A DNA stretch of 64,000 nt from Bacillota bacterium (GTDB lineage Bacteria; Bacillota; Bacilli; Alicyclobacillales; SLC66): assembly GCA_021821055.1 (NCBI GenBank), contig JAKACX010000004.1, positions 1 through 64,000 on the forward strand. The letters run 5' to 3'. Numbering within the stretch: position 1 is the first letter of the stretch; each line of letters begins with the position of its first letter. This document shows positions 1 through 64,000 of the stretch, in pieces. A program made the translations under genes and the position numbers. The notes beneath the pieces are model-generated. The model had not been told where the DNA came from, made no database searches, and worked only from the letters and a program-made list of their open reading frames with translations.

Positions 1-501
1 CCAGACGAGGTAGAACTGCTCCTCCACCGCGAGTGACCACAGGTTGGTCAGCGGCGACGGCGGGCCGAAGCGGGCAAAATAGGACACGTGGTGGAAGATC
101 AGCCACCAGTTGCTGACGTACAGCGCGGCGGCGACGATATCGCCGCGCAACGCGGGCAGATCCGCTCGTTCGGCGATGGCCAGCCAACCGACCACCCCGG
201 CGAGCATCAGAAAGAGGGCCGGCAGCAGTCGGCGCGCCCGCCGCATCCAGAAGTCGCGCAGGTCCAGTCGCCCGTCGCGGCGCCACTGATCGAGCAGGAT
301 ATCGGTGATCAGGTAACCGGATAGCACGAAGAATATATTGACGCCAAGGAGGCCTCCCGGTGCGAAGGGGAGGTTCAGGTGGTACGCGATGACGGCGAGA
401 ACGGACAATGCGCGCAGTCCGTCGAGTCCCGGCATGTACCTTCTCGTATGCGCTGAAGCCGGCGCACCGCCGCCAGCCGACTCTGCGCCGCGTGTGCGCA
501 T
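1..501 (-). CDS. Acyltransferase 3 family membrane protein (partial)
   Basis: N-terminal part of an OafA-like acyltransferase 3 protein, a multi-pass membrane enzyme that moves acyl groups onto cell-surface sugars. The start of the gene is inside the window and the C-terminus is lost at the left edge. The reverse strand reads RYMPGLDGLRALSVLAVIAY near the start and SLAVEEQFYL near the edge; both are family hallmarks, and the second carries the conserved Glu residues. A membrane segment containing FFVLSGYLITDILL lies between. The ATG at 501 gives the usual short N-terminus before RYMPGLDG but has no clear ribosome site; ATG 435 is the alternative. Acceptor substrate unknown. Confidence 0.85.
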   Translation of the reverse strand, partial: MRTRGAESAGGGAPASAHTRRYMPGLDGLRALSVLAVIAYHLNLPFAPGGLLGVNIFFVLSGYLITDILLDQWRRDGRLDLRDFWMRRARRLLPALFLMLAGVVGWLAIAERADLPALRGDIVAAALYVSNWWLIFHHVSYFARFGPPSPLTNLWSLAVEEQFYLVW

Positions 502-847
502 GGGCGCAAGCAGACGCCACGTTGCGAACTGTCTTGGAACGGTCGTTCGCCATGTCCGATGCTGATTCCGTGCGCGCGTGTGGTCCATGAAATACTGCCC
601 CTTTGCCATGGCGAATCCATCGTCCGCTCCCACATCTTATGACGACAAAGAAGCGGCTTAGGTTACAGGCGCTTGATTGTTTTTTTCGTGGCTGTCCCGA
701 TCTCGGGCGGACGATTCTATGTTAAGGCCGGGACAGCCGTCCGGCCGACATCCGCATTTTGTGCTCCTTGCGGCGGTCATATGGATGAAGGTCCGAACGG
801 ACGAACGGACCCCCATCAAGATTACAAACAGCATCGATATTAGTCCT
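502..847. other. Intergenic region, no gene seen
   Basis: No convincing coding sequence. It contains an inverted repeat GGCTGTCCCG / CGGGACAGCC (690-699 and 729-738, 29-base loop) and a T-run at about 680-686. Function unknown. Confidence 0.5.
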
Positions 848-863
848 TGTGAATGATTTCACA
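848..863 (+). promoter_or_regulatory. FNR/CRP-type operator upstream of doxX-like gene
   Basis: Perfect dyad TGTGA-N6-TCACA. A possible -10 hexamer GATAAT lies at 882-887, putting the dyad centre about 38-42 bases before the predicted start of transcription. That is the usual place for activation by an FNR/CRP-family protein, so oxygen- or redox-controlled expression of the next gene is inferred. Confidence 0.65.
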
Positions 864-920
864 GATCGCTCTAACTGTTACGATAATTCTGTAGTCATTC
901 TTATGAAGGGGGAGATCGAG

Positions 921-1463
921 ATGACCACCTGGTTGCGAAATCATGTCGCCGCGCGCTGGATCATGACCGTTTTGCGCGTTTGGCTCGGCTGGCAGTGGGT
1001 GAGCGCCGCCGCTGAAAAGATCGGCTCGCCAGTCTGGACGGGCAGCAAGGCAGGAGTCGCCATCACGGGGTTCTTGCAGCACGCGGTCAGTCTGAGTCAG
1101 GGTCCGCACCCCGGCGTGCAGGGGTGGTACGCGGGATTCATTCGCGGGGTTGCGTTGCCGGATGCGGCATTTTTCAGTTATTTGGTGTCATGGGGAGAAC
1201 TGCTCGTCGGTCTGGCGTTGATCCTCGGGGTATTCACCACCTTTGCGGCGCTGATGGGTGCGGTGATGAACACGGCCTACCTGCTCGCGGGAACGTCCAG
1301 TTCGAATCCGGTCATGCTCATCATTGAGGTGTTCGTCATGGTCGCCGGATTCAACGCCGCCGTGTACGGACTGGATTACTGGATTATCCCGTGGTTCCGC
1401 AGCGTCGTGAAGCATGAAGGTCCGTCAACGACAGCAGGACTCAGCGGCAAAAACGGGACCTGA
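921..1463 (+). CDS. DoxX family membrane protein
   Basis: About 180 residues with four hydrophobic segments and the DoxX/DoxD-like pattern (early RVWLGWQWVSAAAEKI, later SWGELLVGLALILGVFTT). Relatives include the DoxD subunit of thiosulfate:quinone oxidoreductase and DoxX proteins tied to redox or thiol stress; the exact reaction here cannot be read from the sequence. ATG 921 is preferred because AAGGGGGAG precedes it at good spacing; an upstream in-frame start at 849 would fall inside the FNR-type dyad. It stands alone and converges with the TDT gene downstream. Confidence 0.8.
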   Translation: MTTWLRNHVAARWIMTVLRVWLGWQWVSAAAEKIGSPVWTGSKAGVAITGFLQHAVSLSQGPHPGVQGWYAGFIRGVALPDAAFFSYLVSWGELLVGLALILGVFTTFAALMGAVMNTAYLLAGTSSSNPVMLIIEVFVMVAGFNAAVYGLDYWIIPWFRSVVKHEGPSTTAGLSGKNGT

Positions 1464-1584
1464 CGCACAGGCGTTACTCATGCAAGCAGCGCATCCGGAC
1501 ATGTGACGCGGAGAGAGCGATTGCCCGCGTGCGGGCAGCCAGGCGTCTTTCAGCTGATCGCCCTCTCCTTCAATGAACCGCAGC

Positions 1585-2634
1585 CTACAGCGCGCTGCGG
1601 TCGCGGAACGGAGGCGTGTCGAAGCGCCCACATTGCCACACGAACAGCCCAGCGACGATCAACCAGGCCGCGAGGGCAATCCACAGTGAAATGACCGGGA
1701 CGGACGCTAGAAAGGGCAACTGATACACCCGCTCAAAGACGTGTGTGGCCGCCGTATACATACCGAGTGGGAAAACGATGCTCCAGAGTGAAGGATGGTA
1801 AGCAAAGCGGTCCTTTTGAACAAGGTACTTCCAGACGCCGATCAACAATAAAAAGGGAATCCACCACGTGCCCCATGCCCACAGCATGATCGTGATGCCC
1901 TGAACAAACGGGTCGACCGCGGCGAGAAATGGCGCCCAAGACACGTCCGCAGACAAGTGGGCGCCGGCAAGCGTAGTGATCGCGACGGCTCCCATGTTGA
2001 TCCAGTAGCTCGGCTGCAGGTCCGAGGCCTTGATCGAGTAATAAAAGAAGCGGTGCAGGATAATTGTGATGAACATCAGGTACAACAGGATTCCAATGCT
2101 CCAGAACAGATACGCCGCAAACAGGATCCCGTCGGCCAACGCGGGCCACTGCGGAGCCGCGACCGCAGCGAGGACAGTAACGGACTCGGCGCCGACTGTG
2201 GCTATGAGCCAGCCCCCGTTGATCGCCTGTTCCTCTGGCCGCGTGTTGTTTACGGTTACGGACACCACGATAAAGTAGATGAGAATCAGCCACGATGTTG
2301 CTCCGACGATACCCAGAACGGCGGCCCAGCCGTATTGATTGGCGAAAGCCAGCCGCGTCCCAACAACATCCGTCCCTGCAACGAATGTGAAATAGTTGAA
2401 CGCCGTACGCGCGTCGACCAGATCGCGGCTCACCGCTCTTGGGTAAACGATCGTTCGCAAGAGGTAGAGCAGGGATAACATTATGTACAGGAGAAGCGAC
2501 AGGCTCATGAACACAAGAGAAAACAGCTTTGCGCGGTCAAGAAACAAAGCTATCGAAATGACGCCTGTCGCCATGGCGGCGGCAAAGTAGCCGCTAAAGA
2601 GGTTCTCGACAACTGCTCCGAACGGACGTTTCAT
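1585..2634 (-). CDS. TDT family (tellurite-resistance/dicarboxylate) transporter
   Basis: A 349-residue membrane protein with about ten hydrophobic segments. It begins with FSGYFAAAMATGVISIALF, the typical first helix of the TDT/SLAC1/TehA family, and repeats the pattern in its second half. Members move C4-dicarboxylates, sulfite or other anions; substrate unknown here. It lies 50 bases downstream of the narK-like gene on the same strand, so both probably share a transcript, and an anion-export role alongside nitrate uptake is plausible. The ATG at 2634 lacks a strong ribosome site. Confidence 0.8.
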   Translation of the reverse strand: MKRPFGAVVENLFSGYFAAAMATGVISIALFLDRAKLFSLVFMSLSLLLYIMLSLLYLLRTIVYPRAVSRDLVDARTAFNYFTFVAGTDVVGTRLAFANQYGWAAVLGIVGATSWLILIYFIVVSVTVNNTRPEEQAINGGWLIATVGAESVTVLAAVAAPQWPALADGILFAAYLFWSIGILLYLMFITIILHRFFYYSIKASDLQPSYWINMGAVAITTLAGAHLSADVSWAPFLAAVDPFVQGITIMLWAWGTWWIPFLLLIGVWKYLVQKDRFAYHPSLWSIVFPLGMYTAATHVFERVYQLPFLASVPVISLWIALAAWLIVAGLFVWQCGRFDTPPFRDRSAL

Positions 2635-2684
2635 GGCACCATTATGGGTGGGCCGCCTTCAATTGTCCAGAGCTGGTTACACGG

Positions 2685-3878
2685 TTACGGGTGGGTCAGC
2701 CGGGACGGTGGTTTCTGTGCCGTTCTCATTTCTGAGAGGACCAGCACGGTGGCGGCCGCGGTACAGGCGGCGAGGAGCAACAAACCGCCGAGATATGTCC
2801 CTGTCGCGTCCTTGATGGCGCCCATGACCAATGGCGGGAAGAATCCGCCGATTCCGCCAACGGCCCCGATGATACCCGTAGCCTTTCCCATCTGGTGTGG
2901 GAAGTGCAGGGGGACCAGCTTGAAGACAGATCCATTTCCGACTCCCAGCGCCGCTGCGATCACCAGCGCGGCGACCGTTGTGCCGATCATGCTCGTGAGG
3001 TTCAGGGCGAAGACGACGGAAAACACGGCGAGGATGGAAAAGACGACAACGAGCAATTGCAACGGCCGTATGCGGTCCGCGAGGTATCCGCCGACCGGGC
3101 GCAGCGCGGTGGCCAGGATGACGAATCCGGAGGCGCGAAGCCCGGCGTCCACTGGGGTCAAGGAAAACTGTCCCTGAAGGAGTGTCGGCAGGTAGTTCCC
3201 AAAGGCGACGAATCCTCCGAATGTGAGAAAATAGTACCCTGCCAGGACCCACAGCATGGGCCTGCTCCAGAACTTCACTGTGGTCTGTGAACCGGACGCA
3301 GCGGGTGCGACGGGCGCAGTTCGCGTGTGCGGCGCGTCTCGCGTGAACAGCCAGATCATGGCGGCGGCCAGGACCACCGGAATCAGGAGCAAGCTGGCCG
3401 TGCGGCTGAAGCCGAGGTGCAGATACAGAGAGGGAATGGTGAATCCCGCAACCGCAGTGCCAATATTTCCAAGCGCTGTGATCCCCAGAACAAGACCTTG
3501 CTTGTCCGACGAATACCAACCGGAGACGTGACCGATCGCCACGGCAAATGACGCGCCCGCCACGCCAAGAAAGACTTCCCAGATGATCAGGGACGGGAAC
3601 GAATGAGCCTGGCTGATGCCCACAAGCGGGATGATCAGGTATAATAGCAACAGGGTATAGACCCGGCGCCCGCCAAAGCGGTCCGTGAGCATTCCGATCG
3701 GGATGCGTAGGACGGAACCCAGCAAAATGGGCGTCGCGACGAGAATACTCTTTTGCAACGCGCTTAAATGATAAAGTTTTGCCAGTTGTGGAGCGATGGG
3801 GGACATCATCGACCACACAACAAAGGACACGATCATGGCGAACATGGACGCGTACATGACGCCGCTTCTGCGGATCAT
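2685..3878 (-). CDS. narK: NarK-type nitrate/nitrite transporter (MFS, NNP family)
   Basis: A 397-residue, twelve-helix major facilitator. The loop motif RIPIGMLTDRFGGRR follows helix 2. Two glycine-rich signatures typical of nitrate/nitrite porters are present: GITALGNIGTAVAGF in the first half and GIIGAVGGIGGFFPPLVMG in the second. It would carry nitrate in and/or nitrite out for the nitrate reductase encoded just to the right on the other strand. GGGAGG stands before ATG 3878. The upstream gap shared with the hemerythrin gene is the likely control region. Confidence 0.9.
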   Translation of the reverse strand: MIRRSGVMYASMFAMIVSFVVWSMMSPIAPQLAKLYHLSALQKSILVATPILLGSVLRIPIGMLTDRFGGRRVYTLLLLYLIIPLVGISQAHSFPSLIIWEVFLGVAGASFAVAIGHVSGWYSSDKQGLVLGITALGNIGTAVAGFTIPSLYLHLGFSRTASLLLIPVVLAAAMIWLFTRDAPHTRTAPVAPAASGSQTTVKFWSRPMLWVLAGYYFLTFGGFVAFGNYLPTLLQGQFSLTPVDAGLRASGFVILATALRPVGGYLADRIRPLQLLVVVFSILAVFSVVFALNLTSMIGTTVAALVIAAALGVGNGSVFKLVPLHFPHQMGKATGIIGAVGGIGGFFPPLVMGAIKDATGTYLGGLLLLAACTAAATVLVLSEMRTAQKPPSRLTHP

Positions 3879-4215
3879 GGCTCCGACCTCCCTCTTTGTC
3901 GCAGAACTATCGCATTGCGATGTTCAGAGTGTATGATGAGATGATGAGATGCGCTAGGTACAAATGGATCATTTTGTGGCCATGTGTCAGGTGAGCCTGT
4001 TGGATGCGAAAGGCTGAACCTGATAGCTCCTTCCGGGTGGTTTTGAATTGCGCAAATTGGTGAATGTAGTCCAGAATTACCGGTAGGTTTGGACGTTGAG
4101 GAGACGCGGCGCCTGCCATATAGTGAAGATAAACGCGCGGTGACGGCGTAGAGCGTGGTTCAAGAGGCGACTTGGTGCAGTTCAACTCCGGGCAGATTCA
4201 GGGAGGGTGCGGATC
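3879..4215. other. Divergent intergenic region between narK and hemerythrin genes
   Basis: About 340 bases without a supported gene. It must hold promoters for both divergent genes, but no clear consensus promoter and no TGTGA-N6-TCACA dyad was found here. Confidence 0.5.
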
Positions 4216-4638
4216 ATGACGGGACCTGCATTGCAACGTCTCGACTCGCACCATGCGATACACGAGGCGGCGTTGGGAGAAGCGGAAGAACTGACGGATG
4301 GATTGCGGGCGGCGGTGCGTAACAACGACGCCGTTTTGGCTGCAAACATCGCGCAGTGGCTGATGGAACACTGGGAGGGCCGGATTCTGCGCCATGCCGA
4401 CGAAGAGGAAGCGGGGCTTTACCTCGATCTGGCGAGAGCCAGGCCAGGGTTGGCCGAGGTCGTTGTGCAATTGCGCCGGGATCACGATCTCATGCGCCGC
4501 ATCCTGGCGGAGGCAAAGCTCATGACGGATGCGCGTGGCGTCGACGGAGACGCGCTGCGGCGTTTTGAGGCCTTGTTGTTGATCGACGCCATACACAGTC
4601 GGGACGAAGAGGAGCGGCTGCTTCCCGCCGCGCGATAG
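4216..4638 (+). CDS. Hemerythrin HHE cation-binding domain protein
   Basis: About 140 residues forming a predicted four-helix bundle with di-iron ligands in family order: SHHAIHEA at the N-terminus, EHWEGRILRHADEEE in the middle, RRDHDLM, and the C-terminal AIHSRDEEERLL. Such proteins bind O2 or NO, or repair iron centres. Position next to narGHJI suggests a role in handling nitric oxide or oxygen during nitrate respiration (inference). ATG 4216 is chosen because GGGAGG sits nine bases upstream; an in-frame GTG at 4207 overlaps that region. Confidence 0.85.
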   Translation: MTGPALQRLDSHHAIHEAALGEAEELTDGLRAAVRNNDAVLAANIAQWLMEHWEGRILRHADEEEAGLYLDLARARPGLAEVVVQLRRDHDLMRRILAEAKLMTDARGVDGDALRRFEALLLIDAIHSRDEEERLLPAAR

Positions 4639-4706
4639 GATTCGCACAGCGGGTGGCGTTGGCAGCGCCAAATATATCGCGGTAAGATATAAAAGGGTGG
4701 ACTTTG

Positions 4707-4726
4707 GATGTGTGATCATCCACATC
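4707..4726. promoter_or_regulatory. Inverted repeat upstream of the nar operon
   Basis: GATGTG-N8-CACATC lies 40 bases before the 81-aa gene that opens the nar operon. It resembles half of an FNR box (TGTGA at 4711) but is not a full match. It may be an operator for the operon. Part of it belongs to a 29-base sequence repeated at 42520. Confidence 0.4.
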
Positions 4727-4766
4727 AGGGCGGGCGCGATCACATGTCCTTCAGGAGGGATGGCGC

Positions 4767-5012
4767 ATGAGCGCGGACACGATGGCGATCGACCGGGAAG
4801 ACCTGCTGGCCGTGTTGGAACTGCGGTTTGACGCCGTGTCGGAAGAGATCCGAAGGCAGATCGCGGACATTGTGGACGCCGACGTTTTGGAACGCTTGAT
4901 CCTTGTGGCGGCGAACGCGGAGAGTTTCGATGTATTTGTCGAGGAACTCAAAGCCGGGGCGACGGCGTTTCGCATGATTGGCCAGCAGTTCAATCCACTG
5001 GGCCAGGCTTGA
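4767..5012 (+). CDS. Small conserved-looking protein at head of nar operon
   Basis: An 81-residue acidic, mostly helical soluble protein. I do not recognise the family. Charge pattern and phrases such as LELRFDAVSEEIRRQI and ANAESFDVFVEELKAG suggest a compact helical or coiled protein. It has a strong AGGAGG before ATG 4767 and ends 17 bases before narG, so it is clearly translated within the nar operon. It could be an assembly or accessory factor for the reductase, but nothing in the sequence proves this. Confidence 0.75.
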   Translation: MSADTMAIDREDLLAVLELRFDAVSEEIRRQIADIVDADVLERLILVAANAESFDVFVEELKAGATAFRMIGQQFNPLGQA

Positions 5013-5029
5013 CGAGAGGAGTGACGGGC

Positions 5030-8000
5030 ATGGTGAAACAGACATCGGCGTTTCTGGAGACACTGCGGCACCTGCGCCGGGGCGAGCGCATCAATCAGGG
5101 CTGGACCGAGGAGAGCCCGCGGTCGCGCGACTGGGAGGATGTATACCGCAACCGCTGGCAGCACGACAAGGTCGTGCGGTCGACGCACGGAGTGAACTGC
5201 ACGGGGTCCTGCAGCTGGAAGATCCACGTCAAGGACGGCATTATCGCGTGGGAGACCCAGCAGACGGATTACCCGTCGCTCGGAGCGGACTTTCCGGAAT
5301 ACGAGCCCCGCGGCTGCCCGCGCGGCGCGAGCTTCTCCTGGTACACGTACAGTCCGCTGCGCGTCAAGTATCCGTATGTGCGCGGCGACCTGCTGGTGTT
5401 GTGGCGCCAGGAGATCGCGCGGGGGGCGGACGCCGTGACGGCGTGGGGCAACATCGTCTCCGATCCGGAACGGGCCAAGCGCTATCAGTCGGCCAGGGGC
5501 AAGGGCGGCTTCATGCGGGCGACATGGGAAGAGGTCAGTGAGATGATCGCGGCGGCCTCCATCTACACCATCCGTGACTACGGACCGGACCGGGTGGTCG
5601 GATTCAGCCCGATTCCCGCCATGTCGATGGTCAGCTATGCGGCCGGATCGCGCTTTCTGTCCCTGATTGGCGGAACGATTCTCAGTTTTTACGACTGGTA
5701 TGCGGACCTGCCGCCGGCGTCCCCCCAGGTTTGGGGAGAGCAGACGGATGTTCCGGAGAGCGCGGACTGGTACAACGCCTCGTACTTTATCATCTGGGGC
5801 ACCAATCTGCCGATGACGCGCACCCCGGACGCCCACTTCATGGTGGAAGCCCGCTACAATGGCACCAAAGTGGTGGGCGTGAGTCCGGACTATGCCGAGT
5901 ACGTCAAGTTCGCTGATCTGTGGCTGCCGGCGAAAGCGGGCACGGACGCCGCGCTCGCGATGGCGATGACGAACGTGATCCTGCAGGAGTTTTACGTGGA
6001 CCGTCAGGAGGAGTACTTCGCGGAGTACGCGAAGACAAACACCGATCTGCCGTTTCTGATCACCCTCACCGAGCGCGGAAGTACGTTTGTGTCGGACCGC
6101 TTCCTGAACGCGCGCGATCTCGGCGACGCGGAGGAGCACGCGGAGTGGAAGACGCTCGTGTGGGACGCGGCGACGCAAAGCCCAGCCGCGCCAAACGGCA
6201 GTCTGGGGTTTCGCTGGGATGGATCGGGAAAATGGAACCTCAAAATGGAAGAACAGACTGGCGCGGCGATCAACCCGCTCCTGAGTCTGCTGGGCGGTCA
6301 CGACGAGTTCCTGATGCTGGAGTTTCCCGTATTTGAAGGACACGGCGCGTCAACCATACAGCGCGCAGTACCGGCGAAGAAACTGATGGACGCGGAGGGC
6401 CGTCCGGTCTGGGTGACGACCGTGTTTGACCTGATGCTTGCCCACGTGGGAGTGCGTCGCGGGTTGCCCGGCAGCTATCCAGAGAGCTATGACGATCCGC
6501 TTCCCTACACACCAGCGTGGCAGGAGCCAATCACGGGAGTCAAACGGGAACATGTGCTGCAGGTCGCGCGGGAATTTGCGGACAACGCGGCGCGGACGCA
6601 CGGACGCTCGATGATCGCGATGGGTGCGGGAACGAATCACTGGTATCACAGCGACCTGATCTATCGCGCGATCCTGAATCTTGTGCTGCTGACCGGAAGC
6701 CAGGGTGTCAACGGCGGCGGCTGGGCCCACTATGTCGGTCAGGAGAAGGTGCGGCCGCTGGAGGGATGGTCCACCGTGGCGTTTGCGAGTGATTGGGTCA
6801 GGCCGTCGCGGCAGCAGAATGGGACCTCGTTCTTTTATTTCTTCACCGATCAGTTCCGCTATGAGGAGAAAGAGATGCGGACGCCCGGCACGCCGTACGG
6901 CAGCCGGTTTACGGACATGCACCCGGCCGACATGAACGCGCTCGCGGTTCGGCTGGGATGGTTGCCGTCTTTTCCGCAGTTCACGGAGAACTCGCTGGCA
7001 GTCGCCCGCGAGGCCCGGGCGGCGGGGGCGGACACGCCGGAAGCGGTGAGCCGGCATGTGGCGGAGCGGCTGCAGGCGGGCAATCTGCATTTCGCGATCG
7101 AGGATCCGGACAACCCGCGCAATTTCCCGCGCGTCCTGTTTGTCTGGCGCTCCAACCTGCTGGGCGCGAGCGGCAAGGGACACGAGTACTTCCTGAAGCA
7201 CCTGCTGGGTGCGGACGGGCACGTATTTGCAGATGAAAGCAGCGCCTGGAAGCCGAACGACATTCGCATGACCGAACCGATTCCGGAGGGCAAGGTGGAT
7301 CTGCTGGTCGACGTCGACTTTCGCATGACCGGAACCGGCCTGTACTCCGACATCGTGCTGCCGGCGGCGACCTGGTACGAGAAACATGACCTGAGCAGCA
7401 CGGACATGCATCCTTTTGTGCACCCGTTTAACCCGGCCATCTCGTGCCCGTGGGAAGCGCGCAGCGATTGGGACACCTTTCGCACGCTTGCGGAGAGTTT
7501 CAGCCGCCTGGCCCAAGACCACCTGCCGGCGCAGGAGGACTTGGTGATGGCGCCGCTGTTGCACGATTCTCCTGATGAACTGGCGCAGCCGCTGGGCAAG
7601 GTCAGAGACTGGCGCAAGGGCGAGACGCCGGCCATACCAGGCAAGACGATGCCGCGGTTTGTGGTTGTGAAACGCGACTACCCGCACGTGTTTGACCAGA
7701 TGACGTCGCTTGGGCCGCTGGCCGCAGGAGTCGTGGCGACAAAGGGGATCGCGATCGCGGGCGGCCCTGGATACGCGGAGGTCAGGCGCCGCAACGGCGC
7801 GGTGGCGGCGGGACGCTTTGCGGAGGGGATGCCGAGTCTCCATGACGGCAGCCAAGCAGTGGAAGCCATTTTGGCATTGTCCGGCGCTACCGACGGTCAT
7901 CGCGCCATGGATGGCTGGGAGGCGTTGGAGAAGCCGACGGGACTGTCGCTGGCCGGGATCGCGTCGGGGCACAAAGAGACGAGTTACAATCTCGCCGACT

Positions 8001-8716
8001 TGTCGGCGCAACCGCGCCTCGCTTTGGCGGCCCCCGTCTGGAGCGGACTTGAGGGAGCGGACCGCCGCTATTCGCCCTTCACGGTGAACGTGGAGTATCG
8101 GGTGCCCTGGCGAACGCTGACGGGACGGCAGCACTTTTATCTGGACCATGAGGTGATGCTGGAGTATGGCGAGGGCCTGCCGCTCTATCGTCCGCCGCTC
8201 ACCCATGCGCCGTTTCACGGGAGCGACCTCGCGGTTGGCGACGACGGCGTCAAACAGGTGACCGTACGCTACCTGACGCCGCACCAGAAGTGGGGAATCC
8301 ACTCTACGTACACCGACACGCCGCGGATGCTCACGCTGTTTCGCGGAGGGCAGACGATCTGGATGAGTGAGGAAGACGCCGCGTCGCTAGGCGTCAAGGA
8401 CAACGACTGGGTGGAAGTGTACAACCGCAACGGAGCGATCGCCGCGCGCGCGGTGGTCAGTTATCGTCTGCCGGTGGGTGTCGCGATGATGTACCACGCC
8501 CAGGACCACACCATTGGCGTGCCCGGGAGCGCATTGACCAAGGAACGGGGCGGAACGCACAACAGCGTGACGCGCGTCATTCCCAAACCGACCCATATGA
8601 TCGGCGGTTATGCCCAGTTGAGCTATGGATTCAACTACTATGGACCAACCGGGCACCAACGCGATGTGGTCACGCTGATCCGTCCGCTGAAGGAGGTTGA
8701 CTGGCTTGAGAATTAA
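5030..8716 (+). CDS. narG: Respiratory nitrate reductase alpha subunit
   Basis: Catalytic subunit (1,228 residues) of the membrane-bound, cytoplasm-facing nitrate reductase; reduces nitrate to nitrite with quinol electrons passed through NarI and NarH. The N-terminal FS0 iron-sulfur site is visible as His53-x3-Cys57-x3-Cys61-x34-Cys96. Asp222 in the segment SFYDWYADLPPASPQ matches the molybdenum-ligand aspartate of E. coli NarG. The following GEQTDVPESADWYN is also conserved, and length is as expected. ATG 5030 follows GAGAGGAG; the upstream TTG at 5009 is less likely. It overlaps narH by 11 bases, supporting translational coupling. Confidence 0.97.
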   Translation: MVKQTSAFLETLRHLRRGERINQGWTEESPRSRDWEDVYRNRWQHDKVVRSTHGVNCTGSCSWKIHVKDGIIAWETQQTDYPSLGADFPEYEPRGCPRGASFSWYTYSPLRVKYPYVRGDLLVLWRQEIARGADAVTAWGNIVSDPERAKRYQSARGKGGFMRATWEEVSEMIAAASIYTIRDYGPDRVVGFSPIPAMSMVSYAAGSRFLSLIGGTILSFYDWYADLPPASPQVWGEQTDVPESADWYNASYFIIWGTNLPMTRTPDAHFMVEARYNGTKVVGVSPDYAEYVKFADLWLPAKAGTDAALAMAMTNVILQEFYVDRQEEYFAEYAKTNTDLPFLITLTERGSTFVSDRFLNARDLGDAEEHAEWKTLVWDAATQSPAAPNGSLGFRWDGSGKWNLKMEEQTGAAINPLLSLLGGHDEFLMLEFPVFEGHGASTIQRAVPAKKLMDAEGRPVWVTTVFDLMLAHVGVRRGLPGSYPESYDDPLPYTPAWQEPITGVKREHVLQVAREFADNAARTHGRSMIAMGAGTNHWYHSDLIYRAILNLVLLTGSQGVNGGGWAHYVGQEKVRPLEGWSTVAFASDWVRPSRQQNGTSFFYFFTDQFRYEEKEMRTPGTPYGSRFTDMHPADMNALAVRLGWLPSFPQFTENSLAVAREARAAGADTPEAVSRHVAERLQAGNLHFAIEDPDNPRNFPRVLFVWRSNLLGASGKGHEYFLKHLLGADGHVFADESSAWKPNDIRMTEPIPEGKVDLLVDVDFRMTGTGLYSDIVLPAATWYEKHDLSSTDMHPFVHPFNPAISCPWEARSDWDTFRTLAESFSRLAQDHLPAQEDLVMAPLLHDSPDELAQPLGKVRDWRKGETPAIPGKTMPRFVVVKRDYPHVFDQMTSLGPLAAGVVATKGIAIAGGPGYAEVRRRNGAVAAGRFAEGMPSLHDGSQAVEAILALSGATDGHRAMDGWEALEKPTGLSLAGIASGHKETSYNLADLSAQPRLALAAPVWSGLEGADRRYSPFTVNVEYRVPWRTLTGRQHFYLDHEVMLEYGEGLPLYRPPLTHAPFHGSDLAVGDDGVKQVTVRYLTPHQKWGIHSTYTDTPRMLTLFRGGQTIWMSEEDAASLGVKDNDWVEVYNRNGAIAARAVVSYRLPVGVAMMYHAQDHTIGVPGSALTKERGGTHNSVTRVIPKPTHMIGGYAQLSYGFNYYGPTGHQRDVVTLIRPLKEVDWLEN

Positions 8717-10202
8717 GGCGCAGATCGCGATGGTCATGAATCTCGACAAGTGTATCGGCTGCCACACCTGCAGCGTCACCTGCAAGAACGTGTGGACGAA
8801 CCGGCCTGGAGCGGAGTACATGTGGTTCAATAACGTGGAAACGCGTCCGGGTCCGGGGTATCCCGACGAGTGGGAAGACCAGGGGCGCTACCGCGGCGGT
8901 TGGAAACTCTACAAGGGCAAGCTTCAACTGCGCTCCGGCGGCCCTGTGTCGCGTCTGGCGAATATCTTCCACAATCCGGATCAACCGACGATGACCGACT
9001 ACTACGAACCGTGGACGTATGACTACGAGAACCTGATTGAGAGTCCGAAGGGAAAGCATCAGCCCACGGCGCGGCCGCGTTCACTGATCACGGGCAAGGT
9101 GATGGACAGCCCTGTGTGGGGCCCCAACTGGAATGACGACCTCGCGGGCGGGGGCGAGATTGCGGCGCGCGACCCGAATCTCGGACACATGCAGGCACAT
9201 GTCGCCTTCGAGTACGAGCAGGCGTTCATGATGTACCTGCCGCGCATCTGCGAGCACTGCCTGAATCCGTCGTGCGTCGCCGCCTGTCCGTCGGGCGCCA
9301 TTTACAAGCGTGACGAGGACGGCGTCGTGCTGGTCGACCAGGAAGCGTGCCGGGGATGGCGGTTTTGCGTCAGCGCCTGCCCGTACAAGAAGGTGTACTT
9401 CAACTGGAATACGCACAAGGCGGAGAAGTGCAACTTCTGCTATCCGCGCATCGAAGCGGGCCTGCCCACGACCTGTTCCGAGACGTGCGTCGGGCGGATT
9501 CGTTACCTCGGCCCCATTTTGTACGATGCGGACCGGGTCGTGGAGGCGGCCTCTGTGACGGACGAGCGCGACCTGTATGAATCGCAACTGGCCGTGTTTT
9601 TGGACCCAAGCGACCCTGAGGTCATCGCGGAGGCGCGCAAGGCGGGCATTTCGGACGCCTGGATGGAGGCGGCGCGGCGCTCCCCGGTGTACAAGATGGC
9701 GGTGGAGTGGAAGGTGGCGCTGCCTTTGCACCCGGAGTACCGGACGCTGCCTATGGTGTGGTACGTGCCGCCGCTCAGCCCGATCATGAGCCAATTGGTC
9801 AATGAGGACGATCTGTCAGCCGACGGGTACCTGCCGACGATCGACCAGATGCGCATTCCGATGGAGTACTTGGCTTCGATCCTGACGGCGGGGGATGTGG
9901 CCGTCATTCGCCGCGTGCTGCTGCGGTTGACGGCGATGCGGGCGCACATGCGCCAAAAGAACGTCGGAGACCTGGAGAGCAGTCGACTGGTGCGCGAAGC
10001 GGGGATGTCGATCGCGCAGCTGGAGGACATGGCGCGGATGTTTGGGGTGGCGAAGTACGCGGATCGCTTCGTGATTCCCACGGCAAAGCGTCACGACGAA
10101 GCGAACCTGGAGTACCAGCAGGGCGCGTGCAGCCTCGAGGAACTCGCGCCGCCGGAAGGGATCCTGCCCCCGCTGGTGCGGCCCGGAGGTGGACGCGTAT
10201 GA
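8706..10202 (+). CDS. narH: Respiratory nitrate reductase beta subunit
   Basis: Electron-transfer subunit (498 residues) carrying four iron-sulfur clusters. The first ferredoxin-type group is Cys16, Cys19, Cys22, Cys26. Later groups include CEHCLNPSCVAACPSGA and CRGWRFCVSACPYKK, where Trp replaces one Cys as in known NarH proteins with a [3Fe-4S] centre. The start is TTG 8706, nine bases after AGGAGG, giving the typical LRIKAQIAMVMNLDKC opening; the TTG at 8697 would lie directly against the ribosome site. It overlaps the ends of both narG and narJ. Confidence 0.96.
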   Translation: MRIKAQIAMVMNLDKCIGCHTCSVTCKNVWTNRPGAEYMWFNNVETRPGPGYPDEWEDQGRYRGGWKLYKGKLQLRSGGPVSRLANIFHNPDQPTMTDYYEPWTYDYENLIESPKGKHQPTARPRSLITGKVMDSPVWGPNWNDDLAGGGEIAARDPNLGHMQAHVAFEYEQAFMMYLPRICEHCLNPSCVAACPSGAIYKRDEDGVVLVDQEACRGWRFCVSACPYKKVYFNWNTHKAEKCNFCYPRIEAGLPTTCSETCVGRIRYLGPILYDADRVVEAASVTDERDLYESQLAVFLDPSDPEVIAEARKAGISDAWMEAARRSPVYKMAVEWKVALPLHPEYRTLPMVWYVPPLSPIMSQLVNEDDLSADGYLPTIDQMRIPMEYLASILTAGDVAVIRRVLLRLTAMRAHMRQKNVGDLESSRLVREAGMSIAQLEDMARMFGVAKYADRFVIPTAKRHDEANLEYQQGACSLEELAPPEGILPPLVRPGGGRV

Positions 10203-10897
10203 TGGACGACACTCAGGCGCCGCGCGGGGCCACGGCCGATGCGGACGGTGGAACGGGCGGGACAGATACGGTCGGCGCTTTGACTGAGACGCGGGCTGTC
10301 ACACTGAAACTATGCGCTTATGCGCTGGGATATCCGGATGCTTGGCAGCGTGAAAACGCGGCCGAGGCCCTGGGGATCGCGCAGGCGCATGGACTGCGGT
10401 GGCTCGCGGACGCGCTCCGCGTACTCGGGGAAACAGACGGGGTCGAACTGGAACAGGCGTATGTCCGGGCGTTCGACTTTGTGGAAGCTGCCTCGTTGTA
10501 TTTGACGGCGCACGAGTACGGAGACGACCGCAAGCGCGGAGTGGCGCTCGTCGAGCTGCGCAGGATGCTCGCGGCGGGCGGGTTCGAGGAAGCGGTGGGG
10601 GAGTTGCCGGACCACGTGCCGTTGTTGCTGGAGTTTCTCGCGCTGTCGTCGGCGCAGGGAGCGGACAGGACACCGCAACAGGAGACGGATGGCCTGCAAG
10701 GGCGTCTCGGGACGGTGATGCGCGCGGTGGGAGCCCACATCCCCGAAGTGAATGTCTACCATGCGGTGATGGCCGCGGCGCTTCGGGAACTGGGTTGGGA
10801 GACTTGCGCCGCGACAGAGCCGTCGGACGCCGATGCTGCTCTGCGGCGTGAGCAGCCCGACCTGGAGGATCTCCCGTATCCCGTGAGCTACACATGA
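10199..10897 (+). CDS. narJ: Nitrate reductase molybdenum cofactor assembly chaperone
   Basis: A 232-residue, mostly helical TorD/NarJ-family chaperone that holds NarG for cofactor insertion and is not part of the final enzyme. Features include LCAYALGYPDAW near the N-terminus, EQAYVRAFDF in the middle and DHVPLLLEFLALSSA later. ATG 10199 overlaps the narH stop as ATGA, with GGAGGT eight bases upstream. The N-terminus has an extra Gly/Thr/Asp-rich stretch of about 30 residues. Confidence 0.92.
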   Translation: MMDDTQAPRGATADADGGTGGTDTVGALTETRAVTLKLCAYALGYPDAWQRENAAEALGIAQAHGLRWLADALRVLGETDGVELEQAYVRAFDFVEAASLYLTAHEYGDDRKRGVALVELRRMLAAGGFEEAVGELPDHVPLLLEFLALSSAQGADRTPQQETDGLQGRLGTVMRAVGAHIPEVNVYHAVMAAALRELGWETCAATEPSDADAALRREQPDLEDLPYPVSYT

Positions 10898-10937
10898 ACA
10901 TCGGCAGGAAGTCGAAAACGTCCGGGAGGTGTCGCGG

Positions 10938-11621
10938 GTGACGCAATTTTGGTGGGTCATCTATCCGTATCTGACGCTTGCCATTGCCGTGGTGGGAACC
11001 CTGTACCGCTACCGGAGCGATCAGATCGGGTGGGGGTCGAAGTCGAGCGAGTGGCTTGAGAAGAGGTTTCTGCGCTGGGGCAGCCTGCTGTTCCACTGGG
11101 GCATTCTGTTCATCATCGTGGGACACGTTGTGGGATTGCTGATCCCGGTGCAGGCATTTGATACCCTGGGGATCCATCGGGAACTGTACCACAGGACGGC
11201 GGATCTGTTCGGCGGATTGGCGGGGATCGCCACTTGGGTGGGAGTCCTCTTGCTGCTGATTCGGCGCATGGTCTTTGACGGCGTGAGGCGTAATTCCAGC
11301 ACGGCTGATTTTGTCGCGCTGGTTCTACTGTTCCTGGTGATCACACTGGGGGACATGCAGACCGTGATCATGAACAACGCGGTCGGTCCATACGGGTATC
11401 GACACACGGTGGGACCCTGGCTGCGCGGGCTGCTGATCCTGCACCCGGACGCCAGGTTGATGGTCGGCGTGCCAATCATCCTGCAGGTGCACATCATCCT
11501 CTCCTTCGCTCTGTTCGCCGTCTCGCCCTTCACCCGGCTGGTGCACGTGTGGAGCGCGCCGCTGCGCTATCCGACGCGGGCGCCGATCCAGTATCGATCG
11601 CGCACAGGGTTCAGGCGGTAG
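10938..11621 (+). CDS. narI: Respiratory nitrate reductase gamma subunit (cytochrome b)
   Basis: A 227-residue, five-helix dihaem cytochrome b that oxidises quinol and anchors NarGH to the membrane. Visible haem-ligand histidines include those in LLFHWGILFIIVGHVVGLL and in VHIILSFALFA followed by FTRLVHVWSAPLRYP, the usual C-terminal signature. GTG 10938 has GGGAGG eight bases upstream; GTG 10929 overlaps that site. It is the last gene of the operon, 40 bases after narJ. Confidence 0.95.
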   Translation: MTQFWWVIYPYLTLAIAVVGTLYRYRSDQIGWGSKSSEWLEKRFLRWGSLLFHWGILFIIVGHVVGLLIPVQAFDTLGIHRELYHRTADLFGGLAGIATWVGVLLLLIRRMVFDGVRRNSSTADFVALVLLFLVITLGDMQTVIMNNAVGPYGYRHTVGPWLRGLLILHPDARLMVGVPIILQVHIILSFALFAVSPFTRLVHVWSAPLRYPTRAPIQYRSRTGFRR

Positions 11622-11828
11622 CGGGTCTCCCCGGAAATGGGTCTGTGCCCGCCGCCCCTATCCCTTTGCTCCTGCCGCCCGGACAGCGCTGCCGTTAGAC
11701 TCGCGACGAGCACAGGGACACGGGCGACCCGGCCTACCCTCGGCCCACCGCTGGTTGGTCCGCGCCACGGCGACCCGGCGAATTTTCATCCGTGGCTGGT
11801 GGTGCGCCCGAGCCATGTGACGCCGGGT

Positions 11829-12356
11829 CTACAGGCGCAACTGGACGCCAAGTCGCGCCAACTCCAGCTTGTGCTGATGGGAGAGGTCACTCAGGATGCC
11901 AAGCGCAGTTTCCGTCACAGTCACCAGTACGCTGCGTCCGTCTTTGGGGTTCGGTGAACGTTCGACCAATCCCAGGCGCTCACAACGTTGAATGAGGCCG
12001 ATGCAACTGTGATGCCTGATCTGCAACCGCTCCGCCAGTTCGGAAGGCGTGGCGTACGCCCGTCCGGGGTAGCCCTGGATTGCCAATAGGAGTTGGTGCT
12101 GCTGCGGCGTGAGGCCGGCGGAACGCGCGGCATTTTCACTGAAATGCAGGAATTTGCGCAGGCGGTAGCGAAATTCGGCGAGTTGTTCGTAGTCTTCCTT
12201 CGGCAGTGCATCGGACAAGACAAATCCTTCTCTCTGTGACTTCCTCTTGGCGTCCGGCTTTGGGTTCAGGCGGAAGTTGTCTCCCTGCCTCAGGGAACGC
12301 GGTTCAATCGTCTTCGCGCGTACGTCTCCCGCATCGACGACATTGTCATTTTTCAT
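11829..12356 (-). CDS. MarR family transcriptional regulator
   Basis: Winged-helix regulator. The core DYEQLAEFRYRLRKFLHF, LTPQQHQLLLAIQGYPG, PSELAERLQIRHHSCIGLI and VERSPNPKDGRSVLVTVTE is a textbook MarR DNA-binding domain. Start uncertain: ATG 12356 gives 175 residues with an unusual basic N-terminal extension, TTG 12383 is further out, and TTG 12218 (AAGGA upstream) would give a more typical 129 residues. It is divergent from the phosphotransferase gene with only about 60 bases between, so it may control that gene. Ligand unknown. Confidence 0.85.
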   Translation of the reverse strand: MKNDNVVDAGDVRAKTIEPRSLRQGDNFRLNPKPDAKRKSQREGFVLSDALPKEDYEQLAEFRYRLRKFLHFSENAARSAGLTPQQHQLLLAIQGYPGRAYATPSELAERLQIRHHSCIGLIQRCERLGLVERSPNPKDGRSVLVTVTETALGILSDLSHQHKLELARLGVQLRL

Positions 12357-12415
12357 AGTACCCCCGGGGCATTGCTGTTTCAATCCCTCGCGCGTTTACG
12401 GGAGTGAGAGCATCC

Positions 12416-13339
12416 ATGGGGAAGCAATGGGACGCAGACATAACCGTTACTTCAGAGATGGTTCAAACGCTGTTGTCATGCCAGTTTCCCGCACTCGATC
12501 CTACGGAAGTGCACGTGCTGGATTCCGGATGGGATAACGCGGTGTTCCTGGTGGATGGAGACTATGTCTTTCGTTTTCCCAGACGTCGAATTGCCGTTGA
12601 ACTGATTGAGACGGAAAACCGGCTGCTGCCGTGGCTGTCCTCACGGCTTCCGGTACCGATCCCGAACCCGATCTTTGTCGGGGCGCCAAGTATCGAGTAT
12701 CCATTCCCCTTTTCGGGGTATCGCAGGATAGAGGGAAGTGTCCCTCACCAGGCAAATCTGAGCGACGGGCAACGCGCGGGATCTGCAACCCGCCTCGCGT
12801 GGTTTCTCCGTACGTTGCACGACATTCCGACTGCTCTCGCCATGGACCGGGGCGTCCCGCCATCGGACACGTTCGGACGGATGGATATCGGCAAGCGCCT
12901 TCCCATGCTGCGTGAAAGGGTGGAAGAAGCTCTCGGCGCGGGGCTGATTGACGACCCGCGCGCGCTCTTCTCAGAAATGGCTGAAGTGAGCAAGGCTCGA
13001 TGGGATGGGGCACAAACGCGCTCGCTGGTTCACGGTGATCTCAACTTCCGAAACTTTCTCGTTGAGGGCGACGGTGTGATTATGGGTGTCATCGATTGGG
13101 GCGATGCGCACATCGGCCGTCCTGCGATCGACCTGTCTCTGGTGTACAGCTATCTCCCGCCGTATGCGCGCCCACAGTTCTTCCGGGTGTACGGCGCGGT
13201 GGATGACGAAACCGTGCGGTTGGCGCGTTTTCGCGCGCTCTATACCAATGTGGTCATACTGCTGTACGCGCATGATATCGGCGACGCCAAACAGACCCGC
13301 GAGGCGCGGAGAGCCATTTCGAACGCGCTCGTGCGGTAG
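12416..13339 (+). CDS. Aminoglycoside/macrolide phosphotransferase-like kinase
   Basis: A protein-kinase-fold small-molecule phosphotransferase (about 307 residues). The catalytic loop HGDLNFRNFL and the metal-binding segment GVIDWGDAHIGRPAIDLS are the APH-family Brenner and DFG-like motifs; the N-lobe has the nucleotide-binding DSGWDNAVFLVDGDYVFRFP. Members phosphorylate antibiotics or cellular metabolites; the substrate cannot be predicted, so resistance should not be assumed. ATG 12416 is preferred; GTG 12404 is also in frame. It is divergent from the MarR gene. Confidence 0.82.
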   Translation: MGKQWDADITVTSEMVQTLLSCQFPALDPTEVHVLDSGWDNAVFLVDGDYVFRFPRRRIAVELIETENRLLPWLSSRLPVPIPNPIFVGAPSIEYPFPFSGYRRIEGSVPHQANLSDGQRAGSATRLAWFLRTLHDIPTALAMDRGVPPSDTFGRMDIGKRLPMLRERVEEALGAGLIDDPRALFSEMAEVSKARWDGAQTRSLVHGDLNFRNFLVEGDGVIMGVIDWGDAHIGRPAIDLSLVYSYLPPYARPQFFRVYGAVDDETVRLARFRALYTNVVILLYAHDIGDAKQTREARRAISNALVR

Positions 13340-13390
13340 CGGCGCTTTGCCTGTACCGACAGTGCGTTGTCAGGCGGCGCTTGCCATGGG

Positions 13391-14559
13391 TCAAGGGCGG
13401 CGCCACGCCGATCCGCCGTCGGTCGTGACAAGGACTCTTCCCGACGCGAGCATGAAGCCGACAGATGAGTTGAGATACTGGATCTGCTGGACGCTCTTCA
13501 ACTTTCGCTTCAGGACGGTCCAGCGGTCGCCCCCGTTTGTGGTGCGATAGAGTACGCCGTTTGTCCACAGCCAACCTTCAGCCGGATTGACGAATGACAG
13601 CACGGGAGGGCTCGCGCCGCGTATCTCCAGGGCAGGAGAGGCGGTCCAGGTCCTCCCGGCGTCCTGGCTGCGGTTGATCACCAGATGGTCGGGCATGTAC
13701 AAAAGCGCGACGACCGCCCGCGAAGGGGACCAGACCTTCACGTAGGGCACGGATTGACCCTTCATGCGCAGCGCGCTTGGAACATGGAGGTGGCCCTGCA
13801 GCCATGTCTTGCCACCGTTCTGGGTCACGTATGAATTGGTCTCGCCGGGAGCGATTCCGAAACCGCCGGTGGCGTCGAAAAACCAGCCAGTGCGAGGCGT
13901 GAGGAAACGGACACTTCCCATGGTGAGAAACGATTTCTCGCGCACAGGGGTCCAATGCGAACCGGCGTCGCGCGTGACCCACAGCGTCCCTGCAGCAGGT
14001 CCTCCGCGATCCATCCGAGACGTGGGGGAATGAAGGCGAGATCGGCCACGACTGATGCGGAGCCCGATCCCTTGCCGACGGGCGAATCCGGCACAACGAA
14101 GCTGGCTGCGGTCCAGCGCCCGCCTCCGTCCGTGGTGCGATCCACAACGACCCGTGTCCAACCCGGCCGGAAGGCGACGGTGAATGTCACGAAGGCCGTA
14201 TAAGCACTGGGGAAATGAACGTTGATCGCCGACGGCGCGGGTAGATGGGCGGGTGATGCGTTCGTCCAATCAACCCCTCCGTCGGTCGTGCGCCAGACCT
14301 GATGGCTGCTTTGCACCCATCCCAGCTTCGAAGTGAACATATGCAGGCCTGTGAAGCGCAGGGTCGCGGCGCTGACTGGTTTCCCTTGTGAGCGGGCAGG
14401 ACTGCCCGAGGTGTCCCCCGAGGTGTGCGTCCCGGAATGCGGGCGCACGGCAGCGCCCGCGTCGGAGGCGCTCTGATTCGCGGCGGTCGGTCGGGGCGAC
14501 CCGCATCCCGCGAGCAAGAGCGAAAATCCGAGAATGGATGCGATCCAGACTCTCCTCAT
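13391..14559 (-). pseudogene. Frameshifted BNR/YCF48-like beta-propeller lipoprotein
   Basis: One gene split into two frames. The first (from ATG 14559) starts with a lipoprotein signal ending LLLAGCGS and reads well to GWIAEDLLQG. At about 13985-14000 the good reading moves to another frame, continuing TLWVTRDAGSHWT to the stop at 13391. Joined, it shows seven T-x-D/N-GG/AG-x-x-W repeats (for example WRTTDGGVDWT, YVTQNGGKTWL, LYRTTNGGDRWT), one per propeller blade. An extracytoplasmic, membrane-anchored scaffold or binding role is expected. Either a real frameshift or a base error in the assembly. Confidence 0.8.
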
Positions 14560-14584
14560 GCAGCGTCACCCTCCGATAGTAGAC

Positions 14585-14935
14585 TTATGGCGTACCTGCG
14601 ACATCGGGGAAACGTGCCGTGTGGGTGAGCATGAATAACCCATCCATGGCGTTCCAGTAGTCATTGATCGAATACACTGAAGAGTTGTTCAGCCATGAGA
14701 CGTTGATCGACGATAGAGTCTGTCCCTTTTCGATGGATATAGCGATGCTTCCGTTTTGCGTTGCGGGCAGCCCGTGCGCCTGAAGGTAGCCTGCTGCTCG
14801 CCTGGCCAGAGACAAATCAGGCGTTTGCGAATGGACGGTCAAATGACGGGCCGTTGTGGACGCCGCGCCACAGCCGTACAGGATGCTGGAAGCGCTCACT
14901 ATTGACGCGAGTGGCGCAAGTCGCTTCAGGCGCAT
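14585..14935 (-). CDS. Small lipoprotein of unknown function
   Basis: A 116-residue protein with an N-terminal signal and lipobox ending ILYGC, then a soluble domain of about 95 residues that I do not recognise. It lies 25 bases upstream of the broken propeller lipoprotein on the same strand, so the two probably formed a surface pair. GGGAG lies before the ATG at slightly long spacing. Confidence 0.65.
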   Translation of the reverse strand: MRLKRLAPLASIVSASSILYGCGAASTTARHLTVHSQTPDLSLARRAAGYLQAHGLPATQNGSIAISIEKGQTLSSINVSWLNNSSVYSINDYWNAMDGLFMLTHTARFPDVAGTP

Positions 14936-15240
14936 GGCGAAGACTCACTCCCTTTCGCTCGATACCCATTGTTGGACGCCGTGTATGCAGAAAAGGTTAC
15001 GGGGTGGGAAGAGAGGCGACCGCGCGGACACCGAACGGTAATCCACGGTTGCGCCATCGAACAGCGCTCGCAAACATCCTTCCCGCGAAGGAGAGAGCGT
15101 CGTGCGGGATACCGTCCAAATGGACCCCCTGGCATGTGCGAAAGGATCCCCCGCGTTGAGCTTTGTGAGGGATTTCACAAGCGCTTTTCTAAGGTAGAAT
15201 GAAGGTGTCACCGTTGATCGAGCGAAATGGAGGATATCAC
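14936..15240. other. Divergent promoter region with FNR-type dyad
   Basis: About 300 bases with no supported gene, between the small lipoprotein and the CoA-transferase genes. Its main content is the FNR-type dyad annotated separately and a possible -10 TAGAAT at 15195-15200 for the rightward gene. Confidence 0.5.
15164..15179 (+). promoter_or_regulatory. FNR/CRP-type operator upstream of CoA hydrolase/transferase
   Basis: Second perfect TGTGA-N6-TCACA dyad; its spacer ends GATT like the one at 848-863. It lies 62 bases before the start codon. Control by an oxygen- or catabolite-sensing FNR/CRP-family protein is inferred. Confidence 0.65.
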
Positions 15241-16512
15241 ATGCAAATCGTGGGATTGGAAGAGGCTATGGCAGCGATTGGGTCGGGAAGCCGGGTGTAC
15301 ACGCAGGGGATGGCGTCCACTCCACACCGCCTGCTGGGGGGATTCGCCGAGAGGTGTCGTCAATTGGAACAGATGGAGCTGTACCACCTCCATTTGGAAG
15401 GGGCCACTCCCTGGGTCACCCCCGAACTTGCCGACCGTTTGCGGGACATCTCGCTGTTCGTCGGCGCAAATCTTCGTGAAGCGGTCAACGACGGCCGCGC
15501 ATTCTACACGCCGCTGTTTCTCTCCGAGACGCCTTGGCTGCTCTCGCAGCCGCAGTCCCGTCCGCATGTGGCGCTGCTCAATGTGAGTCCGCCCGACCGC
15601 CACGGGTTCGTCAGTCTCGGGCCGACGCTCGAGGCGAATCTGGCGGCGATCGCCCAGGCAGACATCGTGATCGCGCAGATCAACCGGCACATTCCGCGCG
15701 CCCTTGGCAGCGCGCTGGTCAACCAGAGCGCCATCACCTATGGGGTCATGTGGGATGAACCCCTGGACTGTTCCCTGCCGCTACCCGGAACGCCCGTTAC
15801 GGATGCGATCGGCCGCCATGTGGCTGGTCTGATTCCCGACCAGGCAACACTGCAACTCGGCATCGGCAGGATTCCAAATGCTGTTTTGCAGCAATTGTCC
15901 GGGCACAGGGACCTTGGCGTGCACAGCGAGATGATCTCCGACGGGGTGACGGAGCTGGCGGAGCGGGGGGTCATCACGGGCGCCTACAAGAAGACGGACC
16001 CGGGACAGATCGTGGCGACGTTCGCCATGGGCTCCCAGTCGCTGTTCGATTTCATCGACGACAACCCGACCGTGTCGATGCGGACCGTGGATTATACGAA
16101 CAATACGGCCGTCATTCGCTGCAATCCGCGCATGATTTCGGTGAACTCGGCGATTGAGGTGGACCTGACCGGCCAGGTGGTCGCGGAGTCGATCGGGACG
16201 CGGATCGTCTCCGGCGTCGGCGGGCAGATGGACTTTGTGCGCGGGGCGAGCCTGGCCCCGGAAGGCAAGTCGATCATCGCGCTGCCGTCGCGGACCGGCT
16301 CGGGCCATCCGCGCATCGTGGCGTCGCTGCGGCCCGGGGCTGGAGTGACGACCACGCGCAATCACGTTCAGTACGTGGTCACCGAGTACGGCGTCGCCGA
16401 GTTGCGCGGCAGTACGCTGGAACAGCGCGTGCGCAAGTTGATCGCCGTCGCCCACCCGGCAGACCGCGAGCCGTTGGAGCGGGCGGCCAAAGAGTTGTGG
16501 CGCAGCGTGTAG
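15241..16512 (+). CDS. Acetyl-CoA hydrolase/transferase family protein
   Basis: A 423-residue family I CoA-transferase of the Cat1/Ach1/4-hydroxybutyrate CoA-transferase group, which moves CoA between acyl groups through a glutamyl-CoA intermediate. YTQGMASTPHRLLGGF opens the N-terminal domain, QLGIGRIPNAVLQQL lies mid-protein, and VTEYGVAELRGSTL near the C-terminus is a conserved family signature. ATG 15241 has GGAGG at good spacing; ATG 15199 would overlap the predicted -10 and is rejected. It is preceded by an FNR-type dyad, suggesting a fermentative or low-oxygen role (inference). Confidence 0.85.
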   Translation: MQIVGLEEAMAAIGSGSRVYTQGMASTPHRLLGGFAERCRQLEQMELYHLHLEGATPWVTPELADRLRDISLFVGANLREAVNDGRAFYTPLFLSETPWLLSQPQSRPHVALLNVSPPDRHGFVSLGPTLEANLAAIAQADIVIAQINRHIPRALGSALVNQSAITYGVMWDEPLDCSLPLPGTPVTDAIGRHVAGLIPDQATLQLGIGRIPNAVLQQLSGHRDLGVHSEMISDGVTELAERGVITGAYKKTDPGQIVATFAMGSQSLFDFIDDNPTVSMRTVDYTNNTAVIRCNPRMISVNSAIEVDLTGQVVAESIGTRIVSGVGGQMDFVRGASLAPEGKSIIALPSRTGSGHPRIVASLRPGAGVTTTRNHVQYVVTEYGVAELRGSTLEQRVRKLIAVAHPADREPLERAAKELWRSV

Positions 16513-16642
16513 CCAGGGAGTCGTGGTTCCTGGCAGTCGCGTCGCCTGCGTAAGACCGTGCAAGACCGCGCGCAAGATGTGCACACAGCCTGTGGAGTGG
16601 GTGACGAGGAGTTGCGGGAGGAGGTGCGAGTCTATCGGTCAA

Positions 16643-16672
16643 TTGACAGGCGAGACGACTCGCCACTATAAT
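16643..16672 (+). promoter_or_regulatory. Sigma-A-type promoter with palindrome in the spacer
   Basis: TTGACA at 16643-16648 and TATAAT at 16667-16672 are both perfect and 18 bases apart. The spacer contains a perfect inverted repeat GGCGAG-N4-CTCGCC (16649-16664), which would place a bound protein across the polymerase site. A repressor of the following ABC transporter genes is inferred; no regulator gene lies next to it. Confidence 0.75.
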
Positions 16673-16760
16673 TAGGATTACTTTACCGAATCAAATGATT
16701 GATCGCCGCTCAAATGATTCCGCTTTCACACGCATTGATGCGCAAAAAGGGGGAACTTTG

Positions 16761-18092
16761 ATGAAGACGATGGGCGGGGTATTGGCGGTTCTGGGCGCGG
16801 GAGCGCTGCTCGTGTCGGGTTGGAGAAGCGCCGCGCAGCCACCCGTTTCGCTTTCGGTCAAGATGGAGCTGGGCACGCCTCCGTCGACGACCATGCGGTT
16901 CTTGCACCAAGTGGTTGCGGGTTTTGAAAGGAAGTACCCGAACATCAAGGTCTCCATCTCCACGTACACGGGTTCCCCGGCGACTTTGGTGGATACCATG
17001 GTTGCCAGCCACCAGGGTCCCAACATCCTTGAGATCGGAACGACGTTCATTCCGACCCTCGCCTATTCTCAGGCGTTTGTCCCCTGGACGCCAGCGATGC
17101 AAAAACAAGTGGTCCCGCAGCTGATTCCCGCGGCGACGCAGATGGACGGGCTGGCGGGACAGCGGCCGATCGGCATCCCTGACAGCGCTTCACCGTTTGT
17201 TCTCTGGTACAACAAGGCCATGTTCAAGCAAGCGCATATCGGCGCCCCGCCAACCACATGGAGTCAGTTTGTGGCGGACGCGAAGAAATTGACCAATGCG
17301 AAGAAGGGAGTCTATGGCGCGGGCATCGCCCCGGGCGATCCGTTCTACAGCATGCACACGACGTGGCTCCTGTCACGGCAACTGGGTGGGCAGGTCATCA
17401 ATGCCAAGGGATCCCAGGCGTTGTTTGCCTCGCCCCAGGTTTACAAGGCGGCGAAATTCTATCTCGATCTGCTCACGCAGTACCACGTCGTGAACAAGGC
17501 CGACGTCCAGTTTGCCGAGTCGGATCTGATCAATGCGTTCATGCAAGGGAAGGTCGCCATGGTTCCGGTCGGCGGCATCTACGACCTGACGCAGCTCAAA
17601 ACAGATCCGAAGTTCGTGGTGCACAACCTCGGCGTTGCGCCGAACCCCTGGGTGCCCTATGGACGTACGAAGGGGTTGCCCGGCGTGCCGCGGATCGAGA
17701 GCTTTGTCTCTGGCCAGGAGCAGGTCATCTTCAAGTACTCGTCGTCTCCTGCGCAAGTCGCCGCCGCGACGAAGTGGATCCAGTACTACACGAGTGCGCC
17801 GACGCAGGTGCTGATGTGGAAGGAATACGGAGACCTCCCGGTGAACAAAGGATCGTTCCGGAACAGGGCGCTGCAGACCCCGCTGTGGAAGTCTTTCCTG
17901 TACATTGAGCAGCATTCACTGCCGACGCCGAAGGTCCCGGGGTGGTTGCAGCTTCCGACTGTCTATGACAAAGCGATGGGCAATGTCTTTGACCAGGCGG
18001 CCCTAGGGAAGTACGCCAAGGGCGATCTCATGAAAACGCTCACCAGTGTTGACAGCCAGATCAATGCGACGTTGGCCGGGATGCAGAACTAG
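16761..18092 (+). CDS. ABC transporter carbohydrate-binding protein
   Basis: A 443-residue extracytoplasmic solute-binding protein of the sugar (family 1) type, with a signal peptide at residues 1-26. The mature part shows the usual pattern: FERKYPNIKVSISTYTG, GIPDSASPFVLWYNKAMF and the late KEYGDLPVNKGSF. It would capture a sugar or oligosaccharide for the two permeases that follow. GGGGGAA stands before ATG 16761, and a strong promoter lies 90 bases upstream. No lipobox cysteine is evident, unlike many Gram-positive relatives. Confidence 0.87.
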   Translation: MKTMGGVLAVLGAGALLVSGWRSAAQPPVSLSVKMELGTPPSTTMRFLHQVVAGFERKYPNIKVSISTYTGSPATLVDTMVASHQGPNILEIGTTFIPTLAYSQAFVPWTPAMQKQVVPQLIPAATQMDGLAGQRPIGIPDSASPFVLWYNKAMFKQAHIGAPPTTWSQFVADAKKLTNAKKGVYGAGIAPGDPFYSMHTTWLLSRQLGGQVINAKGSQALFASPQVYKAAKFYLDLLTQYHVVNKADVQFAESDLINAFMQGKVAMVPVGGIYDLTQLKTDPKFVVHNLGVAPNPWVPYGRTKGLPGVPRIESFVSGQEQVIFKYSSSPAQVAAATKWIQYYTSAPTQVLMWKEYGDLPVNKGSFRNRALQTPLWKSFLYIEQHSLPTPKVPGWLQLPTVYDKAMGNVFDQAALGKYAKGDLMKTLTSVDSQINATLAGMQN

Positions 18093-18142
18093 TCCTGCGC
18101 AGCCTGGATGCCGGCGGCGTCGACAAACGGGGGCGAGCGAGC

Positions 18143-19039
18143 ATGAGACAGAGCAGTGTGCGCCGAGTGCCTTGGGGCTTTCTCGTTCCCGGCGTTTTGC
18201 TTGTGGCGGCCTACGCACTGTGGCCGATCATTGTGACGATCTACATGTCGCTTGAGAACCTGAACATCTTTTTTCTGGCGAATTGGCTGCATGCGCCGTT
18301 CGTCGGCGTCGGAAACTACGTGGCGGCATTTGAACCGAATTCCCCGGTCGGGAGCGTGTTCTGGCCGACGCTGGAAAACGCGCTGGTCTTCAGCGCCTGC
18401 GCGATTGGCATCGGTCTGCCGATGGGGTTTCTCGCAGCCTCGGCGATGAACCGCAACATGGTCGGACGGGCGTTTTTCCGCGTGTTGTTCATTGTCCCCT
18501 ACGCGATTCCGGTGTTCGTGTCGGGACTTGCCTGGAGGCTCATGTTCATGCAGCAGACCGGCGCCGTGGATCGCGTCATGGCCCTACTGCACCTGGGGAA
18601 TGGTCAGACGTTCTGGTTGATCGGGTCAAACAGCATGGTCGCGCTGATTATCGCGAACGTGTGGAGTTCCTGGCCGTTCTTCTACCTCTTCATCCTCGCC
18701 GCGCTGCAAAGCGTGCCGGGGGAGTTGTATGAGGCCGGGAGGCTCGATGGGGCCGCCGCGTGGGGGCTGCTCCGTTATATAACGCTGCCCCAGATCGCGA
18801 AGCCCGTGCTGATTTCGGTGAGCCTGTCGTTCATCTACCACTTCAACAATTTCTCGCTGCCGTTTGTGATGTTCGGCACCACGCCGCCGAATCAGGCGAA
18901 CACACTGCCGCTGAACATCTATCTCTTTGGCTTCTCCAACATGCAGTTTGGCGCCGGCGCGGCCATGGCGGTGATCAGCATGGCGATCGTCCTGATCCCC
19001 ATGATTCTGTATATCCGTACGGTGAGGGTGGGGAATTGA
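18143..19039 (+). CDS. Carbohydrate ABC transporter permease (MalF/UgpA type)
   Basis: A 298-residue permease with six predicted helices. The EAA loop that docks the ATPase is visible as EAGRLDGAAAWGLLRYITLP. It pairs with the next gene to form the channel fed by the upstream binding protein. Its stop is two bases from the start of the second permease, indicating one transcript. Confidence 0.9.
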   Translation: MRQSSVRRVPWGFLVPGVLLVAAYALWPIIVTIYMSLENLNIFFLANWLHAPFVGVGNYVAAFEPNSPVGSVFWPTLENALVFSACAIGIGLPMGFLAASAMNRNMVGRAFFRVLFIVPYAIPVFVSGLAWRLMFMQQTGAVDRVMALLHLGNGQTFWLIGSNSMVALIIANVWSSWPFFYLFILAALQSVPGELYEAGRLDGAAAWGLLRYITLPQIAKPVLISVSLSFIYHFNNFSLPFVMFGTTPPNQANTLPLNIYLFGFSNMQFGAGAAMAVISMAIVLIPMILYIRTVRVGN

Positions 19040-19041
19040 TC

Positions 19042-19890
19042 GTGCGAAACCTCGCGCAGAAGTTCTTCTGGGGCGCTGTCGTGGGTGTATTTACGGTAAT
19101 CGTTCTGTCCCCCATCGTGGAGATGGTGTTTATCTCTCTGTCGCCCATGTCGTCGATCGACTCAGGCGCACTGATGCCCGTGCACTGGATGTGGTCGAAC
19201 TATGTCGATGCGTGGAGCACCGTGAATCTGCTGGCGTATCTTCTGCACAGCATACTGGTGTCGGTTGTGTCCACGTTCTTCACCGTTGCGATCGCACTTG
19301 CGTTGTCCTTTGTGCTTGAGCGGTTCTACTTCCGTTTTCGATCGGCGCTGGCGAAGATGATCCTGTTCTCGCAGATGATACCCGGTATAGCCCTGCTGCT
19401 GCCGATCTACCTGCTGTACTCCACGCTGCAAAACGCGACGCACACCTCGATTATCGGAACGTTTCCGGCGCTGATCTCCGTGTACGTGGGCATATCCATT
19501 CCGCTCGCGACCTGGCTGCTGATCGGAGCGCTCAGCGGGATCCCCAAAGAGCTCGATGAGGCCGCGTACATGGACGGCGCCAATAACATGACGCTGTTGG
19601 TGAAGGTGCTGGTTCCAATCGCGCTGCCCGGCATCGCGGTCGCGGCCATCTTCAGCTTTCTCGGCTCGTGGAACGACCTGTTGTTCTCCAGCGTGATGAC
19701 CGACAACGCAACGCGCACGCTTGCCATCGGACTAGAGGAGTATGTGGGCGCGGGCAACGGCGGCGGAGTGTTGTTGTGGAACCAACTGATGGCGGGCGCG
19801 GTGATGAGTTCCATCCCGGCAGTCCTGTTCTTCCTGGCTGCGCAAAGACTGATCGTCCAGGGACTCAGCGCCGGCGCCGTAAGACAGTGA
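19042..19890 (+). CDS. Carbohydrate ABC transporter permease (MalG/UgpE type)
   Basis: A 282-residue second permease with six helices and an EAA loop containing ELDEAAYMDGANNMTLL. GTG 19042 is preferred because GTGGGG lies eight bases upstream; a TTG at 19036 overlaps the previous stop. No ATPase gene follows; such importers in Firmicutes often share a multi-purpose MsmX-like ATPase encoded elsewhere, which is assumed here. Confidence 0.88.
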   Translation: MRNLAQKFFWGAVVGVFTVIVLSPIVEMVFISLSPMSSIDSGALMPVHWMWSNYVDAWSTVNLLAYLLHSILVSVVSTFFTVAIALALSFVLERFYFRFRSALAKMILFSQMIPGIALLLPIYLLYSTLQNATHTSIIGTFPALISVYVGISIPLATWLLIGALSGIPKELDEAAYMDGANNMTLLVKVLVPIALPGIAVAAIFSFLGSWNDLLFSSVMTDNATRTLAIGLEEYVGAGNGGGVLLWNQLMAGAVMSSIPAVLFFLAAQRLIVQGLSAGAVRQ

Positions 19891-19903
19891 CCGGGGCGTC
19901 CCT

Positions 19904-19957
19904 GGGGAACTGTGACAAGGCCCGCGCCTGCTGAAATCATGATGATGACAGTTCCCC
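19904..19957. terminator. Inverted repeat between convergent genes
   Basis: GGGGAACTGT and ACAGTTCCCC pair perfectly over 10 bases with a 34-base loop, between the ends of the permease and radical SAM genes. There is no T-run, so termination is only suggested. Confidence 0.35.
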
Positions 19958-19964
19958 TGCGGCG

Positions 19965-21113
19965 TCACCGTTCGAGCGCGGCAGACCGCGGCGTATATCC
20001 GCAGGCCGGATCTTCGCCGAGAGGATCGCCTGAGTGGGCGTAGGCCCTGGAGCGAGAGCCGCCGCAGCCGTTGCGGTATTCGCAAACGCCGCACCGACCG
20101 CCAAAGTTGGCCGCGCGAATGTCGCGCAATAATGGATGGTCGCGGTAGATCTGCGACAGCGGCTCTTCGCGCACATTGCCCAAAGGTATGGGCAGGAACC
20201 CGGCGGGGTAGACCGTGCCGTCGTGTGCGACAAAGACAATCCCTTTTCCATCGCGCGTACCGCTCGTCTGGGCCTTGGGGTGGGAAACAGGAGGGCCGAG
20301 CAGACCGTAAAGGCGCGTCGTCAGTCGGTCGTACAGCGCTCCCAGGCTGTAGTGTCGGCGCACTTGGCCGCCGCCGCGCGCTTCTGTCGACGCTTCCTTG
20401 CGCTCAGCGACAACGCGACGAAAGGCCGGCGCTTCGACGGTGCGCACCGTGAGGTCATGGGCGGAAGCTTCGAACAGAAAGTGGGCGACGTCTTCGCATT
20501 CGGCGGCAGACAGTTCGGAGGCGTCGCGTCCCCGGCCCACGTGGATCAGGAAGAAGACCTCCCAAATCCCGACCCCTGACTGCTTCATGATCTCCACGAT
20601 GCCAGGCAGATCCTCCACATTGTCCTTCATCACCGCCGTGTTCACCTGTACCTGAAAGCCTGCCTCCACCAGTCTCCGCAGGGCCCGCACGGTATCCTCG
20701 AAGTGCCCCGGCACGCCGCGGATCCGGTCATGGGTGGCGGCCGACGCTCCGTCGAGACTGATCGACACGACTTTGACGCCGACGTCCCGCATGCCCGCGA
20801 TCCGTTCGTCCGTGAGCCGCGGCGTCACGCTGGGGGCCATGCCCACCGGGATGCCGAGGTCCCGCGCGCGCTGTGCGAGCACAAAGACATCCTGTCGCAT
20901 GAGGACATCGCCGCCGGTGATGATCAATACCGGGTATGGACGTCCAAACGACGTCAAGCTGTCCACGAAGCGAATCGCTTCCTCGGTGGACAGTTCCCCT
21001 TCCACCGGTTGCTCGATCGCTTCGGCGCGACAGTGCTTGCAAGCCAGCAGACAGGCGCGCGTGGACTCCCAAAACACCAGTATCGGGCGTTGGTCAAAAT
21101 CGAGTGATTGCAT
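19965..21113 (-). CDS. Radical SAM/SPASM domain protein
   Basis: An iron-sulfur enzyme (about 382 residues) that cleaves S-adenosylmethionine to start radical chemistry. The [4Fe-4S] motif is CLLACKHC (C-x3-C-x2-C). The C-terminal SPASM cysteines appear in CGVCEYRNGCGG and a last DPAC. It resembles NirJ/AhbD-type haem-pathway enzymes and peptide-modifying relatives; which of these cannot be decided, and no precursor peptide is obvious beside it. Start uncertain: ATG 21113 gives the family-like DFDQRPILVFWESTRAC opening, while ATG 21176 is also in frame without a good ribosome site. Confidence 0.82.
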   Translation of the reverse strand: MQSLDFDQRPILVFWESTRACLLACKHCRAEAIEQPVEGELSTEEAIRFVDSLTSFGRPYPVLIITGGDVLMRQDVFVLAQRARDLGIPVGMAPSVTPRLTDERIAGMRDVGVKVVSISLDGASAATHDRIRGVPGHFEDTVRALRRLVEAGFQVQVNTAVMKDNVEDLPGIVEIMKQSGVGIWEVFFLIHVGRGRDASELSAAECEDVAHFLFEASAHDLTVRTVEAPAFRRVVAERKEASTEARGGGQVRRHYSLGALYDRLTTRLYGLLGPPVSHPKAQTSGTRDGKGIVFVAHDGTVYPAGFLPIPLGNVREEPLSQIYRDHPLLRDIRAANFGGRCGVCEYRNGCGGSRSRAYAHSGDPLGEDPACGYTPRSAALER

Positions 21114-21273
21114 CTGCGCCACCCCGTCTCGTCTTTCTACTCCTTCCAATGTACCGCCTTCAGCCCTGTCCTGCATGAGCAACTTGAACTATTAGGCGCG
21201 GTGTGCAGGCATAGGCGTCGCGTGTCATTCGCGAGCCATCATTCGTGCGTCTCACCCGTCTGTTAGGGTTTAC

Positions 21274-21555
21274 CTATTTTTTGTAAGAATCGGAGTCGGG
21301 ATCGAGGCGATTTGCGATGGTCTCTGCGACGTCGCTCGCCGCCCTCGAACCTCTGCTCACGACTTTGGACCCCTTGTTCATGGCCACCGTGGCCGTCGAC
21401 ACCGTGGAATGCAGCAGATTGCCAGGCGCCGCGACAACCCTGTCGACGATGCCGCCGGTCTTGGCCCCAACGTTGCCCATTTTCTCCTCCGCCCGTCCCA
21501 TTCCGCGCCTCGGTGCAGATTTGCTGGCGCCCCTGAGTTTTCCTCTGTCAGTCAT
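21274..21555 (-). CDS. Small basic protein of unknown function
   Basis: A 93-residue Lys/Arg/Ser/Ala-rich protein without cysteines, without a clear signal or membrane segment, and with an amphipathic central part (TGGIVDRVVAAPGNLLHSTV). GGGAGG precedes the ATG. I do not recognise it. Composition would suit a nucleic-acid-, spore- or stress-associated protein, but that is only an inference. Confidence 0.55.
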   Translation of the reverse strand: MTDRGKLRGASKSAPRRGMGRAEEKMGNVGAKTGGIVDRVVAAPGNLLHSTVSTATVAMNKGSKVVSRGSRAASDVAETIANRLDPDSDSYKK

Positions 21556-21891
21556 GGCGTGTTAGCCTCCCGTTTTTCTAAAAAAGGTGAATATTTAGGC
21601 AAAATACAGCGAACCAAAGTGCCCACGCAACCAATCGGTGATCGCCGCGCATCCTGTTCGATCACCCTCACCCCGCATATAAATCCCTAATATTCAGGTG
21701 ATTCTTTTATAATACCATAATGCCAGTAATTAGTCAAAGAAGATTAAGCTTAATTCGCTGTGTAAGAGTGGTATACGCGATTTCTCGTTTCTCCAAAGGA
21801 TGGATGAAGTGTGCTACACTTCAATAAAGTACGCGTCGATAGAGTTGTTCAGAAGGGCAGGCCAGTTGGCCATATGAAGGGGGAGACGGAG
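21556..21891. other. AT-rich divergent intergenic region
   Basis: About 335 bases without a gene. A perfect palindrome and a possible extended -10 at 21806-21822 serve the rightward lipoprotein gene. Other AT-rich segments (21680-21760) could be a promoter for the leftward gene. Confidence 0.45.
21806..21822 (+). promoter_or_regulatory. Palindromic operator over a -10 element
   Basis: GAAGTGT-GCT-ACACTTC is a perfect 7+7 inverted repeat. It contains TGCTACACT, a possible extended -10, about 70 bases before the lipoprotein gene. A repressor site is inferred. Confidence 0.45.
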
Positions 21892-22272
21892 ATGAAGTTT
21901 CGGGTGGCAGCTGTTGCCGCGACATTGGCGGTGACCGTCTTGACAGGATGCGGCGCGGGAGGCGGAGCCGCGGGGGGCATGAGTTCCCCAGGTACGACGA
22001 CGTCCGGCAGCGCCGCGACACACTCGGGTGCGCCAGTTGTGACGGTCAAGAATGGGGCTTTCTCCAGTAAGTCGTTGACGGTGAAGACCGGTACGGCGGT
22101 GAAGTTCGTCTTTGATGGAATGGGCAAGGATCGATTTGTGATCGTCGGGGGCGCCAAGTCGCCAACCGTCAGCCCTGGCCAGTCCTGGACATATGTCTTT
22201 CGGCACCCGGGGTCGTTTACGGTTGAGATGAACGCAATGACATACATTAAGATGAAGGTTTCGGTGAAGTGA
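21892..22272 (+). CDS. Cupredoxin-like lipoprotein
   Basis: A 126-residue lipoprotein: signal peptide with lipobox VLTGC, a Gly/Ser/Thr linker, then a domain of about 75 residues with plastocyanin-like strand order (VKNGAFSSKSLTVKTGTAVKF, then PGQSWTYVFRHPGSFTVEM). It has no Cys or typical His-Cys-His-Met set in that domain, so copper binding is doubtful. AGGGGGAG precedes ATG 21892. Its stop overlaps the start of the MFS gene, suggesting a two-gene unit that may bind and move the same compound. Confidence 0.72.
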   Translation: MKFRVAAVAATLAVTVLTGCGAGGGAAGGMSSPGTTTSGSAATHSGAPVVTVKNGAFSSKSLTVKTGTAVKFVFDGMGKDRFVIVGGAKSPTVSPGQSWTYVFRHPGSFTVEMNAMTYIKMKVSVK

Positions 22273-23489
22273 TCCGCGCCGGACGGTGGACAGCGCTGTT
22301 TTGGATCACGCTGGCAGAGCTGCTGGCCATGAGCGTGTGGTTTAGCGCATCGGCCGTTGCCCCGACGTTGGAACGGGATTGGCATGTGCCGAGACCGGAT
22401 GCTGTCTGGTTGACGTCAAGCGTCCAGTTGGGCTTTGTCGTCGGCGCGCTCGCCAGCGCGACTTTTGGCCTGCCAGACCGCATCCGGCCGCGCAGGCTGA
22501 TGGGCTGGGGGACACTTGGCGCCGGACTGTGCACGGCGCTCATCCTGTTGTTTCCGGACGGGGGGCTATGGCCCTTCCTGCTCCGCGGGCTGACGGGTGT
22601 GTGTCTGGCTGTCGTCTACCCTGTGGCGGTTCAGTGGGTAGCGGCGTGGTTTCCACAGAAACGGGGGCTTGCCGTCGGCGCCTTGATCGGCGGTCTGACG
22701 GTGGGCTCCGCCCTGCCGCACCTGCTGACAGGTCTGCCGTCGCTGCAGGATTGGCAAGCCGTTATGGGCGGAAGCGCAGCGTTGGCCGGCGTTGCCTGGG
22801 TCTTGATCCTGTGGGTGGTCCCGGAAAACGCGGAACCCTTTCGCGCCCAGGAGTTTCGTTGGAACAGCGTCGGCGCAGTCCTGCGCGACCGTCCGGTCAT
22901 GCTGGCCAACCTCGGGTATTGGGGGCACATGTGGGAACTCTACGCCATGTGGACATGGCTTCCTGCGTTTCTTCTGGCGAGTTGGACGCCGCTTCTGCCC
23001 CGTATGGCCATCGTTCGCCTGGTCGGCTGGGCGAGTTTTGCAGCCATCGGTTTGAGCGGAGTGCTCGGAGCGTTGGTGGGCGGGCGGCTCGCCGACCGCG
23101 TCGGTCGCACTACTGTTACGACCGTCTCGCTGGTCGTGAGCGGTGTCATGTGCCTTGTCATAGGGTTCACTTTTCGCCAGGGCGTCTGGTTGACCCTGTT
23201 GCTGGCGCTGATTTGGGGATTCAGCGTCATCGCCGATTCGGCGCAGTTCTCCGCGGCGGTCACAGAATTGAGTCCGGCAAGCCGGCAGGGAAGCGCGCTC
23301 ACGATCCAGATGGCTGTGGGCTTTCTGATCACGATCGGATCGATCAATCTCGTGGGAGTCGTGGAGCCTGTTCTCGGCTGGCCGCGCATTTTTATGTTGT
23401 TGGCGGTAGGGCCACTCGTGGGAATCACGGCGATGCAGCGTTTGCGCGGCCTCCCCGAGGCCCGTCAAATGGCGGGCGGGCGACGGTAA
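22269..23489 (+). CDS. MFS transporter
   Basis: A 406-residue, twelve-helix major facilitator. The first-half pattern MSVWFSASAVAPTLERDW, the short motif after helix 2 (FGLPDRIRPRRLMGWG) and RLADRVGRTTVTTVS between halves fit the CynX/NimT/NarK-like side of the superfamily. Substrate unknown. GTG 22269 overlaps the preceding stop by four bases. The fixed link with an extracytoplasmic lipoprotein is unusual for an MFS carrier. Confidence 0.8.
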   Translation: MIRAGRWTALFWITLAELLAMSVWFSASAVAPTLERDWHVPRPDAVWLTSSVQLGFVVGALASATFGLPDRIRPRRLMGWGTLGAGLCTALILLFPDGGLWPFLLRGLTGVCLAVVYPVAVQWVAAWFPQKRGLAVGALIGGLTVGSALPHLLTGLPSLQDWQAVMGGSAALAGVAWVLILWVVPENAEPFRAQEFRWNSVGAVLRDRPVMLANLGYWGHMWELYAMWTWLPAFLLASWTPLLPRMAIVRLVGWASFAAIGLSGVLGALVGGRLADRVGRTTVTTVSLVVSGVMCLVIGFTFRQGVWLTLLLALIWGFSVIADSAQFSAAVTELSPASRQGSALTIQMAVGFLITIGSINLVGVVEPVLGWPRIFMLLAVGPLVGITAMQRLRGLPEARQMAGGRR

Positions 23490-23542
23490 GGCCGGTGCGT
23501 CTTCTTTGTATGCCTGCCGTAATGTAGATTGTCACATGTCCC

Positions 23543-24307
23543 TTATTGGCGCGCGATTTCCTCGACCACGCCGTCCCACAGCGCGATCCGCGCCTGTATG
23601 GCGCGCGTTGCAGCCGAGGCGGCCTGTCTTTCGCGGACAGCGTCGCCGCCGCAGAGGTGGTCCAGGATCTGTTGTGCCAGTGGGCCATGTTGATCCCCGT
23701 CGAGCATGATGTGGCGCTCCAGGTAGTAGTTCAGGCGCTGTGCAGACGGATCGCCCGCACGCACTTCCCGCAGGAGTTCGGAAAACATGCCCGGGATGAT
23801 ATCTTCGCGGCCGTAGAAGAAGGCGGCGCTCACCTCGTGTGTTCCGGCGTTCTGCGCAATGTCGAGCGTGGTGCGCACAAAATTGTGAACGGAGGGAGGC
23901 AACTCTGCGCGGTCGAGCGCTTCGAGCGCAGGGGATCCGTTGCGGATGTCGGCGACAAAGCGTTGGATCGGACGCACATCAGCCCCGCTCTCAACCATCG
24001 CCGCGACGTACAGGTCAAAGTGGCTGATGAAGCCGCCGGCGCCGTCCTCGTCGCACTCTTCGCCAAGCACGATATCATTGATAAACCGCGTGTACAGTGG
24101 TTGCGGACGGGGAATCCACGGAACCTCGACGCAGGTGAGGTCGTTTTGCAGTCGCTTCAGGAGGCTCATAAAGTCCCAGACTGCGAACACGTGGTGCTGC
24201 ATGAATATCCGGGTGCGTTCAGCCGTATCAATGCGCCCATACATGGGGTGCGCGAGCAACTGTTCCCGTATGGCGCCGAGAGATTCCGAGGTTTGCCGTA
24301 CTTCCAT
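23543..24307 (-). CDS. DUF3050 family protein (haem-oxygenase-like fold)
   Basis: About 254 residues. The segment HPMYGRIDTAERTRIFMQHH followed by VFAVWDFMSLLKRLQ is the DUF3050 hallmark. Further histidines and acidic residues (GGFISHFDLYVAAM, YYLERHIMLDGDQHG) fit the metal site of the haem-oxygenase-like fold. Function of the family is unknown; related folds act as di-iron oxygenases. The start is ambiguous among ATG 24307, 24325 and 24355; 24307 has GGAGG upstream, although at long spacing. A partial copy of the dispersed repeat lies just upstream. Confidence 0.78.
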   Translation of the reverse strand: MEVRQTSESLGAIREQLLAHPMYGRIDTAERTRIFMQHHVFAVWDFMSLLKRLQNDLTCVEVPWIPRPQPLYTRFINDIVLGEECDEDGAGGFISHFDLYVAAMVESGADVRPIQRFVADIRNGSPALEALDRAELPPSVHNFVRTTLDIAQNAGTHEVSAAFFYGREDIIPGMFSELLREVRAGDPSAQRLNYYLERHIMLDGDQHGPLAQQILDHLCGGDAVRERQAASAATRAIQARIALWDGVVEEIARQ

Positions 24308-24333
24308 CGCCAGATCATCCTCCATCCGAGTTT

Positions 24334-24375
24334 GCCATGTGCGGCGCATCCGCACGAAAGCGAATTATGAAAATG
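24334..24375 (-). repeat. Partial copy of the dispersed 93-bp element
   Basis: The first 22 bases are identical to the other copies, then after 11 variable bases ATGAAAATG matches at the same spacing; similarity ends there. It lies directly upstream of the DUF3050 gene, reading toward it. Confidence 0.75.
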
Positions 24376-24393
24376 TGTGCCAGGCGGCCCGGC

Positions 24394-25350
24394 CTACGCA
24401 ATGATCGGGCCGGAGTCTTCAAAGTCGACAAACGGATCCGCAATTTCCAGGCTGTATGCCTCCGCGTCGCTTGCCCCCACGTACAGCGTCGCTGTGCGGT
24501 CGGAATGCCGCACGATGCCGCCGCTGAAAATGACGTCGGCAAGATCCGGGCGTTTGGAGGGGCCCTGAGGAAAGTCACTGCGCGTGGCAATGATCCTTAC
24601 GGGAGACTTCTCGCCCGTCTTCGGGTTCACGACAAACGACATCGCATGGTAGTGCAGCACTCCGGCTTCGTCACCGTAAGCGATGTGGCCCAGAACGCCC
24701 AGAAAGCCATTTTTCAGCAGGTGGATCTCGTTGGCCCCGCCCCATTCATCATTCCGGAATTGATCGAAAAAAAGATTTGCCTTCATGATTTGCCCCTCGG
24801 AGAACTCCTCCAGTGACTGGATCGTGGTGAACCCGATGACGGCCCTTCTTCCTTCGATTCCCGTCGGACGGGAGAAAACCCCGATCGTCCCATCAGGCAG
24901 TCCTATCAGCCGGATGTCCTTCATGTTCCAGGGTCCGCTCGCAAGGAGGTCAAGATGATGCAGGGACTTTCCCCCGTACAGCACTGTCTTCCAGCCCGTG
25001 ATTTTTTCTTCGTCCGGTGAACCAAAGTAGACCTTAACGCCGCCCAACGTCCATTCATCACCGAGTTGAACGACAAAGGGATCCTGCAGGTGGTAGGTGG
25101 GGAATTCATGGTTGGCAGTCCAGACGCCGCGCGTGGAAGTAAAGAACATGACTTCCGAGTCTTCTGAGTCTCGGGCATCGACTCTGCCGACAATGTAGGT
25201 TGTCCCTCCGTGGGGGAAGGGGGCGGTGATGTTATAGACATCCCGGTTGCCGACCCCCTCGAACTGTAGTCTTGTCCCCTTGTTCGGGCCCGGATTGTAC
25301 TCCTGAAGCAATTCTCTGCAGCTTTTCGCCTTCCATTCCAGTTTCATCAT
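24394..25350 (-). CDS. DUF1861 family beta-propeller protein (glycosidase-like)
   Basis: A 318-residue protein with repeated strand motifs such as YIVGRVDARDSEDSEVMFFT, RLIGLPDGTIGVFSRPTG and GGIVRHSDRTATLYVGASDA. These match the five-bladed propeller pattern of DUF1861, related to the GH43/GH130 glycoside hydrolase/phosphorylase folds. There is no signal peptide. It overlaps the upstream gene by 119 bases; AAGGA before the double ATG at 25350 supports this start. With the neighbouring glycosyltransferase it probably makes or trims an intracellular oligosaccharide. Confidence 0.75.
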   Translation of the reverse strand: MMKLEWKAKSCRELLQEYNPGPNKGTRLQFEGVGNRDVYNITAPFPHGGTTYIVGRVDARDSEDSEVMFFTSTRGVWTANHEFPTYHLQDPFVVQLGDEWTLGGVKVYFGSPDEEKITGWKTVLYGGKSLHHLDLLASGPWNMKDIRLIGLPDGTIGVFSRPTGIEGRRAVIGFTTIQSLEEFSEGQIMKANLFFDQFRNDEWGGANEIHLLKNGFLGVLGHIAYGDEAGVLHYHAMSFVVNPKTGEKSPVRIIATRSDFPQGPSKRPDLADVIFSGGIVRHSDRTATLYVGASDAEAYSLEIADPFVDFEDSGPIIA

Positions 25351-26455
25351 GATCCTTCACAGTCCTCGCCAAGTGGGCAATACAGTAGGAAATAATGCTC
25401 TCCGAACCTTGGTTCAGGTTCAATCCTTCTGGATGAATGCCATCATAACATGCGCCTGTCTGTGAGTCGATCAATGAATGGTTCATGGAGTTGCGGCCGT
25501 GAAACCATTCCAGGCACCGCGTCGCGAATGTCAGGTACGAGGGGGCGCCCAAGACATAGTATGCTTCCTGGCAGGCAAGCATCGTCTCGCAGGGTTCGAT
25601 CGGCTGCTCGTCGTATCGAGCGGCCTGACCGCCGCGCACCAGCCAGCCATGACTGCCGACCGGGCGGAAGTATCCCTGGGGAGAAAATGTCACGGACAGC
25701 AAGAAATCGAGGCTCTCTTGCGCTGTCTTCTGAAGATCCCAAGCGGCGGAGCATATGTGCGACGCCTTGAAGAGAGCCCATGGCAGCATGGCGTTGCCGT
25801 ACGCGATGACGTCCTCGAACCAGTGCCACCCGGGACCATTCGTCGCGGCGTACTGCGTTTGCAGGCGGGAGGCCAGGTCCTCCACGATACCGACAATCGC
25901 CTCCCGGGGAAGGAATTCGGCAGTGCCGTCGCTCACTGCGTGAGGGTAAGGGAACGCGTAATCCGTTGCGTCGGGTGTATCGAGCACGTAGCACAACCCG
26001 ACGATCGCGTACGCCATGGCTCTTGGAGAGTTCAGGTTCCGCAGGTTTGGCAGGGCTTCGTTTAGCATGTACCTGCACGTGTTGTGCATGTTGTCCGGCA
26101 CGGCCTGTGCTGACAGCGTGTAGCCGATCGCCCACAGGCACCGTCCAAAGCAGTCCTCCGACCCCTGTTCCTCGAGAAACGTGCGGTTATAGTCCATGAA
26201 GTTGCGGAAATTCCCGTCCCTGTTCTGGGCGTGATGGACGAAAGACAGGTAGGTGCGGATGAGATTCAGGGAACCGGCGTCGTGTTGCGTCTCGTACAGC
26301 ATCACTGCGGCAATCAATGCCCTCGCGTTGTCGTCCGTCGTATATCCCTCTTTGCGGTCTGGAACGCCGAACTTCGTGTGCTGGAAGATCCCTGTGTCGT
26401 CCGTCAGGCCATACAGATGTTCGGTACGCAGCGGCATATTCACCCATTCGTCCAT
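25232..26455 (-). CDS. (alpha/alpha)6-barrel protein linked to glycosyltransferase
   Basis: A 407-residue soluble protein rich in Trp, His and Asp and in helical hairpins (GYTTDDNARALIAAVMLYET, GPGWHWFEDVIAYGNAMLP, WLVRGGQAARYDEQP). It resembles the glycoside-hydrolase-like barrel found fused or adjacent to GT4 enzymes in other bacteria. It directly follows the GT4 gene (stop and start adjacent). The last 40 residues overlap the next gene and look unlike the rest, so the native end may have been lost by a frameshift. Confidence 0.72.
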   Translation of the reverse strand: MDEWVNMPLRTEHLYGLTDDTGIFQHTKFGVPDRKEGYTTDDNARALIAAVMLYETQHDAGSLNLIRTYLSFVHHAQNRDGNFRNFMDYNRTFLEEQGSEDCFGRCLWAIGYTLSAQAVPDNMHNTCRYMLNEALPNLRNLNSPRAMAYAIVGLCYVLDTPDATDYAFPYPHAVSDGTAEFLPREAIVGIVEDLASRLQTQYAATNGPGWHWFEDVIAYGNAMLPWALFKASHICSAAWDLQKTAQESLDFLLSVTFSPQGYFRPVGSHGWLVRGGQAARYDEQPIEPCETMLACQEAYYVLGAPSYLTFATRCLEWFHGRNSMNHSLIDSQTGACYDGIHPEGLNLNQGSESIISYCIAHLARTVKDHDETGMEGEKLQRIASGVQSGPEQGDKTTVRGGRQPGCL

Positions 26456-27634
26456 TTAACTCGCGCTCCCCGTCCGTGGTTGGGCGCGTCCCGCCACCTT
26501 GCGAACCAAGGACGCATACTGCTTCGCCACTTCGTTCCACATCATGGTGCGGCCGAGCGAGAGCGTCTGCACCTCCATCTGCATCTTGCGTTCGGGATCA
26601 TCCAGCACCTGCAGGATGCTCGCTTCCAAAGCGCCCGAATCGCGAAAGTCAGTCAACAGACCTCGGCCGCCGGCAAGCATTTCCTTCGCGTACCGATAGG
26701 GAGTCGAGATGATGACCCTGCCGTAGCCCACCCCATACGCCAGAGTGCCGCTCACGGCCTGGTCCTGGCCGAGGTAGGGCGTGATATAGATATCGGACAG
26801 GACGAGAGCCTGGACGATCTCTTCCTGAGTCAAGAGCTTGTCAATGAATTGGATATTCGATTCCAAGTGCAACTGAGACGTCTGGTCCACCAGTTTTCTG
26901 CGGTAGACTTCACCGAATTCTCGTTTCACCACCGGGTGTGTCTTCCCCAGGATCCGATAGAGTACCTGAGGGTGTCGGGCAGCGACGCCCGCGAGGGCGT
27001 CGATCGCATATTCGATCCCTTTGCCTGGACTCAGGAAGCCAAACGTCGAGAGTATGGCGCGTCCCGTGAGTCCATGGCGTTCCTTGAGCGCGTCGCGCGT
27101 TTCCGTCAACACGGTCGGCACACCATGATGGAGCATCTCGATCTTGTTACGTTCTATGCCATAAATAGAGACTAGGTCTTCCACTGTGATCTGTGCCATC
27201 GTGATGACTTTGAAGCTGAGTTCTCCGAGTCGGTTGACGATGAACCGCTGCTTCGGCGTGGGCTGCGCGAGAACCGTATGGAACACCACGATAAGGGGCA
27301 TTTTCACTCGGCGCGCCAGTTCGAGTACGTATTCACCGCTTTCGCCTCCATAAATGCCGAATTCATGTTGGATCACGAGGAGATCGACGTTGGACTGATT
27401 CAACACAAGCGCGGCCCTTCGATAATCTGCTTGATCCTGCTGACTGATCTGCGCGATGACGCGACTTCCGTATCGATAGGTTTCGTCGTCATTCATTGCC
27501 ACGGCCACAGGAGGATTGAAGTCCCGGATCTGAGAGATCGCGTCGGCGAGGTCTTTCGTAAAAGTGGCCAGCCCGCATTCTCGGGGCAAGCAGGTGCTTA
27601 GGAATGCGATATTCAGTTTACGATTGCTCTCCAA
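26456..27634 (-). CDS. GT4 family glycosyltransferase
   Basis: A 392-residue GT-B fold enzyme. The N-terminal nucleotide-side motif PRECGLATFTKDLADAI and the C-terminal donor-binding segments FGFLSPGKGIEYAIDAL and YLGQDQAVSGTLAYGVGYG are visible; the last of these stands where GT4 enzymes have the E-x7-E element. It probably adds mannose or glucose from a nucleotide sugar to a soluble acceptor (inference). It starts at TTG 27634 with AGGAG 11 bases upstream, and is first in a three-gene operon driven by a strong promoter about 185 bases away. Confidence 0.85.
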   Translation of the reverse strand: MESNRKLNIAFLSTCLPRECGLATFTKDLADAISQIRDFNPPVAVAMNDDETYRYGSRVIAQISQQDQADYRRAALVLNQSNVDLLVIQHEFGIYGGESGEYVLELARRVKMPLIVVFHTVLAQPTPKQRFIVNRLGELSFKVITMAQITVEDLVSIYGIERNKIEMLHHGVPTVLTETRDALKERHGLTGRAILSTFGFLSPGKGIEYAIDALAGVAARHPQVLYRILGKTHPVVKREFGEVYRRKLVDQTSQLHLESNIQFIDKLLTQEEIVQALVLSDIYITPYLGQDQAVSGTLAYGVGYGRVIISTPYRYAKEMLAGGRGLLTDFRDSGALEASILQVLDDPERKMQMEVQTLSLGRTMMWNEVAKQYASLVRKVAGRAQPRTGSAS

Positions 27635-27817
27635 AAGAACATCATCTCCTATTTGTTATAGTAAATTCCATGATGGTGCATAAAAAAAGAAATAAGCGAA
27701 GCTCTTCTTGACGAGCTCCCGTTATCTCTTTCCATTCTGACTATTTAGTTCTAGATATACTGATGTCGATTTCCTGATTATCTGTGTTTCATGCAACTCA
27801 AAATACATTGCTAATAA

Positions 27818-27846
27818 ACTATATCACATTGCAATTTAATTGTCAA
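27818..27846 (-). promoter_or_regulatory. Sigma-A-type promoter for the GT4 operon
   Basis: On the minus strand TTGACA (27841-27846) and TATAGT (27818-27823) are separated by 17 bases. Expected transcription start is near 27811, leaving a leader of about 175 bases before TTG 27634. GCAATGT occurs twice around the -10. Confidence 0.7.
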
Positions 27847-27936
27847 TGAAGGTTCGAGTGCCCGAAGACCGTTGGTCGCATTTCGTCCGCGGGGATCACC
27901 CGAGTGCTGGCCTCTCGGAGTGTATGATAGTTAGGC

Positions 27937-28029
27937 CGCCATGTGCGGCGCATCCGCCCACCAGTGAGTCATGAACATGCGATTCAATCAGGCGCCGCAG
28001 ATGGCACCGTGCAGATTCGCTCGCATTTT
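27937..28029 (-). repeat. Dispersed 93-bp element, copy A
   Basis: About 90 percent identical (84 of 93) to the inverted copy at 37703-37795, without gaps. Near its end, in the sense direction, lies a small hairpin with core GCGG-ATGC-GCCGC. The sense strand reads toward the GT4 operon. Confidence 0.85.
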
Positions 28030-28188
28030 ACGGGTAGCTGGACATGTGATAGAATTACAGGTATGGGCTCATCTGAAGATCGGTGGATCATGAAAGTATG
28101 AGTCGATGCAGCTTTTCGGGTGGCGAGAGACAGTCGCATGGCGAAGACAGGACTGTACTGGAGTTCGGGAACTTGGGAGGCTGTTTGG

Positions 28189-31100
28189 ATGGAAAATGGA
28201 GCAACAGACCCGAACGAAGGTTCGGTATATTCCACCGCACGCGGGGACCCTTTCGTTGTCGGCGTCGCGGCTTCGTCGGTCCAGGCAGAGGCTGTGAGCG
28301 AGATATTGCGGCACACGCCATCGGAAAATGGACTGACTTTTATTATTTTTCCGTATGATGCGACGGAAGATGACTATATTTCGGTCGGGGCCCTGTCCAC
28401 CTGTACTTCGATGACATGCGTCTACGTACAGGAAGAGACAATCGTCGAGGCCAATCATGTCTATGTCGTGCCCCCGAAAAAAGTGGTGACGGTTCGATCG
28501 GGGAAGCTATGCCTTATAGATGTATCGACAACTATCGACAGTGTTCTCCCTATCGATAATTTTATGTTTGAACTGGCAGACGCCTTTGGCAGCAGGGCGG
28601 TCTGTGTGTTGTTTTCAGGAGACGGCAACTACGAACCGCTGGGTATGGACGCGATCAATCTCGCCAACGGTCTCGTGATTGTGGCCGCGTCCAACGCATC
28701 CACCGGTGCCCGGGCGGAACATGATGCTTCGGAACGTGCACACGTGGAGTATGTTTCCTCACTCCAAGAGATCCCACAATTGATCGCCGAGCATGCTGGA
28801 TTTTCGGGGAATCCGGAAGAGGAACCCGCCTTGGAGGCGCGCTTGGCGCTGTTTTCCCTCCTCCAGCAGGCAACGGGGGTTGACTTTACGTTGTACAAGC
28901 AGCCCGCCCTCCTGCGCCGGGTCCAGAAGAGGATGCGAGAGTGCGGGGTCAACTCGTTACAAGAATACAATCAGGTGCTGCGCGACGATGACAGTGAAAT
29001 CAGCGAGTTGCAACGCAGACTCCTCATCGGGGTCACACAGTTTTTTCGCGATCCCGCGGCATTTTCCTTCGTGTACGACCATGTAATTCCCTCGATCATG
29101 GGGCGTCGAGGAGACAAACGACAAATCAGGATCTGGGTGGCGGGCTGCTCGACAGGTGAAGAAGTGTACTCCATGGCCATTTTGTTTAAACAGGCCATGC
29201 GCAACGCTCAGAGAGACATGGATGTGAAGATCTTTGCGACGGACGCCGACCAGGCATCCATCCAGCATGCCGGTCGTGGACTTTATCCAGGGACCATCGC
29301 GAGAAACCTGACCGCGGAGCAGTTGGGACTCTACTTCATACCTGCAGGTGACAACTATCAGATCGCCAAGGAAATCAGGAGCATGGTCATATTCGCTCAA
29401 CACAATCTCTTGCGCGACCCTCCGTTCAGTCAACTGGATCTCGTCGTATGCCGGAATTTTTTGATCTATTTGAAGCCCGAGGCACAAAAAAAGGTGATAT
29501 CGCTCTTTCTCTTCGCGCTAAAACCGGGCGCATTCCTTTTTTTGGGCCCAAGCGAGACACTCGGGTCGTTCTCAACCGTGTTCCTGGCGGTCAACGCTAA
29601 GTGGAATATATTCCAGGTGACGCACAAGATCCGATCAGATTCGTTGGATTCGGTGGGTCAACTGGGCATCAGACAGTCGTTTCAGAAGCAGAAGATTGCC
29701 GACAGGGTCAGGGAAGTGAATCGAAACACCAAAATGGATCTTCTCTATAACAGGTTGATTGAGGAGTATGTGCAGCCATTCATTCTGGTTGATGAGAACA
29801 ACGAGATTGTGCTGATCAATGGCGTCGCAAGGGATTATCTCACCATTTCGTCAGGGAGGCCAAGCCATTACCTGTATAAGATGGTACCCGCGTATCTGGC
29901 GTCTGTGATCAGAACTGCGCTTCACAGAGCGCGCACGAAGCAAATGGAGACGGAACGCAGTGAGTTGATTTCCATGGCGGGTATGACGAAACCTGCCTTC
30001 TGTATTTACGCAAAGCCGCTTCATGTGGCGGACAGGAATCTCGTCCTCATTTTCTTTGAAGCATCCACCGGTGTGACAGATCAGGCGTCCAACGTCCATG
30101 ACGGCGTCCAGGGGACACCGGAAGCGATCACGTTGTCGGATCATGCGGGTCGGTACATCGAGGAATTGGAGTTCGAATTGTCGCAGGCCAAGGAGACACT
30201 TCTGTCCACCACCGAAGAACTGGACAGTTCTAATGAAGAATTCCAGACTGTCAATGAAGAGTTGCTCGTCGCGAATGAGGAACTGCAGAGTGCCAACGAG
30301 GAATTGCAGTCAGTGAATGAAGAACTCATGGCCATGAATGGGGAATCCCAACGACAGATTCACGAACTCGTTGAATTGAATGATGACATGACCAATTTCT
30401 TCATCAGCACCAATATCGCGACGCTTTTCCTCGACAGCAATACAAGCATCCGCAAATTCACACCGGCTATCGCGCGCGAGATAAACGTGATTGCAACGGA
30501 TATCGGACGCCCGCTGGGAGACCTCTCGCACAAGCTGAGGTATGATGAGTTGCTCGCTGACATAGACTCCGTGCTGCACACGGGGCAGGAGATCGAGCGA
30601 GAGGTGCAGAGTTACAGCGAGAAATGGTTCACGGCAAGGGTACTGCCCTATCGCACGGGTGACCCGGGCATTCAGGGTGCGGTGCTTACGCTGACCGACA
30701 TCACCGGTTTGAGAAAGATGACAGACGAACTCCTTGTTCTGTCGTATGCGATCTCGCAAAGCCCCGGGTGCATTCTGATGACAGACACGGAGCGCCGCAT
30801 CAAATACATCAATCTGGAGTACAGTGAGCAAACGGGTCATTCATTGCATGACTTACTGGATACCAAGCTGCAACTGTACTCTGACAAGATGACGGATCAA
30901 GAGTTGGAGGCAATATGGGGGACACTCGGGTCGGGACACAATTGGGTTGGCGAGTTGGTGAACCAGAACAGAAACGGTGAGGACTACTACGAGTGGGTTT
31001 CCCTGAAACCCATAAAGAACAATCGAGGGGTCATAACGCACTACCTTAAGATAGGGGAGGACCTGACCGAGAAATACAAAACGATAGAGATCCTGAGAAA

Positions 31101-31758
31101 ATCGGAGCTCCTGTCCGCTGTAGGTCAACTGGCTGCCGGCATTGCACACGAGATTCGCAATCCCCTCACCGTACTCAAGGGGTTTATTCAATTGATAGCG
31201 CCCGACATGCGCAGCACACACTATACCGACATCATGCTTGCCGAATTCTCCAGGATCGAGGGTATTGTCAATGAACTCTTGTTGCTTGCGCGTCCTCAGG
31301 AAACGCATTTCGAGAAGAGCAATGTGCTAATGATTTTGCAGGATGTTATGATCTTGCTTGATACGCAGGCAATGCTGAGCAACGTGGCCATAGAGGCGGA
31401 CTACACAGAGGCGGTTCCTTGGGTGGATTGTGTACCGAATCAATTGAAACAGGTGTTTATTAACATCCTGAAGAACGCGATTGAGTCGATGCCTCAAGGA
31501 GGGCGAGTAACCGTCGGGGTAGGCTGGATCAGGACAGATATGGTGTCGATCCGTATCACTGACGAGGGACGGGGTGTTCCGGACGATAAGCTCGCCAATT
31601 TGGGAACGCCATTCTATACGACCAAGGAAAACGGAACAGGGCTTGGACTGCTGGTGAGCGCCAAAATCATCGAGAATCACCATGGCAGGATGGAGATTCG
31701 GAGTCAGTTGGGACTGGGGACCACGGTCGAGATCTTCTTGCAGGCAAGCGGGTCATGA
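28189..31758 (+). CDS. CheB-like/CheR/PAS/histidine kinase fusion protein
   Basis: A 1,189-residue cytoplasmic signalling protein. Order: degenerate CheB methylesterase domain (residues 22-195), CheR methyltransferase (about 215-480; WVAGCSTGEEVYSMAILF and NLLRDPPFSQLDLVVCRN), a long coiled coil rich in NEEL repeats (about 690-740), PAS domains, then HisKA (AAGIAHEIRNPLTVLKGF) and an ATPase domain (DEGRGVPDDKLANLGTPF, ENGTGLGLLVSAKII). The CheB part has FPYDATEDD where active enzymes have QHLDPxH. ATG 28189 is chosen for its excellent GGGAGG eight bases upstream; GTG 28120 and ATG 28138 are alternatives. The NarL-type regulator at 33986 is a possible partner. Confidence 0.87.
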   Translation: MENGATDPNEGSVYSTARGDPFVVGVAASSVQAEAVSEILRHTPSENGLTFIIFPYDATEDDYISVGALSTCTSMTCVYVQEETIVEANHVYVVPPKKVVTVRSGKLCLIDVSTTIDSVLPIDNFMFELADAFGSRAVCVLFSGDGNYEPLGMDAINLANGLVIVAASNASTGARAEHDASERAHVEYVSSLQEIPQLIAEHAGFSGNPEEEPALEARLALFSLLQQATGVDFTLYKQPALLRRVQKRMRECGVNSLQEYNQVLRDDDSEISELQRRLLIGVTQFFRDPAAFSFVYDHVIPSIMGRRGDKRQIRIWVAGCSTGEEVYSMAILFKQAMRNAQRDMDVKIFATDADQASIQHAGRGLYPGTIARNLTAEQLGLYFIPAGDNYQIAKEIRSMVIFAQHNLLRDPPFSQLDLVVCRNFLIYLKPEAQKKVISLFLFALKPGAFLFLGPSETLGSFSTVFLAVNAKWNIFQVTHKIRSDSLDSVGQLGIRQSFQKQKIADRVREVNRNTKMDLLYNRLIEEYVQPFILVDENNEIVLINGVARDYLTISSGRPSHYLYKMVPAYLASVIRTALHRARTKQMETERSELISMAGMTKPAFCIYAKPLHVADRNLVLIFFEASTGVTDQASNVHDGVQGTPEAITLSDHAGRYIEELEFELSQAKETLLSTTEELDSSNEEFQTVNEELLVANEELQSANEELQSVNEELMAMNGESQRQIHELVELNDDMTNFFISTNIATLFLDSNTSIRKFTPAIAREINVIATDIGRPLGDLSHKLRYDELLADIDSVLHTGQEIEREVQSYSEKWFTARVLPYRTGDPGIQGAVLTLTDITGLRKMTDELLVLSYAISQSPGCILMTDTERRIKYINLEYSEQTGHSLHDLLDTKLQLYSDKMTDQELEAIWGTLGSGHNWVGELVNQNRNGEDYYEWVSLKPIKNNRGVITHYLKIGEDLTEKYKTIEILRKSELLSAVGQLAAGIAHEIRNPLTVLKGFIQLIAPDMRSTHYTDIMLAEFSRIEGIVNELLLLARPQETHFEKSNVLMILQDVMILLDTQAMLSNVAIEADYTEAVPWVDCVPNQLKQVFINILKNAIESMPQGGRVTVGVGWIRTDMVSIRITDEGRGVPDDKLANLGTPFYTTKENGTGLGLLVSAKIIENHHGRMEIRSQLGLGTTVEIFLQASGS

Positions 31759-31830
31759 GTGAGCATTGAGCATGCGTGTCGCTGTCGCGAAACAGGTCGG
31801 CTAGAAGGGCCAACGCCGCCGCGTAAAAGA

Positions 31831-31871
31831 CAAGACAGCGCTGACGCAGGTTGCGCGACAGCGCTGTCTTG
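31831..31871. terminator. Bidirectional hairpin terminator
   Basis: CAAGACAGCGCTG and CAGCGCTGTCTTG form a perfect 13-bp stem with a 15-base loop, between convergent genes. On the minus strand TCTTTT follows directly; on the plus strand GTTTCTC follows. It probably ends both the kinase gene and the cytochrome b cluster. Confidence 0.75.
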
Positions 31872-31901
31872 GTTTCTCTAAGGAAGGCAGGCGTGCTCCT
31901 G

Positions 31902-32891
31902 CTAGACGTGCCGAGGCGCGACGCTGCCCTTCTCGCTTTTCGGTTTGTCTCGCCGGTACCAGTCCCGCCAAATCAGCTTGTGGAGCGGAAGCAATTTCGG
32001 CAATCGATTCAGTCCTGGCACCCATGGCACGAAGATGAGCACGAGGAACAGCAGACCCACTGTGTAGGCGGCCATCTGATCGCCCGCGTCGCTCGTGTTC
32101 CAGGGCGGAATCTGATAGAAGAAGGTGTACGGCGTCAGCCACCAAGGACCGGGATACGCCTGCTCGTCGTGGTTGATGCCCCACTGTTCACCGGACATGT
32201 TCAGTGCTCCGGCGATATTGTGGAGAGCCGCCCCCTGAAGAAAGAGCAGGTTGTTCTGAACGTTCCAGCGATACGCGCCCTGATTTGTCTCTCGCGCCAG
32301 CGCTCCGGACAGAAGACCGGAACGCGCCAGTTGCAGTTCCGCGTTCATCATATAGGAGACAGGTCCGTAGTTCCCGGCGGGCAGTTGCACGGTCGTGCCG
32401 ACGACCTTCGCCTTGTTCAGCGCATCGGTCAGGTTCTGCGACCACTTGGCCTGCGTGGCGCCGGAGGCCGTCTCGTATGTGTGCAAGGCCTGTTTCAATG
32501 ACACGTTGCCGGACGCAGTCGCCAGCATGGTCAGCGGCGTGAGCACATCATCTTTCGCGGTATTCAGCGGATAGGGCGTGCCCCACCACGTCTGCGGGGA
32601 GAAGCCTGCAATCGACTGTATGCTCCCCGTTCCGTCGTTGTAAGGCGGACCGTACGACGCCATCTCTCCGGTGCCGTCCAGGTCGCCGAGCGCCGTCTGC
32701 TCGACCAGTACCGGACTTTGCACGGCCACCTGCTGATTCGTGACGGCCGGGCGGTACGGGGCGCCTGCGATGGCGGCCACGACCAGCACGATGACGGCGA
32801 TCACGCCGAGGCTTACGACTCCCTCTTTCACCATGTCAAAGTCCTTCATCGGGAACCGCTTGGCGTCGGGATACTGATAGTCTCTTTTCAT
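31902..32891 (-). CDS. Cytochrome b-associated membrane protein
   Basis: A 329-residue protein: one N-terminal membrane helix (residues about 28-45, GVIAVIVLVVAAIAG), a large extracytoplasmic part of about 200 residues, then a hydrophobic segment (YTVGLLFLVLIFVPWVPG) and a basic tail. It is placed like subunit IV of b6/bc complexes but lacks the usual quinol-site PEWY motif. The start overlaps the cytochrome b stop by four bases. It probably forms a complex with that cytochrome; the soluble part is unrecognised and has no haem or cluster motif. Confidence 0.7.
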   Translation of the reverse strand: MKRDYQYPDAKRFPMKDFDMVKEGVVSLGVIAVIVLVVAAIAGAPYRPAVTNQQVAVQSPVLVEQTALGDLDGTGEMASYGPPYNDGTGSIQSIAGFSPQTWWGTPYPLNTAKDDVLTPLTMLATASGNVSLKQALHTYETASGATQAKWSQNLTDALNKAKVVGTTVQLPAGNYGPVSYMMNAELQLARSGLLSGALARETNQGAYRWNVQNNLLFLQGAALHNIAGALNMSGEQWGINHDEQAYPGPWWLTPYTFFYQIPPWNTSDAGDQMAAYTVGLLFLVLIFVPWVPGLNRLPKLLPLHKLIWRDWYRRDKPKSEKGSVAPRHV

Positions 32892-33511
32892 GAGTGGTCA
32901 CCAACTTTGGCGTTCTCAGTGCCTTCATCCGGATAGGGCGGCACCACACCCTTGCGCCGCACCGCGACCAGGTGCCAGCCGATCAGGGCGATCAACACGG
33001 CGGGCAGCACCGCAATGTGCAGACCGTAGATCTGTCCGTTGTCCAGCGCGTTGAAGAGTCCGTTTACCCCCGCTCCGTTGAACGCGTCCTTGCTCTGGAC
33101 CTGGTTCCACTGTGAGAAGAAGTCTCCCCGCGAGAGGTAGCCCGTGAACGCGGTGAGGACCCCAACGCCGAATGATAGGGCGCCGAGCACCCATGTGAGC
33201 GCCCTGCCTTCGCGCCATGATCCCATGAAGAACTGGACGACGAGATGCATGGTCATGAAAAAGAAGAATGCCTGCACGCTCCAAAAATGTATGGCGCGAA
33301 AGTATTCGCCGACGGCCGATGTCTGATACCAGACCGGGCTCTTCGCCGCCATCACGATCCCGGATACAATAACGACCACCAGACTGCTGAGCGTGAACAC
33401 CCCGAAACTGTACACCAGGGAATTCACGTAAACCGGCTGTTCCGACGGAAGCAGGCGATCCCACGACAGTTGCTCGGTCGCCCGCTTCCTCATGCGCGTT
33501 GTCCAGTTCAC
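32888..33511 (-). CDS. Cytochrome b/b6 N-terminal domain protein
   Basis: A 207-residue, four-helix dihaem cytochrome b. Two histidine pairs that would hold the b haems are visible: AIHFWSVQAFFFFMTMH in helix 2 and GLHIAVLPAVLIALIGWH in helix 4. The quinone-site turn TGYLSRGDFFSQWNQ follows helix 3. GTG 33511 has GGGAGG nine bases upstream and overlaps the stop of the small upstream gene. No Rieske iron-sulfur or cytochrome c1/f gene is present beside it. Confidence 0.88.
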   Translation of the reverse strand: MNWTTRMRKRATEQLSWDRLLPSEQPVYVNSLVYSFGVFTLSSLVVVIVSGIVMAAKSPVWYQTSAVGEYFRAIHFWSVQAFFFFMTMHLVVQFFMGSWREGRALTWVLGALSFGVGVLTAFTGYLSRGDFFSQWNQVQSKDAFNGAGVNGLFNALDNGQIYGLHIAVLPAVLIALIGWHLVAVRRKGVVPPYPDEGTENAKVGDHS

Positions 33512-33624
33512 CGCTGAGTCCCTCCCTTGTGACCGGGGTATTTGAATGCGACGAACGCTATGAAGACGATCAGCCAGAGGTACCCGGCGTAGTAGTTCGG
33601 CCAAGCGTTCGAAAGATCAACCAT
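33508..33624 (-). CDS. 38-residue membrane protein, first gene of the cytochrome b cluster
   Basis: Short ORF read directly on the minus strand. It starts MVDLSNAWPNYYAGYLW, continues with one hydrophobic helix (LIVFIAFVAF) and ends in a basic tail. GGGGTGA stands eight bases before ATG 33624, and the stop overlaps the cytochrome b start as GTGA, so the reading frame is well supported by coupling. It is probably a small structural subunit of the cytochrome b complex, comparable in size to the Pet peptides of b6f (comparison only). Confidence 0.7.
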   Translation of the reverse strand: MVDLSNAWPNYYAGYLWLIVFIAFVAFKYPGHKGGTQR

Positions 33625-33985
33625 GTCATTTCACCCCATTTCCTGTCGTGAGTGTCATGTTCATCTCCAATGATGCCATCAAGAAATTACCCGCACTTGA
33701 GTTGAACAGACTATTTCGCTGTAATTACTGTAACTATGTTTTCTAACCAATATAATGTGTACATAAGTTTTCCTGCATGGGCCGTTATAGTCTGAATGGA
33801 TCATGCGAATTTGTGCATCTGGGGACATGCATGAGGAAATGACGGGGTACATTTGGACCCCCGTTCTTTAGTGATTGCCACTCATGCGCAGAATGGCCTG
33901 AAGTCCTACGCTACAGACAGGGGAACAGTGACAACGCCGTCCATTATATGGTAATATCACGGTTCCCCTTGAGGGGGTTTATCCA
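33625..33985. other. Divergent intergenic region
   Basis: About 360 bases without a gene. TATAAT at 33751-33756 may serve the rightward regulator gene. CTGTAA occurs twice, three bases apart (about 33719-33733), and could be a regulator site for the leftward cytochrome genes. Confidence 0.4.
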
Positions 33986-34687
33986 TTGGGTGGAAGTGGA
34001 TCGCGATTGCCGGAGCCACCCGGACCCGTCAGTATCCGCGTCGTTGTGGCTGACGACCATCCGCTGTTTCGCAAGTCTGTCGTCGACATCCTGCAGAAAT
34101 CCGGCGGTATACAAGTGGTCGGAGAGGCGGCGAACGGCCAGGAGGCGGTGGACCTGACATGCGGCCTTGAGCCGGATGTCCTTGTCCTGGATCTCGCCAT
34201 GCCCGTGATGGATGGAACGGAGGCCACGGCGCGCATTCGCCTGGCGGGGGTCGCGACGCACATCCTCATCCTGACCGCGACGGAGGATGTGCAATCCCTG
34301 TTTGAAGTGTTTCGCAACGGCGCGCAGAGTTGTCTGATCAAGACGGTCCACCCGGACGAACTGGTGAGCGCTATCCGCACGGCGGCCTCTGGCGGCACGG
34401 TCATTCCGAGCCACCTTGTGTCGGCGATCTGGTCCGAGATGTCTCAGTCATCACCCCCCAAGGCGCCGGAGACCAGGCCCCTGACCGTCCGGGAAATAGA
34501 AGTTCTGCGCCAGATCAGGACCGGGGCTTCGAACCGAGATATTGCCGAGAACCTGAACATCAGCGAAAATGCGATCAGGAACTGCACGCACGCCATTTTC
34601 AGCAAACTCCGCGTCGCAAACCGCGCGCAGGCGATCGCGTACGCCGTTCGGGAAGGGTTGTTTGAAAAGAGCGGCGGCGATGCGTGA
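33986..34687 (+). CDS. NarL/FixJ-type response regulator
   Basis: A 233-residue two-component regulator. The receiver domain has VVVADDHPLFRKSV (acidic pocket), phosphoacceptor Asp in DVLVLDLAMPVMDG and the late Lys in CLIKTVHPDEL. The output domain is a LuxR-type helix-turn-helix: LTVREIEVLRQIRTGASN and SENAIRNCTHAIFSKLRV. TTG 33986 is supported by GAGGGGG eight bases upstream. No kinase gene is adjacent; the fusion kinase at 28189-31758 is the nearest candidate. Targets may include the flanking oxidase or cytochrome b genes. Confidence 0.88.
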   Translation: MGGSGSRLPEPPGPVSIRVVVADDHPLFRKSVVDILQKSGGIQVVGEAANGQEAVDLTCGLEPDVLVLDLAMPVMDGTEATARIRLAGVATHILILTATEDVQSLFEVFRNGAQSCLIKTVHPDELVSAIRTAASGGTVIPSHLVSAIWSEMSQSSPPKAPETRPLTVREIEVLRQIRTGASNRDIAENLNISENAIRNCTHAIFSKLRVANRAQAIAYAVREGLFEKSGGDA

Positions 34688-34820
34688 CCGCCGTTTGATT
34701 CTCTCCGAGCGCACGCGGGAGAGATTTGACGGCGCGGCATATCTGTCTATTCGGGAATATTTGGGATCGTATAAGGGAAAACATAGCAGACGATGAACAG
34801 CGGTGAAGGGTGAAGGCACC

Positions 34821-35120
34821 ATGCGCGTCCGGCCGCCAGGGACCGTGAAGGTGCTTCTATTGTCGTCTTCGGCCGGGGGATACGCCGTTGCCTGGTCTGT
34901 CCGCATGGGCCGCTGGTCCATACCGTTTGACGTCCCCTGGAGCAGTCCGCCGCGCGCGCCCGCGATGGCCCGCTTGGTGACGATCGGCGGACCGGCGGCA
35001 TTTGCCTCCAGTCTGTGCGGCGCCTTTGAGGAAGGCGTCCTGCCCTGCTTCGACACGGCGAGTCGGCGCGTCACATTCCGGGGGAGGCTTCACGGATGGA
35101 CCTTCGAGGAGCGTGGATGA
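34821..35120 (+). CDS. Doubtful small ORF before ctaG
   Basis: A 99-residue reading frame with an AAGG-type site before ATG 34821, overlapping the ctaG start. It has a hydrophobic stretch near the N-terminus but no recognised domain. It may be only leader sequence of the ctaG transcript. Confidence 0.3.
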   Translation: MRVRPPGTVKVLLLSSSAGGYAVAWSVRMGRWSIPFDVPWSSPPRAPAMARLVTIGGPAAFASSLCGAFEEGVLPCFDTASRRVTFRGRLHGWTFEERG

Positions 35121-35860
35121 CAGAGTGGCGTCCCGAACTGCTGCTGCTGTCGGTGCTTCTCGGCGTAATCTATTTCCTGCTGTTGTCCGAATTTGTCGCG
35201 CAACGCGTGGGATGGGCGCGCCGCGCCGCCTTTGTGCTGGCCCTGATGGTCCTGTACGCTGCGGCGGGTCCGCTCGCGCCATGGGCGCAACAACGCCTGT
35301 TCACTGCGTACGTGGGTGACATGCTGTTGCTGACATTCGTGCTGCCCTGGCTGCTGATCGCCGGAGTCCCCGTCGTCCTCGTGGAGCGGGCGGCAACCGT
35401 GCAGTGGGTGGCGCGACTGATCCACTTTGCCACGAGACCGATCATTGCCCTCGTTGTGTTCAATGCGCTCGTCACGGCCACGCTGTTACCGCCTGTTCTG
35501 AAGTGGAACCTCACGCTAAACGGGTTTCACGCCCTCCTGCAAAACCTTCTCATGCTGTCGGCGGTCTGCTTCTGGGCCCCGATGGTTCCCCGATGCGGTG
35601 CGTCGGGGAGTATGGGGCGGGGCATGCAACTGCTTTATATTATCTATTCTTCTAATTTTATGATGCCCATTATCGTGTGGCTGTTCCTGGGCGACGCCCG
35701 GTATCCCGCGTTCAGTCGACCGACAACAGTGTGCGCCGGGGACGCAACGGCGGATCTGCAGACGGGCGGAGCACTCATGCTGGTCACGATGTATCTGACG
35801 TACGGCTATCTGGCTGTCCGATTGTTCCGTCGGTCCGACGAATCCGTCTGGTACGAGTGA
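35096..35860 (+). CDS. ctaG: Cytochrome c oxidase assembly factor CtaG (caa3 type)
   Basis: A 254-residue protein with about seven helices. Typical segments are YVGDMLLLTFVLPWLLIAGV in the first half and GFHALLQNLLMLSAVCFWAP in the second. CtaG-family proteins are needed for building caa3-type oxidases in Bacillus, probably in copper delivery. ATG 35096 has GGGGGAGG eight bases upstream; ATG 35117 is a second possible start with GAGGAG. It begins the oxidase gene block. Confidence 0.85.
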   Translation: MDLRGAWMTEWRPELLLLSVLLGVIYFLLLSEFVAQRVGWARRAAFVLALMVLYAAAGPLAPWAQQRLFTAYVGDMLLLTFVLPWLLIAGVPVVLVERAATVQWVARLIHFATRPIIALVVFNALVTATLLPPVLKWNLTLNGFHALLQNLLMLSAVCFWAPMVPRCGASGSMGRGMQLLYIIYSSNFMMPIIVWLFLGDARYPAFSRPTTVCAGDATADLQTGGALMLVTMYLTYGYLAVRLFRRSDESVWYE

Positions 35861-35944
35861 GGGCGATCATCCAAGGGAATGCGTCCATTGCGCGCAGGAG
35901 ACACTTCCATACGAGAGGGGGAGCGTCCATGACGTCGCAAATGC

Positions 35945-36214
35945 GTGCAATGGGTTGGAATGCAGCTCCTTTTGACGGGAGTCGCCGTCGCTGTTCTCGG
36001 GGTGCTGCTGGATCGGGTCGTGCTTCCAGCCATCGGCAGTTTTCCGTCGCTGTATGTGGACAAAATGGGCTTTCTGCTGGTGATCTCGCTGCTCTCTCTG
36101 GGCTTGTCGGGCAGTCATATCGTTCCGTTCTACATGGCCGAGGCCGTTGCCATCCTGCTGGCCGTCTGCGAGGAATGGCTGCATCGAAGAGTTTTGCCGC
36201 GACAATATGAATAA
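35945..36214 (+). CDS. Small three-helix membrane protein in oxidase cluster
   Basis: A frame of about 89 residues with clear hydrophobic helices (LLLTGVAVAVLGVLLDRVVL, FLLVISLLSLGLSGSHIVPF, AEAVAILLAVCEEWL). The start is unclear: the strong site GAGAGGGGGAGCGTCC leads to ATG 35929, which is in a different frame. Either GTG 35945 or ATG 35960 is used, or one base has been gained near 35947, as removing one A restores a continuous frame from 35929. It probably belongs to the oxidase assembly genes. Confidence 0.6.
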   Translation: MQWVGMQLLLTGVAVAVLGVLLDRVVLPAIGSFPSLYVDKMGFLLVISLLSLGLSGSHIVPFYMAEAVAILLAVCEEWLHRRVLPRQYE

Positions 36215-36368
36215 TATCCTATTATGGGAACATGCTACCGTAGAGGCGCGCGTGCTGTGGTGGACAAGGCGTCCGACCGGGATCCCGGACGCTCTGTCTG
36301 GAGTCATTGCGCCTGCATCGGGGTCTTGATCCCATGTTTCCTACACTGCTTCGCCGGGAGGCAACTGT

Positions 36369-36902
36369 GTGCCGACTAGCCGTGTCGCCATGCTGCTCTC
36401 TGCTCTTGCCGCCATGCTCATCGTGGGCTGCGGGCCTCACCAGGAGAACAGCGCGCCATCTTCGCTCCTGGTGGATGTTGCGGCCGCGAAGACAGCCTAC
36501 ATATACCTCACGGCAGGGTACAATTCGAACAACCTCGACGCCAATTTTGACGGGTACGCCAACGGCCGTCTCGTGATTACAGTGCCCGTCGGTTACCGCG
36601 TGGTGCTCAACGTGACGAACGACGGCGGCATCCCGCACGACGCCGGCGTGTACACGGTCCAAAACCAGCTTGCGTTCGCGGGAGCCGGGGATTCCACGAC
36701 GGCTCTCGAGCACAACCCGTCAGCGGGCATCATGCCGGGGCAGTCGGCCACCTTCCGGTTTGTGGCGGACCGGATCGGCTCATACCGTCTCGCCGACCTG
36801 CTCTACAGTTTTCCGGCACACGGCCGGATGCACGATTCACTGGGCATGTGGGCCGCGTTTCGCGTGGCGCGGACTGGTTCGCCGCGCGTCATGGCGGACT
36901 GA
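36369..36902 (+). CDS. Sulfocyanin-like cupredoxin lipoprotein
   Basis: A 177-residue lipoprotein with signal MLLSALAAMLIVGC. The domain pattern NGRLVITVPVGYRVVLNVTN, then NDGGIPHDAGV and SLGMWAAFRV, matches sulfocyanin, the blue copper donor of archaeal haem-copper oxidases. His90, His151 and Met160 sit at expected ligand places, but the expected Cys before His151 is Tyr146 (segment LLYSFPAHG), so a normal type 1 copper centre is unlikely. GGGAGG stands seven bases before the GTG 36367/36369 pair. It may be an electron carrier with an altered site or a copper chaperone. Confidence 0.75.
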   Translation: MPTSRVAMLLSALAAMLIVGCGPHQENSAPSSLLVDVAAAKTAYIYLTAGYNSNNLDANFDGYANGRLVITVPVGYRVVLNVTNDGGIPHDAGVYTVQNQLAFAGAGDSTTALEHNPSAGIMPGQSATFRFVADRIGSYRLADLLYSFPAHGRMHDSLGMWAAFRVARTGSPRVMAD

Positions 36903-36982
36903 TGCGGTGTGCGCCGGCTGCAGAAACCGTTCCGGGCGGCGCTGCCCCGTCGCCCGGGATCGAAGAGGAGGCTTGAATCGCC

Positions 36983-37645
36983 GTGGAACGTGACCGCGCC
37001 GCGCGCCCGTCCCCTGCACAGCGAACACCGAACCCGTACTGGAACGGGCGCGTCATGTGGCTTGTCGTCAGCGTCGCAACCGCAGTGGCTGTCATCGCGC
37101 TGTTCTGGCAGCGTCCACTGCAGAACGCCTGGACGGTGATGGCAGGTCGGCACGCACAGCCCGGTACGGTTCTCATCTTCCAGTTCGACTATGGCTACAC
37201 GCCGCAGGATATCACGTGGCGGGTCGGCGACAGGGTGACGATTGCGCTGCGCAATCAGAGCCCGTCGCACTGGCACGAGATGATGATCGGACGCGGGGCG
37301 GACGTCACGCCGACCGCCTTTGGACCCCTGCCGACGCAGTTTGAGGAAGACTTCTGGAGTGGTGTGCGGGTGACCATCAGCCACGCGCGCATGGTGGACA
37401 ACATCGTGCTGCACGATGCCATCGTGACGTTCCGGGGGCCGCAGCCGAGTGTCGCCACAGGCGGCAATTTCAGTCCGACGCTGCAACCGGGAGGCGCTCT
37501 GGACATGACATTCACGGTGCCGGACAAACCGGGGGTGTGGCACTACGGTTGCTTCGTGCAACAGTACATCCACTACATGGACGGCATGAAGGGCACCATC
37601 ACCATTCTGCCGGCTTCCTCTTTGCCGGCCTCCTCGCCGTCCTAG
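36983..37645 (+). CDS. Membrane-anchored blue copper protein (cupredoxin)
   Basis: A 220-residue protein with one N-terminal helix (residues about 24-42) and an outer cupredoxin domain. Copper ligands are in the classic order: His98 (or His96) in SPSHWHEMMIG, then Cys190-x6-His197 and Met202 (or Met199) in HYGCFVQQYIHYMDGM. A complete type 1 centre is expected. GTG 36983 has AGGAGG upstream at 11 bases. Lying before coxB, it is a good candidate for the electron donor to the oxidase in place of cytochrome c. Confidence 0.82.
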   Translation: MERDRAARPSPAQRTPNPYWNGRVMWLVVSVATAVAVIALFWQRPLQNAWTVMAGRHAQPGTVLIFQFDYGYTPQDITWRVGDRVTIALRNQSPSHWHEMMIGRGADVTPTAFGPLPTQFEEDFWSGVRVTISHARMVDNIVLHDAIVTFRGPQPSVATGGNFSPTLQPGGALDMTFTVPDKPGVWHYGCFVQQYIHYMDGMKGTITILPASSLPASSPS

Positions 37646-37702
37646 CTTGGGCAAACGCCCTGGCGGCGTGCAGCGGCGGAACCGGGACCGGGTGATACAC
37701 GG

Positions 37703-37795
37703 AAAATGCGAGCGAATCTGCACCCTGCCATCTGTGGCGCCTGATTGAATCGCATTTTCATGGTTTGCTGGTGTGCGGATGCGCCGCACATGGCG
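37703..37795 (+). repeat. Dispersed 93-bp element, copy B
   Basis: About 90 percent identical to copy A (27937-28029) in opposite orientation. It contains the perfect hairpin GTGCGG-ATGCG-CCGCAC. The sense strand reads toward coxB. A degenerate match to the 29-base repeat of 4711 and 42520 follows at about 37816-37838. Confidence 0.85.
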
Positions 37796-37899
37796 ATCTC
37801 TTGCGATTATGGGACGGTCCAGGTCAGGGCAGGCGCGGAGCAGTCTGCATGCGTACGACCCGGTTCTCGGCGGCCATTTGGAGATTCATCGCGCCTGCG

Positions 37900-37944
37900 C
37901 CCCGACAGAACCCCGGACTTGAATGTTCCGGGGTTCTGTCGGGG
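37900..37944 (+). promoter_or_regulatory. Strong 18-bp-stem hairpin upstream of coxB
   Basis: Positions 37900-37917 and 37927-37944 are perfect reverse complements (18 bp, beginning CCCCGACAG), with a 9-base loop; partial pairing continues outside. No T-run follows. It ends 29 bases before the coxB start. It could be an attenuator, an RNA-processing or stability hairpin between the copper-protein genes and coxB, or part of a mobile repeat. Confidence 0.7.
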
Positions 37945-37973
37945 GGCGGGCGCCAGGAAGGCAGGGGTGCAGT

Positions 37974-38786
37974 GTGGTCGATCGTGTCATGTTCACCATC
38001 TGGTGGCTTCTGGCGTCGGTGCTCGCCGAATGGGGTGTTCGCGCGCTGATTCACCGCGGCGTGTACTACTACACCGCCTCCAGCCAGGCGCAGGACGGTG
38101 AACGCGCCGTCGCGTTCATTCTCACGGTTCTCACGCCAGTCTTCACGTTTGTAGTGGTTATGCTCATCTACAACTTTATCCGTTTCAGTACAGCCAGGGG
38201 AGTGGCCACGCCCGGCCCGCACCAGTTTCAAACGAACAAGACGTTCATCGGCATGTGGGTGCTGATCAGCATCGGGCTGAATGTGCTGTTCTTTGTCCAT
38301 CCGTCCGCGTCCGCGCTGGAACAGATGTTTAACAGTGAGCAGCAACGGGTGCATCGGCAGGATCTGGTGGTGAACGTTGTCGCCCGGCAGTGGCAATGGA
38401 TATTCAGCTACCCGCAATACGGCGTGGAGGACGCCGAGGATGCAAATGGGAACAGCACCCTGTACCTGCCGGTGAACCGCAACGTCAAATTCATTCTTCG
38501 GTCGTACGACCCGTACCACACCTACGCGCCAGAAGCGGCCGTCGTGCACGACTTCTGGATCCCCGCCTTTGGCCTGAAGCAGGACATCATTCCTGGCGAG
38601 ACGCGCTACATGTACGTGCATACGACAAAGGTCACGTCCTATAACGTCAATCCCATGGTCCGCGTGCAGTGCGCGGAGGTCTGCGGCCCCGGCCATCCCT
38701 TCATGGAGGCTCCGGTGCACGTGGTGTCCGGCGTGGATTTTGTCGCTTGGGTACGGCAGCAGAGGATGCGGCAGGCACAAAGCTGA
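37974..38786 (+). CDS. coxB: Cytochrome c oxidase subunit II
   Basis: A 270-residue haem-copper oxidase subunit with two N-terminal helices and an outer CuA domain. CuA ligands are all present: His192, Cys233, Glu235, Cys237, His241, Met244 (CAEVCGPGHPFM). The aromatic patch ARQWQWIFSYPQYG passes electrons to CuA. There is no fused C-terminal cytochrome c domain, unlike caa3 subunit II, which fits donation by the copper proteins encoded upstream. GTG 37974 has AGGGG six bases upstream; ATG 37989 is an alternative. Confidence 0.92.
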   Translation: MVDRVMFTIWWLLASVLAEWGVRALIHRGVYYYTASSQAQDGERAVAFILTVLTPVFTFVVVMLIYNFIRFSTARGVATPGPHQFQTNKTFIGMWVLISIGLNVLFFVHPSASALEQMFNSEQQRVHRQDLVVNVVARQWQWIFSYPQYGVEDAEDANGNSTLYLPVNRNVKFILRSYDPYHTYAPEAAVVHDFWIPAFGLKQDIIPGETRYMYVHTTKVTSYNVNPMVRVQCAEVCGPGHPFMEAPVHVVSGVDFVAWVRQQRMRQAQS

Positions 38787-38808
38787 GCACAAGATTGGGG
38801 AGATCGGT

Positions 38809-40743
38809 TTGAGTTCTCATGTCGGCAATGCGAAGCGGCAGTTCGTAACGTCCGGCGGCTCCGGCGAAGCCGTCCTGCCTGACCGGCGCATGACGCCGCC
38901 TGTCGTGCGCGGCATCCTGTGGGCGGCCATCGCGTTTATCCTTGTCAATACACTCGTCAGCCAGGTGCTCGACCGCCAGGCGTACGATCCATTCATCACG
39001 AAGGTCTCCGTGACGTTCGCGTGGACCGCCGCGCTGTGCGGTTGGCTGCTCGGCGTCGGCGGCTGGGAGATGCTTGTCAAACCGCATTTCGGTTATCCGC
39101 TGGTCTGGCGGACGCCTGCCGACTGGCGGCGCTACTTCATGCTGTCGCTCGATCACAAGGTGGTCGGCATCCAGTACCTTGCGACGAGTGCGGCGGGGCT
39201 GTTCATCGCCGGATTCGCCGCCATGATGATGCGCGCCGAACTGATGCAGGCCAGGCTGTGGTTTTTCCCCAACATGAGCGCCTACCTCTCCGCGGTGGGC
39301 ATCCACGGCACGATCATGATGTTCGCCTTTGGCACGGTCGTGCTCGTCGGGGGATTCGGCAACTATCTGATTCCCCTGATGCTTGGCGCCAACGGCTCTG
39401 CGTTCCCGCGGGTATCCGCGATCAGCGTGTGGCTGCTTCCGGTGGGAATTGCAACGGTGGCGCTCAGCCCGCTTCTCGGCATGTGGACGACCGGTTGGCG
39501 GGCGTACGCGCCACTTTCCGGACAGGATCCCTCGGGCATCGTGTTTTACTATCTCGGCGTGTTTGCCATGACCGTCTCGTCGCTGCTCGTCGCCGTCAAC
39601 CTTACGGCGACGATCATCTTCAAGCGCGCCGCTGGACTGACGTGGAATCGCATCCCGATGTACGCCTGGGGCATCCTCGCCGTAAGCCTGCTCAATATCA
39701 TCTGGCTGCCGGAGATTCAGATGACGTTTATCCTGTCGCTGCTCAACAACATTGTCCCATTTCCACTGTTTTCGCAGGTGGGCACGCCGCTGACGTACAT
39801 GGAGATCTTCTGGCTGTTCGGACACCCCGAGGTGTACATCATCGTGGTCCCCGCGTTTGCCATATGGCAAGAGATCCTGCCTGTCATGGGACAGAAGACG
39901 CTGTTCGCCAGGCAATGGGGGGTGCTCGGCCTGGTGTTCGTCATGCTGTTCAGTGGACTGGTGTGGGCGCATCACATGTTCACCAACATGCGCAACAGCC
40001 AGATGCTCCCCTTCTCGTTTTTCACCGAGATGATCTCGATTCCCACGGGGTTCGCCTATCTCGTCGCGCTGGGCACCATGTGGAAGGCGCGGATGCGCCC
40101 GAAGGCGCCGACCGTGCTGGTGTTGATGAGCATGTTCAACTTTCTCATCGGCGGGGTCACGGGCGTGCTGCTTGCCGACCCCGTCATCAACCTGCAGGCG
40201 CACGACACATTCTTCATCGTCGGGCACTTTCACTACACCATCATCGGGGCCATGCTGTTCTCCGCCCTGGCCGCCGTCTACTACTGGATGCCCCGCCTGT
40301 GCGGACGCATGTACAGCGAGACATGGGCCAATCTGCTCTCGGTGTGGGTATTCATCGCCTTCAACGCGGTCTTTGGCCAGTTCTTCCTCCTGGGCCTGCG
40401 CGGAATGAACCGCTGGGTGCCGGTCTACCCCGCCTATCTGCAGAACATGAACTTTGAGGTGTCCATCTTTGCCTTCCTGCTCGGTATCGGCTTCCTGTTG
40501 CACCTGATCCACGTCGTGTGGATGTGGAACCACGGCGAGCCGGCGGGAACAAATCCGTGGCAGGGCAAGACGCTTGAATGGCATTCCGCGTCAGGTCCCG
40601 GACAGACGAACTTTGCCGTCGCACCGATCGTCTTGCGCGGCTTTTACAATTACGCCGACCGGAGACCGGTGCTCGCCTCGCGCGGCGCGGGGGAGCGGGA
40701 AGCGACCGGCGGCGGGGCGACGCCTGGGCCGACGGCGGAGTGA
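38809..40743 (+). CDS. coxA: Cytochrome c oxidase subunit I
   Basis: Catalytic subunit (644 residues) of an A-type haem-copper oxidase reducing O2 to water and pumping protons. The CuB/cross-link segment GHPEVYIIVVP, the two CuB histidines in WAHHMFTNM and the haem ligands in HDTFFIVGHFHYTIIG are present. The Glu in GHPEV marks the D-channel type. Length exceeds the usual 550 or so because of an N-terminal extension with two extra helices and a longer C-terminus. TTG 38809 is preferred from GGGGAG upstream; the earlier frame-open stretch overlaps coxB and is rejected. Confidence 0.93.
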   Translation: MSSHVGNAKRQFVTSGGSGEAVLPDRRMTPPVVRGILWAAIAFILVNTLVSQVLDRQAYDPFITKVSVTFAWTAALCGWLLGVGGWEMLVKPHFGYPLVWRTPADWRRYFMLSLDHKVVGIQYLATSAAGLFIAGFAAMMMRAELMQARLWFFPNMSAYLSAVGIHGTIMMFAFGTVVLVGGFGNYLIPLMLGANGSAFPRVSAISVWLLPVGIATVALSPLLGMWTTGWRAYAPLSGQDPSGIVFYYLGVFAMTVSSLLVAVNLTATIIFKRAAGLTWNRIPMYAWGILAVSLLNIIWLPEIQMTFILSLLNNIVPFPLFSQVGTPLTYMEIFWLFGHPEVYIIVVPAFAIWQEILPVMGQKTLFARQWGVLGLVFVMLFSGLVWAHHMFTNMRNSQMLPFSFFTEMISIPTGFAYLVALGTMWKARMRPKAPTVLVLMSMFNFLIGGVTGVLLADPVINLQAHDTFFIVGHFHYTIIGAMLFSALAAVYYWMPRLCGRMYSETWANLLSVWVFIAFNAVFGQFFLLGLRGMNRWVPVYPAYLQNMNFEVSIFAFLLGIGFLLHLIHVVWMWNHGEPAGTNPWQGKTLEWHSASGPGQTNFAVAPIVLRGFYNYADRRPVLASRGAGEREATGGGATPGPTAE

Positions 40744-40762
40744 GGCGCCCCGGGCGGGACGG

Positions 40763-40810
40763 GACGGTGGACGGTGGACGGTGGACGGTGGACGGTGGAC
40801 GGTGGACGGG
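40763..40810. repeat. Heptanucleotide tandem repeat
   Basis: Six perfect copies of GACGGTG (40763-40804) plus a partial seventh, in the gap between coxA and coxC. Copy number may vary among strains. It is non-coding here. Confidence 0.95.
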
Positions 40811-40878
40811 GCGGTGGCAGCGGCAGCGGGACGAGGGATGAAGCGCAGGACGCAGGATGACAGGGAGGCTTTCGGACT

Positions 40879-41493
40879 GTGACAAGATCCTTGGCACAAG
40901 TGAAGGTCAGACAGAAGCCGGTGCCGTCGTCGCCGGCGGCCGGACCGTCTCCGGCGGTGCTCGACAGGCGGGATTACGCGCAACACCAATTCGGGCTGAT
41001 GCTGTTCATGGTGACCCAAGGCATCCCCTACTTTGTTCTGATCAACATGCGCTTCATGGTTGCGGGAGCATATGTGCCGCCGCACCTGGACGTGTGGTTT
41101 GGCGCCTTGTTGCCGACGATCCTCCTGTGGATCGGCGCCGCCTTCGCGTGGCGCGGTGCGCTCGCCTTGCGCAACGACCGCACGCGGCAGTGCGCGCGGG
41201 ATCTGGCGCGCACGGAAGTGGTTGGCGCTGTCGGACTGGTGGCGCTCATGGCGCCTTTCTGGCGGCACTCGTTTGACCCGATCGGACGTTTCGGCACGGT
41301 GTACCTGAGTTCACTCGGCGTGGCCAGCTTTTATACGCTGGTTGCGCTGGCTGTGGTGCTGGGTGCGGCCTTTCGGACGCGGCGCGGCCTGGTTACCCGC
41401 CTGGCGCCGTGGGGAGCGCGGTCTGCGGCCGCGGTCTGGACATTCAACGCGGCGTCGTGGCTTGTATTGTACATCGTGTTCTACTCGATCTGA
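40879..41493 (+). CDS. coxC: Cytochrome c oxidase subunit III-like protein
   Basis: A 204-residue protein with five predicted helices and subunit III-like layout (FGLMLFMVTQGIPYFVLIN, then SSLGVASFYTLVALAVVLGA and NAASWLVLYIVFYSI). Similarity to classic subunit III is modest: several usual acidic helix residues are not evident. GTG 40879 has AGGGAGG ten bases upstream. Position after coxA supports the assignment. Confidence 0.75.
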   Translation: MTRSLAQVKVRQKPVPSSPAAGPSPAVLDRRDYAQHQFGLMLFMVTQGIPYFVLINMRFMVAGAYVPPHLDVWFGALLPTILLWIGAAFAWRGALALRNDRTRQCARDLARTEVVGAVGLVALMAPFWRHSFDPIGRFGTVYLSSLGVASFYTLVALAVVLGAAFRTRRGLVTRLAPWGARSAAAVWTFNAASWLVLYIVFYSI

Positions 41494-41499
41494 CGGGGG

Positions 41500-41721
41500 A
41501 TGAGGGTGTTGCAGGATTTCTGGCCGGCGCTTCCATTCTACATTCCATACAGTGTAGGCATGCCGAACTGGTGGGACATGGTCTGGTGGCTGTATCAACT
41601 GGGTCTCATGTCCGGCGTTCTGTGGGTGCTGTACGGCATCGCACGCTGGGTTGACCGCAATTTTCTCGAACAGTCCGCGGACCCGGACGGCTGCGGCGAC
41701 GAATGGAAGGGTGATATGTGA
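41500..41721 (+). CDS. Small oxidase-associated membrane protein (subunit IV-like)
   Basis: A 73-residue protein with one or two hydrophobic segments (WWDMVWWLYQLGLMSGVLWV) and an acidic tail. It lies between coxC and the YhcN-like gene, overlapping the latter. It could fill the place of subunit IV, though no sequence signature proves this. The start may be ATG 41500 or GTG 41506; the latter has GGGG at better spacing. Confidence 0.6.
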   Translation: MRVLQDFWPALPFYIPYSVGMPNWWDMVWWLYQLGLMSGVLWVLYGIARWVDRNFLEQSADPDGCGDEWKGDM

Positions 41722-42338
41722 TGGCAGGGGCGACGGGGGACCGGGAAGGGAGGTCGACGGTGCGTGGGGAAGGCGGCGGACGGGGCCAATCGCGCAGGAC
41801 ACTTTCGTCGTGGCTTGCGCTTGTGAATGGGTCGGCGATTCTGTGCGGGTTGGGGTGCGCGGTGAGCGGTTTCGCGATGGTGCGCGACATCGACGGGCAA
41901 AGCTTCAAGCATGTCCGCTCCAACAACCACGCCGCGCTTAACGACAGTGTCTTGACGGGGTCGTTGCTTGCGCCAAGGGCGGCATGGGGCGAGCGGATAC
42001 GCCGCGAGGTGCCGGGGGTGGTGTACGCGGTTGTATTGCAGCGGGGGAGCAATGTGTTCGTGGCGGCGGCGCCCGCCGCTGCCGACGGGGTGGCCAAGGG
42101 CCGTGCGGCAGTTCGGACTGGCGCGCCATCCACCGCGCGCGAAGCGGACCTGCAGGCGTCGGTTGGGCGCCTCGTGCGCCGGTTCGATCCACGCGTTACG
42201 CATGTGTACGTGACAACAGACACGACAGTCGTGAATCACTTCCACCGCTATGTGGCAGATCGGCTGGCGGGGCAAAGCACGGGAGGGGACATCGTGTTCA
42301 ACGACCTGGAGCGGCTCTATCCGGGCGTCCGGTGGTGA
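41721..42338 (+). CDS. YhcN/YlaJ family sporulation-type protein
   Basis: A 205-residue protein with a hydrophobic N-terminal segment (residues about 30-50), then the conserved C-terminal part: RREVPGVVYAVVLQRGSNVF, later RFDPRVTHVYVTTDTTVVNH and a final FHRYVADRLAG. YhcN and YlaJ are spore-associated lipoproteins in Bacillus; here no lipobox cysteine is obvious. It is last in the oxidase gene string, an unexpected location that may be chance. ATG 41721 overlaps the previous stop. Confidence 0.72.
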   Translation: MAGATGDREGRSTVRGEGGGRGQSRRTLSSWLALVNGSAILCGLGCAVSGFAMVRDIDGQSFKHVRSNNHAALNDSVLTGSLLAPRAAWGERIRREVPGVVYAVVLQRGSNVFVAAAPAAADGVAKGRAAVRTGAPSTAREADLQASVGRLVRRFDPRVTHVYVTTDTTVVNHFHRYVADRLAGQSTGGDIVFNDLERLYPGVRW

Positions 42339-42344
42339 CGCGCG

Positions 42345-42382
42345 CCGGACCTGCGCCAGACCTGCGCCGGACCTGCGCCAGT
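42345..42382. repeat. Short GC-rich direct repeats
   Basis: Three near-identical units of GACCTGCGCC separated by one or two bases just after the YhcN-like gene. A 12-base palindrome GGGCGCGCGCCC follows at about 42403-42414. No function can be assigned. Confidence 0.6.
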
Positions 42383-42519
42383 GCGCTGCATGCGGGCAGA
42401 AGGCGGGGGCGCGCGCCCGCGCCAAACGCGCCAGGCTCTGTAAGTGTCCATAAGCACAGAAACTGTTCGTGCCGGGTGCCCATGTCGTGCCGAGGAGCGT
42501 ACCGCAACCCGAAGGGAAC

Positions 42520-42548
42520 TGTGATCATCCAAACCGGGGCAGGCGCGA
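42520..42548. repeat. 29-base repeat shared with the nar operon leader
   Basis: 25 of 29 bases equal 4711-4739, beginning TGTGATCATCCA. A weaker relative lies at 37816-37838. It sits about 20-45 bases before the mer promoter. Confidence 0.55.
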
Positions 42549-42565
42549 AGCGGTGCGGTGGGTCA

Positions 42566-42596
42566 TTGACAGAGGAATATATTTAAGTATTATAAT
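42566..42596 (+). promoter_or_regulatory. Promoter/operator of the mer operon
   Basis: TTGACA at 42566-42571 with TATTAT (42588-42593, 16-base spacer) or TATAAT (42591-42596, 19-base spacer). The spacer and -10 region form an AT-rich imperfect dyad (about 42577-42600), the kind of site bound by ArsR-family repressors; the ArsR gene of this operon is the likely regulator. Confidence 0.7.
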
Positions 42597-42626
42597 ATAA
42601 AAACGAGAAGTCGGGGGTTGACGCGA

Positions 42627-42773
42627 ATGGCGCGAGAGCGCAAGCAAGCAAATGGGGCGTCTGTGGAGTTGCTCGGCATTGCGCTTGCCGCCGCGCTGTG
42701 CTGCGGGCTTCCGGTGGTCCTGGCCGCCGTTGGCCTCACGGCGGCCGGGAAGGAGTGTCGACGGGATGAATAG
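42627..42773 (+). CDS. 48-residue Cys-Cys membrane protein, mini Mer transporter-like
   Basis: Short ORF read directly. It has a basic start (MARERKQANG), one long hydrophobic segment with a vicinal pair in ALAAALCCGLPVVLAAVGLT, and a charged end. A Cys-Cys pair in a first helix is the mercury-binding hallmark of MerT/MerF/MerE transporters, here in a protein with one helix or a short hairpin. GGGGG stands nine bases before ATG 42627. It is the first gene of the mer operon and overlaps the regulator start. A role in bringing Hg(II) to MerA is inferred. Confidence 0.65.
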   Translation: MARERKQANGASVELLGIALAAALCCGLPVVLAAVGLTAAGKECRRDE

Positions 42774-43113
42774 CTTTGAACTGGAAGCGCGGGTTCCCGA
42801 TGCAACCGTCCAGACCGGGATATACGCAAAATTCTTCCACGGCCTGGCGAATCCGACGCGGTTGCGGCTCGTTGAGGTTCTGCTGGAGGGAGAACGGAGT
42901 GTAGGTCAGTTGGTGGAGGCTGTCGGAGCGGCTCAGAGTCAGGTCTCCAACCAATTGGCCTGCTTAAAATGGTGCGGCTACGTGACCGCGCGCCAAGAGG
43001 GGAAGTACGTGCTGTACCGGATCTCCGACGACCGGGTGCGCAGCATGCTGCAACTGGCGCGCGAAATTGTCGCGGATAACGCGGAGCATATTCAGTGTTG
43101 CACGCGGATGTGA
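42766..43113 (+). CDS. ArsR family metal-sensing repressor (CmtR/Hg type)
   Basis: A 115-residue winged-helix repressor. The DNA-binding part is ANPTRLRLVEVLLEGERSVG and AAQSQVSNQLACLKWCGYV. Cysteines in LACLKWCGYV (C-x3-C) plus the C-terminal HIQCCTRM correspond to the CmtR-type soft-metal site. It should release its operator when Hg(II), or Cd(II)/Pb(II), binds. ATG 42766 has AAGGAG ten bases upstream. It sits between the mini transporter and the thiol-redox genes of the operon and probably represses its own promoter. Confidence 0.85.
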   Translation: MNSFELEARVPDATVQTGIYAKFFHGLANPTRLRLVEVLLEGERSVGQLVEAVGAAQSQVSNQLACLKWCGYVTARQEGKYVLYRISDDRVRSMLQLAREIVADNAEHIQCCTRM

Positions 43114-43162
43114 GCGGCGCCCCGGCGTCCGGCGCAGACGCATGAGAGAGGGGAAGAGTTGG

Positions 43163-43777
43163 GTGAAGAAGGTCTTGTTGGGCATCGCGCTGTTCGTGGT
43201 GCTCGGTGTGGGCGTCTTTGGTTTCAGCCGCTTCGGGCGTGTCGGGTTGGCGGCGTCGGCAGACGCGTTTCCGGCCGCGTCCGGCACTGGTGCGGCGGCT
43301 TCACCCGCTGCGCAACAGTCGGGGACCGCCGGGTCGACTGGACCGTCGGCGTCAAGCGGATCAGCCCCGTCGAGTACGTCCGTCCAGTCAAACGCAACTG
43401 TCGGGGCGCTCACGCTCACCGCAGTCACGGGTGCCCGCATCGTTGTCAACCCTGCGCAGAAGACGGTTCTGCACTTTATGACGTCGTCCTGCTCTGAGTG
43501 CCTTCCGACGGAGATCATGCTGGCGAAGTTTCAGCACGCGCCGGGAGTCCAGTTGATCTCGATCGACGTACAGCCACAGACGGATACGGCCGCGACGATC
43601 GCACAGTTTTCGCGTATTGCCCACAGTCACTGGCCGTATGTGCTCGAGGGTACGCCAGCCCTGGTGCAGCGGTTCCACATCACCGCGCTCGATACGGTGA
43701 TCGTCCTCTACCACAACAGCGTGGTGTTTTCAGCCGTTGCCCCGTCTCGTCAGCAGTTGGCGGCGGTGCTTTCATGA
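43163..43777 (+). CDS. Membrane-anchored thioredoxin-like protein
   Basis: About 204 residues: N-terminal helix (VLLGIALFVVLGVGVFGF), a long Ala/Ser/Gly/Thr linker of about 60 residues, then a thioredoxin-fold domain with active-site CSEC (FMTSSCSECLPTE), EGTPALVQRFHI carrying the cis-Pro loop, and a C-terminal strand. GTG 43163 follows GAGAGGGG; ATG 43142 is also in frame. It overlaps the CcdA-like gene by four bases, so the pair probably passes electrons across the membrane, here in service of mercury handling. Confidence 0.75.
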   Translation: MKKVLLGIALFVVLGVGVFGFSRFGRVGLAASADAFPAASGTGAAASPAAQQSGTAGSTGPSASSGSAPSSTSVQSNATVGALTLTAVTGARIVVNPAQKTVLHFMTSSCSECLPTEIMLAKFQHAPGVQLISIDVQPQTDTAATIAQFSRIAHSHWPYVLEGTPALVQRFHITALDTVIVLYHNSVVFSAVAPSRQQLAAVLS

Positions 43778-44445
43778 CCGCAGGACTTGCCGTGGTTCTG
43801 GCGGCGGGCATGATGGCGGCGTTCAATCCGTGCGGAGTGGTCATGCTGCCATCCTACATTGTACATCTTGTCGGGGGGCGTGAGAGCAGGGCGCACGATG
43901 GACTGTTTGCCGGACTGCTCATGACGGCCGGGTTTCTCCTGGTGTTCATCATCGTCGGCGTGCTGTCGGTGGCGTTTGCGCAGGCGATCGGCGAAGCGGC
44001 CGCATGGACCGCCGAGGCCGTGGGCTTGGCGTTTGTCGTTATGGGAGCGTTGATGTTGGCGGGGCGCAGGGGAGTGTCGTTTCACATAGGAATACAATGG
44101 GAACTAAAAGAAGGCGCGAATTCATCGATCTTTTTGTATGGAATAGCGTATGCGCTGGGTTCTCTCGGCTGCACGCTGCCTCTCTTCTCCGTGCTCGTGC
44201 TGTCGTCGTTTCGCGGCGGCGGAATCGTTGCGGGCCTGTCGGACTTTGCAGCGTACGCGCTCGGGATGGGCTTTGTTGTGACCGTGATCTCGCTGGCGTC
44301 CACGATATCGCAGCAGCTGATGGGGCGCCTGGTGCGCGCCGGGGCCCGCTGGATGGGGCGCTTTGGCGGCGCGGTCGCGCTGGCCACGGGGATCTATTTG
44401 ATGCTGTACTGGTTCCCGTACCTCCGGTTGTATGCGGGATTGTGA
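43774..44445 (+). CDS. CcdA/DsbD-type thiol-disulfide transmembrane protein
   Basis: A 223-residue, six-helix protein. The two redox cysteines lie in [15 protein letters not shown] (helix 1) and [14 protein letters not shown] (helix 4), as in CcdA. It would move reducing power from cytoplasmic thioredoxin to the outer thioredoxin-like protein encoded just before it. CcdA-like proteins in mer operons have been proposed as mercury transporters too, so both roles are open. ATG 43774 overlaps the previous stop as ATGA. Confidence 0.82.
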
Positions 44446-44492
44446 GGCCGTTTCGCGGCGTGGGACTTACACAGAGAATGGGGTGTTGCGCA

Positions 44493-46157
44493 ATGGGCGA
44501 ACAAACAGGGCAGGGAGAGCGGGTCCGGCTGGTCGTGAAAGGCATGACGTGCACAAGTTGCGAGGAGCACGTGGCGACCGCGCTCCAGGGAGTGGGCGCG
44601 CAGGATGTGGTGGTTCATTTTCGCCGCGACGAGGCGACGTTTGACTTGTCCGACGCGGGTCTGCTGGCATTGGCAAAAAGGGCGGTGCAAGACGCCGGGT
44701 ACCGTCCCGGAGACGCGGTGTTCGTCGCGCGGGGGACGCCGCTTCAGGGCGCGCAGGGCGGCCACGACTTCGATCTGCTCATCATCGGTTCGGGCGGCGC
44801 GGCGTTCTCGGCGGCCATTCAGGCTGTGTCCCACGGGGCAAGGGTCGGCATGGTGGAGCGCGGCACGATCGGCGGCACGTGCGTCAACGTCGGCTGCGTC
44901 CCGTCGAAGAACATGCTGCGCGCGGCCGAGATCAATCACCTGGCAAAGGACCACCCATTTCGCGGGCTGGCCACGTCCGCCGGGCCTGTGGACCTGAAGC
45001 AACTGGTCGAACAGAAGGATGAACTGGTCGGTGAGCTGCGCCAGCACAAATACATTGACCTGATCGCGGAGTACGGCCTGGAGCTTGTCCGCGGGGAGGC
45101 GCGGTTTGTCGATCCCGGAGCGGTGGAAGTGGACGGAAGGCGCATCACGGCGGGCAAGTTTCTCATTGCCACAGGTGCTTCGGCGGCCGTTCCCGCTGTT
45201 GCGGGGTTGCAGGATGTGGACTACCTTGACAGCACGGCAGCGCTTGAACTCAAGGAACTACCTGAGCGCCTCGCGGTGATCGGATCGGGGTACATCGGCC
45301 TGGAACTGGGTCAACTGTTTCACCAACTGGGCTCTCGCGTGACGCTCATGCAGCGCAGCGCGCGCCTGCTGCAGGCGTATGAACCGGAGGTGTCGGACGC
45401 GCTCGCGGCGGCGCTTCGGGAGCAGGGCATGGAGATCCTCACCGGTGTGACGTACGACGGTGTCGAGCAGGACGGGCGGATCAAGCGGGTGCGCATCACG
45501 GTGGACGGCGAACCGCGCGTGATCGAGGTGGACGCCCTGCTGGTGGCGGCGGGACGGACGGCAAACACGTTGGGGCTCAATCTCGATGCGGCGGGCGTCG
45601 CTGTCGGCGACCGCGGCGAGGTGGTCGTGGACGAGTATCTGCAGACGTCGAATCCGCGCGTGTATGCGGCGGGCGACGTGACAATGGGGCCGCAGTTCGT
45701 TTACGTGGCGGCGCACGAGGGCGCGGTGGTCGCCGAGAACGCGGTGGGCGGAGGCCGCAGGCGGGTCGATCTGACGGCTGTCCCGCAGGTCACCTTCACG
45801 CGTCCCGCGGTGGCCACGGTCGGACTGACCGAGGCGCAGGCCGAGCGCGCGGGGCTGGAGGTGATTTCGTCGGTGTTGCCGCTGGCGGCCGTACCGCGGG
45901 CATTGGCGAACCGGGAGACCACTGGGGTGTTCAAGCTCGTTGCCGACGCCGGAACGCGCAGGCTGCTCGGCGCTCACATCGTGGCGGAAAACGCCGGGGA
46001 CGTCATCTACGCCGCGGTCCTCGCGGTCAAGTTTGGCCTGACCGTCGAGGACCTGCGCTCGACCCTCGCGCCGTATCTCACCATGGCGGAGGGCCTCAAG
46101 CTGGCGGCGCTGACGTTTGACAAGGATGTGGCAAAGCTGTCCTGTTGCGCAGGCTGA
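44493..46157 (+). CDS. merA: Mercuric reductase with N-terminal heavy-metal domain
   Basis: A 554-residue flavoprotein that reduces Hg(II) to volatile Hg(0) with NADPH. The N-terminal metal-binding domain has GMTCTSC (Cys20, Cys23). The FAD site begins [18 protein letters not shown]; the redox pair is in [13 protein letters not shown]; the NADPH site is [13 protein letters not shown]; the C-terminal pair LSCCAG hands mercury to the active site. All catalytic elements are intact and the length is normal. ATG 44493 has GGGGTG seven bases upstream; the longer open frame reaching back into the CcdA gene is out-of-frame shadow. Confidence 0.95.
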
Positions 46158-46172
46158 AAGGTGCGAGGGGAG

Positions 46173-47159
<987 letters not shown>

Positions 47160-47270
47160 GGTTCAAGGCCTCCGTTTCGTTTGTTCACTGTGTCGGCGCC
47201 GAAGCGGCGACGCCGATGGCGGCTGCGGTCCAGCGCACGAGGCGGACGCGGGAGGCTTGCGGCCGGCGCT

Positions 47271-47726
47271 TCATTTGCTGACGTTCAGGGTTACGGGCCG
47301 GTCGGAGCGGTCACGCACGCGTTTGACCGCGGTCCCGGTCGCCGTGACTTCCATGATGTCCTCCGACCGATGGATGATCTCGACCTGGACGTTCACGACC
47401 GCGTCGGCGTGCAGCGCGTCGGCCTCCGCCTTCATCCGCTGCAGGGACAGTTCGCGCGCGGAGTACATCAACTGCGTGAGGTGTCCCAGTTCGCCGCGCT
47501 GCAAGCCCTTGAACGCCGTGGCGAATCCCCCGGTGATGCCCATGCTCATGACGCTGTTGCCCAATACAAAGCCAACGGGGTCGTACCCCGCGTCGGTCAC
47601 GAGCCAAAAATCGAGCGCGCTCAGATTGCTGGTCGCCGCGCCCCCGTTGTGCGGTCCCTCTTTCAACTCGCGCGCAATGTCTTCCATCGATGTGATGGTG
47701 TTCGAATTTCCTAACCCAAATGGCAT
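47271..47726 (-). CDS. YbjQ/UPF0145-like heavy-metal-binding domain protein
   Basis: A 151-residue protein. The core VTDAGYDPVGFVLGNSVMSM, MYSARELSLQRMKAEADALH and ADAVVNVQVEI is close to the YbjQ pentamer family, whose name as metal-binding rests on weak evidence. No cysteines are present. GGGAG precedes ATG 47726. A strong hairpin lies in its leader at 47759-47790. It is probably co-transcribed with the aldo/keto reductase. Confidence 0.7.
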   Translation of the reverse strand: MPFGLGNSNTITSMEDIARELKEGPHNGGAATSNLSALDFWLVTDAGYDPVGFVLGNSVMSMGITGGFATAFKGLQRGELGHLTQLMYSARELSLQRMKAEADALHADAVVNVQVEIIHRSEDIMEVTATGTAVKRVRDRSDRPVTLNVSK

Positions 47727-47758
47727 GTGCTCTCCCGCTTTCCGGATCGTAGGGTGGT

Positions 47759-47790
47759 GTACCCGTCCGGAAAGGAGTCCGGACGGGTAC
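47759..47790. promoter_or_regulatory. Perfect 13-bp hairpin upstream of the YbjQ-like gene
   Basis: GTACCCGTCCGGA and TCCGGACGGGTAC flank a 6-base loop. It ends 33 bases before the YbjQ-like start codon. It may act as an operator or a leader hairpin, or as a terminator for rightward transcription, though no T-run follows. Confidence 0.55.
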
Positions 47791-48167
47791 AGTATACTCT
47801 TGATCGGCAGGACGTGCACCGTATACCGTGGCCGTTTTGTTGTCACCAGAACTGTCGAGGTTGATGGACTGACGAAACACCAGCTTATGGAGAAATCGCA
47901 ACAGCAATCTATCTTGATGCATGAGTCTGCCGTCTTGTTTGTCAGCAGCTATGCGAACCACCTCTACGGGGCCGAAGTGGGTCTGGACACCAGCCGCTGG
48001 TCAATCGGAATGAACGAGCACTACAAGACCAATCCATAGTTTTTGCCTGGCTGGATCGAATTGTTATTTGTGGTTATCCCGTCAGTTCAGCCTCTTTCTT
48101 CTTCAAATCGAGACATGTCGTGCGGCACGTCCGTTCGGCTTTCGCAGCAAAGCTTCTGTAGCTGCGA
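47791..48167. other. Intergenic region with possible gene remnant
   Basis: A rightward open frame from about 47800 to 48039 reads like protein (VYRGRFVVTRTVEVDGLT, then VLFVSSYANHLYGAEVGLDT), with possible starts TTG 47800 or ATG 47887 but no ribosome site. I do not recognise it; it may be a fragment of a lost gene. The rest (48040-48167) is AT-rich with nothing supported. Confidence 0.35.
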
Positions 48168-49334
48168 TCAGGATTTCTTCGTCAATGATCGCGCTGCATA
48201 CATCACACCGTGCTTCGTCACAAGCACCTCGTCGAAAACGGTGTACGACGTTGATGCATGGAGGGATTGAAGTGAGTACCGCATGAACAATCGATTGTTC
48301 CCCGGTGACAGATACTTCTCCAAATCAACTGATTTCACGTAATTTCTAGTGGTGTTGCCGGTGTTTTGCTGGATTGGTTCACCAAAGGTTTGAAACTGAC
48401 GGCTAACCATGGTTACAGACGCATAAGAACCATATTCTAGAAATTGAGCTGGGTTTAATCTTATTTCCCGAGGTGCTTGGCTGTCACTGTTTATGATGAA
48501 GATGTCGAAAGAGAGCAGTTTCTGGTTGGAATGGAGGATGTCAAGGTGTACAGTAACCGGCGCCTTTGCAGAGAACCGCGCTGCAAACACGGCATGGTTG
48601 TGCAAGTTCGCTTCGACTCCACCCATCATTGCCAGGGCGGTTAGCACTATCAACATCGCAAACCATCCGAGGTGAAAGTGATCCGCCGATTTTGCTCTCA
48701 CCCGTGATACATACACTTGGCAACGATCGCCCAGTCCCATGGAAGTCAGTCGTTCGCGATCATCCCGGAAAAAGGATCGAAGGTCCACCCCCAATAGCAC
48801 GACTGGACCCACTATGAATATCACCAATAGTCCTAATCCTGACCAAAAAGAAAGACTTCGGACAGGCGAATACAATTGACCCCAAGCAATCCATAGGATA
48901 GTCGCAATTAAAGCTGTATACCCTATCGTTTTCGTAACCACGAACAGCCCTCGATATGCTTTGTCCGCTGCCTTGTGAGACATTTTACGGTGTTCTTCTC
49001 GACCGCTGTAGTCCATTAATGTAGCTGCCTCTCTGTATATGTAAAGCAAGATGGCGAACAGAATCAGTATTTCCCCAGCGAAAAAGATCGCCAATATAAT
49101 CTGGGTAACCGATATCATCGGTCCTCCAATGTTCACCGTATCGAACGACGAGACCAGCATCTGTGCAGCAAGAAATCTCAAACCCCAAAGCGCCCCGATG
49201 GTGATTGCTGCGAATGACAGGCTTTGAAACCGGAAGTTCGACACTTGCTCGTCTTTGCCAATCAAACCACAACGCCCGCCTTTCGAATGGACCAAAGTAC
49301 AGATTTGATCGTTTACGTTGGAGGTTAATTGCAA
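48168..49334 (-). CDS. AT-rich orphan membrane protein
   Basis: Up to 388 residues with five predicted helices in two groups: first FAAITIGALWGLRFLAAQML and ILAIFFAGEILILFAILLYI, later VVTKTIGYTALIATILWIAW and GLLVIFIVGPVVLLGV. One helix (WFAMLIVLTALAMMGGVE) precedes an outer C-terminal domain of about 150 residues. I recognise no family. The start is unclear: TTG 49334 has no ribosome site and a later TTG near 49263 is possible. The DNA is visibly more AT-rich than its surroundings, suggesting transfer. Confidence 0.6.
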   Translation of the reverse strand: MQLTSNVNDQICTLVHSKGGRCGLIGKDEQVSNFRFQSLSFAAITIGALWGLRFLAAQMLVSSFDTVNIGGPMISVTQIILAIFFAGEILILFAILLYIYREAATLMDYSGREEHRKMSHKAADKAYRGLFVVTKTIGYTALIATILWIAWGQLYSPVRSLSFWSGLGLLVIFIVGPVVLLGVDLRSFFRDDRERLTSMGLGDRCQVYVSRVRAKSADHFHLGWFAMLIVLTALAMMGGVEANLHNHAVFAARFSAKAPVTVHLDILHSNQKLLSFDIFIINSDSQAPREIRLNPAQFLEYGSYASVTMVSRQFQTFGEPIQQNTGNTTRNYVKSVDLEKYLSPGNNRLFMRYSLQSLHASTSYTVFDEVLVTKHGVMYAARSLTKKS

Positions 49335-49486
49335 CTAGACATCAATCCGACGGGTTCTTATGGGCGAAATCAAACGCTGCGAGGATCTCCCCACAACCAC
49401 TCCGGCAACTCAAACCGCACCCACGCCCGAGTCAACCACAGCCATCCACGAATCTGCGAATAGGATTAAATAACCAGTACTAGCAG

Positions 49487-50392
49487 TTACAAGGTCCGTT
49501 TGACCAGCGCCAAGAAATCGCCCATACGGTCCAACTGGCGCATGGCGAAATCCAGGTCTCCATGACCATCGAGCGCCAGTGCCAAATTGGTCGTCGTCGA
49601 CATGACGGCGCGCGCTGTCAGCGCGTCCGCAAAGGCGGAACGATCCGATTCTACCATGGGATGGTTCAGTACGTGTCGCACCAGTGGATGCCGCAAACCA
49701 TCGAGCAGGGCCGAGTTTCCGATGAACGAAGCAAGATCCCAAAACCGGGGCATCAAAGAGACATCCTCGAAATCGATCCAGCGCCATCCCTCGGGCCCCG
49801 GCAGCAGGTTGCGGAGATGCGCGTCCCCGTGCGCGGGCAGGAGTGAGGAACAATCCAACATTCGCATACGCTCGTCGACTCTCTCGAAGGCCATCAATAA
49901 ATCCGCGATTCGGACATCGGGCGTGGCCCGCACCCGCAGTTTCCCCGCGGCCTCGGCAGCCGTTCGCCATACGCCGAGTACGGGAAGCGGTTCCGGAAAA
50001 TGCGCCATGGCCGCGGCGAGAGAGTCCACCAGGTCAAACGCATGACCCGGGTCAAGCGGCGGTTGCGAAACCTTGGGCAAGAACTGCCACCACGTCATCC
50101 ATGTGCCGCCCACTCTGTGCGGACCGGCATAGGCTCCGGCAGCCGGCAGAACAACCGGCGCGCCCCTGCGGGCGAGATGCTGGGCCACTCGAACCTCGCG
50201 GTCCAGAATCTCCCACCGCGCGTACGCGTCATCCCCCGCAACGAGTTTGGCAACCCGGGCGACGATCGGGTGAGGAGCCAAATGGACGATCAAGTTCCCG
50301 GCATCGCCCAGAATCACGGGAGAGATTCCGTCGACGCCCAATTCTTTGGCGACAAGCAGGACTTCTGCTACACTTTCGTGTTGATCGCTCAT
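49487..50392 (-). CDS. Phosphotransferase family (APH-like) protein
   Basis: A 301-residue small-molecule kinase. LLPAHGDAHLRNLL is the catalytic loop and GWRWIDFEDVSLMPRFWDLA the metal-binding segment. The N-terminal lobe is less conserved, with HPIVARVAKLVAG as the likely Lys-bearing strand. Substrate unknown; relatives include homoserine/choline kinase-like and antibiotic-modifying enzymes. ATG 50392 has GGGAGTGA at good spacing. It is a second APH-like gene in this window and not closely similar to the first. Confidence 0.8.
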   Translation of the reverse strand: MSDQHESVAEVLLVAKELGVDGISPVILGDAGNLIVHLAPHPIVARVAKLVAGDDAYARWEILDREVRVAQHLARRGAPVVLPAAGAYAGPHRVGGTWMTWWQFLPKVSQPPLDPGHAFDLVDSLAAAMAHFPEPLPVLGVWRTAAEAAGKLRVRATPDVRIADLLMAFERVDERMRMLDCSSLLPAHGDAHLRNLLPGPEGWRWIDFEDVSLMPRFWDLASFIGNSALLDGLRHPLVRHVLNHPMVESDRSAFADALTARAVMSTTTNLALALDGHGDLDFAMRQLDRMGDFLALVKRTL

Positions 50393-50685
50393 GATTCACT
50401 CCCGAAGATAGCGTGGATTGGCTGCGGCATAGACCCTGACGGGCCCGTCCACAGGGGGTCCTCGGTCTCCCGCTCCATGCGAGTAGCAAGTTTCTGCATT
50501 GCTCGTTCTGAAGCGCTGTTCCCAATCCGGAAAACACAAGGATCTCACTGAAACCGCAGCAATCAAATCCGAAACGCAAGGCCCGCTGCGCCGACAAACA
50601 TGGTGACAAACAAGCGGTGGGATAACAATGCGGTGGAGGAGGGCATGATCGCATTACCTGTACACATCGCCGCTTGAGGACGATC
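50393..50685. other. Intergenic region, no supported gene
   Basis: About 290 bases. A 27-residue frame ending LFVTMFVGAAGLAFRI appears on the plus strand near 50560-50640 and may be a fragment of a membrane protein gene, but it lacks a start signal. No toxin gene partner for the adjacent antitoxin-like gene was found. Confidence 0.4.
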
Positions 50686-50925
50686 TCAAAGTCCGAGCTC
50701 ACGTTTGACGTCCTCCAGCGATATATATTCGTCCGGAGCCAGCAACTGTCGTTTTTCTTCTTCCGAGAGAGGCTCATCATCGGCGTCCAAGGCGGCTAGC
50801 TTTTCCAATATAGTCCCTTCCATTCGCCGACGATGCAGCAGATATTCGGCAAAGTCGGCTACCGCCCGCTGATCCTCCGCGCTGAGGCGTCGGATCACTT
50901 CCACAATGGGGGCTCTTTTAGCCAT
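50686..50925 (-). CDS. Antitoxin-like small protein (DUF2281/VapB-like helix pattern)
   Basis: A 79-residue protein. IVEVIRRLSAEDQRAVADFA followed by EYLLHRRR resembles the N-terminus of small antitoxins that combine a short regulatory helix with an acidic tail; the tail here is PLSEEEKRQLLAPDEYISLE. GAGTGGGGATA precedes ATG 50925. No intact toxin gene is next to it, so it may be an orphan or have another function. Its start overlaps the end of the broken ABC permease frame. Confidence 0.6.
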   Translation of the reverse strand: MAKRAPIVEVIRRLSAEDQRAVADFAEYLLHRRRMEGTILEKLAALDADDEPLSEEEKRQLLAPDEYISLEDVKRELGL

Positions 50926-51654
50926 TATCCCCACTCCCGTCTGTTCCTTTCGCCTCATTATATCCCTGGCACACCACGAAGGAAGCCGCTTCGAACCGCC
51001 ATACGGCTATGGTCGTCGCCAGCACGCCAATGCCAGCCGTTATGCCGAGCGCCACAGCGCCGCTGTAATTCGCCTTCAGGTGGTAGGCAAGCACGGAAAA
51101 GGACTGCATGGCGTGTGTGGCGGGGAAAATGCGCCCCAGCCACAGGAGCGGTCTGGGCAGCAGGGATGCGGGAAACATGATGCCGGAAAGCAACAGGGAC
51201 GGCAGAAACACCGCCTGCGACAGCATGGTCGCCATGGACTGGCTGCGCGCCGTTACGCCGATGAGCAATCCAATCGCGATGCTGGCAAATATATAGATGA
51301 GCAGAATGATGAAGTATCCAGTATAATCCCTCGGCGCGCCCGCGCCAAAAAACAACGGCGCTGTCACGAAGATCATGACCGACATGGGCACGCCACTTAC
51401 CCGGTAGGCGCGCAGCACGCCGGATTCCCTCATCTTGACCAGCGGTATGGGCGATCCCAACACGGCGCCCACGGTCACGGCGAATATGTTCATGGATGCC
51501 GCAAGGTCTCTCTTGCCGCGGGATTTATGGATGAGAACACCGCCCCCATCACCACGAAGAAAGTGAGCGGCACGGCGTAAAAAGTCAGCAGTGTTCCTCT
51601 TTCGCGCGCATCCATCCTGAACTGCACCCAGAGATGCTGCAGAAAAGCATTCAT
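50918..51654 (-). pseudogene. Frameshifted ABC-2 type permease
   Basis: ATG 51654 begins MNAFLQHLWVQFRMDARERG and reads well through TFFVVMGAVFSSINPAARET, then the frame breaks near 51500-51515. The reading continues in another frame as AASMNIFAVTVGAVLGSPI to the stop at 50918, with five hydrophobic segments of an ABC-2 exporter (for example LLLSGIMFPASLLPRPLLWL). Adding back or removing one base restores a continuous gene. The adjoining ATPase gene is also destroyed, which supports real decay rather than sequencing error. Confidence 0.8.
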
Positions 51655-51818
51655 TTGTGTTCCCCTCCTTCCACCAACTCAAGAAACCTTGCTTCCAGCG
51701 ATGGCCTCTCCACGCGCAAATCCTCCACCGTATCGCCGGCCGCCTTGCGGACGCCTTCCAAACACTCCAGTGTGGTTGTTTTGCCCGCTCCATTCGGCCC
51801 CAAAAGCCCAATTATCAT
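51651..51818 (-). pseudogene. Remnant of ABC transporter ATP-binding protein
   Basis: A 55-residue frame beginning MIIGLLGPNGAGKTTTLECL, which holds the Walker A motif, and passing within a few residues to a typical C-terminal end (RPSLEARFLELVEGG). The signature motif, Walker B and H-loop, about 180-200 residues, are missing, and so is the normal N-terminus of about 30 residues. Its stop overlaps the permease start as ATGA, showing the original operon order. It cannot hydrolyse ATP as it stands. Confidence 0.8.
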
Positions 51819-51958
51819 GGCATTTCCTTAGAGACGATGCGAGGCGGGGGAAGTTACACGTATGACGGGTTTGATCCAAGGACTTTACTGGTATAGTGGA
51901 TGAGTCTCAGTCTTGACACCAGCGAAGCCCCACTGCTACCGCATTTCTTCACTGGCGC

Positions 51959-52201
51959 ATGGTGCGAATGCACTATGCCGGCAAGAGCCAAAATCTTAGG
52001 GGGATATTGATCTTCACGGCCCTACTCAGTTCGTTCATTCTAGTTCTCTCCATTTTGGTGTTCCAAATCGGTCTTGTCTCGGGCAAGATCAAAGGCAACA
52101 GCGCGCTCTTGGCCGCCATCCTGGTGGCGTTCATGAGCAGTATATGCCTGTTTGCCTTTGTCGGAGTAATGATGGCGGGCATTGGAAGCACCCATCCCTA
52201 A
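51959..52201 (+). CDS. Small two-helix membrane protein
   Basis: An 80-residue protein with two hydrophobic helices (GILIFTALLSSFILVLSILV and ALLAAILVAFMSSICLFAFV) and a short basic start. It is unrecognised. No strong ribosome site is visible at ATG 51959. It lies between the decayed transporter and the T-box-controlled aldolase and is probably transcribed alone. Confidence 0.5.
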   Translation: MVRMHYAGKSQNLRGILIFTALLSSFILVLSILVFQIGLVSGKIKGNSALLAAILVAFMSSICLFAFVGVMMAGIGSTHP

Positions 52202-52268
52202 ATGCGGAGGAACATCTGCATATCCGGGACCGAACCTCAGAAACAGTTCGTACTTTTGTCTGCCGCCA

Positions 52269-52297
52269 TTGACAGAGGCGCGCTGGCGTGCTATAGT
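52269..52297 (+). promoter_or_regulatory. Sigma-A-type promoter of the T-box transcript
   Basis: TTGACA (52269-52274) and TATAGT (52292-52297) with a 17-base spacer; transcription should start near 52304, at the head of the T-box leader. Confidence 0.75.
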
Positions 52298-52303
52298 GGC
52301 GGA

Positions 52304-52551
52304 AATTTCAGTCCTGATCGGCTTGGATGGAGAGAGTAGGCCCGCGGCTACGGCACAGAGATCCGGTGATGGGTGCGAACCGGACCGTGAGCGGCGCTGA
52401 AGTACACTCCGGAGCCACCCGAGTGAAGCGGAGTAGTTCGGGTCGGTGCGTGAAGAGCGCGCCGTTATCTCAATCAAGGTGGAGAGCAGGCTTCTCCATT
52501 AGGGTGGTACCGCGAGCAGATCTCGTCCCTAGAGGGGCGGGCTTTTTTGCG
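52304..52551 (+). promoter_or_regulatory. T-box riboswitch leader
   Basis: The conserved T-box sequence AGGGTGGTACCGCG is at 52501-52514, with TGGT facing a tRNA acceptor end ACCA (discriminator A). An intrinsic terminator follows: CTCGTCCCT pairs with AGGGGCGGG (52522-52541), then six T residues (52543-52548). Stem I begins at GGAGAGAGTAG (about 52330) and closes at CACTCCGGAGCC. The likely specifier on its 3' side is TAC in GAAGTACACTCC, pointing to tRNA-Tyr; GTA (Val) or ACT (Thr) cannot be excluded. Uncharged tRNA should allow read-through into the aldolase gene. Confidence 0.9.
52522..52548 (+). terminator. Intrinsic terminator of the T-box leader
   Basis: Nine-base GC-rich stem (with G-T pairs) and a run of six T. 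It is the default structure when tRNA is charged. Confidence 0.85.
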
Positions 52552-52624
52552 TTTCGGGGCGGGCTTGCGGCGGCGATGGGCCGGACGCGTCCGGGTCCGC
52601 GGATTTTCCGGGGAGGTTGCCAAT

Positions 52625-53584
52625 GTGAAGAAGAATGGGCATGCGAAGGTGCTGGATTGCACGATCCGCGACGGCGGTCTTGTGAACGGGTGGGATTTCA
52701 GCGAGGAATTCGTCGGCGCCGTCTACCGCAGCCTGAGTGCGGCGGGTGTCGACTATATGGAAATTGGCTACAAGAACTCTCCGGAACTGATTCACGTGCC
52801 GAATGCCGGACCGTGGGCGTTTCTGGATGAGGATCTGCTGCGCCGCACGATTGGCGAGAAGACGCAGACGAAGCTGTCGGCTTTGGTCGATATCGGGAGA
52901 GTCGACGAGAACGCCATCGCGCCGCGCGCGGACAGCTATATCGACCTGATCCGCGTGGCGTGCTACATCAAGGATGTGGACAAGGCGATCGAGCTGGCGA
53001 CCAAGTTCAACCGGATGGGGTACGAGACGAGCGTGAACATCATGGCGGTCTCGCACGCCAGGGAGAACGACCTGAACGAGGCGCTGGAACGCCTGAACGA
53101 GAGCGCGGTCGACCTGGTCTACATCGTGGATTCGTACGGCAGCCTGGTGGGCAAGGACATCGAGTATCTGGCGGCCAAGTTCGAAAAGTTCGCGCCTGAC
53201 AAGACGCTCGGGATCCACACGCACAACAACCTGCAGATGGCGTTTGCGAACACGCTGCTGGCCTGCGACCACGGGGTGACGTTCGTTGACACGTCGATCT
53301 ACGGCATGGGACGCGCTGCGGGGAACTGTCCGACGGAACTGTTCATCGGCTATTCGAACGATCCGCGCCACGACGTGAGGCCCTTGCTTGACGTCTTGGA
53401 GCGTCAGTTCATCCCGCTGCGCGAACGGGTCGAATGGGGGTACACGATTCCGTACGCGATTACGGGCCTGCTCGACGAGCACCCGCGGACAGCCATGGCG
53501 CTGCGAAGCAGCCCCGACAAGGACAAGTACGCGGAATACTTCGAGAAGCTGACGACGGTCGAGACGCACACGTCTCACCTGTAA
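52625..53584 (+). CDS. HMGL-like aldolase catalytic domain protein
   Basis: A 319-residue TIM-barrel enzyme of the HMG-CoA lyase/2-isopropylmalate synthase/4-hydroxy-2-oxovalerate aldolase superfamily. VLDCTIRDGGLVNGWDF carries the metal-binding Asp and catalytic Arg, YMEIGYKN and YIVDSYGSLVG follow, and GIHTHNNLQMAFANTLLA supplies the two metal-binding His. It lacks the C-terminal LeuA regulatory domain. The reaction is unknown; control by a T-box suggests a role in amino acid metabolism. GTG 52625 has GGGAGG eight bases upstream. Confidence 0.83.
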   Translation: MKKNGHAKVLDCTIRDGGLVNGWDFSEEFVGAVYRSLSAAGVDYMEIGYKNSPELIHVPNAGPWAFLDEDLLRRTIGEKTQTKLSALVDIGRVDENAIAPRADSYIDLIRVACYIKDVDKAIELATKFNRMGYETSVNIMAVSHARENDLNEALERLNESAVDLVYIVDSYGSLVGKDIEYLAAKFEKFAPDKTLGIHTHNNLQMAFANTLLACDHGVTFVDTSIYGMGRAAGNCPTELFIGYSNDPRHDVRPLLDVLERQFIPLRERVEWGYTIPYAITGLLDEHPRTAMALRSSPDKDKYAEYFEKLTTVETHTSHL

Positions 53585-53671
53585 GCCCGCCCGTGCAGCG
53601 GCGGCGACGGCGTGGGAAGCGTCCGTGAGGCGGGCCTGCGCAACGGCGCGCCGCAAAAGGCAGGCAGAAGT

Positions 53672-53711
53672 CGCCGGGGCCGGAACGCATCACACGTCCA
53701 CGGCCCCGGCG
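53672..53711. terminator. Hairpin between convergent aldolase and DUF1540 genes
   Basis: CGCCGGGGCCG and CGGCCCCGGCG pair over 11 bases with an 18-base loop. It is GC-rich without a T-run; it may stop or slow transcription in both directions. Confidence 0.45.
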
Positions 53712-53734
53712 GCTGTCCAAGGTTCGAAACGGCC

Positions 53735-53914
53735 TCAGGACTGCCCCGAGGCGTGCTGCGGCGAACCCTTGTAGGAGAAGGTGTCACAGCGGGTGCCGCG
53801 GGAAGTGCCCACGGTGTCATTGCCGTCCACCTTGATGAGAATGGATTCCGCCGAACAGTGCAAGGATTTATTGTACACACACTCTTCGACGGTGCAACGG
53901 ACTGCCCCAAGCAT
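53735..53914 (-). CDS. DUF1540 domain protein
   Basis: A 59-residue cysteine protein. Cys7-x4-Cys12-x7-Cys20 in VRCTVEECVYNKSLHC and a last Cys in GTRCDTF match DUF1540, a short, probably metal-binding unit common in Firmicutes, often in sporulating species. ATG 53914 has AGGAGG eight bases upstream; a GTG three codons earlier overlaps that site. The C-terminus is longer than the minimal domain. Confidence 0.85.
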   Translation of the reverse strand: MLGAVRCTVEECVYNKSLHCSAESILIKVDGNDTVGTSRGTRCDTFSYKGSPQHASGQS

Positions 53915-54002
53915 AACGACCACCTCCTGCTCAGTATCATGCCCGTGTCCCGCTCCGCCGTATGCGCCGCCGGCGGGCCCGGGAAGCCGGCGTCCCCGTT
54001 CG

Positions 54003-54848
54003 TCATGACTTGACGTCGTTCACGGCCCGGCGCCCGGACGAACCCGGGCTCCGTCCGGTCCGAAGGTAGACAGCCATCATAATGGCGAGATACAGGATGT
54101 ATATGGAAACCTGCAGTACCGAGGGACTGTCGGCGTAGCCGAAAAAGGAGTGCATGATGTCGCCGAGCGTGCCGTTTTCGTTGAGCAGCACCGTCGTGTT
54201 CCACAAGGGGCGCGAGGCGAACGGGAGCCAGCCCAGACCCTGCCAATCCTCGACCGCATTCGCCAGCAGTCCCGCGCTGAACAGCATCAGCAGTGCGCCC
54301 ATCACGTTGAAAAAGTGCTTGAGGTTGATGCGGCGACCCGCGACATAGATGATGTAGCTCAGGCTGAGCCCGCACAGTGCGCCCGCTGCGGCGCCGGCCA
54401 CAAGCATGCCGGGATTGGCGTGATAGGCGATCGCCAGCATGAAAATAACCGTCTCGAGGCCCTCGCGGCCGACGGTGAGAAAGGCGATCAGTCCGAGCGT
54501 GACGCCGGCGCCGGCGCTGAGCGCGGCGTCCATCCGCTGTTCCAGGTGGCGGTGCAATTCACGGCTCTGCCGCTTCATCCAGATGGTCATGTAGGACAGC
54601 ATGGCGGCGGCCGCGACGTAGGTGATGCTCTCGATCACCGTCTGCAGGGTGGAGCCCGCGTAGATCCGCACGGTCATGAAGACAGCCACGCCCGCGGCGC
54701 CGGCCACGATGACGGCCGCCGCCACGCCGTACAGGACGTCGCGGAATCGGTCGCGGCGCCCGACCCTGTTCAGATAGGCGAGCATGATGGAACAGATCAG
54801 CGACGCTTCGAGAGACTCGCGAAAGAAGATCAGGAATGAGCCGAGCAT
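54003..54848 (-). CDS. FTR1 family iron permease
   Basis: A 281-residue, seven-helix membrane protein. The two iron-passage motifs of the R-E-x-x-E type are present: FFRESLEASLICS at the N-terminus and VGREGLETVIFML in helix 4. Relatives (EfeU, Ftr1p) import ferric iron after oxidation by a partner; no EfeO/EfeB-like gene is beside it here. It is followed upstream by the GlcD-type gene 30 bases away, so the two may be co-transcribed. Confidence 0.87.
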   Translation of the reverse strand: MLGSFLIFFRESLEASLICSIMLAYLNRVGRRDRFRDVLYGVAAAVIVAGAAGVAVFMTVRIYAGSTLQTVIESITYVAAAAMLSYMTIWMKRQSRELHRHLEQRMDAALSAGAGVTLGLIAFLTVGREGLETVIFMLAIAYHANPGMLVAGAAAGALCGLSLSYIIYVAGRRINLKHFFNVMGALLMLFSAGLLANAVEDWQGLGWLPFASRPLWNTTVLLNENGTLGDIMHSFFGYADSPSVLQVSIYILYLAIMMAVYLRTGRSPGSSGRRAVNDVKS

Positions 54849-54878
54849 GTGCAGACCTCCGTTCCGGGTCGATGGCCG

Positions 54879-56243
54879 TCACTCATCGACCAGTTTGCCC
54901 GGGTTCATGATGTGCTCGGGATCGATCATGCGCTTCATGGCGCGCATCAGGTCGAGCGAGGCGCCGTGTTCCCGCGCCTGAAAGCGCTGTTTCCCGACTC
55001 CCACGCCGTGTTCGCCGGTGCAGGTTCCACCGCGTTCGAGCGCGTAGCCGACGATGAGGTCATTGGTCGCGTAGGCTGTCTCCAGGTCGGCGGGATCGGC
55101 CGGGTCGACCGCGAGCAGGACATGGTAGTTGCCATCCCCCACATGGCCGACGATGCCGCCTTGCAGTCCGCTGTCTGCCAGCGCCTGATTGGCGTGGGCA
55201 ATCGCGCCGGGAAGCTCGGACAGCGGCAGGCACACGTCTGTGGACATGTTGCGCTTGCCGGGACAGTTCGCGAGAAACGCGGTGGCGGCCACGTGCCGCG
55301 CGTCCCACAGTTCGCGACGGGCCTCTTCACTCTCCGCAAAATCGAATGCAAGGCAACCCTCGCTGTTCGTTAACTCCTGAACGCTGTCTATTTCTTGGCG
55401 CACGCCCGCCGGGTTGCCGTGGAACTCCAGAAACAGCGTCGGTGCCTCGGGATAGGATGCGCCTTGGAACCGGTTGACGGCGTGAATCATATATGCGTCA
55501 ATAAACTCCACCCGCGCCACCGGGATTCCCGCGCCCATGATGGCGGTGGCGGCGCGCACGCACCGGTCCACGTCCGGGAAACTGGCGCGCGCGGCGATCA
55601 CGGCTTCCGGCAGTCCATATACGCGCAGCCACAGTTCGGTGAATACGCCGAGCGTTCCTTCGGAGCCGACAAACAGGCCCGTCAGGTGATAGCCTGACGA
55701 CGACTTGGCCGCCAGCGAGCCCGTGCGGATGATCGAACCGTCCGGCAGGACCACTTCGAGCGCGCGGACTTGGTCGCGCATGGCGCCGTAACGCACCGTG
55801 GTGGTTCCGCTGGCGTTGGTGGAGACCATGCCCCCGAGGGAGGGGTCCGAACCTGGATCGACCGGGAAAAACAGTCCGTGCCGGCGCAGCGCGTCGTTCA
55901 ACTGTCGCTTGGTGACGCCGGGTTGCACACACGCGAGGAAGTCGTCCGGACGGATCTCCAGCACCCGGTTCATGCGCATCATGTCGAGGCTTATGCCGCC
56001 GTGCACGGGGATCGCGTGGCCCTCGAGGCTGGTGCCCAGGGCAAATGGAACGACGGGAACGCGGTTTTTGCCAGCGTATTTTAGGATGGCGGCGACGTCG
56101 GCAACGCTTTCCGGGAACGCCACCACGTCGGGCAGGTGCGGTTCGTGGTAGGATTCGTCGTGGCTGTGGTGCTCGCGCATCGTTTCATTAAATGTCACCT
56201 GTCCGGGTGACAGCAGGGATTGAAGGTCTTTGAGCAAAGGCAA
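54879..56243 (-). CDS. FAD-binding oxidase (glycolate/D-lactate dehydrogenase, GlcD type)
   Basis: A 454-residue flavoprotein of the VAO/PCMH family, oxidising 2-hydroxyacids such as glycolate or D-lactate. The FAD-pyrophosphate loop is PVVPFALGTSLEGHAIP; PGSDPSLGGMVSTNASGTTT and GLFVGSEGTLGVFTEL are conserved; the C-terminal GGTCTGEHGVGVGKQ carries the active-site Glu-His. TTG 56243 follows GAGGGGAAG. No GlcE/GlcF-like subunits are adjacent, which favours a single-subunit dehydrogenase. Confidence 0.88.
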   Translation of the reverse strand: MPLLKDLQSLLSPGQVTFNETMREHHSHDESYHEPHLPDVVAFPESVADVAAILKYAGKNRVPVVPFALGTSLEGHAIPVHGGISLDMMRMNRVLEIRPDDFLACVQPGVTKRQLNDALRRHGLFFPVDPGSDPSLGGMVSTNASGTTTVRYGAMRDQVRALEVVLPDGSIIRTGSLAAKSSSGYHLTGLFVGSEGTLGVFTELWLRVYGLPEAVIAARASFPDVDRCVRAATAIMGAGIPVARVEFIDAYMIHAVNRFQGASYPEAPTLFLEFHGNPAGVRQEIDSVQELTNSEGCLAFDFAESEEARRELWDARHVAATAFLANCPGKRNMSTDVCLPLSELPGAIAHANQALADSGLQGGIVGHVGDGNYHVLLAVDPADPADLETAYATNDLIVGYALERGGTCTGEHGVGVGKQRFQAREHGASLDLMRAMKRMIDPEHIMNPGKLVDE

Positions 56244-56270
56244 CGTACTTCCCCTCTTTCGTGTAAGCGA

Positions 56271-56304
56271 ATTATACTCCAGATTCCGTGCGGACTGCGC
56301 AGTC
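56271..56304 (-). promoter_or_regulatory. Promoter and palindromic operator of the GlcD-type gene
   Basis: On the minus strand TATAAT (56271-56276) lies 28 bases before the start codon. A perfect 12-base palindrome GACTGCGCAGTC (56293-56304) covers the place of the -35 element, so a bound regulator would directly compete with or recruit polymerase. Confidence 0.5.
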
Positions 56305-56392
56305 TGTCGTCAACTGTGGAAGAATCGTCGCTCGAATCGAACCCATCACGAACATTATTAGTTGCAGTGTCAACATTCGTTCGGATTCTCGC

Positions 56393-56420
56393 TTGACGGA
56401 CTCCGATGTATTCGTAATAT
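56393..56420 (+). promoter_or_regulatory. Promoter of the NCS1 permease gene
   Basis: TTGACG (56393-56398) and TAATAT (56415-56420), spacer 16 bases, about 45 bases before the start codon. Confidence 0.55.
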
Positions 56421-56464
56421 AGAGAGTGGGAATACGTTTTCCAACGCGAAGAGGGGGGATTCAC

Positions 56465-57871
56465 ATGGCGAAGGCTGGCGTCGGGCAATACGGGGAGGAA
56501 GTCCTGCAGATCGAACCCCACGGCATTGACCCGATCTCGCCGCTCGAACGGCACGGCAAGCCGCGGAGCCTGTTCACGTTGTGGTTCAGCGCCAATCTCG
56601 AGTTTGCGACACTCTCGGCCGGGGCGCTGTCGGTGGGGATTTTCGGGCTGAGCCTGTGGCAGGCGGCGTTGTCGATTCTCATTGGCAACATCGTGGGAGC
56701 CGCGTGCCTGGGGATTCTCACGACGTTCGGCTACAAGTGGGGCGTCCCACAGCTCATACAGTCGCGCGGCGCCTTCGGCCTGATCGGCAACTTCGTCCCG
56801 GCGACGTTCAATTTCATCGCGGGCGTCGGCTGGTACGCGGTCAATACGGTGCTTGGCGTATATGCGTTGCAGTGGCTACTGCCCATAGGCTTTCTCCCGA
56901 ACCTTATCCTACTCATCGTCATCCAGGCGCTCGTGAGCATTTACGGCCACAACCTGATCCACTGGGTGGAACGCGTGGCGGCGCTGCTTCTGGCCGTCGT
57001 CTTTATCATTGTCACCGTGTACGCAGCGGGCCACATTCACTGGGGAATCGCGGAGAATGTCAAGGCGCTCGCGTACAGCGGCAATTTCGGCTCCTTCATC
57101 CTGTCCGTCGGCGTCGCGCTCTCCTACATGATGGGCTGGATGACCTACAGTTCGGACTACAGCCGCTACCTTCCGCAGGACACGCCGCGTTTCGCCACCT
57201 TCCTGTTCGCCTTCCTGGGGAATGTGATCCCGTGTGTCTGGCTCGAGATCCTCGGCGCGGGACTGGCGACGGTGGCCAATATCTCTGTTCCGACCGACCT
57301 GATCTCCGGCTTGCTCCCGCACGCCCTGGGCGTGATCGCGATGCTCGCCATCATCGTCGGGACCGTGACGGCCAATGTGCTCAATATCTACTCCGGCTCT
57401 CTGTCGCTGCTCGCGATCGATGTCCGGTGGATGCGCGCGGTCGCCCCGAAACGCTGGATCGCCGCCCTCCTGATCGGGGTGCTCGGGGGCGTGCTGTCCT
57501 ACGCGGGCGGGCGCAGCGGCTACTACCAGAACTACACCAATTTCCTGCTCGTGCTCGGTTACTGGATCAGCCCCTGGCTTGCCGTTGTGCTCGCCGATTA
57601 CATCCTTGTGCGCCGCCGCCGTGTGGACGTCGAGGACTTTTACTCGGGCGCGGGCGCGGTGCGCGCCGGCTTTTGGGCGTTTCTCGTGGGCTTTGCCTGC
57701 TCGGTGCCGTTTTTCAACCAGACGCTGTTCATGGGATTTATTGCGAAGCAGTTCCCGCAGATCGGCGACCTGTCGTACTACGTGAGCTTCGCCGTGGCCT
57801 TTGGGCTCTACGCCTGGTTCAGTTCCGGACATCGTCGCGAACTCGCCGGCTCGCCCGTCACGACGGTCTGA
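56465..57871 (+). CDS. NCS1 family permease (cytosine/allantoin type)
   Basis: A 468-residue, twelve-helix transporter. The N-terminal part has the family pattern SLFTLWFSANLEFATLSAG and GYKWGVPQLIQSRGAFGLIG; later MMGWMTYSSDYSRYLP and YADYILVR-like LADYILVRRR are also typical. NCS1 proteins import nucleobases, hydantoins, allantoin or thiamine precursors with H+ or Na+. The substrate is open. GAGGGGGG precedes ATG 56465. It is divergent from the GlcD-type gene. Confidence 0.87.
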   Translation: MAKAGVGQYGEEVLQIEPHGIDPISPLERHGKPRSLFTLWFSANLEFATLSAGALSVGIFGLSLWQAALSILIGNIVGAACLGILTTFGYKWGVPQLIQSRGAFGLIGNFVPATFNFIAGVGWYAVNTVLGVYALQWLLPIGFLPNLILLIVIQALVSIYGHNLIHWVERVAALLLAVVFIIVTVYAAGHIHWGIAENVKALAYSGNFGSFILSVGVALSYMMGWMTYSSDYSRYLPQDTPRFATFLFAFLGNVIPCVWLEILGAGLATVANISVPTDLISGLLPHALGVIAMLAIIVGTVTANVLNIYSGSLSLLAIDVRWMRAVAPKRWIAALLIGVLGGVLSYAGGRSGYYQNYTNFLLVLGYWISPWLAVVLADYILVRRRRVDVEDFYSGAGAVRAGFWAFLVGFACSVPFFNQTLFMGFIAKQFPQIGDLSYYVSFAVAFGLYAWFSSGHRRELAGSPVTTV

Positions 57872-57965
57872 GGCTGGGGGCATGAAGCCTGCGACCTGAG
57901 ACTGGCGCCGTCGGGGCTGGCGCCACCTGGCCGCGGCCGCTGGCTCATTTCGCGGGCGCAAAGAG

Positions 57966-57997
57966 AAGAGGCCTGGCGCAGGACGCCGGGCCTCTTT
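57966..57997. terminator. Bidirectional terminator between NCS1 permease and tal
   Basis: AAGAGGCCTGGCG pairs with CGCCGGGCCTCTT around a short loop. A short T-run follows on the plus strand and TTCTCTTT on the minus strand. Confidence 0.7.
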
Positions 57998-58031
57998 CAC
58001 GCATTCGGGCGGTGCGTTTGCGGTGTACGTC

Positions 58032-59126
58032 TCAGGCGTGCACCGCCGCGCTGCGTTCCTTGTCGATGGTCTGCATCAGTTCGTCGAACGATTTGGCAAA
58101 CGACTCCAACCCTTTGACCTGCAATTCGGCGCCGAGAACGGCGATGTTCAGCCCCGCCGCCTCACAGTCCCGCATCATCGCTTCGTCCGACGCGTACTGC
58201 GCGTCGACCGTACGCGCCACGGTTCCGTGGTCGAGAAATGCCGCAAGCGTCTTCGGAGGCATGGTATTGACCGTATCGGGCCCGATGAGGCCGTCGATGT
58301 AGAGCACGTCGCTGAGTTTCGCACTCTTCGTGCCGGTGGAAGCGAACAGCGGCCGCTGCACGTGGGCGCCTTTGTCCTTGAGCGCGGAGAAGCGCTCCCC
58401 CTCGAAAATGCGCTGGAACGCCTTGTACTGCAGGCGCGCATTCGCCAGCGCGACGCGACCCGACAGGCGTTCCAGCGCTTCGCCCTGCGCCGCCGCGTCC
58501 ACCGCGCTGTCGACGCGGCTGACAAAGAGGCTGGCGACGGAACGGACGTCCGTGACGTCCTCGCCGTTCGCCGCACGCCACTCCAGGCCCTTGATGTACG
58601 CCTCGGCCACCGCTTCGTAATCATTCAGGGTGAACATCAGCGTGACGTTCACATTCACGCCGGCGGAGATGAGGCTGGTGATCGCCTCGAGGCCCTCCTT
58701 CGTCGCGGGGACTTTCACCATCAGGTTGGGGCGGCCGATTTCGTGCCAGATCCGCTTGCCCTCCGCAATCGTGCCGGGCGCGTCATGGCTCAGTTCCGGA
58801 GGCACTTCGAGGCTGACAAAACCGTCGCCGCCGTTTGATTCCTGAAACAGCGGCGCAAATACGTCGCACGCGCTGCGGATGTCCGAGAAGGCGAGCGCTT
58901 CGTAGATCTCCACGACGCTCTTGCCGGACTTAGCGAACCGCTGGATGTCGGCCGTGTAGAGGTCGCTCTTGGCAATGGCGTTCTCGAAGAGGGTCGGGTT
59001 TGACGTGACGCCCCGTACGCCCTGGTCCATCAAATTCTTCAATTCCCCGGTTTCGATCATGTCGCGGCGGATGTAGTCCAGCCACGCGCTCTGTCCGAGT
59101 TTGTGCAATTCATGCAGCTTTGTCAT
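58032..59126 (-). CDS. tal: Transaldolase
   Basis: A 364-residue TIM-barrel enzyme that moves a three-carbon unit between sugar phosphates in the non-oxidative pentose phosphate pathway. [16 protein letters not shown] near the N-terminus is diagnostic; the Schiff-base lysine is in [23 protein letters not shown] follows the family pattern. Its length fits the long transaldolase group of actinobacteria and some Firmicutes. It overlaps the upstream tkt gene by four bases (ATGA), so both enzymes are made together. Confidence 0.95.
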
Positions 59127-61144
59127 GACTGTTTGCTCCTCTCGATCGTCCTTTGCGCAGCAGCTGCGACAGACTCGGCCGTGAAGCCGAACTGCTTCAT
59201 GAGATCGGCCTCCGATCCCGACGCGCCAAACGTGGTGATGCCGAGGACTTCGCCTGTGAGGCCCGTGTGGCGCTCCCAGCCTGTCGGCTGCGCCATCTCG
59301 ACAGCCACGCGCGCACGGATGGACGGCGGCAGGACTTCATCGCGGTACGCCTGGCTCTGTTCCTCGAAGAGCCTGGTGGCCGGCATGCTGACCACGCGCG
59401 CCTGGATTCCCTTGGCGAGCAGCGCTTCTTGCGCCGACACGCAGAGACTGACTTCCGATCCCGTGCCAATCAGGATAACGTCGGGCTTGCTTCCCTGCTC
59501 GCGAACCACCACGTACGCGCCGTGCTCGACGCCTGAGACGGCGCCCTCGGGGGTGGCGGCAAGGATGGGAAGCGCCTGCCGCGAGAGTGCGAGCGCCACC
59601 GGCCGGTCGCGGTGCGCCATGGCGAATCTCCACGCGGCAACCGTCTCATTGGCGTCCGCGGGGCGGATCACGATAAGGTTTGGGATGAGCCGGAGCGACG
59701 GGATGTGCTCCACGGGCTGGTGCGTGGGGCCGTCCGATCCCAGGCCGATGCTGTCGTGCGTGAAGACGTACACGATCGGCAGGCTCATCAGCGAGGCGAG
59801 CCTGACCGAGGGGCGCATGTAGTCCGAAAAGACGAGAAATGTTCCGCCAAAGACGTGCAGCCCGCCGTGGAGCGCCATGCCGTTCAACGCGCCGCCCATG
59901 CCGTGCTCGCGCACGCCGAACCAGACGTTGCGTCCGCTGTAATTCTGCGGGCTGAAGATGTCCGCGCCCTTGATCGTCGTGTCGTTTGAACCCGCAAGGT
60001 CGGCGGAGCCGCCAAACAGCGTCGGGATCTGTTTGGCCAGCGCGTTGAGCGCCTGTCCGGACGCCTGGCGCGTGGCAATCGCTTTGGCGCCGACGGGGTA
60101 GGAGGGAAGTTCCGCGTCCCAGCCCTCGGGCAGTCTTCCCTGGGCAACCGCCAAAAGTTCCGCCGCGAGTTCCGGGTACTCGGCGCGGTAGCGGGCGAGC
60201 AGGGCGTTCCAGTCCGCCTCGTGGCGCTCCCCCTCGCGGACAAACCCGGCAAAGTGAGTCCGGACCTCGTCTGGCACGTAGTGCGCGCCCGGGTACGTCC
60301 ATCCGTACGTCTCGCGCGCGAGCCGGGATTCATCGGCGCCGAGCGGCTTGCCGTGCGCTTCGGACGTTCCTTGGCGTCCCGGACTGCCGTAGCCGATGAT
60401 GGTCCGCACCTCAATCAGCGTCGGATGCCCCGTCGACTTTTGCGCCTGGGTCAATGCGTTGGCGATCTGTTCCACGTCGTTGCCGTCGGCGACGCGCAGG
60501 ACGTTCCAGCCGAGAGCCTCGAAGCGCGCCGCGACGTCTTCCGTGAAGGCGTTGGATGTCGGTCCGTCGAGAGAGATATCATTTGAATCGTAGAGCACGA
60601 CCAAGCGATCCAGTTTCAGGTGTCCGGCCAGCGACGCCGCTTCATTCGAGACACCCTCCATGAGATCACCGTCGCCGCAAATGGCGTAGGTGTGATGGTC
60701 GATGACCGAGAGACCCGGCCTGTTGTAGCGTGCAGCAAGAGACCGCTCGGCCATCGCCATGCCAACCGCGTTGGCGATGCCCTGGCCCAGCGGTCCCGTG
60801 GTCGTTTCCACTCCCGGAGTGTGCCGGTATTCCGGATGTCCGGGCGTCCTGCTGCCCAGCTGGCGAAACTGCTTGAGGTCATCCAGCGTGAGTCCGTAAT
60901 CCATCAGGTGCAAGAGGCTGTACAGCAGCATGGAACCGTGCCCCGCGGAGAGCACAAACCTGTCCCGGTTGAACCACCCGGGGTTGTGCGGGTTATGCCG
61001 CATGACGCGCGTCCACAGTGTATAAGCCATGGGTGCGGCTCCCATGGGGAGCCCCGGATGTCCCGAGTTTGCGCGTTCAATACTGTCTATGGACAGCGTC
61101 CTGATCGTATTGATCGCGACCTGCTCGATGGGTGAAACGGCCAT
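59123..61144 (-). CDS. tkt: Transketolase
   Basis: A 673-residue thiamine-diphosphate enzyme exchanging two-carbon units between sugar phosphates. [20 protein letters not shown] opens the protein; the cofactor motif is [35 protein letters not shown] and [19 protein letters not shown] are conserved in the middle domain. All expected histidines are visible. AAGGCGG precedes ATG 61144. It forms a two-gene operon with tal. Confidence 0.97.
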
Positions 61145-61503
61145 ATGAATTATCCGCCTTTCTGCATCGCCGCCGACTGGTGGAGCGGCGCTTCGTATCT
61201 CATCTATTATGCACGAAAAGTTCTCTGAAGTGTGGCCTGTTCCGGCGGAATTGTTCCCACATCCTGAACCTTCCCGGTTTTGCGCAGTCGAATGTCGTCG
61301 AATCTCGGGTAAATTTGAAAAAAAACTCTAGTCTACAGGCAAAAATGATAGCGCGATTGGTAGAGATAGTGTATGTTGAACTTGCTGGATGCTGAGGGCC
61401 TCTTGAGGGGATGTCCGTAACCTGGTCGCTTGGGCATACCCGAGATCGTAGCGAATCCGTTCTTCCTTTGGAGGGCTTTTGCTTCCTAAGGAGGAACAAC
61501 ACC
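61145..61503 (+). promoter_or_regulatory. Leader region before the 25-aa peptide gene, possible structured RNA
   Basis: About 360 bases divergent from tkt. The rightward part (61395-61500) contains clear small hairpins: CTTGGG-CATA-CCCGAG (about 61428-61443) and TTCCT-AAGG-AGGAA (about 61480-61497), the second enclosing the ribosome site of the peptide gene. It matches no riboswitch I can name. A structured leader is inferred only. Confidence 0.4.
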
Positions 61504-61581
61504 ATGAAAGAAAAATTCATGGCAGCTTTGACCATCGTCGCACTCGTCGTGGTGGCCTCAGCAACTTATATCGCGAAATAG
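61504..61581 (+). CDS. 25-residue hydrophobic peptide
   Basis: Short ORF read directly: MKEKFMAALTIVALVVVASA followed by TYIAK. It has an ideal ribosome site (AAGGAGGAACAACACC before the ATG), which makes translation likely. The layout (two Lys, hydrophobic core, short polar end) fits a single-helix membrane peptide or the precursor of an exported signal peptide. It precedes DUF5317 and HD-GYP genes by 91 bases. No homologue is known to me. Confidence 0.55.
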   Translation: MKEKFMAALTIVALVVVASATYIAK

Positions 61582-61672
61582 TTGTGAGTCGACGTGCAGC
61601 AGAGGATTTCATAGTCCTTGGGTAGCTTTCCGCTGCCCAAGGCATCAAAGCTTTCCACGGGGTGCCCGCGCT

Positions 61673-62230
61673 ATGTGGTGGTTCCTTATACTGGCGGTTA
61701 TAGTGGGGTTCATACGCGGCGGCAAGTTTTCCGTCATGCCTAAGTTTCGGTTTGCCTGGATTCTCATACCGGTAGCCCTAATGCAGGTTCTTGCATTGCC
61801 ACAGCACAGCTTGGCGCCCCTCTTGGTATCGGTGTCATATGCATTGACGCTCATTTTCTTGGCAGTAAACTGGAGTTACGAAGAAGTGCGAATTTTGTTG
61901 ATAGGGACGGCAGCGAATGCCTTAGTTATTTGGGCGAACGGCGGCTCGATGCCCGTTCTGTATGGATCGGCGCTGACCCATTTCCTCCCATCCTCGGACC
62001 TCTCAACCGCCAGCGCGTGGCATAATCTATTGAGTTCACACAGTCGCTTTCCTTTACTTGCGGACATTATGTATATCCCATACCCCGTTCCCGACATGAT
62101 GAGTTTCGGAGATATTTTTATTGCGGCGGGCGGGTGTCTCTTGATCCAACGGCTGATGAATAAGCCTGTTCCGCTGTCCCATCTTGCCAATTTAGGAATG
62201 TCTGGGGCTGGGCGTGGTTCTAAAAAATGA
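61673..62230 (+). CDS. DUF5317 family membrane protein
   Basis: A 185-residue protein with four or five helices. The conserved part is NALVIWANGGSMPVLYGSAL in the middle and FPLLADIMYIPYPVPDMMSF followed by GDIFIAAGGCLL at the end, matching the DUF5317 pattern. Function unknown. It overlaps the HD-GYP gene by four bases, so the two are translationally coupled; a sensory or partner role for the phosphodiesterase is an inference. Confidence 0.78.
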   Translation: MWWFLILAVIVGFIRGGKFSVMPKFRFAWILIPVALMQVLALPQHSLAPLLVSVSYALTLIFLAVNWSYEEVRILLIGTAANALVIWANGGSMPVLYGSALTHFLPSSDLSTASAWHNLLSSHSRFPLLADIMYIPYPVPDMMSFGDIFIAAGGCLLIQRLMNKPVPLSHLANLGMSGAGRGSKK

Positions 62231-63786
62231 AAGAAGAGCTGCACCGCATATATTTGACGTTCTTCGCTGTGGTCGGCCCATCCATCCTGTTGTATTCCTT
62301 GTATAGTCTGACGGATCCGAGACTGTGGTACATCACCATCGTGGCTTCTCTGCTCGCCGTGGCGGGCGACCTCGTTCCGACGTTGCACCTCCGCGAGATG
62401 GCCATAAGCGTGGGAAACCTCCTTGTTGTATTTTCGATCGTATCTATATCGACCAAGTCTGCAGTCGTGGTGATCAGTCTGTCTGTGTTGACGTTCGCGT
62501 TGATTGGCGCGATATCCCCTTTCATGATGGCCGTAAACATTGGTCAGGCTGCTCTATCTGCAGAACTGGCGGGATATGTGTGGCATTTCTTGATTGGTAG
62601 CCTTCCTCCTACGCTGTCGGTGATTCTTTGTGTATTAGTCTATTTTACCACCAATACATTCCTTGTTGCGACGGTGATCTCGATTCGGCAGGGGGTGGCG
62701 CTGGGAAATACTATTAAGGTTATTTATGGTAATGTCCCTCTCTCCCTAGCCTATATATCTACGTCTGTCATTGGTGGTGTGGCGGGGCTTCTATACAACA
62801 TCTGGGGCGCAAGCTCTGTCGTGATTTCTCTCTTGATGTATCTCTTCCTCCGGCAGATGCTCCAACAACGAATCAATGATGCAAATATCATCCAGGATTA
62901 CGCCCAAGAGGTCAAGCGGCGGTACAACGCGTCGATCACGTCGCTGGCTCATGCGATCGACGCCAGGGACTCGTATACGTTTGGACACTCCCTCAGGGTG
63001 GCTGCGCTCAGCAAACGACTGACATTGAAAATGGAGGCGGGACTGAATCCGGAGGAGGTTTATTTTGGAGGCCTGCTGCACGACATCGGGAAGATCGCGA
63101 TTCCGGACTCGATCCTGTTAAAGCCGGGCATGCTGGAGGCGTCGGAACTCGTCACGATGATGTCCCATCCCATCCTGGGCGAACAGATCCTGCGTGACTC
63201 GGGTGTCTCGGGCAATATCCTGTCCGTCGTCCGCTGGCATCACGAGTGGGTGGCTGGCGGTGGATATCCGGACAACAAGAGCGGCGAGGACATCCCGTTT
63301 GTTGCGCGGCTCGTAAGCGTCGCGGACGCATTTGACGCGATGGTGTCCAATCGACCCTACCGCCGGGGCTGTTCCGTGGAGGACGCGCTCGAACGCCTCA
63401 AGGCGTTCGCCGGCAGGCAGTTTGACCGCAGGGTCGTCGACGCCATCGTCCAAGTGATTGAGTCGATGACCGAGGAGGAGATGCTCGCCATCGGCTATAC
63501 GAACGAACCCGTGCTGGAGGTGCTGCCGATCGTCGACCTCCCGGGGTCGGAACTCACCCTTGCCGAGCGGCTGGACGCCAGTCGCAAGATTATCGAATGG
63601 GAGACAGCGGCCATCGAACGGTATGCGCTTGAGGCGCCGAAAGGCGGCAGCGCTCTGTTTTGGCAGTCGCGCTACGGCCACTTGCCCTCAATGTTCCCCC
63701 GGCGTTCCGACGGGAGGCGCTCCGCTGCGGGAGTTGACGCGGATGTTGCGCTGCCCTCCATCGCGGCGGGCTGGGAACAGGACTGA
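62227..63786 (+). CDS. Membrane-bound HD-GYP domain c-di-GMP phosphodiesterase
   Basis: A 519-residue protein. An N-terminal membrane domain (about residues 8-208, six or more helices) of the MASE type is followed by a short linker and the HD-GYP domain (about 235-420). Metal ligands are present: HSLRVAA, His285-Asp286 in GGLLHDIGKI, SHPILGEQIL, His338-His339-Glu340 and the GYP motif at 346-348 (HHEWVAGGGYP). VADAFDAMVSNRPYR follows. It should hydrolyse c-di-GMP, with the membrane part sensing a signal. The last 70 residues are not conserved. ATG 62227 overlaps the DUF5317 stop. Confidence 0.9.
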   Translation: MKEELHRIYLTFFAVVGPSILLYSLYSLTDPRLWYITIVASLLAVAGDLVPTLHLREMAISVGNLLVVFSIVSISTKSAVVVISLSVLTFALIGAISPFMMAVNIGQAALSAELAGYVWHFLIGSLPPTLSVILCVLVYFTTNTFLVATVISIRQGVALGNTIKVIYGNVPLSLAYISTSVIGGVAGLLYNIWGASSVVISLLMYLFLRQMLQQRINDANIIQDYAQEVKRRYNASITSLAHAIDARDSYTFGHSLRVAALSKRLTLKMEAGLNPEEVYFGGLLHDIGKIAIPDSILLKPGMLEASELVTMMSHPILGEQILRDSGVSGNILSVVRWHHEWVAGGGYPDNKSGEDIPFVARLVSVADAFDAMVSNRPYRRGCSVEDALERLKAFAGRQFDRRVVDAIVQVIESMTEEEMLAIGYTNEPVLEVLPIVDLPGSELTLAERLDASRKIIEWETAAIERYALEAPKGGSALFWQSRYGHLPSMFPRRSDGRRSAAGVDADVALPSIAAGWEQD

Positions 63787-63981
63787 TTGCCTGTCGGCGC
63801 ACCACGCTCTTCTGGTATACTTGAGGGCATCCAGCACGACATGTGATAATCCGGATTGCGCTTGCAGCGAGGCCCTTGCATATGTCCCCAAGGGAAGCGT
63901 GTTGGACTGGCTGTGATCGAGACGGCGCGCCATGTCCGGAACACGCACTCCGATGCGCACCTTGTTTTGGGGGGAAGCCAC
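63787..63981. other. Intergenic region at the right end
   Basis: No gene supported. TATACT near 63817 may be a -10 element for rightward transcription, but no matching -35 was found. Confidence 0.35.
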
Positions 63982-64000
63982 TTGAATCCATATGATACAG
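63982..64000 (+). CDS. Possible start of a gene cut by the window edge
   Basis: TTG 63982 stands after GGGGGGAAG at good spacing and opens a frame starting (M)NPYDT. That opening is seen in YlbF/YmcA-type proteins of Bacilli, but six codons are far too few for an assignment. Confidence 0.25.

Follow-up and report, generated by a model that had tools for sequence, protein, structure and literature searches.

A family of 105-bp mobile elements inserted 3' of NAG in probable relatives of Alicyclobacillus, with two mutually exclusive conserved folds

Three copies of a short repeat face genes within a 64-kb stretch of bacterial DNA (hereafter, the window), which comes from a draft assembly of 2.34 Mb in 101 contigs that is 74% complete (hereafter, the source genome). 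Is this repeat a small mobile or REP-like element, or a regulatory RNA or operator unit shared by the genes beside it?

Copies in the window and in related genomes

A first-pass annotation of the window had described a 93-bp unit in two copies of opposite orientation and about 90% identity (27937-28029 and 37703-37795), with a partial copy at 24334-24375. In an independent repeat search, the two full copies came out as inverted arms of 100 nt (27937-28036 and 37696-37795, 89% complementary) and the partial copy as 24328-24375, which matched the 37.7-kb copy at 83% over 48 nt and the 27.9-kb copy at 81% over 42 nt. The hairpin core that the copies were said to have in common, GCGGATGCGCCGC, is present in all three. 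The repeat is real, and its length had been put slightly short, as the unit spans 103-106 bp (about 105 bp); it is gene-free and too short to encode a transposase. The window boundaries in Table 1 were set by analogy with empty sites, and the direction used here, from left end to right end, is the opposite of the "sense" of the first-pass annotation.

Table 1 Positions of the element family and its predicted pairings. Positions are those of the window unless a locus is named; type I is the 105-bp element.
Feature	Position	Strand	Details
Type I element copy 1	27935..28037	+	Target flank GTTAG at 27930-27934; right end ACGGGTAG
Type I element copy 2	37695..37797	-	Target flank CAAGAG (+ strand CTCTTG, from 37798); right end GTGTAT
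Truncated type I copy	24331..24375	+	Only left end, left hairpin and ATGAAAAT motif
Left-end hairpin of copy 1	27942..27960	+	TGTGCGG / CCGCCCA; covarying pairs, 44 copies
Right-end stem of copy 1	27973..28030	+	GAACATGCGA / TCGCATTTTA; covarying pairs, 44 copies
Long-range stem of copy 1	27938..28005	+	GCCATGTGCGGCGC / GCGCCGCAGATGGC; excludes left-end hairpin; two-sided changes in 8/14 pairs
Type II (longer non-coding sister element), degenerate copy	11627..11831	-	Shares ends with the 105-bp element
Type III copies	L233 691-1379, L236 865-1400, L241 757-1184		End in TATTTTCCGGGTAG or a one-base variant

Other features were seen in the window. Another dispersed repeat (CAGGGCAGGCGCGA-like) has three copies, at 4706-4739, 37805-37838 and 42515-42548, the second of which directly adjoins the 37.7-kb element. 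An inverted repeat of 33 bp with a 9-nt gap lies just upstream of coxB (37885-37959), and a T-box leader at 52315-52533 (+) scored above the Rfam threshold.

The element had been called dispersed, and a genome-wide search bore this out. With the 37.7-kb copy as the query, blastn returned more than 40 matches from the source genome (E<0.01), and a covariance model, trained on 28 copies from this genome and 2 from a related one (G016), found 61 matches, intact and decayed; since the model took in five flanking positions, it is slightly biased toward TAG-flanked copies. Chance resemblance of the copies is excluded by these numbers.

Further copies were found in relatives. Across 61 genomes (the source genome and relatives), sequence-level matches were restricted to two, the source genome and G016, a species that shares its family but not its genus. 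In G016 the units measure 105 bp and occur twice in tandem; their arms are quite different from those in the source genome, yet the ATGAAAAT and ...ATTTTCCGGGTAG segments are the same. The covariance model detected 14, 16 and 11 matches in three species of the G016 genus, and 2 good matches in a genome from a different family of the same order; all other matches were weak, and those in G046 and G054 were left out of the evidence. When a 399-genome sample of the class was searched, good matches were obtained only within the same family, plus two marginal ones. Plasmids and two pattern scans of viral contigs gave no matches to the element, and none of the titles listed from the literature on repeats in Acidibacillus and Alicyclobacillus was relevant. 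Among named genomes, the closest relative of a window protein came from Alicyclobacillus hesperidum, so that the host is probably related to Alicyclobacillus in the Bacillota.

Target sites, sister elements and neighbouring genes

Insertion is precise, directly 3' of NAG and mostly of TAG. In the left flank of 73 intact copies, T was found at position -3 in 49, A at -2 in 60 and G at -1 in 70, and the right flank of the same copies carried no signal (<0.2 bit per position). The element's own right end is also TAG (T in 63, A in 62 and G in 67 of the 73). As the right end stays TAG when the target is CAG or GAG, this TAG belongs to the element, and any duplication is limited to AG at most. The left end is marked by a ACCCGCATG or ACCGCCATG hairpin, and the right end has the form GAAAAT...ATTTTCnnGnTAG. 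There are no terminal inverted repeats, the left end ACCGCCATGTGCGGC being unrelated to the reverse complement of the right end CTACCCGGAAAATAC. A subfamily in the source genome with the right end CAAGATAG has the targets CAAGAG or AAAGAG, which resemble that end.

Joined-flank searches revealed five loci in the related genus that are filled in one species and empty in a sister species, and the element moved after these related species diverged. Four of the empty sites have clean junctions (CAACAG^ACGCG, AGTGAG^GAGGG, CATTAG^TGACT, and CTAG or CCAG^AAAGG); at the fifth (GATAG^), the sequences differ 3' of the junction. A sixth insertion, copy C73:44638 of the source genome, splits a relic IS200-type tnpA (L045, G000:C73, ~44600-44870). 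Excising this copy between GCGGAG and CTCTTG restores the tnpA frame and gives a gap-free alignment with the intact tnpA of a relative (LREAFAELLPGRRCSLLGFGG vs LRELFAEILSGWRCSLLEFGG). No target duplication was seen at the empty sites beyond the shared AG, where a 2-bp duplication is indistinguishable from none.

The 105-bp element has longer and shorter sisters. About 40 non-coding type II elements, of roughly 215-270 bp, have both ends in common with type I, and non-coding type III elements of ~500 bp share the right-end motif, as does an element of ~71 nt in G016 that consists of just two hairpins. Type I copies often sit directly after the TAG of type II, type III or 71-nt elements.

Three further observations were made during this survey. 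A fragment of 50-90 nt, related to positions 124-212 of type II, is present in ~30 copies each in G007 and G013, spread over many contigs. A GGGGAACTGT-containing sequence recurs near C60:11047, C38:1233 and C23:12431 and in L037, possibly as another repeat family. Locus L236 (1809-3599) holds an ORF that resembles a glycosyltransferase and contains a tandem HEP amino-acid repeat.

That the element is always oriented toward a gene was true of the three window copies and did not extend to the genome, where 30 of 55 copies were so oriented (p=0.59), with genes called approximately by a simple hexamer model. Copies co-directional with both neighbours numbered 20 in the source genome, against 18 in the opposite direction. 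The related genus had 23 co-directional copies against 10 (p=0.035), counts that are not fully independent, as some sites are shared. This bias accompanies copies that begin at upstream stop codons: six copies in the related genus and four in the source genome start at, or at most one base from, an upstream stop codon, and none was so placed at a start codon.

From the flanking protein sequences, we take some copies to be inserted between atpG and atpD, fliL and fliM, and rpmI and rplT, with cox and glycosyltransferase genes as further presumed neighbours; the element must therefore be tolerated inside essential operons. Copies often lie between genes, probably because stop codons would supply the target as TAG or TGA-G and insertion there would do little harm, so that orientation toward a gene may be a by-product. 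The family shows how such elements enter essential operons, between genes and after stop codons.

The co-directional bias in the related genus, where copies lie just before ribosome-binding sites, would suit a cis-regulatory RNA or operator (a leader, or riboswitch-like) that is retained upstream of genes, with mobility no more than its means of spread. Insertion after stop codons accounts for the same bias, however, and the source genome is unbiased by either count. The neighbouring genes are unrelated, with no conserved downstream class, and sister species lack the element at the same sites.

Conserved pairings within the element

Three pairings were scored on a MAFFT alignment of 44 copies. 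The left hairpin was paired in 271 of 308 cells, a value that none of 2000 shuffles equalled, with pair switches U-A/A-U, G-C/U-A and C-G/U-A. The right-end and long-range stems were jointly paired in 86.4% of cells (73.1% when shuffled), with a covariation of 0.357 against 0.153, and none of 500 shuffles did as well. Sequence relatedness inflates such shuffle tests; the slid controls retain this relatedness and still separate, with a covariation of at most 0.11. The base pairing supposed for the hairpin is therefore conserved, and compensatory changes back all three pairings.

The long-range stem and the left hairpin are mutually exclusive, since their 5' arms overlap, and the unusual trait of the element is that both of these folds are conserved. 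Folding as single-stranded DNA places the two states close together; of four consensus sequences tested, three favour the long stem. Wobble pairs fill 93 cells on the left-to-right strand and 55 on the other, an asymmetry that hints that the left-to-right strand is the one that folds.

Covarying structures would also suit a regulatory RNA, as would the absence of the long stem from the 71-nt two-hairpin element, by which the stem may be dispensable for mobility. Against this, no Rfam family matches the element.

Candidate mobilisers and comparison with known systems

The choice of a small non-autonomous mobile or REP-like element, one of the two readings first offered for the repeat, is upheld by the empty sites, the one-sided target preference, the many and tandem copies and the covarying hairpins. 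The one-sided target, the lack of duplication, the two end hairpins and the strand asymmetry correspond to IS200/IS605-like chemistry and to the definition of palindrome-associated transposable elements (PATEs). We therefore regard the repeats as a PATE/REP-like family of non-autonomous mobile DNA of about 105 bp, probably moved in trans via single-strand chemistry of the IS200/IS605 type. The enzyme would be a HUH (Y1-type) transposase that acts in trans, excising and inserting the element as single-stranded DNA. In the manner of IS200/IS605, it would recognise both end hairpins and cleave 3' of NAG and TAG.

Matching ends were absent from every Y1, TnpB, IS91-type and IS110 locus inspected in carriers; the carrier genomes are drafts (the source genome included), from which a partner may be missing, and the inspection covered part of the Y1 and TnpB copies. 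The Y1 elements that are present end differently (TTGACTTCC... / ...GATCAA or ...TTCAAG), and the Y1 and TnpB loci examined were rejected as autonomous parents given that their ends differ. IS91-type Y2 enzymes, with one gene in each of only two relatives and mismatching ends, were likewise rejected as the mobiliser. A DDE-type MITE was discarded for want of terminal inverted repeats and target duplication.

To our knowledge, IS200/IS605 elements have no requirement for a long-range stem, and this counts against the explanation that we prefer. The element may be selected to switch folds, with end hairpins formed for transposition and the long-range stem masking the left hairpin, either to make mobility self-limiting or for a second function as RNA, and may be moved by an undescribed TAG-specific transposase; we offer this only tentatively, as a somewhat unlikely account.

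It is unlikely that the element is moved by some other, unrecognised enzyme, for example a new transposase or a recombinase of the IS110 kind that uses CT/AG as its 2-bp core, in which case the internal complementary segments would be read as duplex inverted repeats or RNA. No Y1 partner matched among the loci inspected, AG is common to both flanks, as a 2-bp core would give, and each end has a complement inside the element, all of which such an enzyme would accommodate. The IS110/bridge-RNA version was nevertheless rejected: its transposase is absent from the source genome and from two of the three copy-rich relatives, and the target preference lies on a single flank, whereas a bridge-RNA target is expected to span both. 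The wobble asymmetry, moreover, indicates a single strand.

A classical REP/BIME system spread by a RAYT (TnpAREP) is very unlikely, even though the element resembles one in being intergenic and tandem, with GTAG/TAG beside an imperfect hairpin, and in having TAG overlap stop codons as in GTAG REPs (PMC3733652). With 105 bp, unlike hairpins at its two ends and a head-to-tail order, its unit is not a single palindrome of 20-40 bp, and the empty sites assign the left-flank TAG to the target. Among PF01797 matches in four carrier draft genomes, no RAYT was recognised, those inspected being IS200-type or fragments. A regulatory RNA or operator common to several genes is most improbable as the main explanation, given species-specific insertions next to unrelated genes and near-random orientation in the source genome.

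The mobile family that we favour raises a concrete question: by which enzyme is the element moved, and why is a long-range stem conserved that competes with the left-end hairpin? Known systems offer partial parallels. REPINs (PMC3116915) are likewise short non-autonomous repeats thought to move as a unit via a trans-acting Y1 enzyme, but they comprise two inverted REPs, whereas the two ends of the 105-bp element are unlike each other. GTAG REPs with TnpAREP/RAYT (PMC3733652, PMC2817692, PMC8266576) are similar in their TAG/GTAG adjoining a hairpin, intergenic location, TAG over stop codons and many copies; the present family differs in its 105-bp unit, two unlike hairpins, head-to-tail tandems and the lack of a RAYT among the matches searched. 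With IS200/IS605 elements (IS608, ISDra2), it shares insertion directly 3' of a short one-strand motif, a hairpin near each end, a 3' terminal motif of its own and the lack of target duplication, but it carries neither tnpA nor tnpB, and its motif is TAG.

The closest features in common are with the PATEs of Haloquadratum walsbyi, for which new insertions were seen in spite of mostly broken Y1 genes (PMC3119063). Both families lack terminal inverted repeats, bear a palindrome close to each end and insert without duplicating the target, and both are too short to code. Both also come in heterogeneous sizes that share end sequences, with very short terminal-only versions and strain- or species-specific insertions, in hosts whose Y1 genes are mostly broken. 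The 105-bp family differs in being bacterial (probable relatives of Alicyclobacillus, Bacillota), in its NAG/TAG target and in an extra covarying long-range stem, and no parental IS605-type element was found for it among the draft-genome loci inspected. The family is thus PATE-like and bacterial; several of its empty sites are precise and its structure is backed by covariation, so that its target rule and boundaries are known and testable.
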